Below, one piece after another: positions 1-64,000 of a stretch of DNA of 64,000 nt. A program made the position numbers and the translations under genes. The notes under the pieces are model-generated. The model made no database searches. It was not told where the DNA came from and saw only the letters and a program-made list of their open reading frames with translations. The stretch covers positions 267,521-331,520 of the forward strand of contig JAEUUF010000015.1 of NCBI GenBank assembly GCA_016787645.1, in the 5' to 3' direction. Numbering within the stretch: position 1 is the first letter of the stretch; the number at the start of each line of letters is the position of its first letter. The stretch is from Cyclobacteriaceae bacterium (GTDB lineage: Bacteria; Bacteroidota; Bacteroidia; Cytophagales; Cyclobacteriaceae).

Positions 1-1003
1 GCGCAATTGTCTCAAGCCCCAGGGCGATCTCAATAAAGATCAAGCCGATTTGCGCAATGGATGCGTAGGCGATCTGGCTCTTCACGGATGACTGCACACG
101 CGCAATACCGGTGGTGATCACACTCGTGGTAAGTCCCATCAGGATGATGAATATCTTCACCGAAATTTGTTCCTCCCAGAAGGGATACGTGCGCAACATC
201 AGGAACGCACCGAGGTGAACCGAAAGACTTCCGTAAAAGATAGCACTGGAGGGTGTGGGCCCCTCCATGGCCCTCGGCAGCCACGACGAGAAAGGAAGCT
301 GCGCCGACTTGGCCGCGGCGGACAACAGGATCATGAGTGAAATGAACACGCCGATGAGCGTGTGGCTCTGCAAGTGGGAGTGAACCAGGTCCGCGTTACT
401 CAACTTGAGAAAAGTGATATTCTCATGCCAGAGGTGATGGCTCATCCACATGGCCAAAATCAACCCGACATCGCCGATGCGGTAAATCGAAAAGACTTTC
501 ACCGCGTTCTTCACGGGAAGGTATCGATCGCGGTAGAAAGCGATCAGCAGGAAGGAAGAAATTCCGAGTATTTCCCACCCCACAAACAAGGTCTCCAGAT
601 TGCCGGAGAAAATGGCAATCATGTAGCCCATATAAAACAGGAGAATCGTATTGAAAAACCGTTTGTAGCCGGATTCACGATGCATGTAATACCGGCTATA
701 GATGGTCACCAGGAAGGTCAGGATGGCGCCTACGATCAGGTACGTTGCCGTGATCCCGTCAAAGTAGAAGTCAAGGAAAAAGGAATAGTCGGCACTTTCA
801 TAAAGCACAATTTCCCGCAGGTTCAACGTGGGGTGACCCTGAAAAAACCAATATCCCACAAACACGGTTGCGACCAGCAAGTGCAAGCCTACCGCGGTGA
901 AGGCTCCCCACGAGATCAGGTCCTCCTGTTGCCTGGGGATGAGAATGCTGACGGCAAAACCAATGATCGGTACAAGGATGAAAAATTCGAGGAAGTGGAT
1001 CAT
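1..1003 (-). CDS. dabB: DabB / NuoL-like proton-conducting membrane subunit (3' end beyond the window)
   Basis: I translated this open frame from the minus strand. It begins with ATG at 1003 and runs open through base 1, giving about 334 codons, so the C-terminal part is missing. The protein is strongly hydrophobic with many predicted membrane helices and has the NuoL/MrpA-type antiporter core, including WEILGISSFLLIAFYRD and the segment SAAAKSAQLPFSSWLPRAM with its conserved lysine. It starts 7 bp after the stop of the DUF2309 gene, so the two are co-transcribed. NuoL-like proteins paired with DUF2309 form the DabAB dissolved inorganic carbon transporter, where this subunit is thought to couple cation flux to CO2 hydration by DabA. 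The alternative, a complex I NuoL, is unlikely because no other nuo gene is seen. Confidence 0.88.
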   Translation of the reverse strand, partial: MIHFLEFFILVPIIGFAVSILIPRQQEDLISWGAFTAVGLHLLVATVFVGYWFFQGHPTLNLREIVLYESADYSFFLDFYFDGITATYLIVGAILTFLVTIYSRYYMHRESGYKRFFNTILLFYMGYMIAIFSGNLETLFVGWEILGISSFLLIAFYRDRYLPVKNAVKVFSIYRIGDVGLILAMWMSHHLWHENITFLKLSNADLVHSHLQSHTLIGVFISLMILLSAAAKSAQLPFSSWLPRAMEGPTPSSAIFYGSLSVHLGAFLMLRTYPFWEEQISVKIFIILMGLTTSVITTGIARVQSSVKSQIAYASIAQIGLIFIEIALGLETIA

Positions 1004-1010
1004 GGTTGAA

Positions 1011-3506
1011 CTAGGAAATTACGTAAACAGGGAGGTTGTCGTGCTCTTTCTCAATGAGCGGTGTCATGTCATCGATCTTTCGAATTTCTGTCGGTAACGG
1101 CTGGTATTCGGTGAAAGCGCCGTCGCGGAATCGGTAGAGTTTTCGGGTTTCCGGATTCACCACGATGAGGTGAACCCACTCATTGATAAACCATTCGTAG
1201 GTGGCGGCGTCTGTCTGAATTGTCTTCAGGACGACTTCCGGGAAGTGCTCCACGATGATGAGCAGCCGCACCGGATCGTGGACTTCAATCATCTGGCTGG
1301 GAAGTCCAGGGCGCAGATCGCCGTCGATCCCGTTGGCCACCCCAAAGAGTCCCATTACGTTATGCGGTAATTTGGTGCCGGCACCCAGCTTCTGGTTGTC
1401 GACCCGTGAAAAGAAATATTCGAGGTTGATCCCTCCACAGACCGGCGCAGCGGCCTTGAGGATATTATATAAGTATTTTCCTTCCGGATCGACCTGGTAG
1501 TTGAATGAATTCATGAACGCCCGCCGGTCAAGAAACAGGTGAGTGGTCATGGCCCTGCGGCCCACGATGCATAATGCATTGGTGGCGTGGTTCAATTCCG
1601 GGCGGGGTTCAAAAAGTGAAACCGAGCGAAGACGAACCTCTTCATGAATTTCTTCCGGCGAACGGGTGGTATCCACCGAGATGAACCTTCTTGATCGCTC
1701 CTTGGCATTGAGGTCCAGGGCTTTGTCGAACGTCTTGTGGTTGGCTACATGACGGACCTTGTTCTCGGGTGACAGGCTGTTCTCATCAAAAAACATGATC
1801 TCATCGCGGGTGGTGTCGTGCAATCCACCGACGAATTGTGTTTCATCCGGGATCCGGATACCCCGCTCTGCAAGTCCCTTGCGCACCTCAGGGTGGTTGA
1901 TCATATAGCACATCACCCGTGAGTTTACCGAGCCGGCGCGGCCCGAACACGCTCCGCAGTCATACGCAGCGAAGTGCGGGTTGTTGATGCTGCTGGATCC
2001 GTGTCCAATCAGGTAGACGATGGGTGCAAATTTTTCGACGAGCCCTATGCTTTTCAGGAGACCTTCCGCACGGGTGATCATCTCCGGAATGGTAAACCCA
2101 ACCTGCAGCCCGTTCTCCTTATCGTCCGGGTTCTTATTCTCGATGGTTAGCCTGGAGAACTTGTCCATGTGCCGGAACGACGATGCCGTGGCGGGCCCCA
2201 TCGAAGGCTTGAAGATGTTGATGAAAAGTTTCAGTGCTGACCAGAACCCCAGTGTATGGGTAATGAGAAAGCCGCCCAACAGCGAGTGAGTCTGCTTTGA
2301 AAAGTGAACATCCTTCTCCCGTTTCGATTTGCTGTCCACTTCTTTAATAAGATACTTTGGAGTGACAGGCCAGGGGCAAAGCTTGGTATAGAACTTTCCA
2401 TCCTGTGGCTGGTAGAAAAATTCCACACTGAAGAAACCGGGCGTGGCAAACGTCTGGCAGTCGGGATCCACGTGCTCGATGTAGCGCCGGAACGAACACT
2501 CTCTGTCATCGATGCAAAACATGGCCTGGAATGTGCGGCCCACATGAAGGTCAGGTTCTTTGCTCGCCAGCAGGATGCCGTTGAGGACCTCGTTGTAGTA
2601 ACTCCATTCATAGGCTTCCTGCCACAGGGTGCGGAGCACATCCAGTTCCTTTTCCTGCACTTCGGCGAAAAGTTCCACGGGTCTTTCCGGCAACCGGCTG
2701 CTCAGGGGGGTCCAATCCTCACCAAAGTGCTGATCGAGTGAATCGATCTCCAGCAGGCATTCGAAGATGATGAGATCTTTGAGCGAGATATTTTTGCGAT
2801 CCAATAAGGTTTGTGGCACATCTTCTACCGTAGAGACCATGCCCGCCCAGCCCTGGTGCGCAAACTGCTGATCAAACAAGTAATGGTTGAACAACGATTG
2901 GTCGCCGACCAGTATTTCCAGCAGCTCAGCGATGGTACAGGGCGTTTCCAGCAAAAGCATCCGCGCGCGGCTGGTCTTGAAGAAGCTGGTGAAGCTATTG
3001 CGCTCCATCTCCCGGATCGAATCGAGAAAGCTTTTGTTGTTGATCGGGAAACTCCACATGGAAATACCCTGGTCCATGAAGCTGCACACTGTTCGGAAGA
3101 GCAGGGGATGCACCATGGAGTCCAGATCAATCTGATAGTACCTCTTCCAACCTGCCCGCAACTGGCCAATTCGGGGCAGCGGCAACGGACCGTACAACTT
3201 ATCCAGGGCCCGTTCCTTCCATAACCCAAGGTTTTCCTTACCAAACCGATCAATGATCACCCGATCCAGCACGTCCTCGCGGATTCTCCCGGAATGATAC
3301 ATCGCGCGGAATTCATGGAGGGATAAGCTTACCCGGTAACCCAGGATTTGCGATGCCTTCCGCACGGCTTCATGAAACTTCAGGTTTTGAAACGCGTGGA
3401 GTGTATTGTGGTGAATGAAGTCCTTGAGGGGAGCCTGCGCGGGCAGGTAGTGCTTCAGTTCATGAAGCACGACGTGCTCATCGAAGGTGGAGGTATGTGT
3501 TTTCAT
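1011..3506 (-). CDS. dabA: DabA, DUF2309/UPF0753 inorganic carbon transport subunit
   Basis: This 831-residue soluble protein belongs to the DUF2309 (UPF0753) family. DabA subunits are beta-carbonic-anhydrase-like, zinc-binding proteins that are thought to hydrate CO2 vectorially on the cytoplasmic face of the DabB membrane subunit. Zinc-ligand motifs are visible: C331 and D333 in FCIDDRECSFRR, then H502 in LIGHGSSS and C517 in YDCGACSGRAG. The length is normal for the family. The ATG at 3506 begins MKTHTSTFDE. The gene lies just upstream of dabB in the same direction with a 7-bp gap. Nothing nearby suggests autotrophy, so the pair probably supplies bicarbonate for anaplerotic carboxylation or pH balance (inference). 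Confidence 0.93.
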   Translation of the reverse strand: MKTHTSTFDEHVVLHELKHYLPAQAPLKDFIHHNTLHAFQNLKFHEAVRKASQILGYRVSLSLHEFRAMYHSGRIREDVLDRVIIDRFGKENLGLWKERALDKLYGPLPLPRIGQLRAGWKRYYQIDLDSMVHPLLFRTVCSFMDQGISMWSFPINNKSFLDSIREMERNSFTSFFKTSRARMLLLETPCTIAELLEILVGDQSLFNHYLFDQQFAHQGWAGMVSTVEDVPQTLLDRKNISLKDLIIFECLLEIDSLDQHFGEDWTPLSSRLPERPVELFAEVQEKELDVLRTLWQEAYEWSYYNEVLNGILLASKEPDLHVGRTFQAMFCIDDRECSFRRYIEHVDPDCQTFATPGFFSVEFFYQPQDGKFYTKLCPWPVTPKYLIKEVDSKSKREKDVHFSKQTHSLLGGFLITHTLGFWSALKLFINIFKPSMGPATASSFRHMDKFSRLTIENKNPDDKENGLQVGFTIPEMITRAEGLLKSIGLVEKFAPIVYLIGHGSSSINNPHFAAYDCGACSGRAGSVNSRVMCYMINHPEVRKGLAERGIRIPDETQFVGGLHDTTRDEIMFFDENSLSPENKVRHVANHKTFDKALDLNAKERSRRFISVDTTRSPEEIHEEVRLRSVSLFEPRPELNHATNALCIVGRRAMTTHLFLDRRAFMNSFNYQVDPEGKYLYNILKAAAPVCGGINLEYFFSRVDNQKLGAGTKLPHNVMGLFGVANGIDGDLRPGLPSQMIEVHDPVRLLIIVEHFPEVVLKTIQTDAATYEWFINEWVHLIVVNPETRKLYRFRDGAFTEYQPLPTEIRKIDDMTPLIEKEHDNLPVYVIS

Positions 3507-3512
3507 GGGTAT

Positions 3513-3528
3513 CGCCGGTGTGCCGGCG
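3513..3528 (-). promoter_or_regulatory. Short perfect hairpin in the dabA leader
   Basis: A 6-bp perfect inverted repeat (CGCCGG / CCGGCG, loop TGTG) ends 6 bp before the dabA start codon, so in the transcript it would form a GC-rich hairpin over the ribosome landing zone. Whether it has a role is unknown. Confidence 0.4.
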
Positions 3529-3861
3529 CATGGGGATGTCTAAGGGTGTTCGTGCAGGTTTATTAATCCAACGTATGAAATCAACAGCGATGATTCCATG
3601 GGCGGCATTTTTAGAGAAGTGTTTTCTCGATAACAACAGGGAAGTGGCAAATATCCGATGGCATTGTGGCAATCACCTCAATGTCATGAACTTCTTAGAG
3701 AATTCTAATGACAAAGGTCAGCGGCAAACAGGCGTTTAGCCCCGTGGAATGGGTTGTACCGCTGCCAGGTGTTCCCCACTCATTTACTTGACGGGAATTC
3801 TTTTCTCAGCATTAATAGCATGAACCCTTGAGAACTTGGGGCTCACCGGGTAATAACAGCC
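3529..3861. other. Intergenic region with no gene recognised
   Basis: This stretch of about 330 bp lies between dabA and the GGT-like gene. I see no convincing coding frame, no TAnnTTTG element positioned for dabA, and no clear terminator. A 64-codon minus-strand frame overlapping its left part has no recognisable features. Confidence 0.4.
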
Positions 3862-5634
3862 TCAGTAAGCAAGAGCGCATCCATTCGCATAAGGTGGCGA
3901 AACGGCGGTTAGTTTGCGGGTGACTGGATCGCGATGAATGCCTACCCACAACCCTTGCTTATAACGTCGTTCGGTTGGCGGAATAGCGGCCACAGGCAGG
4001 CCGCTGGCTTGCAGCACTTCTTCCGGAAATGCCCCGGTCATCACTTGAACGGTGTTCTTTGGCGCCATTGGATTGGAGGCATCCGTCAAAGGGAATAGCA
4101 AGGAAGGAGCGTTTATGGCTTGTTCCACGGTCATGTCGTAGGCAATGATGTTCAGCAGTGACTGCACCGTTTGCTGGTGCAACCCGGTAGACATCGAAGC
4201 AAATGGAATGATGGGCACGCCATTTTTGGACACGATGCCGATCTCGATGGGGGCCGGCAGCCGGTTGCCCGGACCTGCCAGCGCGATCTGCGCTTGCTGA
4301 TACCACGCTGCATCACCGATGGATACCCCATCCACGACGATGGCTTCGACACCCCATACTGCTGTATTGATGGAGTGCGTGATGGCCGTCATGTTACCCC
4401 ACTGATCGATGGCTACTACCGTGTCTGAATGTTTCGGATTCTTGTCGGCGTAGGATACAATCTTCACACCGGCCTCCATGCGCTTCCAGAGTTCCTGTGC
4501 CGTCGACTTAAGCAGGCGCGATGAGTCAGAAAGATTAAGGCCCGGATAGATCAGGTTGCGCGTAGCCACCGGAAGGTAGGAGAGTGTGAACATGTTGGTG
4601 ATATCCGAGATCATGCGGAACGCCTGGCCATTGGTCGACCAATGGCCAATCTTCGCGATGCCGGAAGCTTCGGCCAGGTTGAGGGCCTCGATGAGATTGA
4701 CTGTTCCGTTGGACGGCTTGCCAAGTACGGCGAGTTCGTAGTCGCCGTATTTTACCCGGGTGGGATCGCTCCAGATCACCTGGTAGTTGGCAAGATCATC
4801 CATCGTCATTTTGCCGCCGTCTTTCTGAATGGCCGCGATGGCTTTCTTCCCCCAACCGCCTTTATACATATAGTCGGCGCCGCGGGTGGCCACACTGTCG
4901 AGGGTAGTGGCGAGCGCCGGCTGTTTGAAGAAGTCGCCAGACTGGTAGCCGGTGCCATCGGGTTTCACCAGGGTGGCCATGGTTTCCGGAAGTCGACGGA
5001 GTTGCGCGTCACGCTGCTTGAAGAACTCGGCGGTGCGCTCATTCATGACGAATCCGTTGCGGGCGAGGTGGATGCTGGGTTCAAAGAGTGTCTTGAAAGG
5101 AAGTTTTCCGTATCGTTGGTGTGCTGCTTCGAGGCCCCGCATGAAGCCGCCCACAAGCGCCGTCCGTCCGCTGATTTCACGAGTGGCAAACAAGTCGCCG
5201 CCTTTGAGCGCGCCGGGAATGGTCATGGGATCGGTTTCATTCTTCACCGTATTCCAGGTGGCGTCCATGCTCACAATCTGTCCGGTGGCGGCATCGTAGT
5301 GCACCATGTTCATGATGCCGAAGAAGCTGATGACCGCGCCGGCATTCAAAGTGACTTGCGCCAGGGCCGTGGTCAGCGCTGCGTCAATCGAAGTGCCGCC
5401 AAGCTTGAGCGCTTCCAGTCCCGCGCGGGAGGCGGGAGAATGAAACGTTGTGGTAACGGCACCCACCTGTCCGACTGCTGCCGGATTGTTGGGATAGGGT
5501 CGTGCATCCATGTCCAGGTATTTCTGCAACTCGCCGGCTCCCCACTTTTCGGGTGACAGGGAAGGCGTAGTGGGTCCGCTGCAGGCCAGGACAAACAAGC
5601 TGGTGAGAAGGGGCAGGGCAAATCGATTCTTCAT
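3862..5634 (-). CDS. Gamma-glutamyltransferase-family lipoprotein (divergent nucleophile site)
   Basis: The 590-residue product starts with a lipoprotein signal (MKNRFALPLLTSLFVLACSG; lipobox LACS), so it should be anchored in the envelope. The rest follows the GGT (Ntn-hydrolase) fold: an N-terminal large-subunit part and a C-terminal part with WGNMTAITHSINTAVWG. Classical GGTs self-cleave before a Thr in a TTHxS-type motif. Here the equivalent stretch reads KHSDTVVAIDQWGN, which places Ser rather than Thr at the expected nucleophile and changes the flanking residues. The reaction and substrate are therefore uncertain; gamma-glutamyl hydrolysis is the family default. It stands alone, with over 200 bp on both sides. 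Confidence 0.82.
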   Translation of the reverse strand: MKNRFALPLLTSLFVLACSGPTTPSLSPEKWGAGELQKYLDMDARPYPNNPAAVGQVGAVTTTFHSPASRAGLEALKLGGTSIDAALTTALAQVTLNAGAVISFFGIMNMVHYDAATGQIVSMDATWNTVKNETDPMTIPGALKGGDLFATREISGRTALVGGFMRGLEAAHQRYGKLPFKTLFEPSIHLARNGFVMNERTAEFFKQRDAQLRRLPETMATLVKPDGTGYQSGDFFKQPALATTLDSVATRGADYMYKGGWGKKAIAAIQKDGGKMTMDDLANYQVIWSDPTRVKYGDYELAVLGKPSNGTVNLIEALNLAEASGIAKIGHWSTNGQAFRMISDITNMFTLSYLPVATRNLIYPGLNLSDSSRLLKSTAQELWKRMEAGVKIVSYADKNPKHSDTVVAIDQWGNMTAITHSINTAVWGVEAIVVDGVSIGDAAWYQQAQIALAGPGNRLPAPIEIGIVSKNGVPIIPFASMSTGLHQQTVQSLLNIIAYDMTVEQAINAPSLLFPLTDASNPMAPKNTVQVMTGAFPEEVLQASGLPVAAIPPTERRYKQGLWVGIHRDPVTRKLTAVSPPYANGCALAY

Positions 5635-5839
5635 AGGAGGAGGATTGGCGGGTTTATGAATGAACTACTTACATCATTCTACGGTCAATCGAATGTAAGA
5701 TTTTTGGAAGAGCCGAAATGGGAAAATTCAACCAGCGACAGGCGGTGGTGTTTCATCGGCCTGTTTGGAATGCGGAAGGGAAAAATCGGGAGAAGAAATC
5801 CAGAATGTATGTAGCCCCGGCAGGAATCAAATTATCCGT

Positions 5840-7270
5840 TTAGTTTTTCTTGATGAAAATGAAGTCACCCCCTTCATCACCCGTTTCGGCAATGACGCCG
5901 TCCTGGGGAACCACGGTTGAATTGTTGATCACGGCAAGCCTGAAGCTGTCGAAAAGCTGCTGCGAAGCGAAGTATTTTTCCTGGTTGTCTTGCAATCTTT
6001 TGCTGAGGTAATCGAAGAAAACCGACTTGTCGGGAACCGCGGTCATGGTCCCACTGGTGATTGCCCGTCGGCTCGGCATCTTATACAATAGTTGAATATC
6101 CATCCCGGCATCGCGGATAGCATTGGCACTCCGCGTTTTGAAAATTCCACCACTGAAACAGGCATCCGATATCAGCAGCGTATGACCCGATTTGATGCTC
6201 CGTATCTGTTCCCTCACGTCGCTATTCGAGAGCCAGTTGGAAGGGTCATTGGGAGAGGCATCTGACGGCCACCAATAACCCTGCTGTGCGGCTTCGTCCC
6301 AGTAGCCATGGCCGGCATAGAAGATGAGCAGGTTGTCATTCGGGCCGATTACTTTTCTTAGCCTGAATAGTTCTGAAATTATTTTTTGGCGTGTAGGGTC
6401 CGTCACCAGGAAAGTCGTGGAGTCGGTGAACGAATAGTTGTTCAACAACAATTCCTTGAGCTTCCTGGCATCTTTGGTAGGATGATCAAGGTTGAGCCGG
6501 TTGTCTTGATAGGCGGATACGCCAATGAGTAAAGCATAATAGTTGCCCCCACTTTTCACAACAAGAGGTCCTGCCGGAACGGCTTGTGGCCTGGGGGTTA
6601 CACGCTCTTCTGTGGCGAGCGCCTCGGTAGCTTTTTGAATATAATTGAGCTTGATAAAATCAACACTCCGTACGGTGAAAACACCGATGGTTTGTCGTGA
6701 GAATGGCTTGTAAGAAGCTGTGCCGACGAGCTCCTTGTTTGCGAAGAAATACATCATGCCGCCGACCTTTCGGATGGTAATCAGTGTAGGTTTGGCGCTT
6801 GAAAAGTCATAGGGAACCTGGGGAGCCACGGCGTTGGAGGGGCCCAGGTATTTCCCATAGGAATCCGGTTTATTCCAAAACATAAAGCCGGAATTGCATG
6901 TGCCGAATTGATTCAGGCAGGTCGCAACCATAACAAAATCACCCAGGTAAATCCTGGGCCAGATACCCTTTTCAAATGTCAATTGTGCCATTACCTCCAT
7001 TTCAAAGTCCCGGCTTTCGTTAAACTGTACGTCCTTAAGCGCCATCGCTTTCAAATCGTGGACGCGCATGGCCCACCCACCGTTAACATCGTAACCGGTT
7101 TGCTTCCATCCGGCCGGACGAGGATCGTCAAACTCGTCGGAAGAGATCACTTCCGATTTTTTGTAGTCAGAATAATCGGCCTGGCTGTAGGCACGAATAC
7201 ATACCATTAAAGTAAGGCTCAGCCAGAGCCAGGTAGTGGTTGATGCCGACTTCATTTTTGCGAAGTCCAT
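5840..7270 (-). CDS. Secreted caspase-family (C14) peptidase with N-terminal jelly-roll-like domain
   Basis: The protein has 476 residues. An N-terminal hydrophobic signal (TTTWLWLSLTLMVCIRAYSQ) predicts export; the second Met (codon 6) is an equally good start. Residues ~35-210 (FDDPRPAGWKQ, then beta-rich sequence) resemble the concanavalin-like DUF1080/LamG type domain. Residues ~240-470 are a caspase-like p20 domain with the catalytic pair visible: H321 in LLIFYAGHG and C371 in LLISDACFSGG. Such Bacteroidota proteins are called caspase family proteins; their substrates are unknown. The active-site Cys-His dyad appears intact, so it is probably an active cysteine peptidase. No partner gene lies next to it. 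Confidence 0.85.
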   Translation of the reverse strand: MDFAKMKSASTTTWLWLSLTLMVCIRAYSQADYSDYKKSEVISSDEFDDPRPAGWKQTGYDVNGGWAMRVHDLKAMALKDVQFNESRDFEMEVMAQLTFEKGIWPRIYLGDFVMVATCLNQFGTCNSGFMFWNKPDSYGKYLGPSNAVAPQVPYDFSSAKPTLITIRKVGGMMYFFANKELVGTASYKPFSRQTIGVFTVRSVDFIKLNYIQKATEALATEERVTPRPQAVPAGPLVVKSGGNYYALLIGVSAYQDNRLNLDHPTKDARKLKELLLNNYSFTDSTTFLVTDPTRQKIISELFRLRKVIGPNDNLLIFYAGHGYWDEAAQQGYWWPSDASPNDPSNWLSNSDVREQIRSIKSGHTLLISDACFSGGIFKTRSANAIRDAGMDIQLLYKMPSRRAITSGTMTAVPDKSVFFDYLSKRLQDNQEKYFASQQLFDSFRLAVINNSTVVPQDGVIAETGDEGGDFIFIKKN

Positions 7271-7330
7271 AAAATGTTGGAGTAGAGAAAGTTAGCAAAA
7301 AACGCGGATAGTGGAAATTCTTGCCGGTGA

Positions 7331-7516
7331 GGGCAGGGAACCTGTGTCAAAAGTTAGTTCCGAAAGCCAGTAGTAGTCCCGACAGGAATCCCCGCCTGCC
7401 AAAATTCGATGAACTTTCTAAGTGATAAATTGGGCGGGCAGGGAACCTGTATCAAAAGTTTAGTTCCAAAAGCCAGTGGTAGTCCCGACAGGAATCGAAC
7501 CTGTATCAAAAGTTTA
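7331..7516 (-). repeat. Degenerate tandem copies of the tRNA-Arg 3' half
   Basis: Two ~60-bp units, 7331-7390 and 7436-7495, match each other almost base for base (shared words: gggaacctgt, caaaagtt, agttcc, aaagccagt, agtcccgacaggaatc). Both contain the 3' acceptor and T-stem sequence of tRNA-Arg, and the words aacctgtatcaaaagttta occur again inside the real tRNA at 7498-7516. A 45-bp spacer with GC-rich inverted ends (cccgcc / ggcggg) separates the units. The array lies immediately downstream of the tRNA in transcription order. Confidence 0.8.
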
Positions 7517-7551
7517 GGAAACTTCTATTCTATCCATTGAACTACGGGACC
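7480..7551 (-). tRNA. tRNA-Arg (anticodon CCT)
   Basis: The minus-strand sequence begins GGTCCCGTAGTTCAATGGA and ends TCCTGTCGGGACTA. The acceptor stem GGTCCCG pairs with CGGGACT (one G-U), the T-arm contains GGTTCGATTCC, and the anticodon loop TTCCTAA sits on a GAAGT/ACTTT stem, giving anticodon CCT, which reads AGG. No CCA is encoded. The 3' half is duplicated downstream. Confidence 0.93.
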
Positions 7552-7680
7552 ATGCGATAGGGAGGGCAAAGGTAATCAAAAGGTCCGCAGATTAAACAGC
7601 GTAAAGGGCTGCGTAATGCGGGTGAACCTTATTTGTATATTGTTGGAGCCTGCGCGAAATAACCAGGCAAATCATTTCCC

Positions 7681-8943
7681 ATGAAGCGAAGAGATTTCAT
7701 TTCCAAGGCAGCCGGAATTTCTGCGGTGGCCAGCCTGCCGATCGCTGATATGTTTGCCCGTGTAAATGACCTGGCATCTGCTACACCGCAGGCTGAGACC
7801 AACTACGATGTCATCGTTCTCGGCGTCGGCAGTATGGGCTCGTCGACGTGCTATCACCTGGCCCGTCGCGGCGTCAAGGTCCTGGGGATCGAGCAGTTCG
7901 ACATCCCTCACGAACTGGGTTCGCATGCCGGGCAAAGCCGCATGATCCGCAAGGCCTATAGCGAACACCCGGACTATGTGCCCCTGCTGAGAAGCGCTTA
8001 CGCGAACTGGCAAGCGATGGAGCAAGAGACTGGGGCCGAGTTGTATTTCCGAACAGGCATCCTTCACATCGGCAAGAAAGAATCGCAGGATATCGCGGGC
8101 CTGCGGAAGTCAGCCAGCCTGTATTCTATTGAAGTCAAGGATGTTTCACAGGCTGAAATGACGTCACGCTTTCCCCAGTTCCGGATTCCCAGTGCCTATG
8201 ATATTGTGCTGGAACCCGATGCAGGTTTTGTGACTCCCGAGCGCTCTGTCTTGTTGTTTACCGAACAGGCCATTCGCAAGGGTGCCGCCATTCACACCAA
8301 GGAGAAGACCCTGTCGTGGAAGCGGGAAGGCGGGACGATTACCGTTACGACCAACAAGCAGACGTATCAATGCAAGAAACTGGTCATCACTGCCGGCCCG
8401 TGGGCAGGGAAGATGATTCCCGGGCTGTCCAGGAACCTGAAAGTGACGCGGCAGATGATCGCGTGGGTCAAGCCGCGCAACTGGAAGGCATTTGAGCTGA
8501 GCACTTTTCCCTGCTGGACAATAGCGGACATTGACAAACCCGGAACCTTCTATGGATTTCCCATCCTGCCAACCGCAAAATTTGGCGGACCAGTGGGACT
8601 GAAACTCGCGCATCATTATCATGGTGTGGTGTCTGATCCGGACAACCTCAACCGCGTACCGGCGCCGGAAGATGAGTCTGTCCTTGTCGATGCCCTCAAC
8701 AAGTTCTTCCCGGAGGGATACGAGTCAACGCATGTGATGAAGACGTGCATGTACACCAACACCCCCGACGAAAATTTCATTCTTGACTTCCTTCCCGGCT
8801 ATGATAAGGAAGTGTGTGTGGCCGCCGGGTTCAGCGGGCATGGGTTCAAGTTCTCCAGCGTGGTAGGTGAGATCATGGCCGACCTGGCGTTGAAGGGCGC
8901 GACGGCCCATCCCATTGGATTTCTGAACGCAGGGAGGTTTTAA
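7681..8943 (+). CDS. solA: SolA-like FAD-dependent amine oxidase (N-methyl-tryptophan/sarcosine oxidase family)
   Basis: This 420-residue flavoprotein carries an N-terminal leader with a twin-arginine-like motif (MKRRDFISKAAG), which suggests Tat export of the folded enzyme. A Rossmann FAD-binding segment follows at residues 42-70 (DVIVLGVGSMGSS). KTCMYTNTPDE contains C356, which aligns with the cysteine that binds FAD covalently in monomeric sarcosine oxidase and MTOX. These enzymes oxidise secondary amines to an aldehyde, the free amine and H2O2. The substrate cannot be read from the sequence. It follows tRNA-Arg and precedes trhA on the same strand by 57 bp, but a functional link is not obvious. 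Confidence 0.85.
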   Translation: MKRRDFISKAAGISAVASLPIADMFARVNDLASATPQAETNYDVIVLGVGSMGSSTCYHLARRGVKVLGIEQFDIPHELGSHAGQSRMIRKAYSEHPDYVPLLRSAYANWQAMEQETGAELYFRTGILHIGKKESQDIAGLRKSASLYSIEVKDVSQAEMTSRFPQFRIPSAYDIVLEPDAGFVTPERSVLLFTEQAIRKGAAIHTKEKTLSWKREGGTITVTTNKQTYQCKKLVITAGPWAGKMIPGLSRNLKVTRQMIAWVKPRNWKAFELSTFPCWTIADIDKPGTFYGFPILPTAKFGGPVGLKLAHHYHGVVSDPDNLNRVPAPEDESVLVDALNKFFPEGYESTHVMKTCMYTNTPDENFILDFLPGYDKEVCVAAGFSGHGFKFSSVVGEIMADLALKGATAHPIGFLNAGRF

Positions 8944-9000
8944 AAAATCTCCGGTCATTCGTAAACCAATTTGGAGTCGTTAATGTATTGATAGGTGAGC

Positions 9001-9648
9001 ATGAATACTTCGAGTAGGTCATATACACAATGGGAAGAGCGCGCCAACTGGCTTACCCACGGTTTGGGGGTCGTGTTGAGCGTGGCGGGGGCCGTTTTTG
9101 TCTTCTGGACGCTGGCCCACCGCGAGCAATCGAGTGCGGCCATGTGGATCAGCGCGGCGGTCTATACGGCGGCCATGATCCTTCTTTATAGTATTTCCAC
9201 CCTCTACCACTACATCGAACAAGAACGTTGGAAGCAGTACTTCCGGCTGATGGATCACAGCGCCATCTACGTGAAAATCGCGGGGACGTATACGCCATTC
9301 CTGCTGCTCGTCTTCCCGCAAAGCTATGGGTACGAGATGCTGATCGCCATCTGGAGCATCACGATCGGCGGCATTTTGTTCAAGCTTTTCTCCGTGAAGC
9401 GATTCAATATCGTCTCCACCCTGCTTTACCTCGCGATGGGCTGGATGGCAGTATTGTTCATTCAACCCTTGTACCAGTCGCTTTCGCGCGAGGTATTCAT
9501 CTACGTGATTGCCGGTGGCGCGTGTTTTTCGCTCGGCGTGATATTTTACCTGATGAAGTCCGTGCGCTACAGCCATTCCATCTGGCATGTCTTCGTCATG
9601 GGCGGCAGCGCATTTCACTACGCCGGCATCTACCTATTACTAAGTTAG
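9001..9648 (+). CDS. trhA: PAQR/hemolysin III family membrane protein TrhA
   Basis: A 215-residue integral membrane protein with seven predicted helices. The family signature is plain: EERANWLTHGLG near the N-terminus, SISTLYHY, and the late helix motif HSIWHVFVMGGSAFHY, with conserved His/Ser/Asp residues that form the putative metal site of PAQR proteins. Bacterial members are linked to membrane fluidity homeostasis; the older name is hemolysin III. ATG at 9001 is preferred over a GTG six bases earlier. The gene is followed directly by the periodic tract. Confidence 0.9.
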   Translation: MNTSSRSYTQWEERANWLTHGLGVVLSVAGAVFVFWTLAHREQSSAAMWISAAVYTAAMILLYSISTLYHYIEQERWKQYFRLMDHSAIYVKIAGTYTPFLLLVFPQSYGYEMLIAIWSITIGGILFKLFSVKRFNIVSTLLYLAMGWMAVLFIQPLYQSLSREVFIYVIAGGACFSLGVIFYLMKSVRYSHSIWHVFVMGGSAFHYAGIYLLLS

Positions 9649-9655
9649 AAGTAAA

Positions 9656-10015
9656 GTGGCACTAGGCGCTGGGCGCTGGGCACTAGGCACTGGGCACTGG
9701 GCGCTAGGCACTGGGCACTAGGCACTGGGCTCTGGGCGCTAGGCACTGGGCACTAGGCACTGGGCGCTAGGCACTGGGCACTAGTCACTAGGCACTGGGC
9801 TCTGGGAACTGGTCACTGGTTACTGGCCACTGTTCACCGGTCACTGTTCACTGTTCACTGGTCACCGGTCACTGGCTATTGGTCACTGTTCACCGATCAC
9901 CGTTCACTGTTCACCGTTCACTGTTCACCGTTCACCGTTCACTGTTCACCGTTCACGGTTCACCGTTCACGGTTCACTGGTAACCGGTCACTGCTAACTG
10001 GGTTCTCTAATTCCT
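9656..10015. repeat. Degenerate short-word repeat tract (CACTGGG / CACTAGG, grading into TTCACTG / TTCACCG)
   Basis: About 360 bp are built almost wholly of 7-9 bp words. The left part alternates ggcactggg, ggcactagg and ggcgctggg; the right part drifts into tcactgttcaccg and ggttcaccg words. No coding frame is sensible. The gradual drift of the unit from left to right points to local slippage expansion followed by decay, not insertion of one element. Confidence 0.9.
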
Positions 10016-10076
10016 GGCCCCTAACCCCTAACCCCTAACCCCTAACCCCTAACCCCTAACCCCTGACCCCTAACCC
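10016..10076. repeat. CCCCTAA heptanucleotide tandem repeat
   Basis: Around eight near-perfect copies of the 7-bp unit CCCCTAA (one reads CCCCTGA) lie at the 3' end of the preceding tract. The complementary strand is (TTAGGGG)n, a spaced run of G4 tracts able to form a G-quadruplex. The stop codon of the DUF885 gene at 10070 is formed inside this repeat. Confidence 0.92.
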
Positions 10077-11887
10077 CTCTTCTTCGCAATCCACGCATTG
10101 ATCTTCTTCTCCAGCAGCACCAGCGGAAGACTTCCCGAGTTGAGTACCTGGCTGTGGAATTCCCGGATGTCGAACTGATCGCCGAGGGTGGCTTCTGCGC
10201 GGGTACGCAGCTCGCGGATCTTTAATTGACCCACTTTGTAGCACAGGGCGGCACCCGGCGTCGCCATGTAACGCTCAACCTCGACGATAATTTTGTCCTC
10301 CGGTTCCGCTTCATTGTTGAGCGAGTACTCGATCGCTTGTTCACGTGTCCAGCCCTGGGCATGGATGCCGGTCTCCAGCACGAGGCGGATGGCGCGGTGC
10401 ATTTCCATGCTGAGCATGCCAAAATACTGGTAAGGGTCTTCGTACAGTCCAAGTTCTTTACCGAGTGATTCGGCGTAAAGCGCCCAGCCTTCCACAAATA
10501 CACTGATGCTCTCCGGGTGCAAGAACTCCGGCAACTCGTTGTTCTCCTGCTGCAGTGTCAGTTGGTAATAGTGGCCCGGCACCGCCTCGTGCAGGAACAG
10601 CGCTTCATCGGCAAAGGTGTTGTAATGCTTCACATCGGGAATGGGCACATAAAACACGCCGGGACGTGAACCGTCCTTGTTGCCGGGCAGGAACTCGGCG
10701 CTGGCCGATCCTTCGCGGAAGGCTTCCGTGCGGCGTACTTCGAAACCACCTTTTGGTTTCAGCGCGAAGAGATTGGGCAATCCTTTGTCCACCCGTTCGC
10801 GGATGACGTTGAAGCGGGCGATGACTTCCTCGGGTCGGTTGAAGGGCATCAGTTTCTTGTTGTTCCGTACATGATCGAAGAACGCGCGGAGGTCACCTTT
10901 GAATCCGACTTGGGTTTTCACCTGCTCCATTTCACCCCGAATGCGGGCCACTTCGTTCTTGCCCATTTCGTGAATCTGCGCGGCGGTCATGTTGGTGGTG
11001 GTGAAATATTTAATAAGGTATTGGAATGTCTCCGCACCGTTGGGCAGCGCGTTGATACCCGAGGTGGCACGACCCGCAGGAAGGTACGTGTTGATGAGAA
11101 AGTCCTGGAGCATTTTGTACTTCGGTGCAATCTTGTTGGCCACCAAGTCGGCATAGGCTTTGGTGAGTCGCTCACGGTCGGCGGGAGAGAATGACCCAGG
11201 CATCAGGCCAATGGGCGCGTAGAACAGGTGTTCTTTTACCGGCGCCTTCACAAAGCCGTCCAGTTGGGGAATCATCTTTTGGATGAGCACTTTGGGCAGT
11301 ACGATTCCCTTGGCCATTCCTTGCTTCATCTTCACCACGGCGGTGTCGAGGAAGGGAAGAAAAGCGTCGACGCGGCGCAGCCAGGTGTCGTAGTCTTCCA
11401 CGGTATTGAAAGGCTGGAGGCTTCTTCCGCCGGCCAGCTGCGAGAAGTACAGGTGCAGCGATTGAATCTGGATGAGCGGCATGAGCTCGAAGTTGGGCAT
11501 GTCGTACATCGGCGACGCGATCGTCACCAGCGGATTGGTCAACCCTTCCAGCTTGATGGTGCAATCCCACTTCATGACCCCCAGGCTCAGCCACTGCGCG
11601 GGCGTGACGCTTGTGGAATCGTATTGGGCAAGTTCCTCGAGGTAACGCCGGTAGTTGCGAACCAGCTCTTCGCGGTAAGGGGTGGAAATGTAATTCGCCA
11701 CCTGGTCATTGTATTCGGAGTACCCGGCCTTAGTGGCTTCAATCGGGTTGATGCGCTTCTTGAAGTCATAGTATTCCTTGAAGAGGCTGTCGACAGGCTT
11801 CAAGGTTGTTTCGGGTTTCTTTGTCTCCGAACAGGCGGAAGCAAGTGCAACCAGCACGATGAAGAAAGCAAGGGGTTTGAAATTCAT
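10070..11887 (-). CDS. DUF885 family lipoprotein (predicted zinc peptidase-like)
   Basis: The start is placed at ATG 11887 because MNFKPLAFFIVLVALASACS is a clear lipoprotein signal; an ATG eight codons earlier only adds a polar stretch. The 605-residue protein is of the DUF885 type, with the family motif FLHEAVPGHYYQ (an HExxxxH-like site) and SVFVEGWALYAESLG towards the C-terminus. These proteins resemble M32-type metallopeptidases, but their substrate is not established. The stop codon falls in the CCCCTAA tract, so the last codons (KKRG) may vary as that repeat expands. It is the downstream partner of the cytochrome gene, 60 bp away. Confidence 0.87.
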   Translation of the reverse strand: MNFKPLAFFIVLVALASACSETKKPETTLKPVDSLFKEYYDFKKRINPIEATKAGYSEYNDQVANYISTPYREELVRNYRRYLEELAQYDSTSVTPAQWLSLGVMKWDCTIKLEGLTNPLVTIASPMYDMPNFELMPLIQIQSLHLYFSQLAGGRSLQPFNTVEDYDTWLRRVDAFLPFLDTAVVKMKQGMAKGIVLPKVLIQKMIPQLDGFVKAPVKEHLFYAPIGLMPGSFSPADRERLTKAYADLVANKIAPKYKMLQDFLINTYLPAGRATSGINALPNGAETFQYLIKYFTTTNMTAAQIHEMGKNEVARIRGEMEQVKTQVGFKGDLRAFFDHVRNNKKLMPFNRPEEVIARFNVIRERVDKGLPNLFALKPKGGFEVRRTEAFREGSASAEFLPGNKDGSRPGVFYVPIPDVKHYNTFADEALFLHEAVPGHYYQLTLQQENNELPEFLHPESISVFVEGWALYAESLGKELGLYEDPYQYFGMLSMEMHRAIRLVLETGIHAQGWTREQAIEYSLNNEAEPEDKIIVEVERYMATPGAALCYKVGQLKIRELRTRAEATLGDQFDIREFHSQVLNSGSLPLVLLEKKINAWIAKKRG

Positions 11888-11947
11888 GATGGGACGGTTA
11901 ATCGACTGCAATATACAGCAACGCGTGACCCGGGTTGATTCCGCCCA

Positions 11948-14170
11948 TCAAAGTCCAAGCACCCGGAAGAACTCCTGGTAGTCCGGGTTGTTGGGATTCA
12001 GCCGGCGCAACACTTCGGCGTGCTTTCTCGCCTTGGCGGGTTTGCGTTGCTGGAAATAGAGATAGGCCAGGGCGTAGTTGATGTTTTCCGCATTGGGTTC
12101 GAGGGAATAGCCGGACAGCAGGACTCGTTCGGCTTCCTGGCTTTTGCCCGTTTGCTGCAACAGCAGTCCGTAATTAAAGTATACCCCAGGAATGCGTGAC
12201 CGGAGGCGAACGGCGGTTGAAAAGTTTTGGGAGGCCTTGGGCACATCCTTCATTTCATAATAAAGGAGACCCAGGTTGTAATAGGTCCGGTCGTTCCGGG
12301 GATCAATCGCTGCAGCTTCCTGCAAGGTTTTGAGTGCCTCATCATTTTTCCCTACCGTGTTGTAGGCGGCCGACAGGTTGAACCGCGCATAGTTCATCAG
12401 GCTGTCTTTCTGCAATCCCCGCACATAGGCTTGAATCGCGCGCACCGGCTTCGCTCCCTGCAGTTCGTAGTCCCCGAGCATGACGTTGCCGACGGCAAAA
12501 TCGGTTTGATATTCCAGGTACTGCCTGTTTTCAGCATCCGCCTTTTGATAATCCGCCTGCGCGGAGGCAGGTAAACTTTCAGCGGGGAGTTGGTGGAACA
12601 GGTCGGCGGCGGCGATCCGGACCGCCCTGACCTTGTCGCGAAGCAGGGGCACGGCCGCCTGCAGCCAGCTATCCGGGGGAAATTCACCCAACGCACGAAG
12701 GGCATGGTAACGGATCATCGCCTGCTCCGCCTTCAGGGCCGCGACCAGCGCCGCCGCGCTCGAAGGAGTTCCGATATTCGCCAGGTAACTGGCGGCGGTA
12801 GCCCGCGCGATGGCCGGCTGCATCCGGTCGGCAAGGAGCGCTACCAGGTGTGCTTCACTTTTTTCATTCAGTAAACTTCCTGGAACGAGGTCGTCCGAGA
12901 AGTGATACGGTCGCTTGGGACCGAACCATTGCTCAACCGCCTTCGCGGCCCAGTCGGGGGATTTGTTCGCGTGACAGGAATTGCAGGCATTCGGAGTACC
13001 GAAGGCGGCGGTTTGATCGGGTCTCGGGATCCGGAAGCTGTGATCACGCCGCACGTCGTTGCCCATGTACACCTTGCTGGTCATGTGGCAACTCACGCAC
13101 TCCGATGCTTCGGTGTTGACGGTGTGGAAGGTGTGCTCTTTCGTATTGTACTTCGGCAAATGACAACTCATGCACAGGTCATTGCCTGTCTTCACCAGTT
13201 GTCCCGAGTGCGGGTTGTGACAATTGCTGCAGCGGACACCGAGGTGGAACATTTTGCTTTGTGAGAAAGAACCGTATTCATAATCCTCTTCGCGGATCTG
13301 CCCGTCGGCGTGATAAAACTCGTTGCTGATTACCTGCGGGATGAGGTCGTCGAGGAGTTCGTCGCTGTGAAGCAGGCTGGCGCTGATGTCGGACTTGCGG
13401 GCGTGGCAGGGAGCGCAGGTGTTCAGCTGTTGACGGGGCAACGTATCGCGGCTGTAGACCAGCCCGGAGTTGACCTCACGTTCGCCCTGCGAATACGCTG
13501 AAGATTTCACCAAAGAGATATGCCGGCTGCCCGGTCCGTGGCAACTTTCGCAGCCCACGTTGATGTCGGTCCAGGTGGTGGTGTAAGTGTCTGAATCGAA
13601 GTGGTAGTTCTTCTGCAGGTTAGTGGAATGGCACGACGCGCACATGGTGTTCCAGTTCTGGCCATTGCCGGTCCAGTGCAGCCAGTCGCGGGGGTGAATC
13701 TTCTGCCCGGCGTATTGGAGAAACCACTTATTGGCTTTTGAGTCCCAGCTTACCCTCGTGGCCTGCAGTCGTCCGCCCGGGAAATCGACCAGGTATTGTT
13801 GCAGGGGAAAGTAGCCGAAGGTGTAGCGCACTTCGTAGTCGTGGTTTCGGCCATCCTCGCCTTGCGTGTTGATGATGAATTTGCCGTCGCGCCGGAAGAA
13901 GCGGCTGGTGATTCCATTGGCGACGAAGGTTTGGTCGTTGAAATTGCCCAGCACCGTGGAGTCGCTGGCTTCCTGCATGGCCCGGAAGTGATCGGATTGT
14001 TGCCAGTCCTGGAATGGCTTGGTGTGGCACCCCTGGCAGGACGCCGACCCGGTGAATGAGACCGGTGAGGCCGCGACGGTTTGTGTTTCCTGTTTCGGCG
14101 CCTGGCAGCTGCTCAATATCCAGAAGACCAGGACAGTGGTGAGGTAGGTCTGCTTCAAGGATGGGCGCAT
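11948..14170 (-). CDS. Octaheme c-type cytochrome fused to HEAT-like and TPR repeats
   Basis: The 740-residue lipoprotein (signal to ILSSCQAP) carries eight CxxCH heme-attachment motifs in its first ~400 residues: CQGCH (C45), CASCH, CESCH, CAPCH, CSNCH, CMSCH, CVSCH and CNSCH. The middle part (ALLADRMQPAIARATAASYL onward) has HEAT-like helical repeats, and the last ~200 residues hold about four tetratricopeptide repeats. Multiheme cytochromes with this combination occur in Bacteroidota and are expected in periplasmic electron transfer, but the redox partner is unknown. It is divergent from the 14268 gene, with under 100 bp between starts. Confidence 0.9.
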   Translation of the reverse strand: MRPSLKQTYLTTVLVFWILSSCQAPKQETQTVAASPVSFTGSASCQGCHTKPFQDWQQSDHFRAMQEASDSTVLGNFNDQTFVANGITSRFFRRDGKFIINTQGEDGRNHDYEVRYTFGYFPLQQYLVDFPGGRLQATRVSWDSKANKWFLQYAGQKIHPRDWLHWTGNGQNWNTMCASCHSTNLQKNYHFDSDTYTTTWTDINVGCESCHGPGSRHISLVKSSAYSQGEREVNSGLVYSRDTLPRQQLNTCAPCHARKSDISASLLHSDELLDDLIPQVISNEFYHADGQIREEDYEYGSFSQSKMFHLGVRCSNCHNPHSGQLVKTGNDLCMSCHLPKYNTKEHTFHTVNTEASECVSCHMTSKVYMGNDVRRDHSFRIPRPDQTAAFGTPNACNSCHANKSPDWAAKAVEQWFGPKRPYHFSDDLVPGSLLNEKSEAHLVALLADRMQPAIARATAASYLANIGTPSSAAALVAALKAEQAMIRYHALRALGEFPPDSWLQAAVPLLRDKVRAVRIAAADLFHQLPAESLPASAQADYQKADAENRQYLEYQTDFAVGNVMLGDYELQGAKPVRAIQAYVRGLQKDSLMNYARFNLSAAYNTVGKNDEALKTLQEAAAIDPRNDRTYYNLGLLYYEMKDVPKASQNFSTAVRLRSRIPGVYFNYGLLLQQTGKSQEAERVLLSGYSLEPNAENINYALAYLYFQQRKPAKARKHAEVLRRLNPNNPDYQEFFRVLGL

Positions 14171-14267
14171 AATCCCGGAAAAGATATTTCATTTCAGCGA
14201 CATGCGGATGATGTTTCTCAGCCTTTCGATCCGGGGAGATTATTTATTTTTGATCAAATTCCAGCGT

Positions 14268-14804
14268 ATGAGATGGACGCGATTCTTTTGCCTGATCCTG
14301 TTGTGTTTCCCTTTCCTGTCTGAGGCGCAGGAAGAAACCACGTCACCCCGCAGCCGGGTGACGGTGGGCCTTGGCCATACGCTGGTGGGGAAGGGCAAGG
14401 ATGTCAATGGCAAGCAATCGTGGCTGGCGCTCCCGATGTGGGTGATCGACTATGACTATTCACTCAGCAATAAATGGATGCTGGGCGTTCATTCCGATAT
14501 CCTGCTGGAAACCTTTGAAGTCGATGGATTTTTCCTGGGGGAGGAAACCAATACCATTGAGCGCAAGCACCCGGTGGCAGCTCTTGGCGCGGTATCTTTT
14601 CGGCCGGGTCAGCATGCGGTGTATTCGCTGGGCATGGGCGGTGAATTTTCCTCCAGCGGAAACTACCTCATGACCCGTGTCGGGTTTGAATACGGCTTTG
14701 AGCTGCCGGGAGAGTGGGAGTTGGCGCCCGCCCTGACGTACGACATCAAGTGGAAGGCGTACGACTCGTTTTCCATCTCGCTGGCGGTCGGCAAAAAATT
14801 CTGA
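14268..14804 (+). CDS. Exported protein, predicted outer-membrane beta-barrel, function unknown
   Basis: ATG 14268 is chosen because it opens a signal peptide (MRWTRFFCLILLCFPFLSEA); the upstream in-frame ATG at 14202 would put 22 unrelated codons before it. The mature ~158 residues are rich in alternating aromatic and polar residues (VTVGLGHTLVGKG, YSLGMGGEFSSSGNY) and end in a typical barrel terminus (ISLAVGKKF). I do not recognise the family. It is divergently transcribed from the octaheme cytochrome, so a functional link is possible but unproven. Confidence 0.65.
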   Translation: MRWTRFFCLILLCFPFLSEAQEETTSPRSRVTVGLGHTLVGKGKDVNGKQSWLALPMWVIDYDYSLSNKWMLGVHSDILLETFEVDGFFLGEETNTIERKHPVAALGAVSFRPGQHAVYSLGMGGEFSSSGNYLMTRVGFEYGFELPGEWELAPALTYDIKWKAYDSFSISLAVGKKF

Positions 14805-14820
14805 GCGACCTGTTTCCTGC

Positions 14821-15261
14821 CTACTTACCGGCCTTCAACGCGGGCCAGTTCAGGTCCGCTTTTTCGATGTATCCTTTTTGATCCTGCATCCAGCGGGCCT
14901 TCACGTCCTGGTTGTAGTTGAAGTAGAGTTTGCCGTCGACGATGGTCCACGTATCGGCCTGGGTGGGCGAGAGGTGGCCGTCGGCGGTACCGTACGCGCA
15001 ATACCCGCCGTACTGGGGCGCGTACTGCTCCGGGTTGGCCTTGAAGGCTTCCAGGTTCTCAGCCGAGCTGAAGCACCACGTGGCCCCGTTCCATTCCGTG
15101 CTAAAATTCTTATCGCCTTTCACCGGCTTGCCTTCCTTGAAGAAACCAACCGCGTCATACCCGTCAATGGCGCCGTTGTCAGTGGTGTACACGGTGGAGG
15201 TCTTGGTGGTGCACGCGGCGACCAGCGAGACGAGGAGGAGGGAGAGGAGGAGTTTGTGCAT
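14821..15261 (-). CDS. YHS-domain lipoprotein
   Basis: Start taken at ATG 15261, which gives a clean lipoprotein leader (MHKLLLSLLLVSLVAACTTK). The 146-residue product carries a YHS-type domain: YDAVGFFKEGKPVKGDKNF, WCFSSAENLEAFKANPEQY and APQYGGYCAYG. YHS domains are short metal-associated modules, and secreted Bacteroidota versions of this kind are common and uncharacterised. It converges with the preceding predicted barrel gene with only 16 bp between stops. It marks the left, GC-normal border of the AT-rich array. Confidence 0.88.
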   Translation of the reverse strand: MHKLLLSLLLVSLVAACTTKTSTVYTTDNGAIDGYDAVGFFKEGKPVKGDKNFSTEWNGATWCFSSAENLEAFKANPEQYAPQYGGYCAYGTADGHLSPTQADTWTIVDGKLYFNYNQDVKARWMQDQKGYIEKADLNWPALKAGK

Positions 15262-15316
15262 GGGGGGTTGGGAGGTTATGTCAAATAAATAGAACACAGG
15301 GCATTATGCGCATCAA

Positions 15317-15338
15317 TTGTTGGCGGTAGTTTTTGCAT
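15317..15338 (-). repeat. Half-site of the array's palindromic element
   Basis: The plus-strand word attgttggcggtagtttttg matches the outer arm of the complete elements further right (for example atgttggcggtagtg at 20397-20411). It lies just beyond the stop of the first array gene and marks the left end of the AT-rich block. Confidence 0.55.
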
Positions 15339-15340
15339 CA

Positions 15341-16219
15341 CTACTTTCCTTTTTTAATCCGTCTTTGCTCTTTCATGGCAAACTTAATGTCCATGTCATA
15401 AATTCGGTGAAGAAGGAAGTCAAATTCGAGGCTTAACCGAAATTGTTCTTCAATTGGTTGTCCTTTTGATTGTATGATGTCCCACGGTCCGAGGTCTTTG
15501 ATTGCATTAAATACAGCATCCGCATACTCCGGCTCTGAGTCGAGCTCTGTGTTTTCAACCGTTTTTATCTTTCCGTCTGGTCCGATTGTTACAATAAAGT
15601 CTTCCCACCAGTATCTACCGTCATCTGGTAATTTCTTCCATTTGAGTTTTCTTTTTACTGTTTTGTAAATCTTAAATAAAGGGTCATAATGACTGAATCT
15701 GTCAAGTTTATTTGGGTCGTCAATGTAGTTTCTGAAATCGTCTACTTTCGTAATCTTTCCTGAATCTATTTCAACATTATATTCCCTTTCATAAGAAGAA
15801 CCATATCCCATATGAATGTATCTTATTACTTTCCCATAAGGAGCTATCAACGTTCCGGAGTACCAATTCGCTAGGACTTTGCCTTGTACATATCTGTCAC
15901 CAAACATCTTAACAAGGTTGGCGTCTTTAATTTCCAAACCGCAAGAATTGTGACAACTCCTAATTCTCACAAGAAAAAGTTGTCCGTCTTCAATTTTCCA
16001 AATCGCCTGATAACCTCTCCAACAGGCCGTGGACCCGCAACCAACAAAGTCGGGCAGATCTCTCCGTCCCGTTAGTTCGAAATAGATTTCTAAAGGATTT
16101 GTAAATAGTCTTAGTGAGTCGTTCTTGTAAATCAGAACGTCACCTACTTGTCCAGTTGCTTGACCTTGTAAGAAAGTCCCAAAGAAAATTATTACCGTAA
16201 TTACGAATCTAACTTTCAT
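15341..16219 (-). CDS. Exported protein with TonB-C-like C-terminal domain
   Basis: The start at ATG 16219 opens a signal peptide (MKVRFVITVIIFFGTFLQGQA); the ATG six codons earlier is less likely. The 292-residue protein is AT-rich in codon use compared with genes to its left. Its C-terminus (FIVTIGPDGKIKTVE, then ALKDLGPW-like spacing and GQPIEEQFRLSLEF) resembles the TonB C-terminal fold seen in many Bacteroidota secreted proteins; the N-terminal ~190 residues with cysteines (GCGSTACW, RSCHNSCG) are not recognised. It is the last gene of the one-directional cassette-like array and is preceded by element E1. Confidence 0.65.
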   Translation of the reverse strand: MKVRFVITVIIFFGTFLQGQATGQVGDVLIYKNDSLRLFTNPLEIYFELTGRRDLPDFVGCGSTACWRGYQAIWKIEDGQLFLVRIRSCHNSCGLEIKDANLVKMFGDRYVQGKVLANWYSGTLIAPYGKVIRYIHMGYGSSYEREYNVEIDSGKITKVDDFRNYIDDPNKLDRFSHYDPLFKIYKTVKRKLKWKKLPDDGRYWWEDFIVTIGPDGKIKTVENTELDSEPEYADAVFNAIKDLGPWDIIQSKGQPIEEQFRLSLEFDFLLHRIYDMDIKFAMKEQRRIKKGK

Positions 16220-16230
16220 TGCAAAAATTA

Positions 16231-16410
16231 CCGCCAACGACCTGTGTATGCGCCGTGCCGGGCAGTAGGAGGGCTTGCTTAAGGCGCCGGTACAAGCCTG
16301 GCAAGCCCGACCAGCTGTGCACGTTCACACTGACCGTTGGGTAGAAACGAAGTTAGGTATTTATTTCAAGAGAGAGTGCCCGGTATGCTGCATAGACACT
16401 CTTGTCCCGT
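16231..16410 (-). repeat. Array element E1: ~110-bp imperfect palindrome with attC-like organisation, plus tail
   Basis: On the plus strand it opens with ccgccaacgacctgtgtatg and closes the main palindrome with cactgaccgttgggt near 16342. The ends pair (CCAACG / CGTTGG), and an inner pair lies around ggcttgctt and caagcc. On the left arm it shares with E2 the words cgacctgt-at-tg, gccgtgcc/gcgtgcc and aggaggcttg. It is followed by a tail, aaacgaagtta--tatttattt, also present in E3. The outer boxes resemble the 7-bp ends of integron attC sites (GTTGGGT fits GTTRRRY), but the opposite end is not canonical. Confidence 0.65.
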
Positions 16411-16432
16411 TCGGTAATAATCAAAAAGCCAA

Positions 16433-17095
16433 TCACTTAATTTCAACCAGTACTAAATATATTTTGCCTTCTCCAACTGCTGTGAAGTAAAATGAACTCT
16501 GTGGCTCTATATACAAGTGGCCACCCTTTTTAATTTCCTTGGTCTTTTTGGTCTTCTGATCATGAACTAAGATTTGATCGCCTTCAACAAGTTGCGCAAT
16601 AATGGGCCCACGTTTGCTGATAACCTTTTGATCCAATGAAGAATTGCGCAAGCCATAAGCCAATACCTTCTCATTCTCAAGCAGTACATCAACCGGCAAT
16701 GGTTTGATTGGGCGGCCATTGGTGTAGGAATTCAAAATCTCCATATCCGTAACATGAAAAGGAACTGTGTCGCAATTGGTTACTCGATGAATGAGTGTAT
16801 CATTTAGGAAAGAAGTGTACCATGAATCGCCGGCAACATTTTGTGCTATCGCCCAGTCCTTTCCTGCTATTTGTGCTCCTACTGTGGTGCTGGTGAATAT
16901 GAGAAAGAAAGATGGGGTAGCATGAATGTGAAACAAGGAGGTGTCGCCAGGAGCAATATGAACATCCAAAAGCCGTAGGTATTTATTTTCGAAAACATTT
17001 TTATGCCTGGGTTCATTTCTCACCGGCACTTGAGCATTCGACATTGACGGAATCATTAATAACGCTAATAGAAAAAACCCTCTTCTGTCGTTCAT
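16433..17095 (-). CDS. Secreted cupin-like protein
   Basis: The 220-residue product has a signal peptide (RRGFFLLALLMIPSMSNAQ). The next part has a cupin character: FENKYLRLLDVHIAPGDTSLFHIHATPSFFLIF contains the metal-type HxH spacing, and a second cupin-like stretch lies near the C-terminus (GGHLYIEPQSSFYF). Cupins are beta-barrel folds that often bind metals and small acids; the substrate here is not predictable. It belongs to the cassette-like array, with E1 directly downstream and a degenerate element upstream. Confidence 0.65.
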   Translation of the reverse strand: MNDRRGFFLLALLMIPSMSNAQVPVRNEPRHKNVFENKYLRLLDVHIAPGDTSLFHIHATPSFFLIFTSTTVGAQIAGKDWAIAQNVAGDSWYTSFLNDTLIHRVTNCDTVPFHVTDMEILNSYTNGRPIKPLPVDVLLENEKVLAYGLRNSSLDQKVISKRGPIIAQLVEGDQILVHDQKTKKTKEIKKGGHLYIEPQSSFYFTAVGEGKIYLVLVEIK

Positions 17096-17114
17096 TAGTT
17101 ACATTTTCTTTATG

Positions 17115-17140
17115 CCTTGTTGGCAGTTGTTTTTCCACGC
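17115..17140 (-). repeat. Degenerate half-element of the array
   Basis: The plus-strand word ccttgttggcagttgttttt matches the outer arm of the complete elements (GTTGGCAGT in E2 and E3) and lies between two array genes where a full element would be expected. Its partner arm is lost or too degraded to see. Confidence 0.45.
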
Positions 17141-17204
17141 CACTCTAATTCCGACCTCCTTTTTCAGAGTCCGATCGGATAACCAAAAAATCGCAGTTAG
17201 TTTA

Positions 17205-17699
17205 CTATCTGGTAATGCCGACTTTACCAGTATTTTTATTGTAATTAGATTCTGATAATATTTCATTACCAAGATCGTTCTTACTTTTGAAATAAAATCT
17301 TACAATTAATTCACTTTGATCATTGAAATAGATATCTCCAACCGAGTCTTCAATAAAATCAAAAGTTAACCCATTCTTTAGGTTAAGACTTATCATATAT
17401 TTTGTCATTAATACAGCTCCATTTACTTGAGAATACAAATACGCTGCAGCAGGGTCAGATATTTTTCTTTTGGCAAGATTAGTTTTTAAAAAAACTGTAT
17501 CAGTCAAAAACATTTTATAACTATCTGATAACTTAATCTTACTTAGAGTCTCCTTTGTAATTGAAAAATTTGCTTTTCTCGTTTGGTGTACGCCATTCTC
17601 TACTTCCGTGTAAAACATCTCATTTTCGATTTTAATGTTTTGCGAGTACGCTGAAACATTGAAAAGAATTGTGAATGTCAAAAGGATTGTTTTCTTCAT
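17205..17699 (-). CDS. Exported hypothetical protein of the array
   Basis: The 164-residue AT-rich gene product has a clear signal peptide (MKKTILLTFTILFNVSAYSQ) and then a beta-rich region with no motif I recognise (NGVHQTRKANFSITKETLSK; LNLKNGLTFDFIEDSVGD). It has no cysteine pairs, no repeats and no membrane segment after the signal. Codon use is strongly AT-biased, unlike the flanking housekeeping genes. It lies in the middle of the one-directional array. Confidence 0.55.
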   Translation of the reverse strand: MKKTILLTFTILFNVSAYSQNIKIENEMFYTEVENGVHQTRKANFSITKETLSKIKLSDSYKMFLTDTVFLKTNLAKRKISDPAAAYLYSQVNGAVLMTKYMISLNLKNGLTFDFIEDSVGDIYFNDQSELIVRFYFKSKNDLGNEILSESNYNKNTGKVGITR

Positions 17700-17789
17700 G
17701 AATCTATTCTGTTTATTAAATTCTGCTTTGAACTTCCCACGTACATTGGCTTTGTTAGACCAAATAATGTTTAGTATGAATTATTTATT

Positions 17790-18206
17790 CTAATTTAAGG
17801 TATTTAACAAATAGAAAACTCCATCAATTTCCTTTTGGTATGTTTCAATTGGAGGAGTAGGGAAAATAATATCCGGAAGCGGCAATTGGTTTTTGGCATA
17901 TGCATATGCCTCGTTCAGACCTGAGATAGCATCCTTATAACATTCATAGATGCTTTCTCTCGCTTTAATTTTATTCACGGGTATTTCATAAACTGACACT
18001 GCAGTAAGAACTTCATGCTCTTTTCTATCATAAAATTCGACAAGGATAAACTTCTTAGTAATTATCAGTTTCAGCTTGTTGTTGACAATAAATGGAGGTT
18101 CAGTTTTGAAATCAATCTTTGACTCGCCGGGGCCTGTGATAGCTGGAAAATCCAAGGCAGATAAATCATATTTTGTTCTGTATTGTCTTGCATTCATATC
18201 ATACAA
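17790..18206 (-). CDS. Hypothetical cytoplasmic protein of the array
   Basis: The 138-residue AT-rich gene product (MYDMNARQYRTKYDLSALDF) has no signal peptide and no membrane helix. The start could also be the Met at codon 4. The middle is basic and hydrophobic in alternation (NNKLKLIITKKFILVEFYD), suggesting a beta sheet, and the C-terminal half is helical. I do not recognise the family. Element E2 follows its start on the upstream side, as expected for one gene per cassette. Confidence 0.5.
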   Translation of the reverse strand: MYDMNARQYRTKYDLSALDFPAITGPGESKIDFKTEPPFIVNNKLKLIITKKFILVEFYDRKEHEVLTAVSVYEIPVNKIKARESIYECYKDAISGLNEAYAYAKNQLPLPDIIFPTPPIETYQKEIDGVFYLLNTLN

Positions 18207-18243
18207 TTTTTTTAAGATTTTCAGGAGTCGTGGCCAAGAATTG

Positions 18244-18345
18244 TCGCGAACGACCTGTATATGAGGCGTGCCAGGTCTAGGAGGCTTGTTAAAAACGCAG
18301 GAACAAGCCCGACTGGTGCGCGCTATCCCTGGTGTTGGCAGTCGT
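18244..18345 (-). repeat. Array element E2: ~100-bp imperfect palindrome
   Basis: The plus strand reads from tcgcgaacgacctgtatatg to ctggtgttggcagtcg. Terminal boxes are gcgaac / gttggc. An inner stem is formed by ggaggcttgtt and aacaagccc around a 12-bp loop. It shares the left arm with E1 (cgacctgt, gcgtgcc, aggaggcttg) and the right arm with E3 (gttggcag). It lies 2 bp beyond the stop of the HEPN-like gene. Confidence 0.65.
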
Positions 18346-18347
18346 GC

Positions 18348-19034
18348 TCAGACTCTACTTTTGAATTCATCCCGAGTCCATTCATCTCTCAATTTTTGTG
18401 TATAGACGTTCTTCTCAAAGCGAATACCACTCTCTATTCGCCGCAATAGTGACACTGAACCGGCAATACTGTTTGTATATTCAAATGCAACCGTAGAGTC
18501 TAAATACTTCGCAGAAATGCTGTTATACAAAGCATGTATCCTTCGCAGAATGCTTTCCAACTTGTCCCTCGTTGCTGGTTTTAGAGGTTCTGCACTTTGA
18601 GGATTTGAAACCAATTCATAATCCATATGTGCTATCCATCTGTTTCTCCAGTCTCGACAGAATTCTGATTCCTTAAGAATCTCCTTAAGGGAAGCTTCAA
18701 TTTTGATCCTAAACTCATTATCCGCAACTAATGGGCAAATGGATTTTAAGGTGATGTTCTTTTTTCCGTTGGTCGTTGGGGGGTCAGTAATTCTTGCAAC
18801 CCCAAGCAGCAAATTATCCCATAGAACTCTCTGAACAATATAGAAAAACAAGGAGGCAGCTTCATTCATTAGATCTATACGTGATTCCTTTGATCCGTAT
18901 AATTCTTTGAACTCTGTCCATTTGTAGGTGATCCAGACAATTTCATTGTAAAGTGAATAGAGTAGAGAACCGAACTCTGGTCCAAGTTTGCGAATCATTT
19001 CTGCCTTTACCTCTTCTGTTGTTTGTGTCGCCAT
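18348..19034 (-). CDS. HEPN-fold protein resembling AbiU2
   Basis: The 228-residue cytoplasmic, helix-rich protein carries YNEIVWITYKWTEFKELYG, then a conserved-looking segment LLLGVARITDPPTTNGKKN and a HEPN-type motif R130-N-R-W-I-A-H136 in FCRDWRNRWIAHMDYEL. HEPN domains with an R-x4-6-H motif are often RNases in abortive infection and toxin-antitoxin systems, and the AbiU2-like family has this layout. I call it by motif and overall resemblance, not by a search. No antitoxin partner is adjacent: its neighbours are separated by palindromic elements, so it may act alone as a cassette. Confidence 0.55.
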   Translation of the reverse strand: MATQTTEEVKAEMIRKLGPEFGSLLYSLYNEIVWITYKWTEFKELYGSKESRIDLMNEAASLFFYIVQRVLWDNLLLGVARITDPPTTNGKKNITLKSICPLVADNEFRIKIEASLKEILKESEFCRDWRNRWIAHMDYELVSNPQSAEPLKPATRDKLESILRRIHALYNSISAKYLDSTVAFEYTNSIAGSVSLLRRIESGIRFEKNVYTQKLRDEWTRDEFKSRV

Positions 19035-19262
19035 CTTGATTCAGAGCATGACTGCTAACGTTGTATATACTGCCATAATGCAGCATATGTCCTTATGATC
19101 AGGGTTCAAAAAGCCAACCAAGAGGGCTGATAACACTGAAAATTCATGAACCGTTGTTTGCTTGAAACCCAGCGTCGTTTAGTCGCTCTCGTTCCCCATC
19201 AGAACCAATATAGTTACTTTTTGATTGAAGTCCGATGAGCTTATGCCATCGCATTATGTCCG
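19035..19262. other. Non-coding array spacer with a degraded palindromic element
   Basis: About 230 bp without a credible gene. Near its left end the plus-strand word actgctaacgttgtatatac corresponds to the outer arm of the elements (GTTAGCAGT on the minus strand). The rest contains short inverted words (ataatgcagcat; gccatcgcattatg) but no full copy of E1-E3. Confidence 0.4.
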
Positions 19263-19380
19263 CCTACTGCCTCCACCGATACAACTCCGCCTCCGCCGCA
19301 ATAAACCCAAACGCGCAAAGTGCTTGCCGGTGCCCACTTGCTCAAAGATCGGCTTCGCCTTCGCGGAGTCGCCGTTGTAA
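19263..19380 (-). pseudogene. Fragment duplicating the 3' end of the TPR lipoprotein gene
   Basis: This 118-bp piece matches 20813-20930, the last ~38 codons plus stop of the TPR lipoprotein gene, at roughly nine bases in ten, with one single-base deletion that breaks the frame. It has no start and no upstream part of the gene. It lies 14 bp from the stop of the next array gene, so two array genes sit between direct copies of one gene end. Confidence 0.85.
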
Positions 19381-19394
19381 TAGGTAATAGAGGC

Positions 19395-20252
19395 CTACAC
19401 CGCCACTTCGCTTTTTTTGACTTTGGTTACTATTCCTACACCCAACCAATACAATAAAAGAAAGGGTATTCCTGGAATAAAGAATAGAAATAGAATTTCA
19501 AAGCCCTTCGGAATGTTCATTTGAGTAATATAAATGACAATGGCTGAGGCAAGGCCAACTAAACTAAATAGGATCGTCAATATCGGACTCCAGAGTTTGA
19601 TATGTTGTAAGCGGTATAGTTGTATGGAGAGCCATATCACTAATGAGAAATGAATGAGCCGTCCCACTGCTACAATAGTAATGACAGTCAGGTTGTCATA
19701 AGATTTGCCGAATTCTTCTGCATGGTTTCCATGGTCAATCCATTCTTTTAATGCCTCTGGGTACAAATAGTGATGCGTGAACTCCCAAATAGATTCCACG
19801 AAAGCAAGAATAAAAAGCAAGGTCATTATCAACCTCGCCACATTTTTTATTTCCAATGAATTCCTCTTCAATAAAACCAGGGGGAAGGTTCCAAAAAGTA
19901 GCGCGGCCAGGAAGAGAAAAATATACCGTAAATGTTCACGTTCGGGATGCTCAAGCATTTTTATACTGAGGTCAGGCGCTGCGGCTAAACCGGTTATTCC
20001 GATAATAGGACAAATCAGTAGAAAAAGTAATAGTCCGCTAACTAATAAACTGCCGAATGACTGTTTGTAATACTTTGAAACGGCCAAGGCAACAACAACA
20101 AAAACCAATGAAATAGCCGTCCAAATTATTACATAAGTCTTAAAGCTGTTCGAGTCAACATAAGGCGAATATTGGCCAATCGGAATTCCAACCAAAAAGG
20201 GGAGTATGACTAAAATGAGAGTCGTAAGAGTTAGCAATATTTTCTTTGTCAT
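19395..20252 (-). CDS. Multi-pass membrane protein of the array
   Basis: The 285-residue hydrophobic protein has about eight predicted membrane helices (for example TLTTLILVILPFLVGIPIG, IIWTAISLVFVVVALAV, FFIPGIPFLLLYWLGVGIV). No catalytic motif or transporter signature is visible. The start ATG 20252 is preceded by element E3. Its stop lies next to the duplicated gene-end fragment. AT-rich like the other array genes. Function unknown. Confidence 0.6.
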   Translation of the reverse strand: MTKKILLTLTTLILVILPFLVGIPIGQYSPYVDSNSFKTYVIIWTAISLVFVVVALAVSKYYKQSFGSLLVSGLLLFLLICPIIGITGLAAAPDLSIKMLEHPEREHLRYIFLFLAALLFGTFPLVLLKRNSLEIKNVARLIMTLLFILAFVESIWEFTHHYLYPEALKEWIDHGNHAEEFGKSYDNLTVITIVAVGRLIHFSLVIWLSIQLYRLQHIKLWSPILTILFSLVGLASAIVIYITQMNIPKGFEILFLFFIPGIPFLLLYWLGVGIVTKVKKSEVAV

Positions 20253-20300
20253 TTTAAGTTGTTCGATGTCCTGAGTTAATTATGGGGTGTTACTGAAATC

Positions 20301-20408
20301 ACTGCCAACGATCAGTGTATGCACACTGATCATCGAGTCGAAACGAAGTTAACTATTTATTTGACGAGCGAATTCCAGGTATGATGTCATCTAGAATGTT
20401 GGCGGTAG
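20301..20408 (-). repeat. Array element E3: ~105-bp imperfect palindrome
   Basis: The plus strand reads from actgccaacgatcagtgtat to tagaatgttggcggtagtg; terminal boxes GCCAAC / GTTGGC pair perfectly. The left part has a separate near-perfect palindrome (gatcagtgtatgcacactgatc). The middle carries aaacgaagttaactatttattt, matching the E1 tail. The element lies between two membrane-protein genes of the array. Confidence 0.65.
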
Positions 20409-20426
20409 TGCATTCCGATGAATAGG

Positions 20427-20729
20427 TTACCAAACAAGTGGCCAATTATCCTTTTCAAGATGTAGCGCTATACCTACATAGATCAAGTAACCAGTGAGAA
20501 TTGTCAGAGTTATGAAGCGAGTCTTGTTGGCCTTATAGATTCTGCAAACAATTGCGTAGACCAAACTAGAAAAGGCTGTAAGGATTGGTGGCCAGAATAG
20601 ATTTATTAAGCCCCCAAGCTCATAATGGCTCATATCAACTGTAGTAGCCAGCGACCAACAAATAAATCCTGCCAATAGGATAATCATTATTCCTGTACTA
20701 ATACTCGGGGTATTCTCTCTAGATGTCAC
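20427..20729 (-). CDS. Small membrane protein of the array
   Basis: The 100-residue product has three predicted helices (IMIILLAGFICWSLATTV; LFWPPILTAFSSLVYAIV; ITLTILTGYLIYVGIAL) and no other feature. Upstream on the minus strand lies another half-element (GTTGGCGGTAATGC, around 20745-20758), so this gene fits the pattern of one ORF per element. Family not recognised. Confidence 0.5.
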   Translation of the reverse strand: MTSRENTPSISTGIMIILLAGFICWSLATTVDMSHYELGGLINLFWPPILTAFSSLVYAIVCRIYKANKTRFITLTILTGYLIYVGIALHLEKDNWPLVW

Positions 20730-20813
20730 AAATATTCAGTTATTTGATTAGCATTACCGCCAACATCTTTATGTCCAGCGCATCAAATCTCGTAACTCGG
20801 CATTGATTATTTC

Positions 20814-21743
20814 CTACTCCCTCCACCGATACAACTCCGCCTCCGCCGCAATAAAACCAAACGCGCCAAAGTGCTTTCCGGCAACCACTTCCTCAAAGAT
20901 CGCCTTCGCCTTCGCGGAGTCGCCGTTGTACAGATACCAGTTGCCCACACCGTACCCCTGCGTGGCGAGGGATAAGTCGCGCTGCTCGGGGTCGGCGTCA
21001 GCGACGTGAAGAACCGAGTCGGGAGATAGTTTGCCCTGGTACATCAGGCAGCGCTTGTAATATGAGTCGTTCTCGATGATCTTCATGCCCTCGTGCACGT
21101 TGCCCACGATAGACTGCGCCAGCTCGGTCTTGCCCTGTCGCCGGTAAGTCATGTACATCCAGTCAACACAAGCCACCATCAAATCATCGTTGTCGCAGGT
21201 CTTCAGGCATTCAATATAAGCCTGCTCCGCCTTCGCGAAGTCGCCCTTGAGGTAGTAGGCGAGCGCAAGGTGATAGCGGATGTTGAACTGCAGCGTGGAG
21301 AGCGGTGTGTTGATCGCGTTGGGAATACCATCGGGTTCGATTTCAAGCGGAAAGCCAGCTGCCAACTGGTGCGCCTGCTCGAGGTCATCGATGGCGCGGT
21401 CAAACAGCCGCATGGAAATGTAACGATGTCCGCGGTGGCGATACAACTTGGCGCTCTTCGGGAATTTCTGGATGCCCTCCGTCAGGACATCCACGGCTTC
21501 CTGGTAACGCGAGAGATAACCGAGGCGTCGCCCGTACCAGATGTAGTTCTCTTCCGAAGGATCTGCCTCCCAGTTCGCTTTGGCAACGCGCAGGTTGCTG
21601 TCCAGCCGCGCCTGCACTTTGGCGGAACGGCTCGGCTCATAATAGGCTTTTCCCAGCAGGGAAATCACCACCGGGCTTTTCTTCTGCTCACCTGTCCCGC
21701 AGGCGGTGACAACTAACAAGAGGGCGAAGACCAGTCGATGCAT
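20814..21743 (-). CDS. TPR-repeat lipoprotein
   Basis: The 309-residue product starts with a lipoprotein signal (MHRLVFALLLVVTACGTG). Tetratricopeptide repeats are visible across residues 60-290, e.g. YLSRYQEAVDVLTEGIQKFP, SAKLYRHRGHRYISMRLFD and YLKGDFAKAEQAYIECL. TPRs mediate protein binding; the partner is not known. Base composition returns to the chromosomal norm here. Its final 118 bp are duplicated at 19263-19380. It lies 8 bp downstream of the amidohydrolase stop, so the two probably form an operon. Confidence 0.85.
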   Translation of the reverse strand: MHRLVFALLLVVTACGTGEQKKSPVVISLLGKAYYEPSRSAKVQARLDSNLRVAKANWEADPSEENYIWYGRRLGYLSRYQEAVDVLTEGIQKFPKSAKLYRHRGHRYISMRLFDRAIDDLEQAHQLAAGFPLEIEPDGIPNAINTPLSTLQFNIRYHLALAYYLKGDFAKAEQAYIECLKTCDNDDLMVACVDWMYMTYRRQGKTELAQSIVGNVHEGMKIIENDSYYKRCLMYQGKLSPDSVLHVADADPEQRDLSLATQGYGVGNWYLYNGDSAKAKAIFEEVVAGKHFGAFGFIAAEAELYRWRE

Positions 21744-21751
21744 AGGATGAG

Positions 21752-23335
21752 TTAGTTCATGCCCGGCTGTTTCAGGACGAAGCCGGCTTTGGTTTTTTCC
21801 GCATCAACGATCTTCTTCACGTCGGCGAGCAGCTTCTTCGCGTCATAGATGATACCATCTTTAACCGTGTAACTAATTCCGCCCACACGCTTCACGGTAT
21901 TATCGTCCATTAATTTGATCGCGCCCACACCGTATAGCACCTGCAGGTTTTCCAAAGGGTTCTGATCCACGATAACAAAGTCGGCCAGCTTGCCAATTTC
22001 AACGGAGCCAATTTCTTTTTCCATGCCGATTGCCTGCGCGCCATAAAGTGTCGCTGAACGGATTACTTCGAGGGGATGGAAGCCCGCCTCACGCAGCAGT
22101 TCCAGTTCGCGGATGTAGCCGAAGCCGTACAGCTGGAAGATAAAGGCGTTGTCTGAACCGGCGGTAACGCGACCGCCGCGGTTTTTGTATTCGTTCACGA
22201 AGGTCATCCAAAGACGGAAGTTTTCTTTCCAAGCCACCTCTTGTTCGGTTCCCCACGAGAACCAATACGATCCGTGCGCGATGCGGCTGGGTTGGTAGAA
22301 GGCCCAGAGTTTCGGCAACGTGTACATTTCATGCCACTCCTGGCGGCGGGCGCGGTGCAGATCGCGCGATGCTTCATAGGTGTCGAAGGTCGGGTCGAGC
22401 GTGAAATCCATCTTCAGCAAGGTGTCCATCACCGCGTTCCACTTGGGTGTAAATGGTGCCGCTGCTTGTTTCCAGAGACGACCGGCTTCTTCAAAACGAT
22501 TCTGTTCGTTGGAATAATTATAGTTGAGGGGATAGTTCTGCAGCGTTGAACTGGTCAGCATGGCCTCCGGCAAACCATACCAGTGTTCCATCGTGGTGAG
22601 ACCGGCGGCAGCTGATTGCACCACATTCCAGCGGGCCACACCGAGTTGCGCATGGTGACAAGCGCTGCGGAGGCCGAGGCGCTTGTTCTCGCGGAGCGCG
22701 GCGTCCATGACTTCGGGTGAAGCCCCAAAAAACTTGATGCCGTCGGCGCCTTTCATTTTGTTTTCATTCACCCATGCTTTTGCCTGCTCGGCATTGCGAA
22801 TCGGTTCCTTGGCACCTGAACCGAACGTCACGTAAGCTTTGATGCGGGGCGCGGTGATCAGGTTTTGTTCGCTTTTCTTTTTCTCATCGAGTACCCAGTC
22901 GATCCCGTTGCCGGAACCGGGCTCTCGGATGGTGGTGATACCGTGAGCCATCCAGAGTTTAAAGACATACTCCGCATCAGGGGCCTGGCCGCCGCCTATA
23001 TGTCCGTGCATATCCACAAAGCCAGGGAGGAGGTACATGCCTTCGCAGTTGAGTTCCTTTCCACCAGGTTCCAGCTTGATGCGATTGGACGAACTGGCCA
23101 TGCCGGGTGTAGGAAGGCCGAGGCTGGCGATGTTCACGATGCGATTTTGTTTGACGACGATATCGACCGGGCCCACGGGGGGCGCTCCGGTTCCGTCGAT
23201 CAGCATGACGCCGCGGATGATGAGCTGGGTATAGGGTCCGTCACCCTCCTTTACTTCGGGTGCTTTTTTTACTGCATCCTGCGCGCCGACGCGGAACGCC
23301 AGGGTCAGCAGGGTGACAACGATTATTTTTTTCAT
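21752..23335 (-). CDS. Secreted amidohydrolase-family protein
   Basis: The 527-residue enzyme has a signal peptide (MKKIIVVTLLTLAFRVGAQ) and the amidohydrolase (imidazolonepropionase/dihydroorotase-like) fold. Metal ligands are visible: H110 and H112 in GFVDMHGHIGG, further histidines in ACHHAQLG and TTMEHWYG, and the late Asp in TAGSDNAF. The N-terminal beta-sandwich (RGVMLIDGTGAPPVGPVDIVV) and the C-terminal GKLADFVIVDQNPLENL are typical. The substrate is unknown; secreted members often cleave cyclic amides or dipeptides. It is followed by the TPR lipoprotein. Confidence 0.9.
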   Translation of the reverse strand: MKKIIVVTLLTLAFRVGAQDAVKKAPEVKEGDGPYTQLIIRGVMLIDGTGAPPVGPVDIVVKQNRIVNIASLGLPTPGMASSSNRIKLEPGGKELNCEGMYLLPGFVDMHGHIGGGQAPDAEYVFKLWMAHGITTIREPGSGNGIDWVLDEKKKSEQNLITAPRIKAYVTFGSGAKEPIRNAEQAKAWVNENKMKGADGIKFFGASPEVMDAALRENKRLGLRSACHHAQLGVARWNVVQSAAAGLTTMEHWYGLPEAMLTSSTLQNYPLNYNYSNEQNRFEEAGRLWKQAAAPFTPKWNAVMDTLLKMDFTLDPTFDTYEASRDLHRARRQEWHEMYTLPKLWAFYQPSRIAHGSYWFSWGTEQEVAWKENFRLWMTFVNEYKNRGGRVTAGSDNAFIFQLYGFGYIRELELLREAGFHPLEVIRSATLYGAQAIGMEKEIGSVEIGKLADFVIVDQNPLENLQVLYGVGAIKLMDDNTVKRVGGISYTVKDGIIYDAKKLLADVKKIVDAEKTKAGFVLKQPGMN

Positions 23336-23405
23336 GGAATTTTTGATGATAGTTGAAAACTACCAAAAAACTCCAGCATTACCCGATGAATTTACCCCCG
23401 GGCGG

Positions 23406-23831
23406 CTAATCCTGTACAACAATGGTCCCCTGGCTCCTGATGATGGTCCATTTGTTGCCGTTCTTCTGGTAGATCCGCATGAACTTGGACTGGCCGATGA
23501 CGTGTCCTGACTTGGCTTTATTGAGCTGCTTCCCGGTCGTTACCCCGATATTCCCATAGACCCATGCCTTCACATCTTCGATGCTGATCAGGATGTGCGG
23601 ACTTCCGGAGAGGTGGAACTCAAGTACTCCGGCTTTGTCGACGGAATGACCGGAAGCCAGAATCCCTTGGTACCGGTCATCATAAATCGAGGAGATCTTG
23701 GCGGTATCGCGGTTGATGATAGCCTGAAGCCGTTCGTTTTCTATTCGAACCAGGACTTCTTCCTGGGACTCGGTTTGACTGAAACACGGCAGGCATACTA
23801 TGACCAACAAGGGCGCTAGCAGATGCTTCAT
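23406..23831 (-). CDS. Secreted NTF2-like (DUF4440/SnoaL-like) protein
   Basis: The 141-residue protein has a signal peptide (MKHLLAPLLVIVCLPCFSQ). An NTF2-like alpha+beta cone follows: VRIENERLQAIINRDTAKISSIYDDRY, then VKAWVYGNIGVTTGK and NKWTIIRSQGTIVV. Such proteins act as small-molecule binding or isomerase scaffolds and are too diverse for a specific call. It is divergent from the HerA-like gene. Confidence 0.82.
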   Translation of the reverse strand: MKHLLAPLLVIVCLPCFSQTESQEEVLVRIENERLQAIINRDTAKISSIYDDRYQGILASGHSVDKAGVLEFHLSGSPHILISIEDVKAWVYGNIGVTTGKQLNKAKSGHVIGQSKFMRIYQKNGNKWTIIRSQGTIVVQD

Positions 23832-23851
23832 AGGAGGGTGATTTTCTATAC

Positions 23852-23859
23852 CAAATTTA
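23852..23859 (-). promoter_or_regulatory. Putative -7 promoter element (TAAATTTG) for the NTF2-like gene
   Basis: The minus strand reads TAAATTTG, matching the Bacteroidota -7 consensus TAnnTTTG, 21 bp before the start codon. A convincing -33 TTG at the usual spacing is not seen, so support is partial. Confidence 0.4.
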
Positions 23860-23920
23860 CCGTTTTTGAAGTAGCTTTCTGAGACTTCTGTCAGTCGTAC
23901 AAGTCGTTTAAAGATGATTT

Positions 23921-25471
23921 ATGTCAAGAGTAAGATTTATCGAAACCATCCAGGCGTCATATGCTCCAACGGGAGCCTCTATCTATTTGGGAGCCGGCGT
24001 TTTTGAAAAGGAAATCGTTCCAGAAGCAAAAGTGAATCTTCCCTTGCGGATGATGAACCGTCACGGGCTCGTAACCGGGGCCACGGGCTCAGGAAAAACC
24101 CGGACACTGCAGTTGCTGGCGGAGCAGCTATCGGCGGCGGGAGTACCGGTCTTCATGCCCGACATGAAAGGCGATGTTTCCGGCATAGCGGCGGAAGGTG
24201 TGGTCAATGACAAGATCCGCGAGCGTGCGGCCGCCCTCGGGGTACCGTTTACGCCTTCAGCTTTCCCGGTGGAACTGTATTCGCTCAGCGGAAAACTCGG
24301 AGCGCAGATGAGGGCCACCGTAACAGAATTTGGACCGGTGTTGCTCAGCAAAGTTCTTGAACTGAACGAAGTACAGTCAAGCGTATTGATGATCATCTTT
24401 AAATACGCCGATGACAAGGACCTGCCCATTGTTGACCTCAATGACCTCAAGAAAGTTCTCAATTACCTTTCAGAAGGAACGGGAGCTGCGGAGATCAAGG
24501 AGACGTACGGCAAAATATCGCCCGCCACGGCGAGCACTATTTTGAGAAAGATTGTGGCGCTTGAGCAGCAGGGCGTGAACCAGATTTTTGGGGAGAAGTC
24601 GTTTGACATCGATGACCTCCTGGAGAAAGTAGATGGTCGCGGGGTCATCAGCTTGCTGAATGTTTCGGATGTACAATCCCAGCCGGCAATCTTCTCTACC
24701 TTCATGCTGGCCCTGCTGGCGGAGATTTACCAGTCGCTGCCCGAGGCCGGCGACCTCGACAAACCCAAACTGGTGTTCTTCCTCGATGAAGCGCACTTGT
24801 TGTTCAAGGATGCGCCCAAGGCGTTCATGGATCAGATCGAGCAGGTGATCCGGTTGATTCGCTCGAAGGGTGTGGGTGTCTTCTTTTGTACGCAGGTGAC
24901 CCAGGATGTTCCGGCCTCAGTCCTTTCTCAGCTCGGCAACCGGGTTCACCATGTCATCCGGGCGTTCACGCCCAACGATGTCAAAGATTTGAAGGATACG
25001 ATCCGGACGTTTCCCAAGTCGGAGTTTTATGACATGGAGCAGCAGTTTACCCAATTGGGTATCGGCCAGGCGTTCATTACCGTGTTGAATGAAAAAGGTA
25101 TTCCCACGGCCACGGTGGTTACGCACCTCGCGCCGCCGGCTTCCCGCATGGGGCCGCTCACCCCGCAAGAGTACCAGGGCCAGCTGGACCAATCGGAGCT
25201 GTACAAGAAATACAAAGACACGATTGACCCGCGAAGCGCCTTTGAAATTCTGAACGAGCGGGTACAGGCCATCCGCCAGGAGCAGGAAGCCAGCGCGCCG
25301 GCGGCCGCAAAAACTTCGGGCCGCCCTGCAAAACAAGAAAAGAGCACTTTTGAGGAAGTCATGTCTTCGCCAGTGGCGAAACAGGTCGGGCGGGAATTGG
25401 TGAGAGGGGTGTTTGGAATGTTGTTTGGATCAACGCCACGGCGTACCAGCACCCGTCGCCGGTATTATTGA
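23921..25471 (+). CDS. HerA-like/DUF853 P-loop ATPase (YjgR family)
   Basis: A 516-residue FtsK/HerA-superfamily ATPase. Walker A is GATGSGKTRT (residues ~52-61) and Walker B is LVFFLDEAHLLF, followed by the sensor-like TQVTQDVP. The C-terminal tail (STFEEVMSSPVAKQVGRELV, then RGVFGMLFG) is the conserved end of the YjgR/DUF853 family. The biological role of this family is not settled. It has no NurA partner nearby, so it is not the archaeal-type HerA-NurA resection pair. Confidence 0.9.
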   Translation: MSRVRFIETIQASYAPTGASIYLGAGVFEKEIVPEAKVNLPLRMMNRHGLVTGATGSGKTRTLQLLAEQLSAAGVPVFMPDMKGDVSGIAAEGVVNDKIRERAAALGVPFTPSAFPVELYSLSGKLGAQMRATVTEFGPVLLSKVLELNEVQSSVLMIIFKYADDKDLPIVDLNDLKKVLNYLSEGTGAAEIKETYGKISPATASTILRKIVALEQQGVNQIFGEKSFDIDDLLEKVDGRGVISLLNVSDVQSQPAIFSTFMLALLAEIYQSLPEAGDLDKPKLVFFLDEAHLLFKDAPKAFMDQIEQVIRLIRSKGVGVFFCTQVTQDVPASVLSQLGNRVHHVIRAFTPNDVKDLKDTIRTFPKSEFYDMEQQFTQLGIGQAFITVLNEKGIPTATVVTHLAPPASRMGPLTPQEYQGQLDQSELYKKYKDTIDPRSAFEILNERVQAIRQEQEASAPAAAKTSGRPAKQEKSTFEEVMSSPVAKQVGRELVRGVFGMLFGSTPRRTSTRRRYY

Positions 25472-25497
25472 GTATTGACCTATCTGTTACTACCGTT

Positions 25498-26019
25498 ATG
25501 AAACGAGTTATTGCGATAATCATTAGCGTGATGTCCTTGACTTCATTCGCCCAGGATCAAAGCACGGTATCAAAAGGTGATTTCGGTTTGGGCATTGGCC
25601 TGGACTACGGCGGATTTGGCGGGCGTGTGGCCTTTCATCCGGCGCCCAAGGTGGGGTTGTTCGGCGGGTTGGGTTATAACCTGGCCGGAGCGGGCTATAA
25701 CGTTGGCGCCGCCTGGCGGATTTCACCCGACAAGCAAACTTGCCCTACACTGGGCGTGATGTACGGGTATAATGGCGTGATTGTCGTGGAAGGCGCCAGC
25801 CAGTACAACAAAATTTATTATGGCCCTTCTTTGGCGGCAGGACTTGAGTTTCATTCCAAGAGGAAGAACGGTAATTATTTCAATGTGGAACTGGTGGTAC
25901 CCTTCAGGCCACAAGCCTTTACCGATGACCTCAACACGTTGAAGAACAACCCCGCCATTCAGTTCAAGAATGAGCCGTGGCCGGTAGCCATCAGCCTGGG
26001 GTATCATTGGGCGTTTTAG
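25498..26019 (+). CDS. Exported hypothetical protein, predicted outer-membrane barrel
   Basis: ATG 25498 is preferred because it opens a signal peptide (MKRVIAIIISVMSLTSFAQ); an upstream in-frame TTG overlaps the previous stop. The mature ~150 residues are rich in glycine and aromatics (FGLGIGLDYGGFGGRVAF, VGLFGGLGYNLAGAG) and end ISLGYHWAF, typical of a small outer-membrane beta-barrel. Not assigned to a known family. Confidence 0.65.
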   Translation: MKRVIAIIISVMSLTSFAQDQSTVSKGDFGLGIGLDYGGFGGRVAFHPAPKVGLFGGLGYNLAGAGYNVGAAWRISPDKQTCPTLGVMYGYNGVIVVEGASQYNKIYYGPSLAAGLEFHSKRKNGNYFNVELVVPFRPQAFTDDLNTLKNNPAIQFKNEPWPVAISLGYHWAF

Positions 26020-26025
26020 ATTGTC

Positions 26026-26943
26026 CTAAGCCACCTTGGCCATCAGGTACTTCTTGGGCGTTATCCCGAACTTCTTTTTGAATGCGGCGATGAAGTGGCT
26101 GGGATTAGTGTAGCCCACCTGGTAGGCTACTTGCGCCACCTGGAACTTCTGGGAATCGAGCAGAACCCGGGCGTGGTCGAGCTTGTGATCAAGCAGGTAG
26201 CCGTAAACTGTGTTCCCATAGATTTCTTTGAATCCTGCCTTGAGCTGATGTTCATTCAGCCCGGCGAGCTTGGCCAGTTCGCGGATCGTCGGAGGGCGTT
26301 CTTCGTGGGCAAGTAAGTGCTCTTTGGCATTCTTTATTTTTCGCACCATGTCCTCGTTGTTGAGAAAAGGACAATTTTCCATATCGGGCTTGCGCTCTGA
26401 AAAATAGAGGGCGAGCAATTCAAGAATTTTTCCCTGGTAGAAGAGCCGGTTGGCGTTTGGGCTCAGCTGGATGTTAAACAACTGGTTGAGTTCCACCAGC
26501 AGGTTGGCGGGGATGTCGCGCTCATCGTAATACTTCTGGCGAATATTCTCCGGCTTAAGAAAGGGGAGTGGCTCGTGGGTGAACAACTCGTGCAGGCGTT
26601 CCAGGGTAATGTCCATCAGCACCATCTTCGAATGCGGGGCCAGCTTGAGCCGGAAGGGAAGTTCCTGGTCAGGGTTGAAAAAGAAATAGTTGCGACGCCC
26701 ATGGATCTCCCGCTGGTAATGCGGACCAAATTCAAAGATGGCGTTGCCTTCCAGGCAGAAGTAGAAATGAATGATCGATTTACGGATCAGGCTGGGCAGC
26801 GTCAAGCTGGAGTCTGTCGTGTTTTCCAGGACAGAGAGGGTCTGATCCGGCGAGTTGAACAAAACTCTTCCTTCACTGTTTGAGGTATTTTGGCTTTCCA
26901 CCTGGGGGTCATTTTGAGTGTTCATTTGGCAAAAGTACCTCAT
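26026..26943 (-). CDS. AraC-family transcriptional regulator, probable controller of heme uptake
   Basis: A 305-residue regulator. The C-terminal ~100 residues form the double helix-turn-helix of the AraC family (PTIRELAKLAGLNEHQLKAG and VAQVAYQVGYTNPSHFIAAF, ending FGITPKKYL). The N-terminal ~190 residues are a ligand-sensing region without a clear signature. A second Met at codon 7 (26925) is a possible start. It is divergent from the TonB receptor gene with 134 bp between the likely starts, an arrangement known for siderophore and heme receptor activators such as PchR; control of hmuR-hmuY is therefore inferred from context. Confidence 0.88.
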   Translation of the reverse strand: MRYFCQMNTQNDPQVESQNTSNSEGRVLFNSPDQTLSVLENTTDSSLTLPSLIRKSIIHFYFCLEGNAIFEFGPHYQREIHGRRNYFFFNPDQELPFRLKLAPHSKMVLMDITLERLHELFTHEPLPFLKPENIRQKYYDERDIPANLLVELNQLFNIQLSPNANRLFYQGKILELLALYFSERKPDMENCPFLNNEDMVRKIKNAKEHLLAHEERPPTIRELAKLAGLNEHQLKAGFKEIYGNTVYGYLLDHKLDHARVLLDSQKFQVAQVAYQVGYTNPSHFIAAFKKKFGITPKKYLMAKVA

Positions 26944-27017
26944 TAGAGAGCTCTAATTATGCTAAAAGTCAGGTTTTATGGTGTTTTATACCCACAAATG
27001 ACTGATTTTAGTCAGGT
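26943..27017. promoter_or_regulatory. Candidate operator region between the AraC regulator and the heme receptor
   Basis: Two direct copies of AGTCAGGT lie at 26967-26974 and 27010-27017, 43 bp apart (about four helical turns), as expected for AraC-type half-sites. The inverted repeat TTAGAG-AG-CTCTAA lies at 26943-26956, and a GACT / AGTC pair at 27000-27013. Function is inferred. Confidence 0.5.
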
Positions 27018-27041
27018 AGGCATTAATCGTACTGATCTGGG

Positions 27042-27049
27042 TATTTTTG
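27042..27049 (+). promoter_or_regulatory. Putative -7 promoter element (TATTTTTG) for the heme receptor
   Basis: TATTTTTG fits TAnnTTTG. If it is used, transcription starts a few bases further on, at or past the ATG at 27051. That favours the GTG at 27078 as the true start. No clear -33 element is seen. Confidence 0.45.
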
Positions 27050-27077
27050 AATGCCGGGCCCGCCAATCTTTGCGCCC

Positions 27078-29240
27078 GTGAAGACTGCGCTGATTGCATC
27101 TGTACTTATTCTTCTTGCTACCTATTCGTTCGCGCAGGAGGCCGATACACTTGCACCCCAGCAGTTGGAAGCCTTGGTCGTGACGGCCACACGTACTGAA
27201 AGAACCATGGGCGCCCTGCCCATGCTGGTGATGGTAGTTCCCAAGATGCAGATCCGTACCATGGGCTCACTGCGTCTCACCGAAGTGCTCACCGAACAAA
27301 CGGGGCTTGCCGTTGTTCCGCAGGTGAACGGTCAGGGCAGCGGCATCCAGATCCAGGGACTTAACCCGGATTACACCTTGATCCTGCTGAATGGAGAACC
27401 CCTCATCGGCCGATACACCGGCTCACTCGAATTGAGCCGCATCGCGGTTGGTAACATCAAACAAATCGAAATCGTCAAGGGTCCTTCTTCCAGCCTGTAT
27501 GGTTCGGATGCGTTGGCGGGCGTGGTGAATATCATTACCGAGCGACCAGATGGTACGCGGGGTAGTTTCTATTCGCGTTATGGCACCAACCAAACCCTCG
27601 ACCTTACTGCTGATTACGGAACAACGTCCGGAAAGTGGGGATTTTATGTTTTTGGCAATCGCTACAGCACCCATGGATATGACTTGTCGCCGCAGAATTA
27701 TGGCAATACAGTTTCTCCGTTCCACAGCTACACGGGCAGTGCGAGAATCAGTTATTCATTTTCCCCCCGTACCGAGTTGGTCCTGTCCGGGCGCTATTTC
27801 CGCGAGAAGCAACAATATGATTTTGAAGTGCTGACCGGCAACAATGAGAAGATCCTCACCACCGGCGATGGCATCACGTCCGATTGGAACTTTAATCCGG
27901 TACTAACTCACCGTTTCAATGAGCGCACCAAAGTAACCGCACGTCTTTACGCCACGCACTACCAGACCGAAACGCGGTTGGTCAACCCGGCCACGGATAC
28001 ACTGTATTACACCGATGATTTTCGGCAATCGTTTCTTCGGCCGGAACTAAACCTTGAATACTTCCTCGGGCGACAGCACGATTTCACGGTGGGCGCCGGT
28101 GCGAATCTTGAGTCTGTTGAGACCATGCGCTACGGCGATGCCATTACCCGTCACCAGGAAACCAAGTATGCTTTTCTCCAGGATGAATGGACGCCGATGG
28201 ACAGGCTGAACGTGATTGCCGGCGCCCGGTATGACTACAATACCGTCTATGGGTCACAGCTCAGCCCCAAGTTGTCGTTGCGCTATGAATTGGGAAAACA
28301 TGTTGCGCTCAAGGCTTCGTACGGAGTTGGATTCAAAGCTCCGGATTTTCGGCAGCTCTACCTGAATTTCAACAACTCGGCAGCGGGTGGATATAGTGTC
28401 CTGGGTACGGAAGTCGTTGAGGCTCGCCTGGCACAAATGGATGCGCAAGGACTCATCAGCGGCTACCTCATCGACCCGGCATTGCTCGGCAACCTTGAAG
28501 CGGAACGCTCGCAGGCCTTCAACGTCGGCGCACGCGCGGATTTTTTCAGCAAGCTGGTGATGGATGTCAACCTCTTTCACAACTCCATCAACAACCTGAT
28601 CGAAACGCAAGCTGTGGCGGTGACCACCGCCAACCAGACGATTTACAGCTACCGGAACATCAAGCGCGTCTATACCCAGGGTCTGGAGGCCAACCTGACC
28701 TATCCGCTTTCCAGGAAGATTTCGTTGTCGTTGGGCTACCAGCTTCTTTACGCCAAGGATGCCGACGTAGTGGACAAGGTGGAGCGGGGAGAAGTCTATT
28801 GGAGAGATCCCGTTACCCTCGTGACGCGTCGCCTGCAACCGGACGAATACTTCGGTTTATATAATCGCTCACGGCATATGGGCAACTTTAAAGTCTTTTA
28901 TAATGATCCTTCGGGATGGGAGGCCAGCGCCCGCGTGATCTACCGCGGCCCGTATGGCATGGGTGATATCCGGGGTAATATCCAGGGCGAAGTGCTTCCT
29001 CCTTCCGATATCAATGGGAATGGAATCCTGGACACCCACGATCATTTTGTCTCGGGTTATGCGCTGGTCAATTTGTCCCTGGCGCGCGTGCTGCGCTCGG
29101 GACTTCGGTTCCAGGTGGGTGTCGACAACCTGTTCGATTACACCGATCCGATTTATATCCCCAACATCCCCGGCCGACTGGTCTATGCCAGCGTCGGGTT
29201 CACTTTCCAAAAGAAAAACAAATCAAACGTAAACCCTTAG
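27078..29240 (+). CDS. hmuR: TonB-dependent outer-membrane receptor (HmuR-like, heme)
   Basis: The start is set at GTG 27078, opening the signal VKTALIASVLILLATYSFAQ; the in-frame ATG at 27051 would overlap a promoter-like TATTTTTG. The ~720-residue protein has the N-terminal plug (LTEVLTEQTGLAVVPQVNG, GLNPDYTLILLNGEPLIGR, EIVKGPSSSLYGSDALAGVVN) and a 22-strand barrel ending ASVGFTFQKK. It lacks an N-terminal SusC-type carboxypeptidase-like domain, so it is not of the polysaccharide type. The gene that follows 5 bp later encodes HmuY, which makes heme the likely substrate. Energy would come from TonB-ExbBD encoded elsewhere. Confidence 0.88.
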   Translation: MKTALIASVLILLATYSFAQEADTLAPQQLEALVVTATRTERTMGALPMLVMVVPKMQIRTMGSLRLTEVLTEQTGLAVVPQVNGQGSGIQIQGLNPDYTLILLNGEPLIGRYTGSLELSRIAVGNIKQIEIVKGPSSSLYGSDALAGVVNIITERPDGTRGSFYSRYGTNQTLDLTADYGTTSGKWGFYVFGNRYSTHGYDLSPQNYGNTVSPFHSYTGSARISYSFSPRTELVLSGRYFREKQQYDFEVLTGNNEKILTTGDGITSDWNFNPVLTHRFNERTKVTARLYATHYQTETRLVNPATDTLYYTDDFRQSFLRPELNLEYFLGRQHDFTVGAGANLESVETMRYGDAITRHQETKYAFLQDEWTPMDRLNVIAGARYDYNTVYGSQLSPKLSLRYELGKHVALKASYGVGFKAPDFRQLYLNFNNSAAGGYSVLGTEVVEARLAQMDAQGLISGYLIDPALLGNLEAERSQAFNVGARADFFSKLVMDVNLFHNSINNLIETQAVAVTTANQTIYSYRNIKRVYTQGLEANLTYPLSRKISLSLGYQLLYAKDADVVDKVERGEVYWRDPVTLVTRRLQPDEYFGLYNRSRHMGNFKVFYNDPSGWEASARVIYRGPYGMGDIRGNIQGEVLPPSDINGNGILDTHDHFVSGYALVNLSLARVLRSGLRFQVGVDNLFDYTDPIYIPNIPGRLVYASVGFTFQKKNKSNVNP

Positions 29241-29245
29241 TTACT

Positions 29246-29887
29246 ATGTTAAACAATCGCTTTTCTCTCCTGGTTCTTGGCGTGGCTTTCATCACCTTGA
29301 GCTCGTGCTCGAAGAACGACCCGGCGCCCGTTACGGTGCAGTCGCAGACCATCACCAACCTTCCCGCCGATCCGCCCAGTGGTGGATATGATCCGATGAA
29401 TGGCCAGCCCATCGGGGTAACCAAGAAGTATACCTTCTTCAGTTTCAAGACTGGTGCAATCGTACTGAACGCGGACAGCGCCACCGCCAATTGGGATATT
29501 GGCTTCAATGGCACTACGATTTTAGTCAACAGCGGCACGAGCGGCCCCGGTACAGCCGGCGCGCAGGTGGTCACTGGAATTTTTGACGAGCTCGCCAATG
29601 CGCCCACAACGGGATACCTGACGGACAACAAGACTACCGTGCCCGCCACCTACGCGATTCCTAAAGGTTCGGGTAATGGCTGGTATAATTACAACGGCGC
29701 CACCAACGTCATTTCACCGATCGCCGGACGTATTATTGTCGTGAAGACCTCGGAGGGCAAATATGCCAAGATGGAAATCCTAAGCTATTACAAGGATTCC
29801 CCGGTTTCACCCGCGAGCACCGACGTGGATCGCTACTACACATTCCGGTACGTGTACCAGTCTGGCACCGGTACAAGCTTCAAATAG
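29246..29887 (+). CDS. hmuY: HmuY-family heme-binding lipoprotein
   Basis: This 213-residue lipoprotein (MLNNRFSLLVLGVAFITLSSCSK; lipobox LSSC) matches the HmuY family: TKKYTFFSFKTGAIV, SATANWDIGFNGTTILVNSG and YYTFRYVYQ near the C-terminus. In Porphyromonas, HmuY captures heme at the cell surface and passes it to the HmuR receptor. The gene lies 5 bp after the receptor gene and ends at a strong terminator, so receptor and hemophore form a two-gene operon. The heme ligands cannot be assigned without an alignment. Confidence 0.88.
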   Translation: MLNNRFSLLVLGVAFITLSSCSKNDPAPVTVQSQTITNLPADPPSGGYDPMNGQPIGVTKKYTFFSFKTGAIVLNADSATANWDIGFNGTTILVNSGTSGPGTAGAQVVTGIFDELANAPTTGYLTDNKTTVPATYAIPKGSGNGWYNYNGATNVISPIAGRIIVVKTSEGKYAKMEILSYYKDSPVSPASTDVDRYYTFRYVYQSGTGTSFK

Positions 29888-29904
29888 CAGGAATTCAGAA
29901 AAGT

Positions 29905-29938
29905 GTTCAGGCCGGGTCTTCCTGGCCTGAACTTTTTT
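29905..29938 (+). terminator. Intrinsic terminator after hmuY
   Basis: A 9-bp perfect stem (GTTCAGGCC / GGCCTGAAC) with a 10-nt loop is followed by six T. It lies 17 bp beyond the hmuY stop; A residues on the other side may let it also serve the convergent gene. Confidence 0.88.
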
Positions 29939-30556
29939 CTACTTATAGTTCTTCTCCCCGGCCATGATCGCTACGCTGAGGATGTTTTCTCGCGGAGGAA
30001 GAGGGCACGAATAATTGTCGTTATAAGCGCAGTAGGGATTGTAGGCCTTATTGAAATCCAACTCAATGGTAGTGGCCGCCGGGATCTTTCGAAGATCGAG
30101 ATAACGCCCCCCGCCATAAGTCTGACCGGCACTCGTTCCGTCGGCAAATGCAAGGAAGAGCTTGCCACGATTCGGACCCATGTCCATGATTTCCAGGATC
30201 AGCAATTTGTACTCCTGGCCATCCAGTTCAAAAACCGCCCAGGCATAATCAAGGTAGCGCTCCTGTTCACCGGTACTGGTTTCCAAAACCCTGACCTGCT
30301 TGTTGGTCACCGGTTCAAGTTTTGCCAGGACCCTGTACTTTAAATCAGGCGGGAAATAGTTTAGGGCCCGGATCGAATCCCCCTTGTCTTTCATGGGCGA
30401 CTCGGCACCTGATTTCATAAACTCATCTTTTCGGACACGCTCCTCGTTGATCACAGTCGAATATTCTTCGGGGGTTGGACCGGAGGAGATTGAGAAATAA
30501 ACCATCGCGGCAATAGCGGCGATAACCAGGGTGATCAGTATTGTCGAGCGCTTCAT
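29939..30556 (-). CDS. DUF1684 family protein
   Basis: A 205-residue protein with one N-terminal helix (STILITLVIAAIAAMVYFSI), so membrane-anchored or exported. The DUF1684 signature is complete: YGGGRYLDLRKIP, then ELDFNKAYNPYCAYNDNYSC and PLPPRENILSVAIMAGEK. The cysteines in CAYNDNYSC are characteristic, but the family has no established activity. It converges on hmuY and shares the terminator region. Confidence 0.9.
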   Translation of the reverse strand: MKRSTILITLVIAAIAAMVYFSISSGPTPEEYSTVINEERVRKDEFMKSGAESPMKDKGDSIRALNYFPPDLKYRVLAKLEPVTNKQVRVLETSTGEQERYLDYAWAVFELDGQEYKLLILEIMDMGPNRGKLFLAFADGTSAGQTYGGGRYLDLRKIPAATTIELDFNKAYNPYCAYNDNYSCPLPPRENILSVAIMAGEKNYK

Positions 30557-30577
30557 AAGGAGTAGTAAGGTAGCCGG

Positions 30578-31279
30578 CTAAAGCATCCCTTCATCCGCAA
30601 AACTAAAATACTTCGGGCCACAAACGATCAGGTGGTCGAGCAATTGAATTTCAAGAAACTTCCCTGCTTCCTTCAACTTACGGGTGAGGTCGATATCACT
30701 TTGACTGGCGGTGCGGTTGCCGGAGGGATGATTGTGTGCCACGATGATCCCGCTGGCCAGGTGATCCAGGGCGCCTTTGAAAATGACCTTGGGGTCGGCC
30801 ACGGTCCCGCTTACTCCGCCTTCACTGATGCGTTGTTTCCGAATCAGCCGGTTCGCCCGGTTGAGCAAGAGAACCCAGAACTCCTCGTGCGGAAGGTCCA
30901 TCAGGTCGCCACAGATCAAGTCATACGCTTCCCGTGAGGATCCCACCTTGGGCTTTTCGTGCACGTCCGTCTCTTTTCGGCGTCGTCCCAGCTCGAGAGA
31001 TGCTACGATGGCTATGGCCTTCGCCGGGCCAATGCCGTTGATGCGTGTCAGATCTTTGGCGGTCATCCGGGCCAGCGCGGGTAACTGGTGATCAACGGCT
31101 TCGAGGATTCGCTTAGCGAGGTCGAGTGCGCTGAGTTTCCGCGATCCGGTGCCGATCAGGATGGCGATGAGTTCGGCATCAGAAAGGGCAGCGGTACCCT
31201 TCAACAATAATTTCTCCCTTGGGCGGTCTTCGGGAGACCAGTTCTTAATGGCCAGTGGCTTTCCGTCTTCGATCTGCAT
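30578..31279 (-). CDS. radC: RadC/JAB-domain protein
   Basis: The 233-residue protein has a helix-hairpin-helix region (LARMTAKDLTRINGIGPAKA) and then the JAB/MPN metalloprotease-like domain with the metal motif HNHPSGN followed by a downstream Asp. RadC proteins are widespread; the early assignment to DNA repair is doubtful and their activity is unknown. It lies downstream of rpsT on the same strand but is separated from it by the rpsT terminator. Confidence 0.95.
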   Translation of the reverse strand: MQIEDGKPLAIKNWSPEDRPREKLLLKGTAALSDAELIAILIGTGSRKLSALDLAKRILEAVDHQLPALARMTAKDLTRINGIGPAKAIAIVASLELGRRRKETDVHEKPKVGSSREAYDLICGDLMDLPHEEFWVLLLNRANRLIRKQRISEGGVSGTVADPKVIFKGALDHLASGIIVAHNHPSGNRTASQSDIDLTRKLKEAGKFLEIQLLDHLIVCGPKYFSFADEGML

Positions 31280-31355
31280 CCGGCGAAGCTATCCGGGATG
31301 TGCAAGCGCACAAAAGAAAGAGCGGCAGGAAATCCTGATCGTTTTTGCAGGGCAT

Positions 31356-31390
31356 AAAAAAACCCTCCTTCACCCGGGGGCAAAGAAGGG
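31356..31390 (-). terminator. Intrinsic terminator of rpsT
   Basis: The minus strand reads CCTTC ... GAAGG around a GC-rich loop and then continues GGG and seven T. It lies about 20 bp after the rpsT stop. Confidence 0.75.
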
Positions 31391-31410
31391 AAAAATGGGG
31401 TCTTTAGCGA

Positions 31411-31665
31411 TTAGGCCAGGGCGTTGACCTTCTTGGTCAACTTTGACTTCTGGTTAGCCGCTTTCTTCCAATGAATGACATTCTTCTTGGCCAGTTTGTC
31501 GATCATGGAGGTCACTTCCTTCAGGAGGGCCTGGGCCTCGTCCTTTTTGGTCGTGGTGAGGAGTTTCTTGATCTGGGTACGGGTGGTCTTATGCTGATAG
31601 CGGTTACGTACGCGCTTCTTTTCGTTGGCCCGGATGCGTTTTTCGGCTGATTTGTGGTTTGCCAT
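31411..31665 (-). CDS. rpsT: 30S ribosomal protein S20
   Basis: The 84-residue highly basic protein has the standard S20 start (MANHKSAEKRIRANEKKRVR) and the family's three-helix composition, ending KVNALA. S20 binds 16S rRNA in the 30S body. It has its own promoter and terminator. Confidence 0.98.
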   Translation of the reverse strand: MANHKSAEKRIRANEKKRVRNRYQHKTTRTQIKKLLTTTKKDEAQALLKEVTSMIDKLAKKNVIHWKKAANQKSKLTKKVNALA

Positions 31666-31685
31666 GTGTCTTTTAAAAAGGACTG

Positions 31686-31716
31686 CAAAAATATACCCTT
31701 AATCCGGATTTGCAAA
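31686..31716 (-). promoter_or_regulatory. Promoter of rpsT (TTTTG - 19 bp - TATTTTTG)
   Basis: On the minus strand a TTG box at 31713-31715 is followed after 19 bp by TATTTTTG at 31686-31693, an almost ideal match to the Bacteroidota -33/-7 promoter (TTTG and TAnnTTTG). The -7 box ends about 20 bp before the start codon. It is the best-supported promoter in the window. Confidence 0.75.
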
Positions 31717-31733
31717 ACCTTGTCCAGAACAGG

Positions 31734-33338
31734 CTATTTGCCCTTTGCCGTACCCTCAAACAGCAGCCGGCAGTTGGGATCGAGGTCCAGCGCCGTCGGG
31801 CGACCTTTTGAGGCCAGGGTAAATTGGCCAGCAGTAGCCGTAATGTCCAGGGTTTGATCCACCACCGTTCCATCCTCCATCCGAAGACGAATTTCCAGGG
31901 GAAAACGGAAGGGGTTGGGCTGTTCTTGTTTGACCGATACTTTCACGGTTGACTTTGCCTTATCATAGGTCCACGTGACCGATAAGCTGGGTTGCCCGGG
32001 TGTATAGAGCCACTGGCGGAAGAAATCGCCCAGGTTCTTCCCGGATGCATTTTCCATGACCTTCTGGAAATCAGCAGTCAATACATTTTGATCGCGGTAA
32101 GTCTTGTAATAAGTACGGATACCACTCCAGAATGCTTCGTCACCTACCGCTTGCCGGAGCATATGTAAAACCCACGAAGCTTTTTGATACGTGTTTGTGC
32201 TGAGCACCTTGCGGATTTCGGTGATGGTCGTATCCACTATGGGCTTCGGGTTGGTCTTGAAATACTTTACCACCTGGTCGCGGTCTTTCGCCAGTTCCGC
32301 TTTCATCGGGGCAGAGCCATGTGCCTGCTCGAGGAACAACAGCGCAAAGTAGGTGGCAAATCCTTCGCTCACCCACACATGATGCCAGTCTCTCTCGGTC
32401 ACGGAATTCCCAAACCACTGGTGGGCGGATTCATGGGCGATCAGTTCTTCGATGTTGTTTTTTCCTGTCACGGCTGATTCGCGGTAAAAGATATTTCCAG
32501 CATTCTCCAATCCGCCCCATCGTGTCAGGGATTGCACGTGTGCTAGTTTCTCGTAGGGATAGGGACCAATGTTTTTATGAAAGTATTCGAACACTTGGAC
32601 GCCAACCGCAAAATCATTGAACCCGGCATCGCGATCCTGGGGATAGACCCAGATACTCTGTGGAATTTGATCGACGATGGCCTTCTCCTCCGTGGCGAAA
32701 CGGGCTACACCTACCGCGGTGACTTTCATCGCGATTGGGACAGACTCCACGTAACGGGTCAGCTTCATTCCTTTCTCCAGGTTGGTTTCTTCCTTCTTTA
32801 CACCGCTGGCCACAACCTGGTATTTTTCCGGTGCCACAATGATGAATTCCAGGGTGGCTTTGTCGGAAGGATGATCAATGCACGGTAACCAGTAGTGACC
32901 CCGGTCCGGCCAATGATCGGCGAAGTAGGTGCGGTCACCATACCGGTTCTTCCCAATGAGAATACCATCTTCCGGCTCACCGGCATACCGTACCCGGACC
33001 GTCTTCACTTGTCCGACCGTCGTTGCCGCGGGCAAGGTTAACGTGAGTCGCCCTCCTGTATGTTTATAGTTGATTGACTTTTCATCCATCGTGACTTCTG
33101 ACACGGTCATTCCCCGGCCTTGAGGTGACTTTTCAGCGAGGTCGAGAAAGAAGGTGTCGGTGGCCTTCTTGAACAGGATGGTGATCTGTGCCTCGCCATG
33201 AATGATATTGGTGGAATCATTCAGGGTAATCCGGAATGAATAGCGTTGTACATCCACGGCGTCTTGGCGTGGATAAGGATCCGTCGCATGTGCGATTGTC
33301 AGGAAAACCGTCAGCAGGAGCGCAAGGGTGTACTTCAT
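31734..33338 (-). CDS. Secreted M1-family aminopeptidase
   Basis: The 534-residue enzyme has a signal peptide (MKYTLALLLTVFLTIAHA). The M1 gluzincin motifs are in place: the exopeptidase motif GGLEN (residues 275-279; usually GxMEN), zinc motif H302-E303-SA-H306 in HESAHQWFGN, and the third ligand E325 in VSEGFATY. It should release N-terminal amino acids from peptides in the periplasm. It is shorter than PepN because the C-terminal ERAP-like domain is absent. Confidence 0.95.
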   Translation of the reverse strand: MKYTLALLLTVFLTIAHATDPYPRQDAVDVQRYSFRITLNDSTNIIHGEAQITILFKKATDTFFLDLAEKSPQGRGMTVSEVTMDEKSINYKHTGGRLTLTLPAATTVGQVKTVRVRYAGEPEDGILIGKNRYGDRTYFADHWPDRGHYWLPCIDHPSDKATLEFIIVAPEKYQVVASGVKKEETNLEKGMKLTRYVESVPIAMKVTAVGVARFATEEKAIVDQIPQSIWVYPQDRDAGFNDFAVGVQVFEYFHKNIGPYPYEKLAHVQSLTRWGGLENAGNIFYRESAVTGKNNIEELIAHESAHQWFGNSVTERDWHHVWVSEGFATYFALLFLEQAHGSAPMKAELAKDRDQVVKYFKTNPKPIVDTTITEIRKVLSTNTYQKASWVLHMLRQAVGDEAFWSGIRTYYKTYRDQNVLTADFQKVMENASGKNLGDFFRQWLYTPGQPSLSVTWTYDKAKSTVKVSVKQEQPNPFRFPLEIRLRMEDGTVVDQTLDITATAGQFTLASKGRPTALDLDPNCRLLFEGTAKGK

Positions 33339-33370
33339 GGAATGAATACTTTCGGCCTGAATGTAAGCGG

Positions 33371-34336
33371 ATGAGGCCAGCCCTGAAAGTGCTTTTGTTA
33401 TTGATGGTGGTAATGAATTCCGGCTGGGGCTTCTTTGGGCATGAAGCCATCAATCGATTGGCCGTCTTTGCGCTGCCCCCGGAGATGATCGTTTTCTACA
33501 AACGGCACATCGATTACCTGGCAGAAGCTTCTGTCAACCCCGATCGCCGGCGGTACGCAGTAAAAGAGGAGGGGCCGCGTCATTATATCGACCTGGATAG
33601 CTATGGTGACAGTGCCATGGTCTTGCTTCCCAAGTACTGGAAGGAGGCAGTGAATAAGTTGGGCGAAGACACACTGATGGCGCATGGCATCGTGCCCTGG
33701 CATATTGTGAGGATGACGAATCAACTGCAGGAGGCATTCTTCATCAACGACCCTGATCGAATTCTGAAGTGCTCAGCGGAATTGGGGCATTATGTGGCTG
33801 ACGCGAATGTTCCTCTTCACACCACCAAAAATCACAACGGTCAACTCACCGGTCAGCACGGCATTCATGGATTCTGGGAGTCGCGGTTGCCCGAGCTATT
33901 CTCCGCTCAGTATGATTTTGTGGTGGGTAAGGCGGCTTATGTTCCGGACGTTCAGCAGCGTGCATGGGACGCGGTTGCGCGGGCGCACCAAGGCGTTGAT
34001 TCGGTATTGGACCTGGAGCGCATTCTCGCCATCAATCACTCCAACATCCGGTATAACTACGAGACGAAAGGCAAGCAGACGGTCAGAGTTTATAGTGTTG
34101 ATTACTCAACCAAGTACCACGAAATGCTGCGCGGCATGGTGGAGAGACAGATGAGGGCGAGTGTGAAGATGACGGCTGATCTGTGGTACACCGCTTGGGT
34201 GGACGCGGGCCAGCCGGATTTGCGGTTGCTGCTTTCCTACCGACCAACTGAGGAAGAGCTTCGTGCACGAAAGGCGGAGTGGGAACAATGGCAACTGCGC
34301 CGGTTTGCTGCACGCGACCATGAATTGCAAAAGTAA
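33371..34336 (+). CDS. Secreted zinc-dependent phospholipase C / S1-P1-nuclease-like protein
   Basis: The start at ATG 33371 opens the signal MRPALKVLLLLMVVMNSGWG; an in-frame ATG 45 codons upstream overlaps the neighbour's start. The 321-residue mature region has W/H-rich zinc-cluster motifs of the PLC/P1 nuclease fold: GWGFFGHEAINRLAV, GPRHYIDLDSYG, AELGHYVADANVPLHTT and HGIHGFWESRLPELF. Bacteroidota members are usually annotated as zinc-dependent phospholipase C family; nuclease activity is the alternative. It is divergent from the M1 peptidase gene. Confidence 0.88.
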   Translation: MRPALKVLLLLMVVMNSGWGFFGHEAINRLAVFALPPEMIVFYKRHIDYLAEASVNPDRRRYAVKEEGPRHYIDLDSYGDSAMVLLPKYWKEAVNKLGEDTLMAHGIVPWHIVRMTNQLQEAFFINDPDRILKCSAELGHYVADANVPLHTTKNHNGQLTGQHGIHGFWESRLPELFSAQYDFVVGKAAYVPDVQQRAWDAVARAHQGVDSVLDLERILAINHSNIRYNYETKGKQTVRVYSVDYSTKYHEMLRGMVERQMRASVKMTADLWYTAWVDAGQPDLRLLLSYRPTEEELRARKAEWEQWQLRRFAARDHELQK

Positions 34337-34353
34337 CTAGTCAGGTTGCCGGG

Positions 34354-35199
34354 TTATCGTTCCGTCAATCTGAATTGCACGGGGAGGATTAGGTAAGTTG
34401 GTACATTCTTTCCTTCGCGAATGCCCGGCCGCCAATGACCAGACGTAGATCGCAGCGCCTTCTCAATGATCTTGTTAGTAGCATAGTCTACGGATCGTAT
34501 CGGTTTGATCTTTGTTACCTCCCCCTGTGCGGAAACGACAAAACTAAAAAACGCGTCCCCCTGCATACCCTTCTTACGTGAAATCCTGGGGTAGTCAATT
34601 TTTCTGTGCACATACTTGTAGAAGGCCTCCATTCCTCCCTGATATTCGGGACGCATGTCAACCTCAATGAAACCCCCATCGATTGTTATAAGGTCTCCCG
34701 TTTGATAATAGCTGATCATCGCATCGCGGGTTGACAAATCAATTTTTTCCCAGTAACCGTGCCGGGCATAGCAAAGACACCGTCCCTTTTCGAGCGCACT
34801 GTCCTTCACAAACGTCACGGTAGGCATCTCCTTGATCAATTCGTCAGCTGTGGTCGGGCGACCGTGTGCATCGAAGTATTGCCATGCTCCCGTCCGCACA
34901 CCTTTTTCAAAGAACCCTTTGGCCAGGAGACGGCCGCCTGGTCGGTAGTACTCGAAAGATCCCTTCTTTGTCAATCCATTGCGGGAGCCGGCCTGGCCTT
35001 TGACAAGGAGATTTCCGTTTTTGTCATAGTCCTCGAAATCCACATCCATCAATTTTCCGGCAACCGGCCTGGTAATGCGTAGGAATGCGTAGTGGTCGGC
35101 GCTCACAAAATTTTCACACGAATCCAGGTAATATCTTTTCTCCTGGGCTCGGACACTGGTACCTATTACCATCAGTACAATGACAATTGATCTGAGCAT
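34354..35199 (-). CDS. Exported protein with MORN-like repeats and a TonB-C domain
   Basis: ATG 35199 opens the signal (MLRSIVIVLMVIGTSVRAQ); the codon six positions earlier is TTG. Residues ~60-130 contain MORN-like strands (GNLLVKGQAGSRNGLTKKG, YRPGGRLLAKGFFEKGVRTG, AWQYFDAHGRP). The last ~75 residues are a TonB C-terminal fold (FFSFVVSAQGEVTKIKPIRS, then GHWRPGIREGKNVPTYLILP and VQFRL). Such proteins are common in Bacteroidota; they lack the TonB transmembrane and periplasmic linker, so this is not a true energy transducer. Confidence 0.8.
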   Translation of the reverse strand: MLRSIVIVLMVIGTSVRAQEKRYYLDSCENFVSADHYAFLRITRPVAGKLMDVDFEDYDKNGNLLVKGQAGSRNGLTKKGSFEYYRPGGRLLAKGFFEKGVRTGAWQYFDAHGRPTTADELIKEMPTVTFVKDSALEKGRCLCYARHGYWEKIDLSTRDAMISYYQTGDLITIDGGFIEVDMRPEYQGGMEAFYKYVHRKIDYPRISRKKGMQGDAFFSFVVSAQGEVTKIKPIRSVDYATNKIIEKALRSTSGHWRPGIREGKNVPTYLILPVQFRLTER

Positions 35200-35366
35200 T
35201 CGCAATGAACCTTTCAAATATACGCAGGCAGGTGTGGTATGCCGATGCCTGAACTGGATACCTTTACATTTCGTTTAATTGACCTTTGCAGACCATTTTG
35301 GAGTAATTACCTTGGATATCTGATGAAAAATCCAAATATTCGAAAAACTTAACCGACCAATCGCCT

Positions 35367-35837
35367 ATGGGTTTATTCAACGATCCCAATCGAATTCCCG
35401 AAAATTACGGGCTAAAGACCGCCGGAGGACTGGCGGTTTATTTCATTGCGATGCAACTGATCGACAAGCACCATCACGTGGAGCTGCGCCTGTTCAACCT
35501 GGTCATCCTTTCGGTCGGTATTTATTACGCGTTGAAGAAATTCAAGAATACTCATGAGCACCACATGAACTATTTCCGTGGCCTCATCGTAGGTGTCGCC
35601 ACCAGCGCGATTGCCTCAGTGCTGTTTGGCGCTTTCCTTTTCATCTACATGAAAATCAATCCTTCGCTGCTGCAGTCAATCCAGGAAAACGAGCCAATGG
35701 GTCATTACCTGAATGAGTACATGTCGGCGTTCATCGTCGCCCTCGAAGGGGTCTTCTCCGGGCTGCTGGTGACGTTCGTACTCATGAACTACGTCGATTC
35801 GGATGAGGTCAACGACCCGGCCGGCGAAAGCGATTAG
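35367..35837 (+). CDS. DUF4199 membrane protein
   Basis: The 156-residue protein has about four predicted helices (TAGGLAVYFIAMQLI; LFNLVILSVGIYYALKKF; LIVGVATSAIASVLFGAFLF; FIVALEGVFSGLLVTFVLMN) and the DUF4199 layout found almost only in Bacteroidota. Function unknown. A strong terminator follows. Confidence 0.8.
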   Translation: MGLFNDPNRIPENYGLKTAGGLAVYFIAMQLIDKHHHVELRLFNLVILSVGIYYALKKFKNTHEHHMNYFRGLIVGVATSAIASVLFGAFLFIYMKINPSLLQSIQENEPMGHYLNEYMSAFIVALEGVFSGLLVTFVLMNYVDSDEVNDPAGESD

Positions 35838-35858
35838 ACAGAATCTCCCTACATCACA

Positions 35859-35886
35859 AACCCCCTCTGGTCAGGGGGTTTTTTGT
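35859..35886 (+). terminator. Intrinsic terminator after the DUF4199 gene
   Basis: A perfect 8-bp stem AACCCCCT / AGGGGGTT with a 6-nt loop (ctggtc) runs into TTTTTTG. It lies 22 bp beyond the stop codon. Confidence 0.92.
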
Positions 35887-35915
35887 TTAACTTGCCTTCC
35901 TTAATTCCAAGCTCT

Positions 35916-37214
35916 ATGCGGTATGTGCCAATCGATCCTGCATTGTTCATCAACAACCGGAAGCGACTCATCAAGGAACTCAAGCCAGCGTCCCTGGCCC
36001 TGCTGAACTCCAACGACATCATGCCCACTACCGCCGACGGCACGATGCCTTTCAAACAGAATAGTGATCTCTTTTACCTTACCGGCATCCACCAGGAGGA
36101 ATCCATCCTGCTGCTGTGCCCGGGATTTTGTGAGGAAGGAAAGCGCGAGATACTTTTTCTCCGCGAGCCCAACGAGCACCTGGAAAAATGGCACGGGCAT
36201 AAACTCACCAAGGCGGAGGCCACGGCCATTTCCGGCATCAAGACGGTCATGTGGCTGTCGGATTTTGAAGGCATGTTTCATCACCTCATGGTTATGAGCG
36301 GTTCGGAAAATGTTTACCTCAATTCCAACGAGCACTACCGGGCCGAAGTAGTGGTGGAAACCCGTGACGCGCGCTTTATCAAATGGTGCCAGGCCAGGTA
36401 CCCGCTCCATACCTACCAACGGCTGGCACCCATCCTGGCCAAACTGCGGACCATTAAGCAACCGCAGGAACTGAAGTTGATGCAGCGTGCCTGCGATATC
36501 ACCGAAAGTGCCTTTCGCCGTGTGCTGAACTTTGTGAAGCCGGGTGTGATGGAATACGAAGTGGAGGCGGAGTACACCCACGAATTCCTCCGAAACGGTT
36601 CGCGGGGACATGCGTACACACCGATCATTGCCTCCGGAAAGAACAATGTGATCCTCCATTACATCGACAATGACCAGCGTTGCGCCAAGGGTGACCTCCT
36701 GTTGCTCGACGCGGGCGCTGAATACGCCAATTACAACGCCGACCTCACCCGCACGATTCCCGTCAGCGGGCGGTTTACCAAGCGGCAGAAGGACGTGTAC
36801 AACGCCGTGCTCCGCGTGCAGCGAAAGGCCATGAAACTGATGAGCGCCGGGATGGTCTATTTTGATTACCACCGTGAAGTGGAAAAGCTGATGCAAAGCG
36901 AGTTGATTGGGCTTAAGCTCATTTCGAAATCCGATCTTAAAAATCAAAAGCCCGGGCAGGAAGCGTTTCGGAAGTACTATTACCACGGTACATCGCACAT
37001 GTTGGGCCTGGACGTACATGACCTCGGCAACATGCACGCCACCATGGCGGTAGGATCCGTCTGGACCGTTGAACCGGGTATCTACATCAAGGAAGAGGGG
37101 ATTGGCATCCGCCTCGAGAACAACGTGGTCATCCGCAAAAACGGTGTGGACGATCTGATGAAGAACATCCCCATTGAAGCGGAGGAGATCGAAGAGATCA
37201 TGAACAGCAAGTGA
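35916..37214 (+). CDS. pepP: M24-family aminopeptidase P
   Basis: ATG 35916 is used; the frame is open from 35883 but begins there with TTG inside the terminator tail. The 432-residue enzyme has an N-terminal creatinase-like domain and a pita-bread C-terminal domain with dinuclear metal ligands D265 (LLLLDAGAEY), D276 (NADLTRTIPV), H361 (YYHGTSHMLGLDVHD), E386 (VEPGIYI) and E401 (IRLENNVV). It removes an N-terminal residue preceding proline. The next gene starts a few bases after its stop, so it leads a three-gene operon. Confidence 0.94.
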   Translation: MRYVPIDPALFINNRKRLIKELKPASLALLNSNDIMPTTADGTMPFKQNSDLFYLTGIHQEESILLLCPGFCEEGKREILFLREPNEHLEKWHGHKLTKAEATAISGIKTVMWLSDFEGMFHHLMVMSGSENVYLNSNEHYRAEVVVETRDARFIKWCQARYPLHTYQRLAPILAKLRTIKQPQELKLMQRACDITESAFRRVLNFVKPGVMEYEVEAEYTHEFLRNGSRGHAYTPIIASGKNNVILHYIDNDQRCAKGDLLLLDAGAEYANYNADLTRTIPVSGRFTKRQKDVYNAVLRVQRKAMKLMSAGMVYFDYHREVEKLMQSELIGLKLISKSDLKNQKPGQEAFRKYYYHGTSHMLGLDVHDLGNMHATMAVGSVWTVEPGIYIKEEGIGIRLENNVVIRKNGVDDLMKNIPIEAEEIEEIMNSK

Positions 37215-37216
37215 GT

Positions 37217-38020
37217 ATGCGCAAACTCATCGGCACCGGATGTGTCGTTCTATTGGTGGCTGCCTTCAGCCAGGCCCATGAGTTTTGGCTTCAATCCGCC
37301 AGGTATCGCTACAACGTAGGTGAAGAGATGAACGTGGCCTTCATGGTGGGTGAAAACTTCCAGGGTGAGCCCTGGGACCTGGGCCGCCACAAAGTGGAGC
37401 GGCTGGAGATTCACACGGGGATCACGGTAAAGAAGTTGGAGAAACAGGTAACGCCCACCAAAGGAAAGAACCTCATCTACAAGTTTGACCGGGAAGGAAC
37501 ACACCTCGTGGCCCTTGAAAGCAACTTCGCCTTTATTGAACTGAGCGCCGATACCTTCAACACGTACCTGGAGGAGGATGGCTTGGAGAATATCCGCGAT
37601 GAACGCCGTCGATCCGGCCGCACGGGGAAACGGGCCAAAGAGTATTACAAGCGATATGCGAAGATGATCGTTCAGTGCGGTACTAAGCTCGACAACACCT
37701 TCCGCCGGAGTGCGGGTTTTCGCTACGAGATTTTCCCGTTGGCCAACCCGGCCACCCTGAAGCCGGGCGATTACCTTGATTGCCAGGTGATGTGGGAAGG
37801 CAAACCTGCCGCCAACGTGATGGTGAAAGTGTGGAGCCATGTGGGCAACCGCATTTTTTTGCAGAACATCTATTCGGAGAAAGACGGCACCATCCGTTTT
37901 CCCATCAGCAGTACCGGCCCGTGGATGGTGAGTTCGGTCAGGATGATTCCTTCCGAGCAGGAAGGCGCGGACTATCAGAGCCAGTGGGCCAGTTTGGTTT
38001 TTGAAATACAATCGCCATGA
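37217..38020 (+). CDS. DUF4198 exported protein
   Basis: ATG 37217 follows pepP by 2 bp; a GTG two codons earlier overlaps the pepP stop. The protein has a signal peptide (MRKLIGTGCVVLLVAAFSQA) and begins its mature part HEFWLQSARYRY, the hallmark start of DUF4198 proteins, often linked to metal (nickel-type) uptake in other bacteria. The C-terminal half has an immunoglobulin-like beta fold (LKPGDYLDCQVMWEGKPAAN). No metal transporter gene is adjacent, so the role is open. Confidence 0.85.
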   Translation: MRKLIGTGCVVLLVAAFSQAHEFWLQSARYRYNVGEEMNVAFMVGENFQGEPWDLGRHKVERLEIHTGITVKKLEKQVTPTKGKNLIYKFDREGTHLVALESNFAFIELSADTFNTYLEEDGLENIRDERRRSGRTGKRAKEYYKRYAKMIVQCGTKLDNTFRRSAGFRYEIFPLANPATLKPGDYLDCQVMWEGKPAANVMVKVWSHVGNRIFLQNIYSEKDGTIRFPISSTGPWMVSSVRMIPSEQEGADYQSQWASLVFEIQSP

Positions 38021-38448
38021 GTGAATCCTCCATTTCGTCCGACAAGGCTCCCGAGCCGGTGGGCCCTTACCCGCACGCGCGCCGTGTGGGCAACCTGTTG
38101 TTTCTCTCCGGTGTGGGGCCGCGCAAGCGGGGATCGAAGGAAATTCCCGGCGTCTTCCTGGATGCCAATGGCAACATCACCGCGGCCGACATTGAAACGC
38201 AATGCCGTTCGGTGTTTGAAAATGTCCGGCACGTGTTGGAGGCATCGGGCGCGCGGTGGGAAGACCTGGTCGATGTCACCGTCTTCCTCACCAACATGAA
38301 GCGCGACTTTGCGACCTACAACCGGGTCTACAAGGAATACTTCCCGGACCCCGCCACGCAGCCTTGCCGCACCACCGTGGAGGTCGGCGCGTTGCCGACG
38401 CCTATTGCGATCGAGTTGAAGTGTGTTGCGGTGGTGAGCGGTGTTTGA
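38017..38448 (+). CDS. RidA family enamine/imine deaminase
   Basis: The start overlaps the stop of the previous gene by four bases (ATGA), indicating translational coupling. The 143-residue protein has the RidA/YjgF fold: VGPYPHARRVGNLLFLSGVG, LVDVTVFLTNMKRDF and the C-terminal PCRTTVEVGALP with the substrate-binding Arg. RidA proteins hydrolyse reactive enamine/imine intermediates of amino acid catabolism. Association with an aminopeptidase operon fits amino acid turnover (inference). Confidence 0.93.
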   Translation: MSESSISSDKAPEPVGPYPHARRVGNLLFLSGVGPRKRGSKEIPGVFLDANGNITAADIETQCRSVFENVRHVLEASGARWEDLVDVTVFLTNMKRDFATYNRVYKEYFPDPATQPCRTTVEVGALPTPIAIELKCVAVVSGV

Positions 38449-38474
38449 GTAAGCGACTATTTCTTGTTTTGATA

Positions 38475-38501
38475 CGGTAGCTGAGGTACTCGAAGCCGCC
38501 G
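38475..38501. repeat. Diverged copy of the GGTGGCT/AGCCACC palindrome
   Basis: It reads cggtagctgaggtactcgaa then gccgccg; it matches the perfect copies at 38722 and 40151 at most positions, including the central ctgaggctcccgaag-type core. Confidence 0.6.
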
Positions 38502-38614
38502 TTGCGTTTGCCACGGATCAAGTGCGTGCGAACAGGTCGTTCACCTTTGCGGGCCAATCAGATTATCTCTCGGATACAAAGTTCCTGTGGCCCTCTTTTG
38601 AATTCTTGTTTATT

Positions 38615-38635
38615 GCCCCGGGTTGCACCCGGGGC
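38615..38635. repeat. GCCCCGGG / CCCGGGGC palindrome
   Basis: A perfect 8-bp stem with a 5-nt loop (TTGCA), followed by ctacaaaatgttcaaccc. This GC-rich hairpin type occurs scattered in intergenic DNA of many bacteria (from memory). Confidence 0.75.
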
Positions 38636-38721
38636 TACAAAATGTTCAACCCTGACGCGGTTTGTTTGCACATGGTTGGTGTTCTTCACCAGCTATGGGC
38701 CAGGTGGGATTTCTTTGATAT

Positions 38722-38746
38722 GGTGGCTGAGGCTCCCGAAGCCACC
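38722..38746. repeat. GGTGGCT/AGCCACC palindromic repeat, copy A
   Basis: A 7-bp perfect stem with an 11-nt loop (gaggctcccga). An identical core recurs at 40154-40178. Confidence 0.85.
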
Positions 38747-38777
38747 TTGGTTCTCCTTTGTACCAATGAAGATTGAA

Positions 38778-40040
38778 CTACCGAAGCTTCGCCTTCAAAA
38801 TCACAATATCGTGAAGCTCAGTCTCCGGCTTCTGCCGGTGGGCATCATCATAACCACCCCACTGGCTGTTGGCCACATAATAAAATAGGTGATCGTCTAC
38901 TGTTCCGATAGTCGGTTCGTTCATGGCAGGATGCGCCTGGTCGATGAGCGTGGCACCAATAATCGTGTCCATCGGGCCATTGAGCACATAACGTGTTGCC
39001 CGCAGGGGTGACGTGCCGTTCTGGAGCGCGATCAAGGATCCGTCGTAAAAGGTCAAACCATCAATTCCCTTTAGCGAGTTTTCAATAGAGGATTGAATCT
39101 TGACCAAGGCCCTTGTCTTCATGTCCAACCGGTAAGGCCCCTTGATGTAGTCGGAGATGAAGAGGTATCGGCCGTCCGGGCTGAACGTGATCCCCTGGAG
39201 GTTCCAGAATTCACTGGATTCAAAAAAGAGGTCGAGCGAACCGGTTTGTTCGTTGACCTTGAAGATGACGTTGTTCTTTGAATCGGAAACGAACACCTCT
39301 CCCCTGGAATTCAGAACAAGGTCACCCAACACATGACCTTTCTTCACCGCCGGAATATATTGTCGTACCTGTTTGCCCGACTTGAGATCAAATTGGAAGA
39401 CAGCCGATTTTGCAGTGCTGTCGTAATCCTGCATCTCTTCGATCGGCGACGAACATGCCCAAAGAACATTCTTCTTCGGGTCTACCCGTACGCCGAATAC
39501 CGCCGTCATTCCATTTGCCCCTGCGCTGGTGAAATCACTCGCGTTCCCTTGCGGGTCCACCTTGACAATCTTGCGGCGGTGAATACTCCCGAGATAGAAT
39601 GTTCCGGTGGCCGGATCGACAGTCACTGCCTCAATATGCAAGGTGCGGTCGCGAAGAACAACCGCAGTGTCTGACGACACAATCGGCAGTTGAAGTTTCT
39701 TTTGAAGTTCGAGGAGGCTGCGGAAATCCGCACGGTCCTTCAGCGTGGCGAGGTCAGGCTGGTCGGCCAGCTTGAACCCGGCGTTGATTTGAATGGCTTT
39801 GCGGAGGTAAGTGATGCTTTCTTCAGGCCGGTTGGTGAGCGCACAGAGGACACCAAGCTGGTAAAGTATTCCCTGATGGTACGGATGCAGCGCGTGAGCG
39901 GACATCATCCGATCATAGGCCTGGACGTAATCCTTTTGTGCGATGAACTGTCGTGACTCGGTGAGGTAGACATTCAGTTGAGGGTTTTGTCCCGCTGCAG
40001 AAAGAGCGACCAGGAGAAGCAAAAAGGTAATTTTCATCAT
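38778..40040 (-). CDS. Secreted TPR plus beta-propeller (SMP-30-like) protein
   Basis: The start is set at tandem ATG codons 40040/40037, which open a signal peptide (MKITFLLLLVALSAAG); the frame extends further up but has no signal there. The ~420-residue protein has a short TPR region (YVQAYDRMMSAHALHPYHQG) and then a beta-propeller with SMP-30/gluconolactonase-like repeats (IHRRKIVKVDPQGNASDF, LNSRGEVFVSDSKNNVIFKV, ITFSPDGRYLFISDY). Enzyme activity is not certain. Confidence 0.8.
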   Translation of the reverse strand: MMKITFLLLLVALSAAGQNPQLNVYLTESRQFIAQKDYVQAYDRMMSAHALHPYHQGILYQLGVLCALTNRPEESITYLRKAIQINAGFKLADQPDLATLKDRADFRSLLELQKKLQLPIVSSDTAVVLRDRTLHIEAVTVDPATGTFYLGSIHRRKIVKVDPQGNASDFTSAGANGMTAVFGVRVDPKKNVLWACSSPIEEMQDYDSTAKSAVFQFDLKSGKQVRQYIPAVKKGHVLGDLVLNSRGEVFVSDSKNNVIFKVNEQTGSLDLFFESSEFWNLQGITFSPDGRYLFISDYIKGPYRLDMKTRALVKIQSSIENSLKGIDGLTFYDGSLIALQNGTSPLRATRYVLNGPMDTIIGATLIDQAHPAMNEPTIGTVDDHLFYYVANSQWGGYDDAHRQKPETELHDIVILKAKLR

Positions 40041-40150
40041 GCGATAAGGTAGGGTAGCGGGAGAAAGCCACCTATACCAACGCATGGAGGATATTTTCGG
40101 TTGTGTTAGACCGCCCCAATCCATCCCGGATCAATGGTTGTCGTTTCGGC

Positions 40151-40181
40151 GGTGGTGGCTGAGGCTCCCGAAGCCACCACC
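40151..40181. repeat. GGTGGCT/AGCCACC palindromic repeat, copy B (extended)
   Basis: The same palindrome as at 38722, with the arms extended to GGTGGTGGCT / AGCCACCACC (10 bp). It lies between the propeller gene and the IscA-type gene. Confidence 0.85.
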
Positions 40182-40206
40182 ACACCACCTCTAATAAAGG
40201 TATTGG

Positions 40207-40533
40207 CTAAACCGCGAAACTCTCGCCACACCCACAGGTGCGGGAGGCATTTGGGTTGATGAACTGGAATCCCTTGCCATTGAGGCCATCGGAAAAATCC
40301 AGGGTGGTGCCCAGCAGGTACAGCAGGCTCTTCTTGTCCACGAGGATCTTGACACCCTTGTCTTCAAATACCTGGTCCACAGGTTTGATTTCGTCGTCGA
40401 AATTCAAATCGTACATCAGCCCTGAACAACCGCCGCCCTTCACCGACACGCGGACGTTGTTGTTCGGCGCGAGGCCTTCTTTGGCCCGCAGTTCGATGAT
40501 CTTCTCTTTTGCTTTATCGGTAACTAAAATCAT
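40207..40533 (-). CDS. HesB/IscA/ErpA-type iron-sulfur cluster carrier
   Basis: The 108-residue A-type carrier has the three conserved cysteines: one in KGGGCSGLMYDL and two in the C-terminal TCGCGESFAV. It transfers Fe-S clusters to client enzymes. Which paralog (IscA, SufA or ErpA) it is cannot be settled from one gene; no isc or suf genes are adjacent. It is co-directional with the next upstream gene (11 bp gap). Confidence 0.95.
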   Translation of the reverse strand: MILVTDKAKEKIIELRAKEGLAPNNNVRVSVKGGGCSGLMYDLNFDDEIKPVDQVFEDKGVKILVDKKSLLYLLGTTLDFSDGLNGKGFQFINPNASRTCGCGESFAV

Positions 40534-40544
40534 TTCAATGCAAT

Positions 40545-40955
40545 TTAACTGACCGGGTTCAACACTACGCTAAAGACGGTAATGGTATTCCGATCCCTTC
40601 CATAATAGAGTTTCTCCAACGCCTCGAGGATATTGCTCGCGCGGAAGTACGAAGTGTGCAATTCGTGTTCGCCACGCGCTACCCACTGGATGGTGTAGGA
40701 GTTTTCCTTCTCCTTGTAATTCTTGACGTAGTCCAGCATTTTCCGCAAGGCATTCACCTTGTCGGAAGCTCGCTCGGAGTGGAAGAGGAAAGACTGGCTA
40801 TGGCGCGGGTTGATGGTGATCAGGTCAAGCTTCACCGTGCCTTCGAAAGTGCTGAATTCGAAGATAAGGTCAGCCGTGCGCAAGCCAAGGTAATCCTTGA
40901 TCTGCTGCTGGATCTTGGCCGCCTCCACATGTGTATCGCCCGTCGTCTCAATCAT
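40545..40955 (-). CDS. Conserved hypothetical protein
   Basis: The 136-residue cytoplasmic protein (TGDTHVEAAKIQQQIKDYLG) has no signal peptide. Its features are a beta-rich N-terminal half and helical YFRASNILEALEKLYYG near the end. No family is recognised. It precedes the A-type carrier gene with an 11-bp gap, so the two are probably co-transcribed, which hints at Fe-S or redox context, but no motif supports that. Confidence 0.75.
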   Translation of the reverse strand: MIETTGDTHVEAAKIQQQIKDYLGLRTADLIFEFSTFEGTVKLDLITINPRHSQSFLFHSERASDKVNALRKMLDYVKNYKEKENSYTIQWVARGEHELHTSYFRASNILEALEKLYYGRDRNTITVFSVVLNPVS

Positions 40956-41045
40956 GTACCTTTGTATATGGCCTAAAACCTTTCTAATCCGCCAAAAGTT
41001 TCATCCCTTGGACAAAAATAGCAAAGAACCCGTAATCCTCAGGAA

Positions 41046-41450
41046 ATGAATAAGCTGGAGCACATCGGCATCGCCGTCCGCAACCTGGACGAATCCAACA
41101 AGCTTTTCGCCAGATTGCTGGGCGTGGAGCATTACAAAATCGAAGTGGTGGAGCGGGAGGGAGTTCGCACCTCCTTCTTCAAGGTGGGAGAGGTCAAGAT
41201 TGAGTTGCTGGAAGCCACTCGACCCGATTCGGCCATCGCCACCTTCATTGAGAAACGCGGTGAAGGTATCCATCATCTTGCCTTTGATGTCTCGAGCGTC
41301 GAAAAGAAAATTGCAGCCTTCACGGAAGATGGCTTCAAGGTGTTGTCCGACAAGCCGATGACGGGAGCCGACAACAAGATGATAGCCTTCCTTCATCCTA
41401 AGTCGACTAACGGAGTACTGGTGGAAATTTGCCAGGATAAAGGCAGCTAA
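41046..41450 (+). CDS. mce: Methylmalonyl-CoA epimerase
   Basis: The 134-residue vicinal-oxygen-chelate protein has paired beta-alpha-beta modules (MNKLEHIGIAVRNLDES; GEGIHHLAFDVSSVEKK; LVEICQDKG) with the metal ligands H (LEHIG), H (HHLAF) and E (VEICQ). It epimerises (S)- and (R)-methylmalonyl-CoA in propionate metabolism. It overlaps the next small gene's stop by four bases on the opposite strand. Confidence 0.93.
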   Translation: MNKLEHIGIAVRNLDESNKLFARLLGVEHYKIEVVEREGVRTSFFKVGEVKIELLEATRPDSAIATFIEKRGEGIHHLAFDVSSVEKKIAAFTEDGFKVLSDKPMTGADNKMIAFLHPKSTNGVLVEICQDKGS

Positions 41451-41602
41451 AAATCAGGCCCCTTCTTCGGGTGAATTCCGTATTGGGTCTTGTTGTAATA
41501 CTTCCACTTCCGTTTCCCGATCGCTGTGTCCGAATACGATTTTGGACCACAGGCTGCCAGCAAAATAACGGAGACCAGGAGGATCGAAATCACGGTTTTC
41601 AT
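41447..41602 (-). CDS. Small lipoprotein, 51 residues
   Basis: A short minus-strand frame starts with ATG at 41602 and ends TAG at 41447-41449. I translated it as a lipoprotein signal (MKTVISILLVSVILLAACGP; lipobox LAAC) followed by a basic tail (KRKWKYYNKTQYGIHPKKGP). The classical signal and lipobox make it a likely real gene although it is only 51 codons long. It converges with mce, sharing four bases. Function unknown. Confidence 0.72.
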   Translation of the reverse strand: MKTVISILLVSVILLAACGPKSYSDTAIGKRKWKYYNKTQYGIHPKKGPDF

Positions 41603-41668
41603 AACGCGCTTGATTTGACCTGAATACTGGTTTCGAGGGCAGGTTCGTCAAATTCGCCGTTATCCCTC

Positions 41669-41676
41669 TATTTTTG
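41669..41676 (+). promoter_or_regulatory. Putative -7 element (TATTTTTG) of thiL
   Basis: TATTTTTG fits TAnnTTTG and lies 38 bp before the thiL start. A good -33 box is not seen. Confidence 0.45.
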
Positions 41677-41714
41677 CCGTCGAATAGACCAAGCCATCGC
41701 CAAACCACCACCCC

Positions 41715-42743
41715 ATGACTGACAAGCGCACCGACATTTCCACCCTCGGCGAATTCGGCCTGATCGACCGCATCAGCAGCGGTTTCACGTTGAGAAACAC
41801 CTCGTCACTCAGGGGCATCGGCGATGATGCCGCGGTGATCGACGCCGGAGAGGAGGTCATGCTCCTTTCCACCGATATGCTGGTGGAAGGCATTCATTTT
41901 GACCTCTCATACACTCCGCTGCAACACCTGGGCTACAAAGCCGTAGCCGCCAACGTATCTGACATTGCGGCCATGAACGGCAAACCCGAACAAATCATCG
42001 TCGCCATGGCAGTTAGTAACCGCTTCTCGGTCGAGGCGATCGACGCGCTCTTCGAGGGCATCCGTGCCGCCTGTGATGAATATAAGGTTGACCTGGTGGG
42101 AGGGGACACTACCGCTTCACCAGCAGGTCTGGTCATCAATGTCAGTGTACTCGGTCGTACGAAGAAAGGGAATGAGGTGTACCGCAGTGGAGCCAAAGAC
42201 AACGATGTGCTCTGCGTCTCCGGCGACCTGGGTGGCGCTTACATCGGCTTGCAGATACTTGAGCGCGAGAAAGAAGTCTTCCTGGCCAATCCCAATATGC
42301 AGCCTGAACTTGACAAACATGAGTACGCGGTAGGCCGTCAATTGCGGCCCAAGGCGCGCATGGACATTATCTATGAGCTGGCCGACCTGGGGGTGAAGCC
42401 GACGTCGATGATCGATGTGTCCGATGGACTGGCTTCGGAGCTTATGCACATCTCAAAGAATTCGAAAGCAGGCGTGCGCATTTTCGAGGACAAAATTCCC
42501 ATCGACCAGGATGCCTTCAACACGGCAGTGGAATTCAACCTCGATCCGTTTACCTGCGCCCTCAACGGCGGTGAAGACTACGAACTACTTTTCACCATCC
42601 ATCAGGCCGATGTCGAGAAACTGAAAAACCATTCCGACATTCAAATGATCGGTTACATCCACGCGGATCCAACTCAAAACGTTCTCATTACCAAAAACGG
42701 GAACGTGGTGCCGCTGAAGGCGCAAGGTTGGGTGCATTTTTGA
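41715..42743 (+). CDS. thiL: Thiamine-monophosphate kinase
   Basis: A 342-residue ThiL of the PurM/AIR-synthase-like fold. Diagnostic motifs: GIGDDAAVID near residue 35, LVEGIHFDL, YKAVAANVSDIAAMNG, DLVGGDTT and SMIDVSDGLASEL. It phosphorylates thiamine monophosphate to thiamine diphosphate. A TAnnTTTG-like element precedes it; a 16-bp tandem repeat follows it. Confidence 0.96.
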   Translation: MTDKRTDISTLGEFGLIDRISSGFTLRNTSSLRGIGDDAAVIDAGEEVMLLSTDMLVEGIHFDLSYTPLQHLGYKAVAANVSDIAAMNGKPEQIIVAMAVSNRFSVEAIDALFEGIRAACDEYKVDLVGGDTTASPAGLVINVSVLGRTKKGNEVYRSGAKDNDVLCVSGDLGGAYIGLQILEREKEVFLANPNMQPELDKHEYAVGRQLRPKARMDIIYELADLGVKPTSMIDVSDGLASELMHISKNSKAGVRIFEDKIPIDQDAFNTAVEFNLDPFTCALNGGEDYELLFTIHQADVEKLKNHSDIQMIGYIHADPTQNVLITKNGNVVPLKAQGWVHF

Positions 42744-42822
42744 CCAACAAGATTAATTATCAGCGTGTCTGGTTGTCTAGTTAGTTGAGTGCTTGGGCAT
42801 CTGAGTGCACGCAGACACTTCG

Positions 42823-42870
42823 ACACTTAGATACCTAGACACTTAGATACCTAGACACTTAGATACCTAG
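42823..42870. repeat. Three 16-bp tandem repeats (ACACTTAGATACCTAG)
   Basis: Three exact 16-bp units lie between thiL and the next gene, flanked by shorter related words (gacacttcg before, acactttctag after). The unit differs from the other repeat tracts, but the style is the same. Confidence 0.93.
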
Positions 42871-42877
42871 ACACTTT

Positions 42878-43243
42878 CTAGTCTTCCGGATACGGAATAA
42901 AAACAAACCGCGTAAATGCCTTGTCGATCACGAACAGGCAACAGAACTCATCAGGGTCTTTGTACGCTTTTTTGAATTCCTCCTCTTTGTCTTTGGCCAC
43001 AAGTTCACGTTGCATGAACTCATCCAGGAATGACGCAAAGTAGGACCACTTCGTTCCCAGTTCAGCATGACGGAAGAGAACTTGCCCGATGGGCTGGTCG
43101 TCTTCGCAGATGGGAAAAATGGGATATTCGAAGCCCGCCTTGCGGATCTGGTACGAGGCCTCCTTGATCGAATCCGCCACCTTGATGAAATCCTGCGATA
43201 TCGTTCCGAGGTATTTTCCGTCCAATTCAGGGTCGTTCGTCAT
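42878..43243 (-). CDS. Conserved hypothetical protein
   Basis: ATG 43243 is used (MTNDPELDGKYLGTISQDF); an in-frame upstream ATG at 43306 gives a poor leader. The 121-residue soluble protein has no signal and no membrane helix. Motifs such as IRKAGFEYPIFPICEDDQPI and SYFASFLDEFMQRELVAKD are unrecognised. Similar small proteins are common in Bacteroidota. The tandem repeat lies just downstream of its stop. Confidence 0.7.
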   Translation of the reverse strand: MTNDPELDGKYLGTISQDFIKVADSIKEASYQIRKAGFEYPIFPICEDDQPIGQVLFRHAELGTKWSYFASFLDEFMQRELVAKDKEEEFKKAYKDPDEFCCLFVIDKAFTRFVFIPYPED

Positions 43244-43337
43244 GGGGGTTGACCGTTTGCGTAATTCAGCGAACGCAAATGACGAAAACGGAAACGTCTG
43301 GAGCAAGGGGCCGTTATACCCGTAAAACCCTTATGCT

Positions 43338-43856
43338 ATGAACCGCAACGAATTTCTCCAGCGCAGCCTCATCGGGGGCACGGCGCTGATGCTCCCGGGC
43401 TTTCTGGCCTCCGGGCAACAGGCCCAGGAAAAACCCCCGGCCATAGCGCTGGATATCGTAAAGGAGTTTGTCACAGTTTCCCATGGCAACTTTGCCCGCG
43501 TAAAGGAAATGTTGGAAAATGACCACCTGCTCCTGCACGTATCATACGATTGGGGTGGCGGAGATTATGAATCTGGTATTGAAGCGGCCGGTCACGTCGG
43601 CAACCGCGAGATCGCGACTTATTTGCTTAGTAAAGGTGCCCGCTACAACATTTACCTCGCCTGTATGCTTGGCCACCTGGACACCGTGAAGAATGTGCTG
43701 ACCTTCAACCCCGGCCTGCTCAACTCCAAGGGCCCTCACGGATTTACCATGCTGCATCACGCGAACAAGGGAGGTGACCTCTCCAAACCTGTAGCTGATT
43801 ACCTCACTTCCCTCGGCGCCAAAGAAACCCGAATTGACTTCTACGCAAAGGCCTAA
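43338..43856 (+). CDS. Exported ankyrin-repeat protein
   Basis: The 172-residue protein starts with a hydrophobic leader (MNRNEFLQRSLIGGTALMLP). Three ankyrin repeats are visible (FVTVSHGNFARVKEMLENDH, AAGHVGNREIATYLLSKGAR, ACMLGHLDTVKNVLTFNPGL). Ankyrin repeats bind proteins; no partner is adjacent. The low-complexity CGCCTT tract follows it. Confidence 0.82.
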   Translation: MNRNEFLQRSLIGGTALMLPGFLASGQQAQEKPPAIALDIVKEFVTVSHGNFARVKEMLENDHLLLHVSYDWGGGDYESGIEAAGHVGNREIATYLLSKGARYNIYLACMLGHLDTVKNVLTFNPGLLNSKGPHGFTMLHHANKGGDLSKPVADYLTSLGAKETRIDFYAKA

Positions 43857-43857
43857 C

Positions 43858-43925
43858 CCTTTCCCTTTGCGCCCTACTTCACGCCTTCGCGCCTTACTTC
43901 GCGCCTTTGCGCCTTCGCGTGAGAT
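43858..43925. repeat. Low-complexity cgcctt-word tract
   Basis: About 65 bp of repeated words (ttcacgccttcgcgcctt, acttcgcgcctttgcgcc). Another member of the window's short-word tracts, in the gap between two convergent genes. Confidence 0.75.
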
Positions 43926-43928
43926 CAC

Positions 43929-44519
43929 TCACCCATTCTCTCCCCTCCACCGCTCCGCAAACTTGCTGAGTTCCGGGAAGAATGCTTTGAAATCCGATTC
44001 AAATTCCTGGTAGTTGGTTCGCAGGTCTTCAACCGCTTGCTCCATCTTTGAGTCAAAGCTCGCCCGTCGTGACATACCGGTGAGGGCCCGGTGAATGCCT
44101 TCCACCTCGGCATAATTCAGCAGCCAGTTGCCCCGCGTCATGTAGGGAAGCATTTGCCTGACCTTTTCAGGGAGAATAGGATGGTGCTCTTCCACGAGCC
44201 GGTAAGCGCGCTGGGCATACACGTCCAGTGGTTCATGGGAATATTCCTTCCACCCGGCCGCCAGGAAATGGTCATAGAAGATGTCGACAATGACGGAGGA
44301 GTAATGACGGTAAGAAGGCCAAAGTCGTGTTTTGCTCAGTTTGACAGTTGGGTGTTTGTCCGTGAATTCATCGATCGCGCGATGGAGTTCGATTCCACGG
44401 GCAATACCTTCGCCGAACTGCGTGGTAAGGTCCCTGCCACGGACAAAGTCGCCGATGAAATTCCCGACCATCACCTGGGGATCGTCGCCGGACAGATGGA
44501 GGTGGGCGAGAAAATTCAT
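43929..44519 (-). CDS. acpH: Acyl carrier protein phosphodiesterase-like protein
   Basis: The 196-residue protein has the AcpH start MNFLAHLHLSGDDPQVMVGN with HLHL, then IDEFTDKHPTVK and DIFYDHFLA, matching the DUF479/AcpH fold with its conserved His/Asp residues. AcpH removes the 4'-phosphopantetheine arm from holo-ACP. Several Bacteroidota homologues are annotated this way, but activity is unproven here. Confidence 0.85.
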   Translation of the reverse strand: MNFLAHLHLSGDDPQVMVGNFIGDFVRGRDLTTQFGEGIARGIELHRAIDEFTDKHPTVKLSKTRLWPSYRHYSSVIVDIFYDHFLAAGWKEYSHEPLDVYAQRAYRLVEEHHPILPEKVRQMLPYMTRGNWLLNYAEVEGIHRALTGMSRRASFDSKMEQAVEDLRTNYQEFESDFKAFFPELSKFAERWRGENG

Positions 44520-44623
44520 GCTGCAAGGTACACTTTGGTGGAAACTAAGCGGGTCGTCGGGCGACTGAGAACGGTCATTTTTTCCCAGTCATTTTTTTGA
44601 CACATTTGAACAAACATAAGCGA

Positions 44624-45013
44624 ATGGATACCCTGGCCCGCCTGAGATTGCTGATTTCCCTTGCCAAAGCCGACGGCGAGTTATCGGAAAAGGAACGTAA
44701 CTACATAATTTCAATCGGCCTCGCCAATCACCTCATGGTAGCAGAAATTCTCCCGTTGTTTGTACCGACCGAAGAGCCTTTGCCCGATGTGAAGGTGAAC
44801 AAGGAAGAGACACTGCTGCAATTGATCCAATTAATGCGGATCGATGAGAAACTTTATGCCGAGGAGATGCGCTATTGTGCCCTCGTGGCCGCACGCCTTG
44901 GTTTTCGGGAGGAGGCAGTGTTTGAGTTGTTGCTTAATATCAAGGAAATGGGCGACATGGATAAAACTGCTTTGGTGAAGAGGCTGGAAGAATTTAAGAA
45001 GAGTGTCAAGTAG
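44624..45013 (+). CDS. TerB-like domain protein
   Basis: ATG 44624 gives MDTLARLRLLISLAKADGEL; the upstream start at 44597 is TTG. The 129-residue helical protein resembles the TerB/co-chaperone DjlA N-terminal-like fold: two related helical halves, each with a LAKADGELSEKERNYI / LMRIDEKLYAEEMRYC-type motif. Tellurite-resistance TerB homologues have this shape, but single small proteins of this fold are widespread and their role is unknown. Confidence 0.65.
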   Translation: MDTLARLRLLISLAKADGELSEKERNYIISIGLANHLMVAEILPLFVPTEEPLPDVKVNKEETLLQLIQLMRIDEKLYAEEMRYCALVAARLGFREEAVFELLLNIKEMGDMDKTALVKRLEEFKKSVK

Positions 45014-45048
45014 CTAGGACACACCATCCTCCCATTTGCTACTGTGCT

Positions 45049-46911
45049 CTAAACGTGAATTCCGATAAAGTGCCACCGCCACAAGAAGGCAAGATGGACC
45101 ACTGCACATACGGCGATTAATGAATAGTAAATCCTGAATGGCCATCGTCCTTCTTGATTAAGCCAGATTCGAATGGCTGCAATGACCAATAACAAAACCA
45201 CAAAGGGAAGTACGTAGGTGGTCAATTGCACCTTGGTCCACGATTCGGGTACCCCAAAATAAAAGTCATTGATGTGCCGGGCCAGGTATAGGAAGCCCCC
45301 AAAGAATTGTATGGTATAGAAGATCAGTACTGCGAACACGGGGTAGAGGTACATCATAGGGACCAGCCCATTGCTGAAGTATTCGGAGTTGCTCTTCCTT
45401 CGCCACATCACCCAACCTCGGAACAGCGGCACAAAGATGAAGGTCAGGATGATCACCAATACGATGAAATAGTACTCATTGATCATTACCGGATCGTCAT
45501 ACCAGGCAACCGGTGTAAGACTCACCGGCAAATAAAATCCTGCGAGATTGACATTGGTGTACAACCTTGAAATCCGCCCCTCGATGTCCCGCACGAAGAC
45601 CAGGCGTTGCTCGGGCGCGCGGGTATTTTGAAATATCAGTGAGTCGATCGGGCGATAGTGTTGCCAGGATCCGTTCTGGTAAGTGGTCAGGTCGCCGTCC
45701 TTCGAAACAGAGAGTTCCAACTTGCCCTGGTACAGCGCCAGCAAATCTTCAATGCTGCGATGATTGTAGCGTTCACTCCGGTAGACGCCGGCAAACTCAG
45801 CAAGATCTATTTTTATCTCCGGAAACGAGGCGACATAGTTTGGCTGCGGAAAAATCCGTTCAAAGACTTTGGTTCGGAATAACTCGAGGAAATTATCGGT
45901 TTGCGTATTGGTGGTGATGAACAACCCAACTTGCTGCTCCGGAAAGAGGACCAGCTCAGACAGAAAGCCGGTGAACGCGCCTCCTTTGGCAACACCTCGG
46001 TGGCCATTAATGATCTGTTCTTCCATCCCGAGCGTGTAGCCCATAAGCAGGTCATGGCTGCTGAACTGACGTTTGAACAACTTGTTCATCGACGTTGATG
46101 AGAGAAGTTTGCCCGAAGGCCTCAGCAGTTCTTGAACCAGTTTCTTCATATCGGCCAAGCATGAAAGGGCGCTGCCAGCAGGGGTGGCATGCCGTGGATA
46201 GCAAGTGACATTTTCATAAGTATCCCTGATCCGGTAGCCATGGGCATACTGCAGGAGTTCCTCATAATTATCCGGCAATGCGTAGGTCGTCCTGATCATG
46301 CCCAGGGGCTGGAAGATATTTTCTGTCACGTATTGCCTGAATTCCTTCCCGCTCACCCGCTCGACGATGTGACCGGCCAGCGCATAACCGTAGTTCGAGT
46401 AGTTGATTTCCTTGCCGGGTGACTGAAAGGAGGGAGGCAAGTACTCACGGAGGTGTTCACCCAGCGGCTTGACGTCTTCTTCACTTCGCGCCAGGTATCC
46501 GATGACTCGATCATCAAGTCCCGCAGTGTGGGTCAGCAAATCGAACAAGGTAATCGGGCGACCTGGAGGTGCGGTGGCAAATCCTTCCAGGTAAGTGTTT
46601 ACATCCGAATAAAGGTCAAGTTTTCCTTTCTCTACTTGTTGTAAGACGGCAATCACCGTAAACACTTTTCCTACAGAGCCCAATTGGAAGAGTGTAGTGG
46701 TGTCGGCTGGAATACTCTTCTCGACGTTGGCGAATCCATAGGTGGCTGAGAACGAACTGTCACCTTTTATCATCACTAAGCCCAAGCCCGGAACCAACTT
46801 TTCCTTCATGCCTGCTTGCACCAGCGAATCGCAAAACTGATTCAGCTTGATGAATTGGGGTTGAGCCAACGTCAGATGGGGAATCAGTATCAGGAGGAGC
46901 AGCTTCTTCAT
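45049..46911 (-). CDS. Serine hydrolase (beta-lactamase / class C family) with C-terminal membrane helices
   Basis: The 620-residue protein has a signal peptide (MKKLLLLILIPHLTLAQP), a penicillin-binding-protein-like domain with SxxK (S79-V-G-K82 in FQLGSVGKVF) and YSN (INYSNYGYALAG), and four predicted helices after residue ~480 (IVLVIILTFIFVPLFRGWV; FAVLIFYTIQFFGGFLYLA). The fold hydrolyses beta-lactams, esters or D-peptides in different members; the C-terminal membrane domain is typical of Bacteroidota homologues. Resistance function should not be assumed. Confidence 0.9.
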   Translation of the reverse strand: MKKLLLLILIPHLTLAQPQFIKLNQFCDSLVQAGMKEKLVPGLGLVMIKGDSSFSATYGFANVEKSIPADTTTLFQLGSVGKVFTVIAVLQQVEKGKLDLYSDVNTYLEGFATAPPGRPITLFDLLTHTAGLDDRVIGYLARSEEDVKPLGEHLREYLPPSFQSPGKEINYSNYGYALAGHIVERVSGKEFRQYVTENIFQPLGMIRTTYALPDNYEELLQYAHGYRIRDTYENVTCYPRHATPAGSALSCLADMKKLVQELLRPSGKLLSSTSMNKLFKRQFSSHDLLMGYTLGMEEQIINGHRGVAKGGAFTGFLSELVLFPEQQVGLFITTNTQTDNFLELFRTKVFERIFPQPNYVASFPEIKIDLAEFAGVYRSERYNHRSIEDLLALYQGKLELSVSKDGDLTTYQNGSWQHYRPIDSLIFQNTRAPEQRLVFVRDIEGRISRLYTNVNLAGFYLPVSLTPVAWYDDPVMINEYYFIVLVIILTFIFVPLFRGWVMWRRKSNSEYFSNGLVPMMYLYPVFAVLIFYTIQFFGGFLYLARHINDFYFGVPESWTKVQLTTYVLPFVVLLLVIAAIRIWLNQEGRWPFRIYYSLIAVCAVVHLAFLWRWHFIGIHV

Positions 46912-47070
46912 CGGTACTAGGTATTACAATATACCGGAACGAGGCTTGTGGATTAAGGTTGTCGGAATTCGCATGAAGGGCAGTGGACTGGTTAAGATTA
47001 CGGGCAAAACCGATGGAATTTCACCTTGGCGCATCTTGCGGTGGCGCTCCCTGAGAGACGGAATTTTGGC

Positions 47071-47078
47071 TACTTTTG
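47071..47078 (+). promoter_or_regulatory. Putative -7 element (TACTTTTG) of lepA
   Basis: TACTTTTG fits TAnnTTTG and lies 31 bp before the lepA start. The -33 box is not clear. Confidence 0.5.
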
Positions 47079-47109
47079 CACCTCAATTTAGGCTGACTTT
47101 ACCCCGGGA

Positions 47110-48894
47110 ATGGAAAATATCCGCAACTTCTGCATCATCGCCCATATCGATCACGGCAAAAGCACCTTGGCTGACCGCCTGCTCGAGTACACCGGTACCC
47201 TTACCGACCGGCAGATGCAGGCCCAGGTATTGGATAACATGGACCTGGAGCGTGAAAAGGGTATCACGATCAAGGCCCACGCGATCCAAATGAGCTATCA
47301 GCTCAATGGCAAGGACTATATCCTTAATCTTATTGATACGCCAGGTCACGTGGACTTCTCTTATGAAGTCTCTCGTTCGATTGCCGCCTGCGAAGGGGCG
47401 CTGCTGATCGTAGACGCAGCCCAGGGCATTCAGGCCCAGACGATATCCAATCTTTACCTGGCCCTGGAGCATAACCTGACTATTATCCCGGTTCTTAACA
47501 AGATTGACCTTCCCGCTGCCATGCCGGAGGAAGTGACGGATCAGATCGTTGACCTCATCGGTTGCACTCGTGAGTCAGTGCTCAAGGCCAGCGCAAAAGA
47601 AGGAATTGGAATCAAAGAAATCCTGCAAGCGGTGGTCGATCGTGTTCCAGCCCCAAAAGGCGACCCCAAGGCCCCACTCCAGGCCATGATCTTCGACTCG
47701 GTCTTCAATTCCTTTCGGGGAATCGAAGTCTACTTCCGCGTATTCAATGGGACCATTCGCAAAAATGACCGCATCAAGTTTGTCAACGTAGGTACGGAAC
47801 ACAATGCCGACGAGATCGGTGTACTCAAGCTCGACAAACACCCGCGCACAGAAATCGCGGCGGGTAACGTGGGCTACCTCATTTCGGGAATCAAAGTAGC
47901 CAAGGAAGTAAAGGTGGGAGACACCATCACTCAGGTCGATAATCCTGGCCCCGCTATCAAGGGTTTTGAGGATGTGAAGCCCATGGTCTTTGCCGGAATC
48001 TATCCGGTAGACACACATGAGTTTGAGGAGCTTCGTGCCTCGATGGAGAAACTTCAACTGAACGATGCATCGCTCGTATGGGAGCCGGAGACCTCCGCGG
48101 CGCTCGGATTCGGTTTTCGCTGCGGATTCCTGGGGATGCTCCACATGGAAATCATCCAGGAGCGCCTGGAGCGTGAATTCGGAATGACGGTGATCACCAC
48201 GGTTCCTTCCGTTCAGTTTCGCGCCCTCCTTACCAACGGTAAGATCATCGAAATCAACGCGCCGTCGGAAATGCCGAACCCTACGCACCTCGAGATGATC
48301 GAAGAGCCCTACATCACGGCACAGATCATTACCAAATCGGAATACATCGGGGCCATCATCGGGTTGTGCATGGACAAGCGCGGGATCATTAAAAACCAGA
48401 TGTACCTCACCAGCGATCGGGTGGAGCTGACCTTTGATATGCCCCTGGCCGAGATTGTATTCGATTTCTACGACAAGCTGAAGACCATTTCACGCGGGTA
48501 TGCTTCATTGGACTACCACCTGATTGGTTTCCGCGAAAGCGATATGGTGAAACTCGACGTTCAACTGAACAGCGAGAAGGTAGACGCGCTTTCGGCTATT
48601 GTGCACCGTGACAAGGCTTATGAGTGGGGGAGGAAATTGTGTGAGAAACTGAAAGAGCTGATCCCCCGCCACATGTTCGAGGTAGCCATCCAGGCAACGA
48701 TCGGTCAAAAGATCATTGCGCGGGAAACGGTAAGCGCGATGCGGAAGAACGTACTCGCCAAATGTTACGGCGGGGATATTTCCCGCAAACGCAAACTGCT
48801 TGAGAAGCAGAAAAAAGGAAAGAAGCGCATGCGCCAGGTAGGCTCTGTGGAAATCCCGCAGGAGGCATTCATGGCCGTGTTAAAGATTGAATAA
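47110..48894 (+). CDS. lepA: Elongation factor 4
   Basis: The 594-residue translational GTPase has the G1 motif [10 protein letters not shown]3 DTPGHVDF and G4 NKIDLPAA, then the LepA-specific domain order and the C-terminal lysine-rich end ([20 protein letters not shown]). EF4 acts on stalled ribosomes and can back-translocate tRNAs. It is followed by folD with a 16-bp gap, a possible operon. Confidence 0.98.
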
Positions 48895-48910
48895 TCCCCG
48901 GACGATCACC

Positions 48911-49804
48911 ATGACGGATACATCCACCAAATCTTACACGCTGATCGACGGCCGCAAAATTGCCGGGGAGATCAAGCAGGAAATTGCCGATAAGGTAGTT
49001 GAACGCCGGCAGGCCGGGAAGAAGATTCCCCACCTCGCCTTTATCCTGGTCGGCGATGATGGCGCAAGCCAGACATACGTGGACCACAAGGTCAAAGCGT
49101 GCAAAGATGTAGGTTATCACTATACCATGATGCGGTTTGCCGATACGATCTCGGAAGAGAAGCTCAGCAAACATATCACCGCGGTAAATAACGATGACGA
49201 TGTGGATGGCTTCATCGTACAGTTGCCTTTGCCCTCACACATTTCCGTCGAACGCATCACGGACAAGATTCGCCCGGACAAGGATGTCGACGGTTTCACC
49301 AACCGAAACTTTGGCAGCATTATTTCCAAGGTGCCCCTGTTGATGCCAGCAACTCCTTTTGGAGTGATGGAACTCCTGCGTCGGTATAACATCCAGACCG
49401 AAGGCAAGAATTGTGTGGTCGTGGGTGCCAGCCGCATCGCCGGAGCGCCCCTTAGCATGATGCTGGTGGAGCAAGGTCATGCCACCGTAACCATCTGTCA
49501 CAAATACACCCAAAACCTGAAGGACTACACCCAGCATGCTGACATCCTTCTCGTGGCGGTTGGTAAACCTGGCTTGGTGACTGCCGATATGGTCAAAGAA
49601 GGCGCCGTGGTTATTGATATTGGCACTACCAAGGTCGACGACCCGAGCAAGCCCAATGGCTTTAGCATCAAGGGAGATGTGGATTTCAAAAACGTGGCAC
49701 CGAAGTGCACGTTCATCACGCCCGTCCCCGGTGGAGTAGGCCCCATGACGATCGCTTCGCTGTTGCTCAATACCCTCCGTGCCACCGAACTACGCCATCC
49801 TTAG
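48911..49804 (+). CDS. folD: Bifunctional methylenetetrahydrofolate dehydrogenase/cyclohydrolase
   Basis: ATG 48911 is preferred; the frame is open from a TTG 24 bp upstream. The 297-residue FolD has FILVGDDGASQTYVDHKVKA (with the catalytic lysine), GFIVQLPLPSH, PATPFGVMELL, VVVGASRIAGAP (NADP-binding; usually VVGRS) and PVPGGVGPMTIA. It interconverts 5,10-methylene-, methenyl- and 10-formyl-THF. Confidence 0.97.
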   Translation: MTDTSTKSYTLIDGRKIAGEIKQEIADKVVERRQAGKKIPHLAFILVGDDGASQTYVDHKVKACKDVGYHYTMMRFADTISEEKLSKHITAVNNDDDVDGFIVQLPLPSHISVERITDKIRPDKDVDGFTNRNFGSIISKVPLLMPATPFGVMELLRRYNIQTEGKNCVVVGASRIAGAPLSMMLVEQGHATVTICHKYTQNLKDYTQHADILLVAVGKPGLVTADMVKEGAVVIDIGTTKVDDPSKPNGFSIKGDVDFKNVAPKCTFITPVPGGVGPMTIASLLLNTLRATELRHP

Positions 49805-49842
49805 TTAATATTGGTGCAGCCGTGTCAGGGTTCATGATCGAA

Positions 49843-49912
49843 CACCCAGACACTAAACGCCAACACTTCAATACTTCAACACATCAACACCTCAGCACCT
49901 CAACACATTCTA
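49843..49912. repeat. Short-word repeat tract (caacacttca / tcaacacatc / ctcagcacctcaacac)
   Basis: About 70 bp of 8-10 bp words (acacttcaata, acttcaacac, acatcaacacc, tcagcacctcaac) precede queE and reach to within 7 bp of its start codon, so this tract forms the leader or promoter region of that gene. Confidence 0.8.
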
Positions 49913-49918
49913 CCCCTG

Positions 49919-50500
49919 ATGGAGGACTTCCTCACCCTCCAGGGTGAAGGATATTACCAGGGAACTTCAGCCTATTTCCTGCGCCTTGGCGGCTGTGATG
50001 TGGGCTGCGTATGGTGTGATGTGAAGGAGTCTTGGCCGGCTGAAAAGCACCCGCTGGTGTCAACGGAAATCATGGCTGACCGCGCTGCCCAGAGTGGGGC
50101 ACCTATCGCCGTAGTTACCGGGGGAGAACCTGGGATGTATAATCTTTCAGGATTGACGGCCGCACTCAAACAAAGAGGCCTCCGCACTCACCTTGAGACT
50201 TCAGGTGCCTATCCGATTACCGGCGAGTGGGATTGGGTATGCCTTTCACCCAAGAAATTCAAACAGCCAGATGCTACAAGCTATGGCAAAGCCGACGAAC
50301 TGAAGGTAGTGGTGTATCATCCCAGCGATTTGGCGTGGGCAGAGAAAGAAGCAACACACGTTCGACCGGCATGCCGTTTGTACCTGCAGCCGGAATGGTC
50401 CCGGGAAAAGGAAATGGTTCCGCTCATCATTGACTATATAAAGCGGAACCCGAAATGGCGCATTTCCCTGCAGGTCCACAAGTACTTAAATATTCCCTGA
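49919..50500 (+). CDS. queE: 7-carboxy-7-deazaguanine synthase QueE (radical SAM)
   Basis: The 193-residue radical SAM enzyme begins MEDFLTLQGEGYYQGTSAYF and carries the cluster motif CxxxCxxC as C-DVG-C-VW-C. VVTGGEPGMYNLSG and LETSGAYPITGEWDWVCLSP complete the family pattern. It converts 6-carboxytetrahydropterin to CDG in queuosine synthesis. The N-terminus is short: the leader is replaced by the word-repeat tract. queD, the preceding step, lies 3 kb downstream. Confidence 0.94.
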   Translation: MEDFLTLQGEGYYQGTSAYFLRLGGCDVGCVWCDVKESWPAEKHPLVSTEIMADRAAQSGAPIAVVTGGEPGMYNLSGLTAALKQRGLRTHLETSGAYPITGEWDWVCLSPKKFKQPDATSYGKADELKVVVYHPSDLAWAEKEATHVRPACRLYLQPEWSREKEMVPLIIDYIKRNPKWRISLQVHKYLNIP

Positions 50501-50535
50501 CGCGTTTAGTGATCGTTAGACTATCTTCACGCGGT

Positions 50536-52446
50536 ATGAGATACTGGTTTTTTGTTTTTGTGCTGTTGGCAATTGACGCGAAGGCTCAGTCATCCCTCTG
50601 TACCACCAACAAGAAGTCCATTGAATTATACACCGAAGCGGACAACTACCGGGTGCGTGGCCAATATCGTGAAGCGATGGATCTGCTCAACCAGGCTGTC
50701 GCGAAGGATCGCAACTTCTGCGAAGCCTATTTCCGCCAGGGAATCATCCTGAAAGCAGTTCGTGACTATCCCCAAGCCACCAAAGTGTTCATGATTGGTC
50801 TGAACACCACCAATGATCCCAAGAAGCAAAAGGCCTTCTTCTATGAACTGGGTGACAACTACCTCCTCGAAGGAAATTACACACGTGCGCTGGAGTTCCT
50901 GGATCGCTACCTGGAGTCTGAGATCCTGAACAAGCCTAAAATGGAACAAGCCATGATCTGGAAGCGCAATGCGCAGTTTGCCCTGCGAAACAAAAAAGTC
51001 ACCTCCGAATTTCTTCCCCGGAAACTCCCCGATACAGTCAATGCCTTCGCGATGCAATACTTTCCCGTCATGACCGCCGACGAACAGGAGTTGATCTTTA
51101 CGCGTCGGGTAGGTGGCGGCGACAACGATGATGAGGACCTTGTGGTATGCCGAAAAGATTCCCTCGGTCGGTGGCAGCCACCGGTGTCGCTTTCCCCAAA
51201 CATCAACAGTCCCATGAATGAAGGCACCTGCACCATCTCAGCAGATGGCCGACAGTTGATTTTTACCTCCTGCATCGGGCGGAGGGGTTTTGGGAGTTGC
51301 GACCTCTTTGAAAGCCGAAAGGTCGGCGACGAGTGGACGCGCCCGGTCAACCTTGGTCCTGAAGTAAATTCACCTGCATGGGAGTCACAACCCTCACTTT
51401 CTTCGGATGGACGGACGCTTTTTTTTGTATCGGACCGTCGCGGCGGACTGGGTAAAAAAGACATTTATGTTTCTTACAAACTGGAGAATGGGCGTTGGAC
51501 CAAAGCCGAAAATCTCGGAGACAAAATCAATACGCCTTACGATGAAATCAGTCCCTTTATCCATGTCAACGGACGAACGCTCTTTGTGGCGAGCAACGGT
51601 TTACCTGGCTTCGGAGGGTATGATCTCTACCGCAGTGATTATGAGAATGGAGCCTGGACGGCGATGGAAAACTTCGGCTCGCCTGTCAATAACCATGAAG
51701 ATCAATTCTCTCTCTTCATCACGCGTGACGGTCAGCGGGGATTCTACTCCCATGAAGACAATAACAAAGTCAACTCATCGATCTTGTTTGAGATTAGCGT
51801 GCCGGCTGAACTCCAACTGAAATACAAAAGCAACTACGTCAAAGGAATTGTTCGGGACGCCCAAACCAAAAAGCCGCTGGGTGCCAGGGTGGAGTTGTTC
51901 AACATCAACAAGAATGTGCTGACATCCTATGTTCAAGCTGACTCGGTAACGGGTGAGTACCTGATGGTATTGACCCAGGGGGCCGACTATGCGCTTTATG
52001 TTTCTCATCCGGGGTACCTTTTCAAGAGTCTCAATTTCAATTACGAAGTACAGGAGAACCTGGTCCCGATACTCCTGGATGTCAACCTGGACGGTGTCAA
52101 AACCGGGGCTTCGGCTGTCCTGAACAACATCTTCTTTGACTTGAATAAATATGACCTGAAGGAAAAGTCAGTGACCGAGTTGGATAAAGTGATTCGGTTC
52201 TTGACCGACAACCCTTCGATCCGGGTTGAGATCAGTGGACACACCGATAACCTGGGTACCGCCGCTTACAATCTTCAACTCTCACTGAAACGAGCGCAGG
52301 CCGTGTCTTCCTACCTGGTGACCCATGGCATCGACCAGGGCCGCGTGACGCAGAAAGGGTATGGCGCCCAGAAACCGTTGGCACCGAACGATACGGAAGA
52401 GAATCGGCAAATCAACCGACGAATTGAGTTTCGGTTGATCCGGTAG
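50536..52446 (+). CDS. OmpA-family protein with TPR, PD40 propeller and carboxypeptidase-like domains
   Basis: ATG 50536 opens a signal peptide (MRYWFFVFVLLAIDAKAQ). Order of domains: a TPR-like helical region (~20-150), PD40/WD40-like repeats (DEQELIFTRRVGGGDNDD; TLFFVSDRRGGLGKKDIY; TLFVASNGLPGFGGYDLYR), a beta-sandwich at ~430-510 (GIVRDAQTKKPLGARVELFN), then the OmpA peptidoglycan-binding domain (IFFDLNKYDLKEKSVTELDK; ISGHTDNLGTAAYN). This architecture is typical of Bacteroidota outer-membrane scaffold proteins such as gliding or secretion-associated SprE/PorE-type relatives. The exact role is uncertain. Confidence 0.93.
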   Translation: MRYWFFVFVLLAIDAKAQSSLCTTNKKSIELYTEADNYRVRGQYREAMDLLNQAVAKDRNFCEAYFRQGIILKAVRDYPQATKVFMIGLNTTNDPKKQKAFFYELGDNYLLEGNYTRALEFLDRYLESEILNKPKMEQAMIWKRNAQFALRNKKVTSEFLPRKLPDTVNAFAMQYFPVMTADEQELIFTRRVGGGDNDDEDLVVCRKDSLGRWQPPVSLSPNINSPMNEGTCTISADGRQLIFTSCIGRRGFGSCDLFESRKVGDEWTRPVNLGPEVNSPAWESQPSLSSDGRTLFFVSDRRGGLGKKDIYVSYKLENGRWTKAENLGDKINTPYDEISPFIHVNGRTLFVASNGLPGFGGYDLYRSDYENGAWTAMENFGSPVNNHEDQFSLFITRDGQRGFYSHEDNNKVNSSILFEISVPAELQLKYKSNYVKGIVRDAQTKKPLGARVELFNINKNVLTSYVQADSVTGEYLMVLTQGADYALYVSHPGYLFKSLNFNYEVQENLVPILLDVNLDGVKTGASAVLNNIFFDLNKYDLKEKSVTELDKVIRFLTDNPSIRVEISGHTDNLGTAAYNLQLSLKRAQAVSSYLVTHGIDQGRVTQKGYGAQKPLAPNDTEENRQINRRIEFRLIR

Positions 52447-52449
52447 CGA

Positions 52450-53415
52450 TCATGATAAAGGCAATTTCATCAGGTAGTTCCGGACGTAATCCGTTGTGCC
52501 TTCTTCCAGCGAGTGAAATGGTTTAGTGTAGCCAATCGAACGCAGTTTCCCCATAGCTGCTTCCGTGAAGTACTGGTACTTGTCACGTATGTCTTCGGGC
52601 GTGTCGATAAATTCGATGGCTTCCTTCTTATCCATCGCGCGGAAAACGGCGCGCACCAGGTCAAGGAAGGTGCGGGCCTTGCCTGACCCTAGATTGTAGA
52701 TCCCTGAATTTTTTCGGTGATGCATAAGCCAATAGCAGACGTCCACTACGTCAAGCACATACACGAAATCGCGCATCTGCTCACCGTCCTTGAAGTCCGG
52801 ATGGTGCGAGCGAAACAATTTCATTTTCCCGGTCTTCAGAATCTGGTTATAGGCATGCCAGATCACTGAAGCCATGCGACCTTTATGATATTCATTCGGG
52901 CCGTATACATTGAAGAATTTGAGGCCGGCCCAGAAGAGGGGCTTTTGTTCCTGCTGCAATGCCCACACATCAAAGTCCTGTTTGGATTGTCCATAGGGAT
53001 TCAGGGGCTTGAGTTTCGGAATGAGCGACTCATCGTCAGAATAGCCCAATTCTCCCAACCCATAGGTGGCCGCAGACGAGGCGTAGATGAGGGGAATCTG
53101 GTAGCGAATGCACCGGGTCCACAAATCCTTGGTGTATTGCGTATTGAACCGGTTCAACTTTTCCTTGTCAAACTCGCTGGTATCGGTAATCGCTCCGATG
53201 TGGAAGACGAACTCTACAAGTTCCTCGTTCTTGTCGAGCCACTCCATCAACTCACCGATGGCTACTCGCTCCTTGATTTTCAGGCCTTCGAGGTTTTTGT
53301 TGCGGACGGGGTCATCAAACGAATCGACAGCCACGATGGCATTGAAATTCTCCTGGTTCAGTTTGCGGACAAGGCAGCTGCCGATAAAGCCGGCGGCACC
53401 GGTAACGACGATCAT
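52450..53415 (-). CDS. hldD: ADP-L-glycero-D-manno-heptose-6-epimerase
   Basis: The 321-residue short-chain epimerase has the dinucleotide motif VTGAAGFIGS at the N-terminus, YASSAATYG and the catalytic NPYGQSK (Y-x3-K). KFFNVYGPNEYHKG is typical of HldD. It makes the heptose precursor of the LPS inner core. It is divergent from queD with about 50 bp between starts. Together with lpxB it points to an LPS-bearing envelope. Confidence 0.93.
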   Translation of the reverse strand: MIVVTGAAGFIGSCLVRKLNQENFNAIVAVDSFDDPVRNKNLEGLKIKERVAIGELMEWLDKNEELVEFVFHIGAITDTSEFDKEKLNRFNTQYTKDLWTRCIRYQIPLIYASSAATYGLGELGYSDDESLIPKLKPLNPYGQSKQDFDVWALQQEQKPLFWAGLKFFNVYGPNEYHKGRMASVIWHAYNQILKTGKMKLFRSHHPDFKDGEQMRDFVYVLDVVDVCYWLMHHRKNSGIYNLGSGKARTFLDLVRAVFRAMDKKEAIEFIDTPEDIRDKYQYFTEAAMGKLRSIGYTKPFHSLEEGTTDYVRNYLMKLPLS

Positions 53416-53442
53416 TCGGGTAAGGTTTGCTGCAAGTTAATG

Positions 53443-53450
53443 TATATTTG
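53443..53450 (+). promoter_or_regulatory. Putative -7 element (TATATTTG) of queD
   Basis: TATATTTG fits TAnnTTTG and lies 15 bp before the queD start. The nearest upstream TTTG (53426-53429) is only 13 bp away, shorter than usual. Confidence 0.45.
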
Positions 53451-53465
53451 CGGCTCATTAACAGT

Positions 53466-53885
53466 ATGGTTTACGTCAGCCGCAAGGAGCATTTCAATGC
53501 CGCACACAAACTAAGCAACCCCGCGTGGTCGAAGGAGAAAAACGCCGAGGTTTTTGGCCCGTGCGCCAATGAGAACTGGCATGGTCATAACTTCGACCTG
53601 ATCATTACCGTGAAGGGAGACCCGGATCCGGAAACGGGATTCGTGATCGATCTCAAGAAGCTTAGCATGTTGATTCGCACAGAAGTGGTGGAGAAAGTGG
53701 ATCACAAGAACCTGAACCTGGACGTGGACTTCATGCGGGATAAAATGGCCAGTACTGAAAACCTGGCTATTGAGATCTGGCGTATCCTGTCCCCGGCAGT
53801 ACCCCGGGTTTCAGCCCGGGCACAACTTCATTCGGTTCGCTTGTTCGAAACTCCGCGCAATTACGTGGAATATTTTGGCGACTGA
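53466..53885 (+). CDS. queD: 6-carboxy-5,6,7,8-tetrahydropterin synthase (QueD/PTPS family)
   Basis: ATG 53466 gives MVYVSRKEHFNAAHKLSNPA, with the zinc histidine in FNAAH and the HGHNFDL zinc pair after GPCANENWHGH, where C is the catalytic cysteine. The rest (VDHKNLNLDVDFMRDKMAST, SVRLFETPRNYVEYFG) matches the 6-pyruvoyl-tetrahydropterin synthase family. Because queE lies nearby, the queuosine branch (QueD) is the best call, not biopterin synthesis. Confidence 0.9.
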   Translation: MVYVSRKEHFNAAHKLSNPAWSKEKNAEVFGPCANENWHGHNFDLIITVKGDPDPETGFVIDLKKLSMLIRTEVVEKVDHKNLNLDVDFMRDKMASTENLAIEIWRILSPAVPRVSARAQLHSVRLFETPRNYVEYFGD

Positions 53886-53902
53886 CGCCCACTCAAAGCC
53901 CG

Positions 53903-55015
53903 ATGCGTTACTACATCATTGCCGGTGAACGCTCTGGAGATCTCCATGGAGGAAATCTCATCAAGGCATTGCGTCAGCAAGATACCCAGGCAGTCATCCG
54001 GGGTTTTGGAGGCGATCGCATGCGTGAAGAGGGCGCGGAACTCGCCGTGCATTATGAGGAGCTGGCGTTCATGGGGTTCGTTACGCTATTGGCCAATTAT
54101 GGTACGATCCGCCGGATGCTGAAGTTCTGCAAGGAGGACATACTCGCTTTCAAGCCGGATGTTGTCATCCTGATTGATTATGGCGGGTTTAACCGCCGGA
54201 TCGCCAAGTTCGCAAAGCCCCGTGGTCTTCGCACTTTCTACTACATACCGCCGAAGGTGTGGGCGTGGTACCAGAGTCGCGCGAAGGAGTTAAAAGGAAC
54301 CATTGACCGGATCTTTGTCATTCTTCCTTTTGAAAAGGAGTTCTACAAACGCTACGGGATGGAAGTGGATTATGTGGGTAACCCCGTATTGGACGAAGTG
54401 AAAACCCTGATCCCCGATCCGACTTTTCTCAAACGGCATAACCTGTCCTCCGAGAAACCGATCATTGCACTGCTACCCGGCAGTCGCAAGATGGAACTGA
54501 AGCGGATCATCCCCGTGATGAATCAATTGATCGTACAGTTCCCAGATTGGCAATTTGCGGTGGCTGCACTAAGCAACCTGGAGGGTGAACTGTATGAGCC
54601 TTTGCGCAGCAATCCGAGGGTACACTGGATTCTCGACGACACGTATCACTTGTTGCAATCATCGACCGCAGCCATCGTCACTTCGGGCACGGCAACCCTC
54701 GAAACCTCGTTGTTCCGGGTACCGCAGGTATGCGTGTACAAAGCGGGTTGGTTGGAGATGAAGATTGCCAGGGCTGTAGTGCAAGTGAAACATATTTCCC
54801 TGGTTAACCTGATTGCCGGCAAAGAGGTGATTCGGGAATTGATCCAGGAAGATCTTACCAACGAGTCGTTGATCGCAGAACTGAACCGCCTGGTTAAGGA
54901 TGAGGCCTACCGAAAGAAAATGTTATTGGAGTACGATCGCCTGCACGCCACGCTGGATATCGGGTCGGCATCGGAGAACACGGCAAGGTTGATGATCAGT
55001 TACCTCAATTCCTGA
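53903..55015 (+). CDS. lpxB: Lipid-A-disaccharide synthase
   Basis: The 370-residue GT-B type glycosyltransferase has IIAGERSGDLHGGNLIKAL at the start, YYIPPKVWAWYQSR in the middle and LLPGSRKMELKRI plus SGTATLETSLF in the donor half. It joins UDP-diacyl-GlcN and lipid X to form the lipid A disaccharide. It follows queD by 17 bp, so the two may be co-transcribed. Confidence 0.97.
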   Translation: MRYYIIAGERSGDLHGGNLIKALRQQDTQAVIRGFGGDRMREEGAELAVHYEELAFMGFVTLLANYGTIRRMLKFCKEDILAFKPDVVILIDYGGFNRRIAKFAKPRGLRTFYYIPPKVWAWYQSRAKELKGTIDRIFVILPFEKEFYKRYGMEVDYVGNPVLDEVKTLIPDPTFLKRHNLSSEKPIIALLPGSRKMELKRIIPVMNQLIVQFPDWQFAVAALSNLEGELYEPLRSNPRVHWILDDTYHLLQSSTAAIVTSGTATLETSLFRVPQVCVYKAGWLEMKIARAVVQVKHISLVNLIAGKEVIRELIQEDLTNESLIAELNRLVKDEAYRKKMLLEYDRLHATLDIGSASENTARLMISYLNS

Positions 55016-55033
55016 GGTAAATAAGAGAAATGA

Positions 55034-56269
55034 TTAAGCTACTTTCAGCTTGCTGTACCGCGACTTGCTGAATTTCTCTTCCGCATAAGCGCGGTTTACA
55101 ATCAGTTTGTCCGCCGACTTCTCAGAAGGAAGTTCAAACATAGCGTCATTGATGATGGCCTCGCAGATCGAACGCAGCCCGCGGGCGCCAAGTTTGAAAC
55201 TCATCGCTTTCTCCACAATGAAATCAAGTGCGCCGTCCTTGAATTCCAATTCGATGCCCTCCATCTCAAATAATTTCTTGTACTGCTTGACCAGGGCATT
55301 TTTGGGCTCGACCAGGATTTTCTTCAGGGCAACCGCATCCAGTGGGTTCAGGTAGGAGACCACGGGCAATCGCCCGATAAGTTCAGGGATTAACCCAAAA
55401 GTCTTCAGGTCCTGGGCCGATACAAATTGCAGGAGGTTGTCGTTGTCAATGTCGCTGGGATGTAATCCGTCACCGGACGCGAAACCGAGGGGGCGGGTGT
55501 TCAGCCGGCGGGAGATCAGCCGGGGGAGTCCCTCAAAAGCACCGCCGCAGATGAACAGGATGTTATCCGTATTGACCGTGATCATCTTCTGGTCAGGGTG
55601 TTTCCGGCCACCTTGCGGAGGAACGTTGACTGCCGTTCCTTCCAGTAATTTCAACAACGCCTGCTGCACGCCTTCGCCACTCACATCACGCGTGATGGAA
55701 GGGTTATCGGATTTGCGGGCGATCTTATCGATTTCATCAATGTACACGATGCCGCGCTCGGCAGCTTCAACATTGTAGTCGGCAGCCTGAAGCAGACGTG
55801 TCAGGATACTCTCCACATCTTCGCCTACGTAGCCCGCCTCAGTTAGTACAGTAGCGTCGGCAATACAGAACGGAACCTGGAGGATTTTGGCGAGCGTCTT
55901 GGCCAGGTAGGTTTTACCCGTACCCGTCTCACCCGCCATGATGATGTTGGACTTTTCAATCTGGACATCGGTGACTTCTGACTTCCGCTGCATCAACCGC
56001 TTGTAGTGGTTGTACACGGCCACCGACAATACTTTCTTGGCCTGGTCCTGCCCGATGACGTACTCATCCAGGAATTTCTTGATTTCCTTGGGCTTGATCA
56101 GCTTGAAGTTGGGCGTATTCCCCGCCTCTACCTTGTTCTTCTTTTCCTCTTGGAGAATCTGGGTAGCCTGCGTCACGCACTTATCACAGATGTGGGCGTG
56201 AATCCCGGAGATCATGAGGTCCACATCCTTTTTGCTTCTTCCGCAAAACGAGCAGGTTACTTCAGCCAT
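55034..56269 (-). CDS. clpX: ATP-dependent Clp protease ATPase subunit ClpX
   Basis: The 411-residue AAA+ unfoldase has an N-terminal zinc finger (C6, C9, C28, C31), Walker [15 protein letters not shown], Walker [11 protein letters not shown] and sensor motifs ([28 protein letters not shown]). ClpX unfolds substrates for ClpP. The gene lies 111 bp downstream of clpP in the same direction. Confidence 0.98.
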
Positions 56270-56380
56270 GGATGTGTTGTTGAAAAGTTCAAGGGCAAAG
56301 GTAGGGAGTATTTCACCGAAAAGCTATTGACGATTGCGGCTGCAAAGGGCATACCGCAATCGCCGAAAGCTGGTATTCGT

Positions 56381-57052
56381 CTATTTCTTTTTCTCCAGAA
56401 CCTCGTCGATCAACCCATATTCCTTCGCCTCGATGGAGCGCATCCAATAGTCGCGGTCAGAATCTTTCTCAATCTTGTCAAAAGTCTGGCCGCTGTGTTT
56501 GGCGAGGATCTTATAAAGGTCTTCCCGAATCTCGATCGTCTGCTTCAGGGAGATTTCCATGTCTTTGGATGTACCCTGCATTCCGGATGAGGGCTGGTGG
56601 ATCATTATCCTAGCGTGGGGCAAGCCGGAGCGCTTTTTGGGAGCGCCGGAAGCCAGCAGGACTGCGCCCATCGAAGCCGCCAGGCCGGTGCAGATAGTGG
56701 CCACATCGGGGTTCACGTATTGCATTGTGTCATAAATGCCCAGTCCGGCATATACAGAGCCGCCGGGGCTGTTGATGTACATAATGATGTCCTTTTTGTG
56801 GTCTGCCGACTCCAGGAACAGCAACTGTGCCGTGATCAGGTTGGCGATCTGGTCATCGATGCCCATCCCCAGGAATATGATGCGGTCTGAAATGAGGCGG
56901 GTAAATACGTCAATGGCCCGGAAATTACCCGGACGCTCCTCGATGACGTACTGGGTCATGTTTTCAATCTTCTGGGCATACCCGTCGATGGTATTGCTAC
57001 TCATGCCGAGGTGATGTACCGCGTACTTCCTGAATTCGTTGTTCTTGTCCAT
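56381..57052 (-). CDS. clpP: ATP-dependent Clp protease proteolytic subunit
   Basis: The 223-residue peptidase has the Ser-His-Asp triad S127 ([12 protein letters not shown]), H152 (IMIHQPSSG) and D201 (SDRDYWM). The N-terminal extension of ~25 residues is in line with Bacteroidota homologues. The product forms the tetradecameric ClpP barrel for ClpX. It lies between tig and clpX, the conserved proteostasis order. Confidence 0.98.
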
Positions 57053-57159
57053 AAATCGTGATGCGGGTTAAGTTAACGCTGTTCCAATAGTCGGTCTTGG
57101 GGCCGTTTTAGTTTACCCAGGAGACTAATTCATTCAATGTTAGAGAATAAATTTTCCAT

Positions 57160-57211
57160 AAAAAAGGACTCCCCGGGGCTGCGCTATGAAAACGCGACAC
57201 GCCCCGGGGAG
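57160..57211 (-). terminator. Strong intrinsic terminator between tig and clpP
   Basis: On the minus strand an 11-bp perfect stem (CTCCCCGGGGC / GCCCCGGGGAG, at 57201-57211 and 57169-57179) with a 21-nt loop is followed by TCCTTTTTT. It lies about 23 bp beyond the tig stop and would uncouple tig from clpP-clpX, or attenuate read-through. Confidence 0.85.
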
Positions 57212-57233
57212 GTTCAAACATGTTGAAGTTCTC

Positions 57234-58583
57234 CTATTCGTGCGCGTGGGCCTCGGCGGCTTTTTTGAATTCGTCCAGGGTAACTTTCTTCCCTGTTACC
57301 GTGATCTTCTCTTTGGCGATGGCCATGATCTTCTCATGCCGGAGCTGGTTATAGACCCGCATGAAATTTTCACCCTTGCCGTCCTGGCCGGAAAGATAGT
57401 TGTCAGCGATCGCGTTGAATTTGTCGCCCAGTTGCTCGATGATCGCGGGCCCGCCGAATTGCTGGGCGATGAGTTGCTTGGCGCGTTCACGCACATCAGC
57501 AGTCTCCACGTTAATGGTGTGCAATTCAGCAATCCGGTTCTTGATCAAATCCCACTTGAGGCCTTTCTTATAGTCCTCGAATTCTTTTCCGATGACTTCG
57601 TCGGTTATTTGGCCATCGCCGGTTGACTTGAGCCAGGCTTTGAGAAAATGATCAGGCATATTGACCGCCGTGTGGTCTACCAGGTGATGCTGGATTTCAT
57701 GCTCCAGTAAGTGATTGCTTTCGCGCTGGTAATTTTCACTGATAGTCTCTCGAATCTTGTTGATGAATTCCTCTTCGCTTTTTACCACATCCTTGCCGAA
57801 GACTTTGTCAAACAATTCCTGGTTCATTTCGGCAGGGACCATGTGGCTGATGCTGGTGACTTTCAGCGTATACGATCCCTTGAGGTTTTTGACCTCTTCT
57901 TCGGTGACGTTCATGATCCGTGACAAGACTGCAGCGTCATCGGAAAGTTTCTCGATGTCGAAGGTGACGGTATCCTCTTTCTTGAGTCCCAGGAATTTCT
58001 TTTGCTCGCCTTTCGAAAGCTTCTCAATCTGTACGTAGGAAGATTTGGTCGAGCCGTCGGCCATGGTGATCTCACCGAAAAGATTGTCGCCTGCTGCGCT
58101 TACCTCTGGATTGGAGACTGTGCCGAAGCGCCGTTTCATGTCCTCGATCGCCTCGTTGATAACCTTTTGATCCACTTCAATCTGATAGGAAGTGAGCTTC
58201 ACTTTCGGGGAAAGGTCTACTGTGAAAGGTTCTACCAATCCAATCTGAAACTCGAATTCAAAATCTTTCTGGTTGTCCCAATCGATCTGGCGGGCTTTCT
58301 CGTGGTTCGGTATCGGGTCTCCGAGAACCGTCAGTTTTTTTTCTTTGATGTAATCGGAAACGGAGTGGGAGAGAAGGTGATTAACTTCTTCTACGAGGAT
58401 GCTTCGTCCGTACATCTTTTTGACAACGCCGGTGGGCACTTTGCCGGTACGAAAACCTTTGATATTCATCTTGCGGGAATATTCCCGCACTTTCTCTTCC
58501 ACTTTAGGAAGGTAATCTGTCTCCCCCAGGGTGATTTTGATGACGCCATCGGTCGGCGTGGGTTGATCCAATGTGATATTCAA
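57234..58583 (-). CDS. tig: Trigger factor
   Basis: The 449-residue ribosome-associated chaperone has the N-terminal ribosome-binding motif region (KMNIKGFRTGKVPTGVVKKM, the GFRxGKxP signature), a weak PPIase-like middle domain and a helical C-terminal substrate cradle. The middle domain is short and divergent, as is usual for Bacteroidota trigger factors. It heads the tig-clpP-clpX cluster. Confidence 0.95.
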   Translation of the reverse strand: MNITLDQPTPTDGVIKITLGETDYLPKVEEKVREYSRKMNIKGFRTGKVPTGVVKKMYGRSILVEEVNHLLSHSVSDYIKEKKLTVLGDPIPNHEKARQIDWDNQKDFEFEFQIGLVEPFTVDLSPKVKLTSYQIEVDQKVINEAIEDMKRRFGTVSNPEVSAAGDNLFGEITMADGSTKSSYVQIEKLSKGEQKKFLGLKKEDTVTFDIEKLSDDAAVLSRIMNVTEEEVKNLKGSYTLKVTSISHMVPAEMNQELFDKVFGKDVVKSEEEFINKIRETISENYQRESNHLLEHEIQHHLVDHTAVNMPDHFLKAWLKSTGDGQITDEVIGKEFEDYKKGLKWDLIKNRIAELHTINVETADVRERAKQLIAQQFGGPAIIEQLGDKFNAIADNYLSGQDGKGENFMRVYNQLRHEKIMAIAKEKITVTGKKVTLDEFKKAAEAHAHE

Positions 58584-58631
58584 GCTGCTTCTATTTTAGT
58601 GTTCAATTCTGTTATAAAATTCCTGTTCTTT

Positions 58632-59035
58632 GACAGGGTCGCGACATGCTCGTCCTGATCGAATCGGGACGGCACTCGTTACCCTTCGACAAGCTCAGGG
58701 TAAACCCCCACGCCTTTTCGGCACCACCATTGTCACACGTGTGCGGATGGAGGGATGCCGCGACGGAGTCGCGAGCATGCTCGTGCTGTGCACGGCACTC
58801 GTTACCCCTACGCCTTTCGGCACCATCTTGCCACACTTGTGCGGATGGAGGGATGCCGCAACGGAGTCGCGAGCATGCTCGTGCTGTGCACGGCACTCGT
58901 TACCCCCACGCCTTTCGGCACCATCTTGCCACATATGTGCGGATGGAGGGATGCCGCGACAGAGTCGCGAGCATGCTCGTGCTGTGCACGGCACTCGTTA
59001 CCCCCACGCCTTTCGGCACCATCTTGCCACATATG
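58632..59035 (-). repeat. 98-bp tandem array built from the tRNA-Leu 3' half
   Basis: The word gtgcggatggaggga recurs at 58741, 58839, 58937 and 59035, giving three repeat units of exactly 98 bp; the last occurrence is the 3' end of the genuine tRNA-Leu. A diverged zeroth copy fills 58632-58740. Each unit holds the tRNA acceptor and T-stem 3' side, then a 49-bp palindrome-rich insert in place of the T-loop (with cgagcatgctcg and cgcgac-gga-gtcgcg type hairpins), then the T-stem 5' side and variable arm (cccccacgcctttcggcacc) and a short spacer. The array lies directly downstream of the tRNA. Confidence 0.95.
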
Positions 59036-59116
59036 TGCGGATGGAGGGACTCGAACCCCCACGCCTTTCGGCACCAGATCCTAAGTCTGGCGCGGCTGCC
59101 ATTACGCCACATCCGC
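59036..59116 (-). tRNA. tRNA-Leu (anticodon TAG)
   Basis: The minus strand starts GCGGATGTGGCGTAATGGCA and ends CCCTCCATCCGCA. Acceptor stem GCGGATG/CATCCGC, a class II variable arm (TGCCGAAAGGCGTG) and the anticodon loop CTTAGGA on a CCAGA/TCTGG stem give anticodon TAG. No CCA is encoded. The 3' half is repeated downstream in a 98-bp array. Confidence 0.95.
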
Positions 59117-59294
59117 ATGTGACTCTATTTTCAAAGTGAATTACCCCTGGCCGCCTGCCTTGGAGTTAACCCGACGCCAACGTCTGAGTTATGTCCTCTT
59201 TCAGGGAAACCATTGCTCCAAAAGCAATGTTTTTACAAAAAGGAGTGCAAATTTAGAGATTATTCGTTAGCATAGAAGGTAAAATGCAATCGGC

Positions 59295-61511
59295 TTGGTA
59301 ACTGCGGCTGTCACGGATTCGGTGGAGGAGAAAAGGGAGATTATCAACCGCTACCGGCGTCTTCTCCGAAAGTGTAAACCGGTACTGAAGGGCGATGATG
59401 CCAAACGCATCAAACGCGCCTTTACGCTGGCCCTGGAGGCCCATAAGGACATGCGCCGCAAGTCCGGCGAACCGTTCATATTCCACCCCCTGAGTGTTGC
59501 TGAAATCTGTGCCGAGGAAATCGGCCTGGGAACCACGTCCATCATCGCGGCGCTGATCCATGATGTCGTCGAAGATACCGACATCGAGTTGGCCGATGTG
59601 GAAAGGATGTTTGGCAAGAAGATCGCCAAAATTGTGGATGGGCTGACCAAAATCAAGGGAGTCTTCGAGTATGGCACTTCAGCTCAGGCGGAAAACTTCC
59701 GGAAGATGCTGTTTACGCTTTCGGAGGATGTGCGGGTGATTCTGATTAAACTGGCCGATCGGCTGCACAACATGCGCACGCTGGCGAGCATGCCGCGCAA
59801 CAAACAGTTGAAGGTAGCCTCTGAAACGATCTATCTCTATGCGCCCCTGGCCCACCGGCTTGGACTCAATGCCATCAAGACCGAACTGGAAGATCTTTAC
59901 CTGCGATTCACCGATGAGGCGGTTTATAATGACATCAACAACAAGATTGATGAGTCCAAGGCCTCGAGAAACAAATTCATCAAGCAATTTGTCGCCCCCA
60001 TCAAGGATGAGCTCGACCGCCTGAAAGTCGACTATGAAATCAAAGGTCGCCCCAAATCTATTTTTTCCATCTACAACAAGATGCGCAAGCAAAACATCCC
60101 GTACGAAGAAGTGTACGACTTGTTCGCCATCCGCATTATCATTGATTCACCGCTTGAGCAGGAAAAGAACTTTTGCTGGCAGGTGTATTCCATTGTGACC
60201 GATTATTATACGCCAAACCCCGACCGGCTCCGGGACTGGATCAGCACCCCCAAGGCCAACGGGTATGAATCGTTGCATACGACGGTGATGGCGAAGAATG
60301 GACATTGGGTGGAAGTGCAGATTCGCACGAAGCGAATGGATGAAATTGCCGAGAAAGGATATGCGGCGCACTGGAAGTACAAGGATAGCCTCTCCAGCCA
60401 CGAGTCCAACCTTGAAAAGTGGCTCGTACGCGTACGCGAGACCCTGGAGAAACAGGATACTACGGCACTGGAATTTGTGGATGACTTCCGGGGGAACCTT
60501 TTCACCGAGGAGATTTTTGTGTTCACCCCGCGCGGCGAACTGAAGACGCTGCCTGCCGGTTCAACAGCACTTGATTTTGCCTTTGATATTCATACGGACA
60601 TAGGCGCCAAGTGTATCGGCGCGAAGGTGAACCAGAAGCTTGTGCCGATCAACCACGCGCTGAAAAATGGCGACCAGATTGAAATCCTTACGTCATCCAA
60701 GCAGAAGCCCAATGACGATTGGCTGCGTTTTGTGGTCACCCAAAAGGCCAAAGCAAAGATCAAAGACCTGCTCAAGGAAGCCAAGCGCAAAATGGCCGAG
60801 GAAGGCAAGGAGGTCCTGTTGCGCAAAATGAAGCAGCTGAAAATCGATGGGACCCCGCAGGTGTATGAGGTCATGCGCGCCTTCTTTAATGTCAATTCAC
60901 AACTGGATCTTCATTATGAAGTAGCTACCGGCAAGATTGGCCTGAGTGAACTCAAGCGATTCAAAGATTACAAACCAGAAACGCCCCGACCCCGGGAAGA
61001 ACCACGCAGAGAGGGAGAAGCTCCCGCCAAACGTCCGCATGAAGACATTTTGCTCATTGGGGAGGACATGGATGTGGTGGAGTATAAACTCGCCAAATGC
61101 TGTACGCCCATTCCGGGTGACGAAGTATTTGGTTTTGTCACCATGAATGAAGGAATCAAAATTCACAGGACAAATTGCACCAACGCACCGGAGTTGCTTT
61201 CGAATCATGGTCACCGGGTTATCAAAGCCAAGTGGACTTCTCAGCATGAAGTATCTTTCCTCACCGGTCTTAAAGTAGTAGGGACTGACCGGGTTGGACT
61301 CATTAACGACGTATCGAAGATTATTTCCGAAGAACTGAAAGTGAATATGAGTTCCATTGCTTTCCGCACAGACCAGGGAATATTTGAGGGAGAAATCATG
61401 CTGTATGTCAACGATACACGACACCTCGACCTGCTCATTAAAAAGCTTGAAAAAGTGGAAGGAGTGGTCAAAGTGTCCCGCTTTGACTCGGCTACTATGC
61501 CTCGCGCGTGA
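59295..61511 (+). CDS. rel: Bifunctional (p)ppGpp synthetase/hydrolase
   Basis: The 738-residue RelA/SpoT homologue has the HD hydrolase domain (FIFHPLSVAEICAEEI, AALIHDVVEDT), the synthetase domain (KGRPKSIFSIYNKM, PKANGYESLHTTV), the TGS domain (VFTPRGELKTLPAGSTALDF), a zinc-finger/CC region (VEYKLAKCCTPIPGDEVFG) and a C-terminal ACT domain. No ATG opens the frame: TTG at 59295 or GTG at 59322 are the candidates. The HD residues appear intact, so both synthesis and hydrolysis are expected. It precedes the Fur-STAS-purA run. Confidence 0.95.
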   Translation: MVTAAVTDSVEEKREIINRYRRLLRKCKPVLKGDDAKRIKRAFTLALEAHKDMRRKSGEPFIFHPLSVAEICAEEIGLGTTSIIAALIHDVVEDTDIELADVERMFGKKIAKIVDGLTKIKGVFEYGTSAQAENFRKMLFTLSEDVRVILIKLADRLHNMRTLASMPRNKQLKVASETIYLYAPLAHRLGLNAIKTELEDLYLRFTDEAVYNDINNKIDESKASRNKFIKQFVAPIKDELDRLKVDYEIKGRPKSIFSIYNKMRKQNIPYEEVYDLFAIRIIIDSPLEQEKNFCWQVYSIVTDYYTPNPDRLRDWISTPKANGYESLHTTVMAKNGHWVEVQIRTKRMDEIAEKGYAAHWKYKDSLSSHESNLEKWLVRVRETLEKQDTTALEFVDDFRGNLFTEEIFVFTPRGELKTLPAGSTALDFAFDIHTDIGAKCIGAKVNQKLVPINHALKNGDQIEILTSSKQKPNDDWLRFVVTQKAKAKIKDLLKEAKRKMAEEGKEVLLRKMKQLKIDGTPQVYEVMRAFFNVNSQLDLHYEVATGKIGLSELKRFKDYKPETPRPREEPRREGEAPAKRPHEDILLIGEDMDVVEYKLAKCCTPIPGDEVFGFVTMNEGIKIHRTNCTNAPELLSNHGHRVIKAKWTSQHEVSFLTGLKVVGTDRVGLINDVSKIISEELKVNMSSIAFRTDQGIFEGEIMLYVNDTRHLDLLIKKLEKVEGVVKVSRFDSATMPRA

Positions 61512-61553
61512 GTAAGAGGGAATCCTTGACCTTCTGCTATATTTACTGCCGGT

Positions 61554-62018
61554 ATGCCGCTCAATCAAAAGCTTTTCGACGAAGTCAGTACGATCTTTAC
61601 GGCTTATCTGGAGAGCAAGGAACTTCGCAAGACCCCTGAACGGTACGCCATCCTGGAAGAGATTTATTCGACCAATGGTCACTTTGATGTAGAATCGCTC
61701 TACGTCAGCATGAAGAACAAGAGTTACCGCGTGAGTCGGGCTACGGTCTACAATACGCTGGACTTATTGGCACACTGTAACCTGGTGACCAAGCACCAGT
61801 TTGGGCAAAACCAGGCACAATACGAGAAGTCCTACGGCTCACGCCAACATGATCACTTGATTTGCCTGGAGTGCAATAAAGTGGTGGAATTTTGCGATCC
61901 GCGGATTCAGACCATTCAAAATACGGTGGAAGAACTGATGCAGTTTGAAGTTGTTCACCACTCCTTAATTTTGTACGCGAACTGTAAGAAAGTCAATTGC
62001 GAAAACAGGAAGTCATGA
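61554..62018 (+). CDS. Fur-family transcriptional regulator
   Basis: The 154-residue protein has the winged-helix DNA-binding part ([36 protein letters not shown]) and the metal-binding C-terminal part with [15 protein letters not shown] and the final CKKVNC pair, together giving CxxC structural zinc sites. Sub-type (Fur, PerR or Zur) cannot be fixed by eye. Its stop overlaps the STAS gene start. Confidence 0.93.
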
Positions 62019-62356
62019 ATTTTGCACAAGAAATCAAATCAAACACCCTCATCCTCAGAATTTCCGGCGACCTGATCGGCGAGGACACCGGCACACGGCT
62101 GATGGAAGTAGTCAACGATGCGGTAGGCCACCAGGTATTGACCTGCATCATCGACATTTCCCAACTCCGCTACATTAATAGCAGCGGCATAGGGGTGCTT
62201 ATTACTTTGCTGACCAAATTCAGGAACAAGGGAGGCGAAGTTTACCTGATGAACCCATCCGAGAGTGTGAAGAAATTGCTGGCAATCACCAAGCTAAACG
62301 CGATCTTCCAGGTAGTGAGCAGCGAAGAGGAGGTCATCGAAGTTCGCAAGAAATGA
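62015..62356 (+). CDS. STAS-domain anti-sigma-factor-antagonist-like protein
   Basis: ATG 62015 overlaps the Fur-family stop by four bases (ATGA). The 113-residue protein has the STAS fold: [20 protein letters not shown], then [20 protein letters not shown], where the serine of the S-S-G-I motif is the phosphorylation-site candidate. Such small STAS proteins often act in partner-switching signalling; no kinase or phosphatase gene is adjacent. Confidence 0.9.
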
Positions 62357-62404
62357 TCACCAACTCCCCAAAAGGAAATATTCAAACAAGGAATTAGAAC
62401 GGCA

Positions 62405-63679
62405 ATGAAAGTGGACGTACTCCTGGGTCTCCAGTGGGGGGATGAAGGAAAAGGCAAGATTGTGGATGTGCTGGCTCCCCGTTACGATGTAGTGGCCCGC
62501 TTCCAGGGAGGACCCAATGCAGGGCATACGCTGGAGTTTGATGGTATCAAGCATGTGCTGCACCAGATTCCGTCAGGGATTTTCAGGAGCAAGACTCGAA
62601 ATGTCATTGGAAATGGAGTGGTCCTGGATCCAATCGTTTTTCAGACTGAGATCGGGAAATTGAGTAAGTATAATCTGGACGTCCGTTCCAATCTTTTTAT
62701 ATCGAAGAAGGCCACGCTGATTATACCCACTCACCGGCTGCTGGACCAAGCGCAGGAGAAAGCGAAAGGTGACGATAAGATAGGATCTACGCTGAAAGGT
62801 ATTGGCCCATCCTACCAGGACAAGATTGGACGGCAGGGACTGAGGGTGGGTGACGTGCTGTCTCCTTCCTTCCGGGAAAAGTTCAACAAGCTGGTCAATG
62901 TGCACATGGAGATACTCAAACTGCACGACGTATCCTTTGACTGGCCCGAGTTGGAAAAGGCGTTCATGGATGCCGTGAAATTTCTGAAAACGTTTAACCT
63001 CATTGACAGCGAGTACTTCCTGAACCAGGAGTTATCCGCGGGGTCCACGATCCTGGCAGAAGGCGCACAAGGATCATTGCTCGATATTGATTTTGGGAGT
63101 TATCCTTTCGTGACGAGTTCCAACACCGTAACCGCAGGGGCTTGCACCGGCCTGGGAATAGCCCCCCGGCACATCGGAGAGGTGTATGGAATTTTTAAGG
63201 CCTACAGTACCCGCGTGGGGAGTGGCCCTTTTCCGACAGAGTTGCTGAACGAAGAAGGTGAGGCGCTTCGAAAGGAGGGCAATGAATTTGGTTCTACCAC
63301 GGGTCGACCGAGACGTTGTGGCTGGATCGATATTCCATCGCTGAAATATTCGATCATGATCAATGGGGTAACGCAATTGCTGATGATGAAGGCCGACGTG
63401 TTGAGCATTTTTCCTTCCATCAAGGCGTGTGTGCGGTACCAGTTGGCCGATGGGAAGGTGACCGACCAGGTGCCTTACGAGCTGATTCATGAGCGGATCA
63501 CGCCCATCTATGAGGAGTTGAAGGGCTGGAATTGTAACTTGAAAGGGCTTAATGAGAAGGAATTGCCGATAGAGTTAGTCCATTATGTAGAATTCCTGGA
63601 GGCCCAGTTGGGGGTTCCTATCTCCCTGATATCCACGGGCCCAGACCGGAAAGAGACGATCCACCGGTTCAAGAAGTAG
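62405..63679 (+). CDS. purA: Adenylosuccinate synthetase
   Basis: A 424-residue PurA, with the P-loop GLQWGDEGKGKIVD at the start, QGGPNAGHT-like FQGGPNAGHTLEF, GIGPSYQDKIGRQGLR and the nucleotide-binding STGPDRKETI at the end. It converts IMP, aspartate and GTP to adenylosuccinate. It lies 48 bp after the STAS gene. Confidence 0.98.
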   Translation: MKVDVLLGLQWGDEGKGKIVDVLAPRYDVVARFQGGPNAGHTLEFDGIKHVLHQIPSGIFRSKTRNVIGNGVVLDPIVFQTEIGKLSKYNLDVRSNLFISKKATLIIPTHRLLDQAQEKAKGDDKIGSTLKGIGPSYQDKIGRQGLRVGDVLSPSFREKFNKLVNVHMEILKLHDVSFDWPELEKAFMDAVKFLKTFNLIDSEYFLNQELSAGSTILAEGAQGSLLDIDFGSYPFVTSSNTVTAGACTGLGIAPRHIGEVYGIFKAYSTRVGSGPFPTELLNEEGEALRKEGNEFGSTTGRPRRCGWIDIPSLKYSIMINGVTQLLMMKADVLSIFPSIKACVRYQLADGKVTDQVPYELIHERITPIYEELKGWNCNLKGLNEKELPIELVHYVEFLEAQLGVPISLISTGPDRKETIHRFKK

Positions 63680-63712
63680 GCCGGAGGCCTCAAAATTCTT
63701 TAAAATCGGGCA

Positions 63713-63742
63713 TTGCTTAATTGAATTTGCCTGTTACCTTTG
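63713..63742 (+). promoter_or_regulatory. Promoter (TTG - 19 bp - TACCTTTG)
   Basis: TTG at 63713-63715 and TACCTTTG at 63735-63742 form a full Bacteroidota-type promoter with 19-bp spacing. It lies in a gene-free region after purA, reading to the right edge. Confidence 0.7.
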
Positions 63743-64000
63743 CACTCCCTTTTGTAAAAGGGCCCTTACTGAGGCGTTGGAAAGGGTAGTATTGACAGGA
63801 TTTCTTAGGAAATCGCAGAGACCCGGCCGAACGGACTTGTTCCGGGGGGTGCAGGAGTCAAACGTTCTTTGAATAGATGGAATTGATAGCGGACCCGTTC
63901 TTACTCGATAGAGGGTAAGGGCGAGTTGATTCTTAAAATAGGAAGGTTAGACTGAAGCGAGAGCGGGGGTTTAGCCGGACAATAAGGAAAGATGAGGCCA
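63743..64000 (+). other. Probable leader of an rRNA operon (gene itself beyond the window)
   Basis: About 250 bp of GC-rich, non-coding sequence follow the promoter, with no frame of note. It includes ttctttgaatagatggaatt, similar to the words that precede 16S genes in Bacteroidota, and several paired segments. The 16S start (agagtttgat) is not reached. A different structured RNA is the alternative. Confidence 0.45.

Follow-up and report, generated by a model that had tools for sequence, protein, structure and literature searches.

We found that the window, a stretch of 64,000 nucleotides from a Cyclobacteriaceae bacterium, very probably carries a cassette array, degraded and without an integrase, that belongs to an integron-like system of Bacteroidota whose recombinase lineage lacks the insertion specific to the integron integrase IntI. 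The array is not a canonical integron. A preliminary description had read it as integron cassettes with attC-like sites, a reading supported by the closure of the cassettes, their polarity, the bottom-strand folding of the sites and a tyrosine recombinase linked to such cassettes both in this genome and in relatives. Observed in silico were the layout and closure of the cassettes, one cassette present twice with the same borders, strand-biased folding, linkage to the recombinase and absence of the insertion.

On re-examination, the seven minus-strand ORFs, three palindromic elements and degraded halves of the preliminary description were all present in the window (Table 1), and the array is AT-rich as described, with a G+C content of 0.394 against 0.564 and 0.543 in the flanks. 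The palindromes E1, E2 and E3 are real, but their coordinates and lengths needed the correction given in the table. Among the proposed gene labels, HEPN/AbiU2 was the only one with Pfam support; the ORFs labelled TonB-C-like and cupin-like had zero Pfam matches at E 0.1, and the membrane protein at 19395-20252 had sub-threshold matches only. The half element at 15274..15321 forms the end of the array, adjoining the gene at 14821-15297, and a partial gene copy that had gone unmentioned matches 20813-20930 at 84-95% identity. An Rfam scan of the array palindromes gave no family at its gathering score. That no integrase is in view at the array was borne out, its contig, C5, having no match to the integron integrase model TIGR02249 at E 0.001.

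Table 1. Features of the window array (positions in the window; all on the minus strand).
Feature	Position	Description	Basis or remark
Half element	15274..15321	5' half of cassette A's attC-like element, remainder missing	By-eye comparison with intact elements
Closed cassette A	15319..16238	Starts GTTGGCGGTAATTTTTGC at 16238; closes at 15319 with the reverse complement of its start	13/14 positions match, sole difference at position 11 (A/G); inverted repeat I2, 19 nt, 95%
ORF	15341-16237	298 aa, inside closed cassette A	No Pfam match at E 0.1
E1	16236..16411	attC-like element, ~176 nt	Distal AAC box degraded (then G, not A)
ORF	16433-17095	220 aa, cassette ahead of E1	Start junction unrecognisable
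End box	17119..17132	Cassette end box, partner is the start at 20309	Inverted repeat I18
ORFs	17205-17699 and 17790-18206	Downstream of E2	No family above Pfam cut-off
E2	18249..18336	attC-like element, 88 nt, shortened	Direct repeat D3
Closed cassette B	18334..19059		12/14 match, differences at positions 4 and 11
ORF	18348-19034	HEPN/AbiU2, inside closed cassette B	PF18734, 1.6e-20
Partial gene copy	19263..19379	Partial second copy of the 3' end of flanking gene 20814-21743	Repeats D1, D5
ORF	19395-20252	Membrane protein	Start junction at 20309
E3	20307..20400	attC-like element, 94 nt	Internal deletion, by eye, against intact ~165-nt C24/C14 elements
Closed cassette C	20398..20764		13/14 match, only position 11 differs (A/G); inverted repeat I7
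ORF	20427-20729	Membrane protein, inside closed cassette C	

Four gene blocks in the window begin with GTT and end with the reverse complement of their own start, a pairing that is the mark of cassettes predicted to close into circles. Four such pairs matched at 12 or more of 13 positions, against a mean of 0.155 and a maximum of 2 in 200 shuffles; at the laxer threshold of 11/13 the excess was weak (6 pairs, shuffle mean 2.36, maximum 6). The end box at 17119..17132 agrees with its partner at 12 of 14 positions, position 11 being among the differences, and the element behind it is lost. The start box of E2 at 18251 is without a partner, and of five starts tested against the end at 16409 none pairs. 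A closure detector that also requires a hairpin gave zero matches in the window array because the hairpins there are damaged, and end pairing alone was therefore used.

The outer box GCCAAC/GTTGGC that the palindromes had been said to share is constant in its GTT/AAC but is not a fixed box: the bases after GTT differ between cassettes, yet match the other end of the same cassette. As an element marker it was rejected. A search of the genome with TACCGCCAACR gave 15 matches, against 7 for the reversed control, and although four lie in the array, visual inspection of the other 11 showed no surrounding element, so the outer box does not by itself identify one.

Searching the genome with the DNA of E1 found four relatives (138-165 nt, 76-78% identity) on two other contigs, C24 and C14. 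Aligned with the C24/C14 elements, E1 is 75-77% identical over 166-185 nt and E3 77-83% over 78-91 nt; BLAST aligns E2 with E1 over 77 nt and with a single C24 element over 42 nt. E1 folds better on the plus strand, the bottom strand of the array (-26.8 versus -22.1 kcal/mol), as does E2 (-17.8 versus -16.5 kcal/mol), whereas the strands of E3 are about equal (-17.4 on plus, -17.8 on minus; z -2.53 and -3.06), giving no bottom-strand preference. E1 and E3 beat most shuffles; E2 folds no better than shuffles, 29 and 30 of 200 doing equally well.

Contig C24 carries a 380-aa tyrosine recombinase (L039:6964-8106) at the head of a larger, co-directional array of the same ~165-nt elements, with seven same-strand cassettes by eye and five by the strict detector. 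The ends of C24 and C14 have exactly 92 nt in common, and their cassettes therefore likely form one array. A 309-aa recombinase on C14 was rejected as the array integrase, since it lies on the opposite strand and the C14 cassettes are over 10 kb away. The preliminary description had proposed to look near larger arrays for a tyrosine integrase with the integron-specific patch; the recombinase at the head of such arrays is not an IntI.

We surveyed relatives of this recombinase with the detector, its thresholds fixed after viewing the first loci and Bacteroidota membership assigned by record title or kinship. Among 33 Bacteroidota loci with 3 kb or more of downstream DNA, 17 have a linked array of at least three cassettes behind the recombinase; the remaining 16 have no run of three or more, and 12 of those not even two. 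Locus L109, titled only 'bacterium', was grouped with Bacteroidota and, with less than 3 kb, falls outside the 33. None of 28 non-Bacteroidota loci chosen in the same way had a run of three or more. Controls were upstream DNA, shuffles, permuted ends and canonical arrays; the reverse strand is no usable control because closure is symmetric under reverse complement. Ahead of an integrase, runs of three or more were seen only at L159, a canonical IntI locus; shuffles gave single matches and once a run of two (L083, whose own run is only three); and beside canonical IntI genes the detector found runs of at least three in 5 of 13 regions, with up to 12 cassettes. Some of the 113 linked matches look like chance, having A/T-rich starts such as GTTTTTATT in L072. 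We counted 109 distinct cassettes from 19 array loci, dropping four with identical first 20 nt.

In these arrays, units follow one another head to tail across a single common GTT junction, led by a tyrosine recombinase. Measured from the integrase stop codon, the first junction is 40-157 nt downstream in 12 of the 19 array loci, among them L083, L098 and L131, for which it was taken from an unlinked closure; it is 266-955 nt downstream in five, and in two the stop is unclear. At L081 one cassette is present twice between different neighbours, nearly identical from 2 nt before its own GTT to 9 nt beyond the next GTT. In flank and integrase, L081 and its sister L083 are 83-87% identical right up to the first GTT, beyond which the arrays differ.

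The cassettes share an end design in which each start pairs with its own end over 14 nt around a near-invariant mismatched A at position 11. Since detection selected on positions 1-10 and the hairpin score, independent evidence is limited to positions 11-14, strand bias and ORF direction. The own end matches at positions 12, 13 and 14 in 86, 87 and 71% of the 109 cassettes, against 52, 41 and 34% with permuted ends. Of the 109 starts, 107 carry A at position 11, where 2% match the own end; position 4 is G or A in 108, GTT being constant by selection. The boxes do not follow the canonical R boxes (RYYYAAC/GTTRRRY), positions 5-7 not being confined to R, R and Y in the 109 cassettes; the misfit to GTTRRRY recorded in the preliminary description is thus a regular feature of this site type. 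Ends pair with their own partner at 9.0 of 10 positions against 4.27 for adjacent cassettes, a difference partly selected for, and on unselected positions at 2.44 against 1.23 of 3. In 104 of 109 closed sites the bottom strand is the more stable one (mean -4.0 kcal/mol), against 34 of 109 for a cassette-body control, and in 31 of 36 canonical controls (mean -2.21). In 104 of 109 cassettes the longest ATG ORF lies on the strand of the cassette, giving mostly one-gene cassettes in one orientation.

The array recombinases lack the IntI-specific insertion: the spacer from R264 to H323 (C24 protein numbering) spans 58-63 aa in the 16 array recombinases, among 19, that could be measured, against 100 aa in all five canonical IntIs, and IntI4 (2a3v) is 43 residues longer than the C24 protein at this place. 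Seven array recombinases scored 188-215 bits against TIGR02249 (cut-off 265), and two IntI controls 457 and 487. In trees covering 16 of the 19 array loci (the integrases of L076, L090 and L091, for which ORF calling gave a fragment, were left out), the five IntIs form one group (100/100) with all 16 array recombinases outside it. A common clade of the two is not rejected (p-AU 0.127), and in a reduced tree the array recombinases are not one clade.

The best protein model was NF040815, named 'site-specific tyrosine recombinase/integron integrase', the model for XerA and archaeal tyrosine recombinases (PDB 4a8e, 5hxy); scores were 196-230 bits with a cut-off of 220, passed by three of the seven tested. 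The three archaeal relatives, at L135, L136 and L146, differ in having no linked downstream array (runs 0, 0 and 1) and only 1-31 residues ahead of the core, compared with 85-399 in the 16 array recombinases measured. This N-terminal region resembles HARP (PF07443, of SMARCAL1-type annealing helicases) below threshold in 4 of 19 members of A1 (best E 0.0017) and in two of nine further proteins, L077 and L087 (1.3e-4 and 1.9e-4, below the Pfam cut-off), neither with an array of three in view. The array recombinases scanned, those of C24, L102, L113, L129 and L137, gave no HARP match, nor did a profile search of the PDB find HARP, and the similarity is only suggestive of a HARP origin.

Relatives occur in 66 plasmid records; in eight of these, all from Bacteroidota, the match covers at least 80% of the query. 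In six of the 66 that were opened, the longest runs were three in Chryseobacterium SNU WT5, two in Rufibacter and one each in Pontibacter, C. oryzae and Persicobacter plasmids 1 and 4. The run of three is not convincing because matches occur upstream too; the Rufibacter plasmid with its two linked cassettes of this type suggests that a mobile form of the system may exist. Phages gave no match at 1e-50.

A canonical integron or CALIN with unusual attC sites, its IntI lost or on an unassembled contig, would have the same overall layout and polarity, and canonical arrays taken from the same detector look similar. Both kinds have tandem one-gene cassettes, GTT/AAC junctions, own-end matching, AACA...CGTT inner boxes, a better-folding bottom strand and cassettes mostly lower in G+C than upstream DNA (16 of 19 loci here), and may share an insertion site beside the integrase gene. 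Integrons have been reported in Bacteroidota (PMC8618304, PMC9024848), and a CALIN is described as at least two attC sites spaced by less than 4 kb with the integrase absent (PMC9668308), a definition that takes in E1, E2 and E3, although these are damaged sites of a new type. We nevertheless consider this explanation quite improbable. Among the matches listed (at most seven candidates per genome), none of 291 genomes of the order exceeded the TIGR02249 cut-off, against 56 of 143 with the same model in another class; a recombinase without the insertion heads the arrays at every locus with a measurable spacer; its gene runs with the array, unlike in canonical integrons; and the end design differs, canonical cassettes matching at position 11 in 64% and showing no excess pairing at 13-14. 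Integrons of the 'reverse' type, whose integrase gene runs in the direction of the cassettes, are known from Treponema. By description, they share the co-directional integrase with the Bacteroidota arrays but carry IntI. This orientation is described for Spirochaetota in PMC9668308.

It is unlikely that the cassettes and sites are real while the adjoining recombinase is a bystander to another enzyme. Proximity is correlational, the loci were chosen by this gene and half of its relatives have no array; against this stand the short distance from stop codon to first junction, the absence of such arrays behind non-Bacteroidota relatives and the two XerC/D-like proteins of the source genome, which branch elsewhere in the tree. 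A pile-up by chance of MITE-like or other units with terminal inverted repeats, each beside a hairpin and moved by an unrelated transposase, is highly improbable: imperfect 14-nt terminal repeats with hairpins do exist, and three of the opened plasmid relatives have annotated IS elements nearby, but the units are head to tail on one common junction behind a tyrosine recombinase, and ends pair far better with their own partner than with those of adjacent cassettes. Palindromes between co-directional genes, with no Rfam family, could also be ordinary terminators or REP-like repeats between vertically inherited genes. The closure statistics and an empty site contradict this, making it extremely unlikely: in a congener (two stretches examined among six fetched) the genes flanking the window array are directly adjacent. 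The preliminary description had named a conserved gene order as refuting evidence; the array is not conserved. Its other check also favours cassettes, related elements adjoining other genes in related genomes; the repeats match across genes, and sister-species arrays differ from the exact junction onward.

As we reconstruct the integron-like system, a cassette would consist of one gene and one attC-like hairpin site, starting with GTTR, six or seven variable bases, the conserved A at position 11 and three more paired bases; since its two ends are reverse complements of each other, it could close into a circle. A tyrosine recombinase of XerA-like lineage, without the IntI insertion and with an extra N-terminal region, would bind to the bottom strand of the site in its folded form, carry out strand exchange beside GTT and add cassettes at a position downstream of its own gene, yielding arrays co-directional with it. 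Recombination itself, the strand used and the roles of the recombinase and its N-terminal region we infer. In the source genome, the integrase and the larger array are on C24/C14 and the window array is elsewhere, as an integrase-less remnant, given the adjacent flanking genes of the congener. Because its sites are shortened, the window array is probably inactive or served in trans.

We lean somewhat towards a broader proposal, that Bacteroidota recombinases without the IntI insertion run their own integrons, recognising the 14-nt end stem with its position-11 mismatch, perhaps through the N-terminal region, and that exchange on folded single strands is not private to IntI. If so, the hairpin mechanism would have arisen more than once, or IntI would be a specialised branch of an older guild. 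Because its recombinase lineage appears to differ from that of known integrons, the system, seen in many Bacteroidota, may be missed by usual search criteria, such as those described as requiring the IntI-specific domain (PMC9668308). It becomes possible to test whether recombination of folded single-stranded sites requires that domain and, if the arrays are active, a major phylum would have an integron-like gene-capture platform that IntI-domain criteria exclude.

The minus-strand block of the preliminary description is present at 15.3-20.8 kb, the palindromic elements E1, E2 and E3 do have words in common, element halves were found at the positions it had given, and the array is AT-rich, with a G+C of 0.394 vs 0.564 and 0.543 in its flanks. 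In an Rfam scan of the array, no family scored as high as its gathering cut-off. The key finding for this block is cassette closure: in three gene blocks, the start at GTT is the reverse complement of the block's own end; position 11 of the 14-nt end stem differs (A/G) in each block and in a fourth start-end pair, and the bases after GTT vary among the closed blocks. When starts and ends were compared in a 5 x 5 table, the own pair was best for all four; start 18251 and end 16409 had no partner in this table. With a threshold of 12 matches in 13 positions there were four pairs, and 200 shuffles averaged 0.155 and never exceeded 2; with a threshold of 11 in 13 the excess was weak (6 pairs vs a mean of 2.36 and a maximum of 6 in 100 shuffles). 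Bottom-strand folding was clear for E1, which is more stable as the array's bottom strand, but not for the others: E2 is slightly more stable on that strand, yet does not outdo its shuffles, and E3 is about equally stable on either strand.

Features of the window array, its flanks and related loci
Feature	Location	Remarks
Closed block	window, 16238 to 15319, minus strand	start vs own end 13/14
Closed block	window, 19059 to 18334, minus strand	start vs own end 12/14; HEPN/AbiU2 gene (PF18734)
Closed block	window, 20764 to 20398, minus strand	start vs own end 13/14
Fourth start-end pair	window, 20309/17119	12/14
Flanking gene, read as putative amidohydrolase	window, 21752-23335	
Flanking gene, read as putative TPR	window, 20814-21743	
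Flanking gene, read as putative YHS	window, 14821-15297	
3' end of flanking gene	window, 20813-20930	second partial copy in array at 19263-19379, 84-95% identity
Tyrosine recombinase, 380 aa	L039:6964-8106 (C24)	same strand as its cassettes
Lone attC-like element	L040 8244-8475 (G000:C14)	BLAST matches to E1 and E3
Presumed attI near-palindromes	just before first junction in L090, L091, L094, L098, L114	by eye
ORF-poor ~400-nt cassettes, similar body	L081 7528-7932, 11950-12351, 13023-13425, 18281-18681; also L083	
Two linked cassettes	L228 (Rufibacter tibetensis plasmid 1) 13463-14806	position-11 difference

The preliminary description had suggested looking for the palindrome in other genomes. 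A search with E1 did find four close relatives, but none outside its own genome, where they lie on contigs C24 and C14; matches in 9 of 147 other genomes of the family covered only 27-51 nt. A tyrosine recombinase beside a larger array, the other thing it had suggested looking for, was found on C24, but without the IntI-specific insertion. Downstream of it are cassettes with intact ~165-nt elements, seven counted by eye and five by a strict detector. The ends of C24 and C14 have exactly 92 nt in common and the same kind of cassette continues on C14 (by eye, with two closures from the detector), which makes it probable that a single array spans the two contigs. Two further detector matches on C14 resemble chance hits. 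The lone element on C14 lies ~8 kb from the cassettes, and the contig also carries a 309-aa recombinase. The window array sits apart from both contigs, on C5.

Of the 291 genomes of the order, 122 contain relatives of the recombinase (E <= 1e-40). We surveyed 99 recombinase loci (19, L071-L089, plus 80 from named genomes among the matches listed, L090-L169) with a detector that looks for GTT and 7 nt whose reverse complement lies 200-3500 nt onward with at most 1 mismatch in 10, requires a hairpin after it that runs up to the next GTT, and scores the longest run of linked cassettes. Among Bacteroidota loci with 3 kb or more downstream of the integrase, 17/33 had runs of at least three and 4/33 had runs of two, compared to 0/28 and a single run of two (L155) at non-Bacteroidota loci; L074, also from Bacteroidota but with under 3 kb downstream, had a run of three. 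When each locus was shuffled five times, the longest runs were 0 or 1, and in one case 2. Upstream of the integrase, the only run (of three) was at L159, a locus from Calditrichia that carries a canonical IntI and so would be expected to have a divergent array; the other four IntI loci had only 0-2.4 kb of upstream DNA. We also fetched 20 regions beside canonical IntIs, 12 of which exceed 2.5 kb. Together with L159, runs of at least three were found in 5 of these 13 regions (longest 12); the detector recovers canonical runs and therefore finds real integrons.

Hosts of the Bacteroidota arrays include Algibacter onchidii, Flavobacterium enshiense, Aequorivita sinensis, Seonamhaeicola aphaedonensis, Winogradskyella ursingii, Arundinibacter roseus and Bacteroidetes metagenome genomes. 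Draft contigs stop 0.05-2 kb behind the integrase at L042, L074, L077, L082, L085, L089, L092, L093, L100, L101 and L107, which may reflect breakage at repeated array sites, and surveys of draft genomes may miss arrays. The L228 cassettes follow a plasmid-borne recombinase relative, and this plasmid array is possibly a mobile form. Of 66 plasmid records with a recombinase match, 49 come from Acinetobacter; the five Acinetobacter matches listed cover only query residues 145-377, as in a record annotated TnpF, and are perhaps a transposon-borne branch.

The 18 loci with runs of at least three (L071-L169) and L039, the C24 locus, contain 113 linked cassettes, 109 of them distinct. The detector selects positions 1-10 of the end; at the unselected positions 12-14, a cassette matches its own end in 86, 87 and 71% of cases vs 52, 41 and 34% with permuted ends, or 2.44 of 3 positions vs 1.23 of 3 with adjacent cassettes. 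Position 11 is A in 107/109 starts, with C opposite in 84 and a match rate of 2%, and pairing from position 15 onward is at background level. This end stem differs from that of canonical integrons, where 36 distinct cassettes match their own ends in 64% of cases at position 11 and in 36, 28 and 17% at positions 12-14 (25, 21 and 25% permuted). AAC followed by A is present in all 109 cassettes and C directly before GTT in 95. Sites span ~60-276 nt, most commonly 120-129 nt (51). Closed sites are more stable on the bottom strand in 104/109 (mean difference -4.0 kcal/mol), compared to 34/109 control body segments; the canonical figure is 31/36 (mean -2.21 kcal/mol). Among 2498 pairs in the site arms, read on the top strand, A is opposite C in 194 and C opposite A in 29, positions that form G.T pairs on the bottom strand. 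The longest ATG ORF lies on the cassette strand in 104/109 cassettes and has at least 60 aa in 95, starting a median of 34 nt past the junction; in 13, neither strand has an ORF reaching 50 aa. The ORF-poor ~400-nt cassettes, which recur inside one array and across sister species, are possibly promoter or non-coding cassettes.

Signs of cassette mobility come from L081, where one cassette is present twice: 785 nt agree with at most 3 mismatches, from 2 nt ahead of GTT to 9 nt beyond the next GTT, and both the sequences of the preceding elements and the following cassettes differ. The flank and integrase of L081 align with those of its sister L083 at 83-87%, and the alignment stops at the first GTT in both (6177 and 6125). 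Past this point, they have in common only ~400-530-nt segments around the recurrent ORF-poor cassette, which are placed elsewhere. The first junction lies 40-157 nt past the integrase stop in 12 of the 19 array loci and 266-955 nt past it in 5 (the stop is not clear in 2). By eye, several sites ahead of the first junction are near-palindromes, such as GATAAACGCAATTGCGTTTATC in L094, with CAATT or CACTT between the near-palindrome and GTT.

The recombinase has phage-integrase catalytic and SAM-like Pfam domains, and its nearest solved structure by sequence is IntI4 (2a3v, 1.6e-36), followed by XerA (5hxy, 4a8e) and XerD. The spacer between two conserved points is 58-63 residues in 16 array recombinases, unlike the 100 residues of canonical IntI (5/5); complete array-less relatives also do without the insertion (56-67 residues). 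With the integron-integrase model (cut-off 265), seven array recombinases scored 188-215 bits, compared to 457 and 487 for two IntI controls; with the XerA model (cut-off 220) they scored 196-230 bits and three passed. No genome among the order's 291 reached the integron-integrase cut-off, in a search in which none of the controls matched; the same model found 56/143 in another class. An extra N-terminal region resembles HARP below threshold, with no HARP match in the array recombinases scanned. NCBI names part of the family 'site-specific tyrosine recombinase/integron integrase'. In a tree of 88 rows, five IntIs formed one group (100/100) and all 16 array recombinases fell outside it, interspersed with relatives for which no array is visible. 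A reduced tree did not place the array recombinases in a single clade (3 changes), with 12/16 grouping at 99/97; a single clade of IntI and array recombinases was not rejected (p-AU 0.127).

As the preliminary description had expected of cassettes, the window array is not conserved across relatives: the congener G569 has an array-free site in place of the 5.4-kb array. Its flanking proteins are 70 and 63% identical to the window's, and the relatives of all three flanking genes are consecutive without cassettes, with 56 nt between those of the putative TPR and YHS genes. Another congener, G572, has a different neighbouring gene. The cassette-free site in G569 and the shortened window sites point to a detached, decaying array, as judged from sequence comparison. 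The absence in G569 could instead be a loss there; the window array may have arrived through the integrase acting at a secondary site, or through rearrangement.

The 95 cassette proteins matched 45 Pfam families at 1e-4. Among the 25 families listed, 23 had one member each, GNAT had two, and PF00144, a serine-hydrolase fold that goes under the name beta-lactamase, had three. PADLOC matched 43 models, the 25 listed each in one member. A title and abstract search of an open literature library found no account of such a system, which may nevertheless have been described before.

The integron-like reading is thus borne out by closure and by recombinase-linked arrays, the window array itself being integrase-less. 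On sequence grounds, we infer that the window array belongs to a Bacteroidota system working like an integron. Compared to canonical integrons, this system, though integron-like, fails membership tests that help to define integrons: those of the IntI domain, IntI clade and R box.
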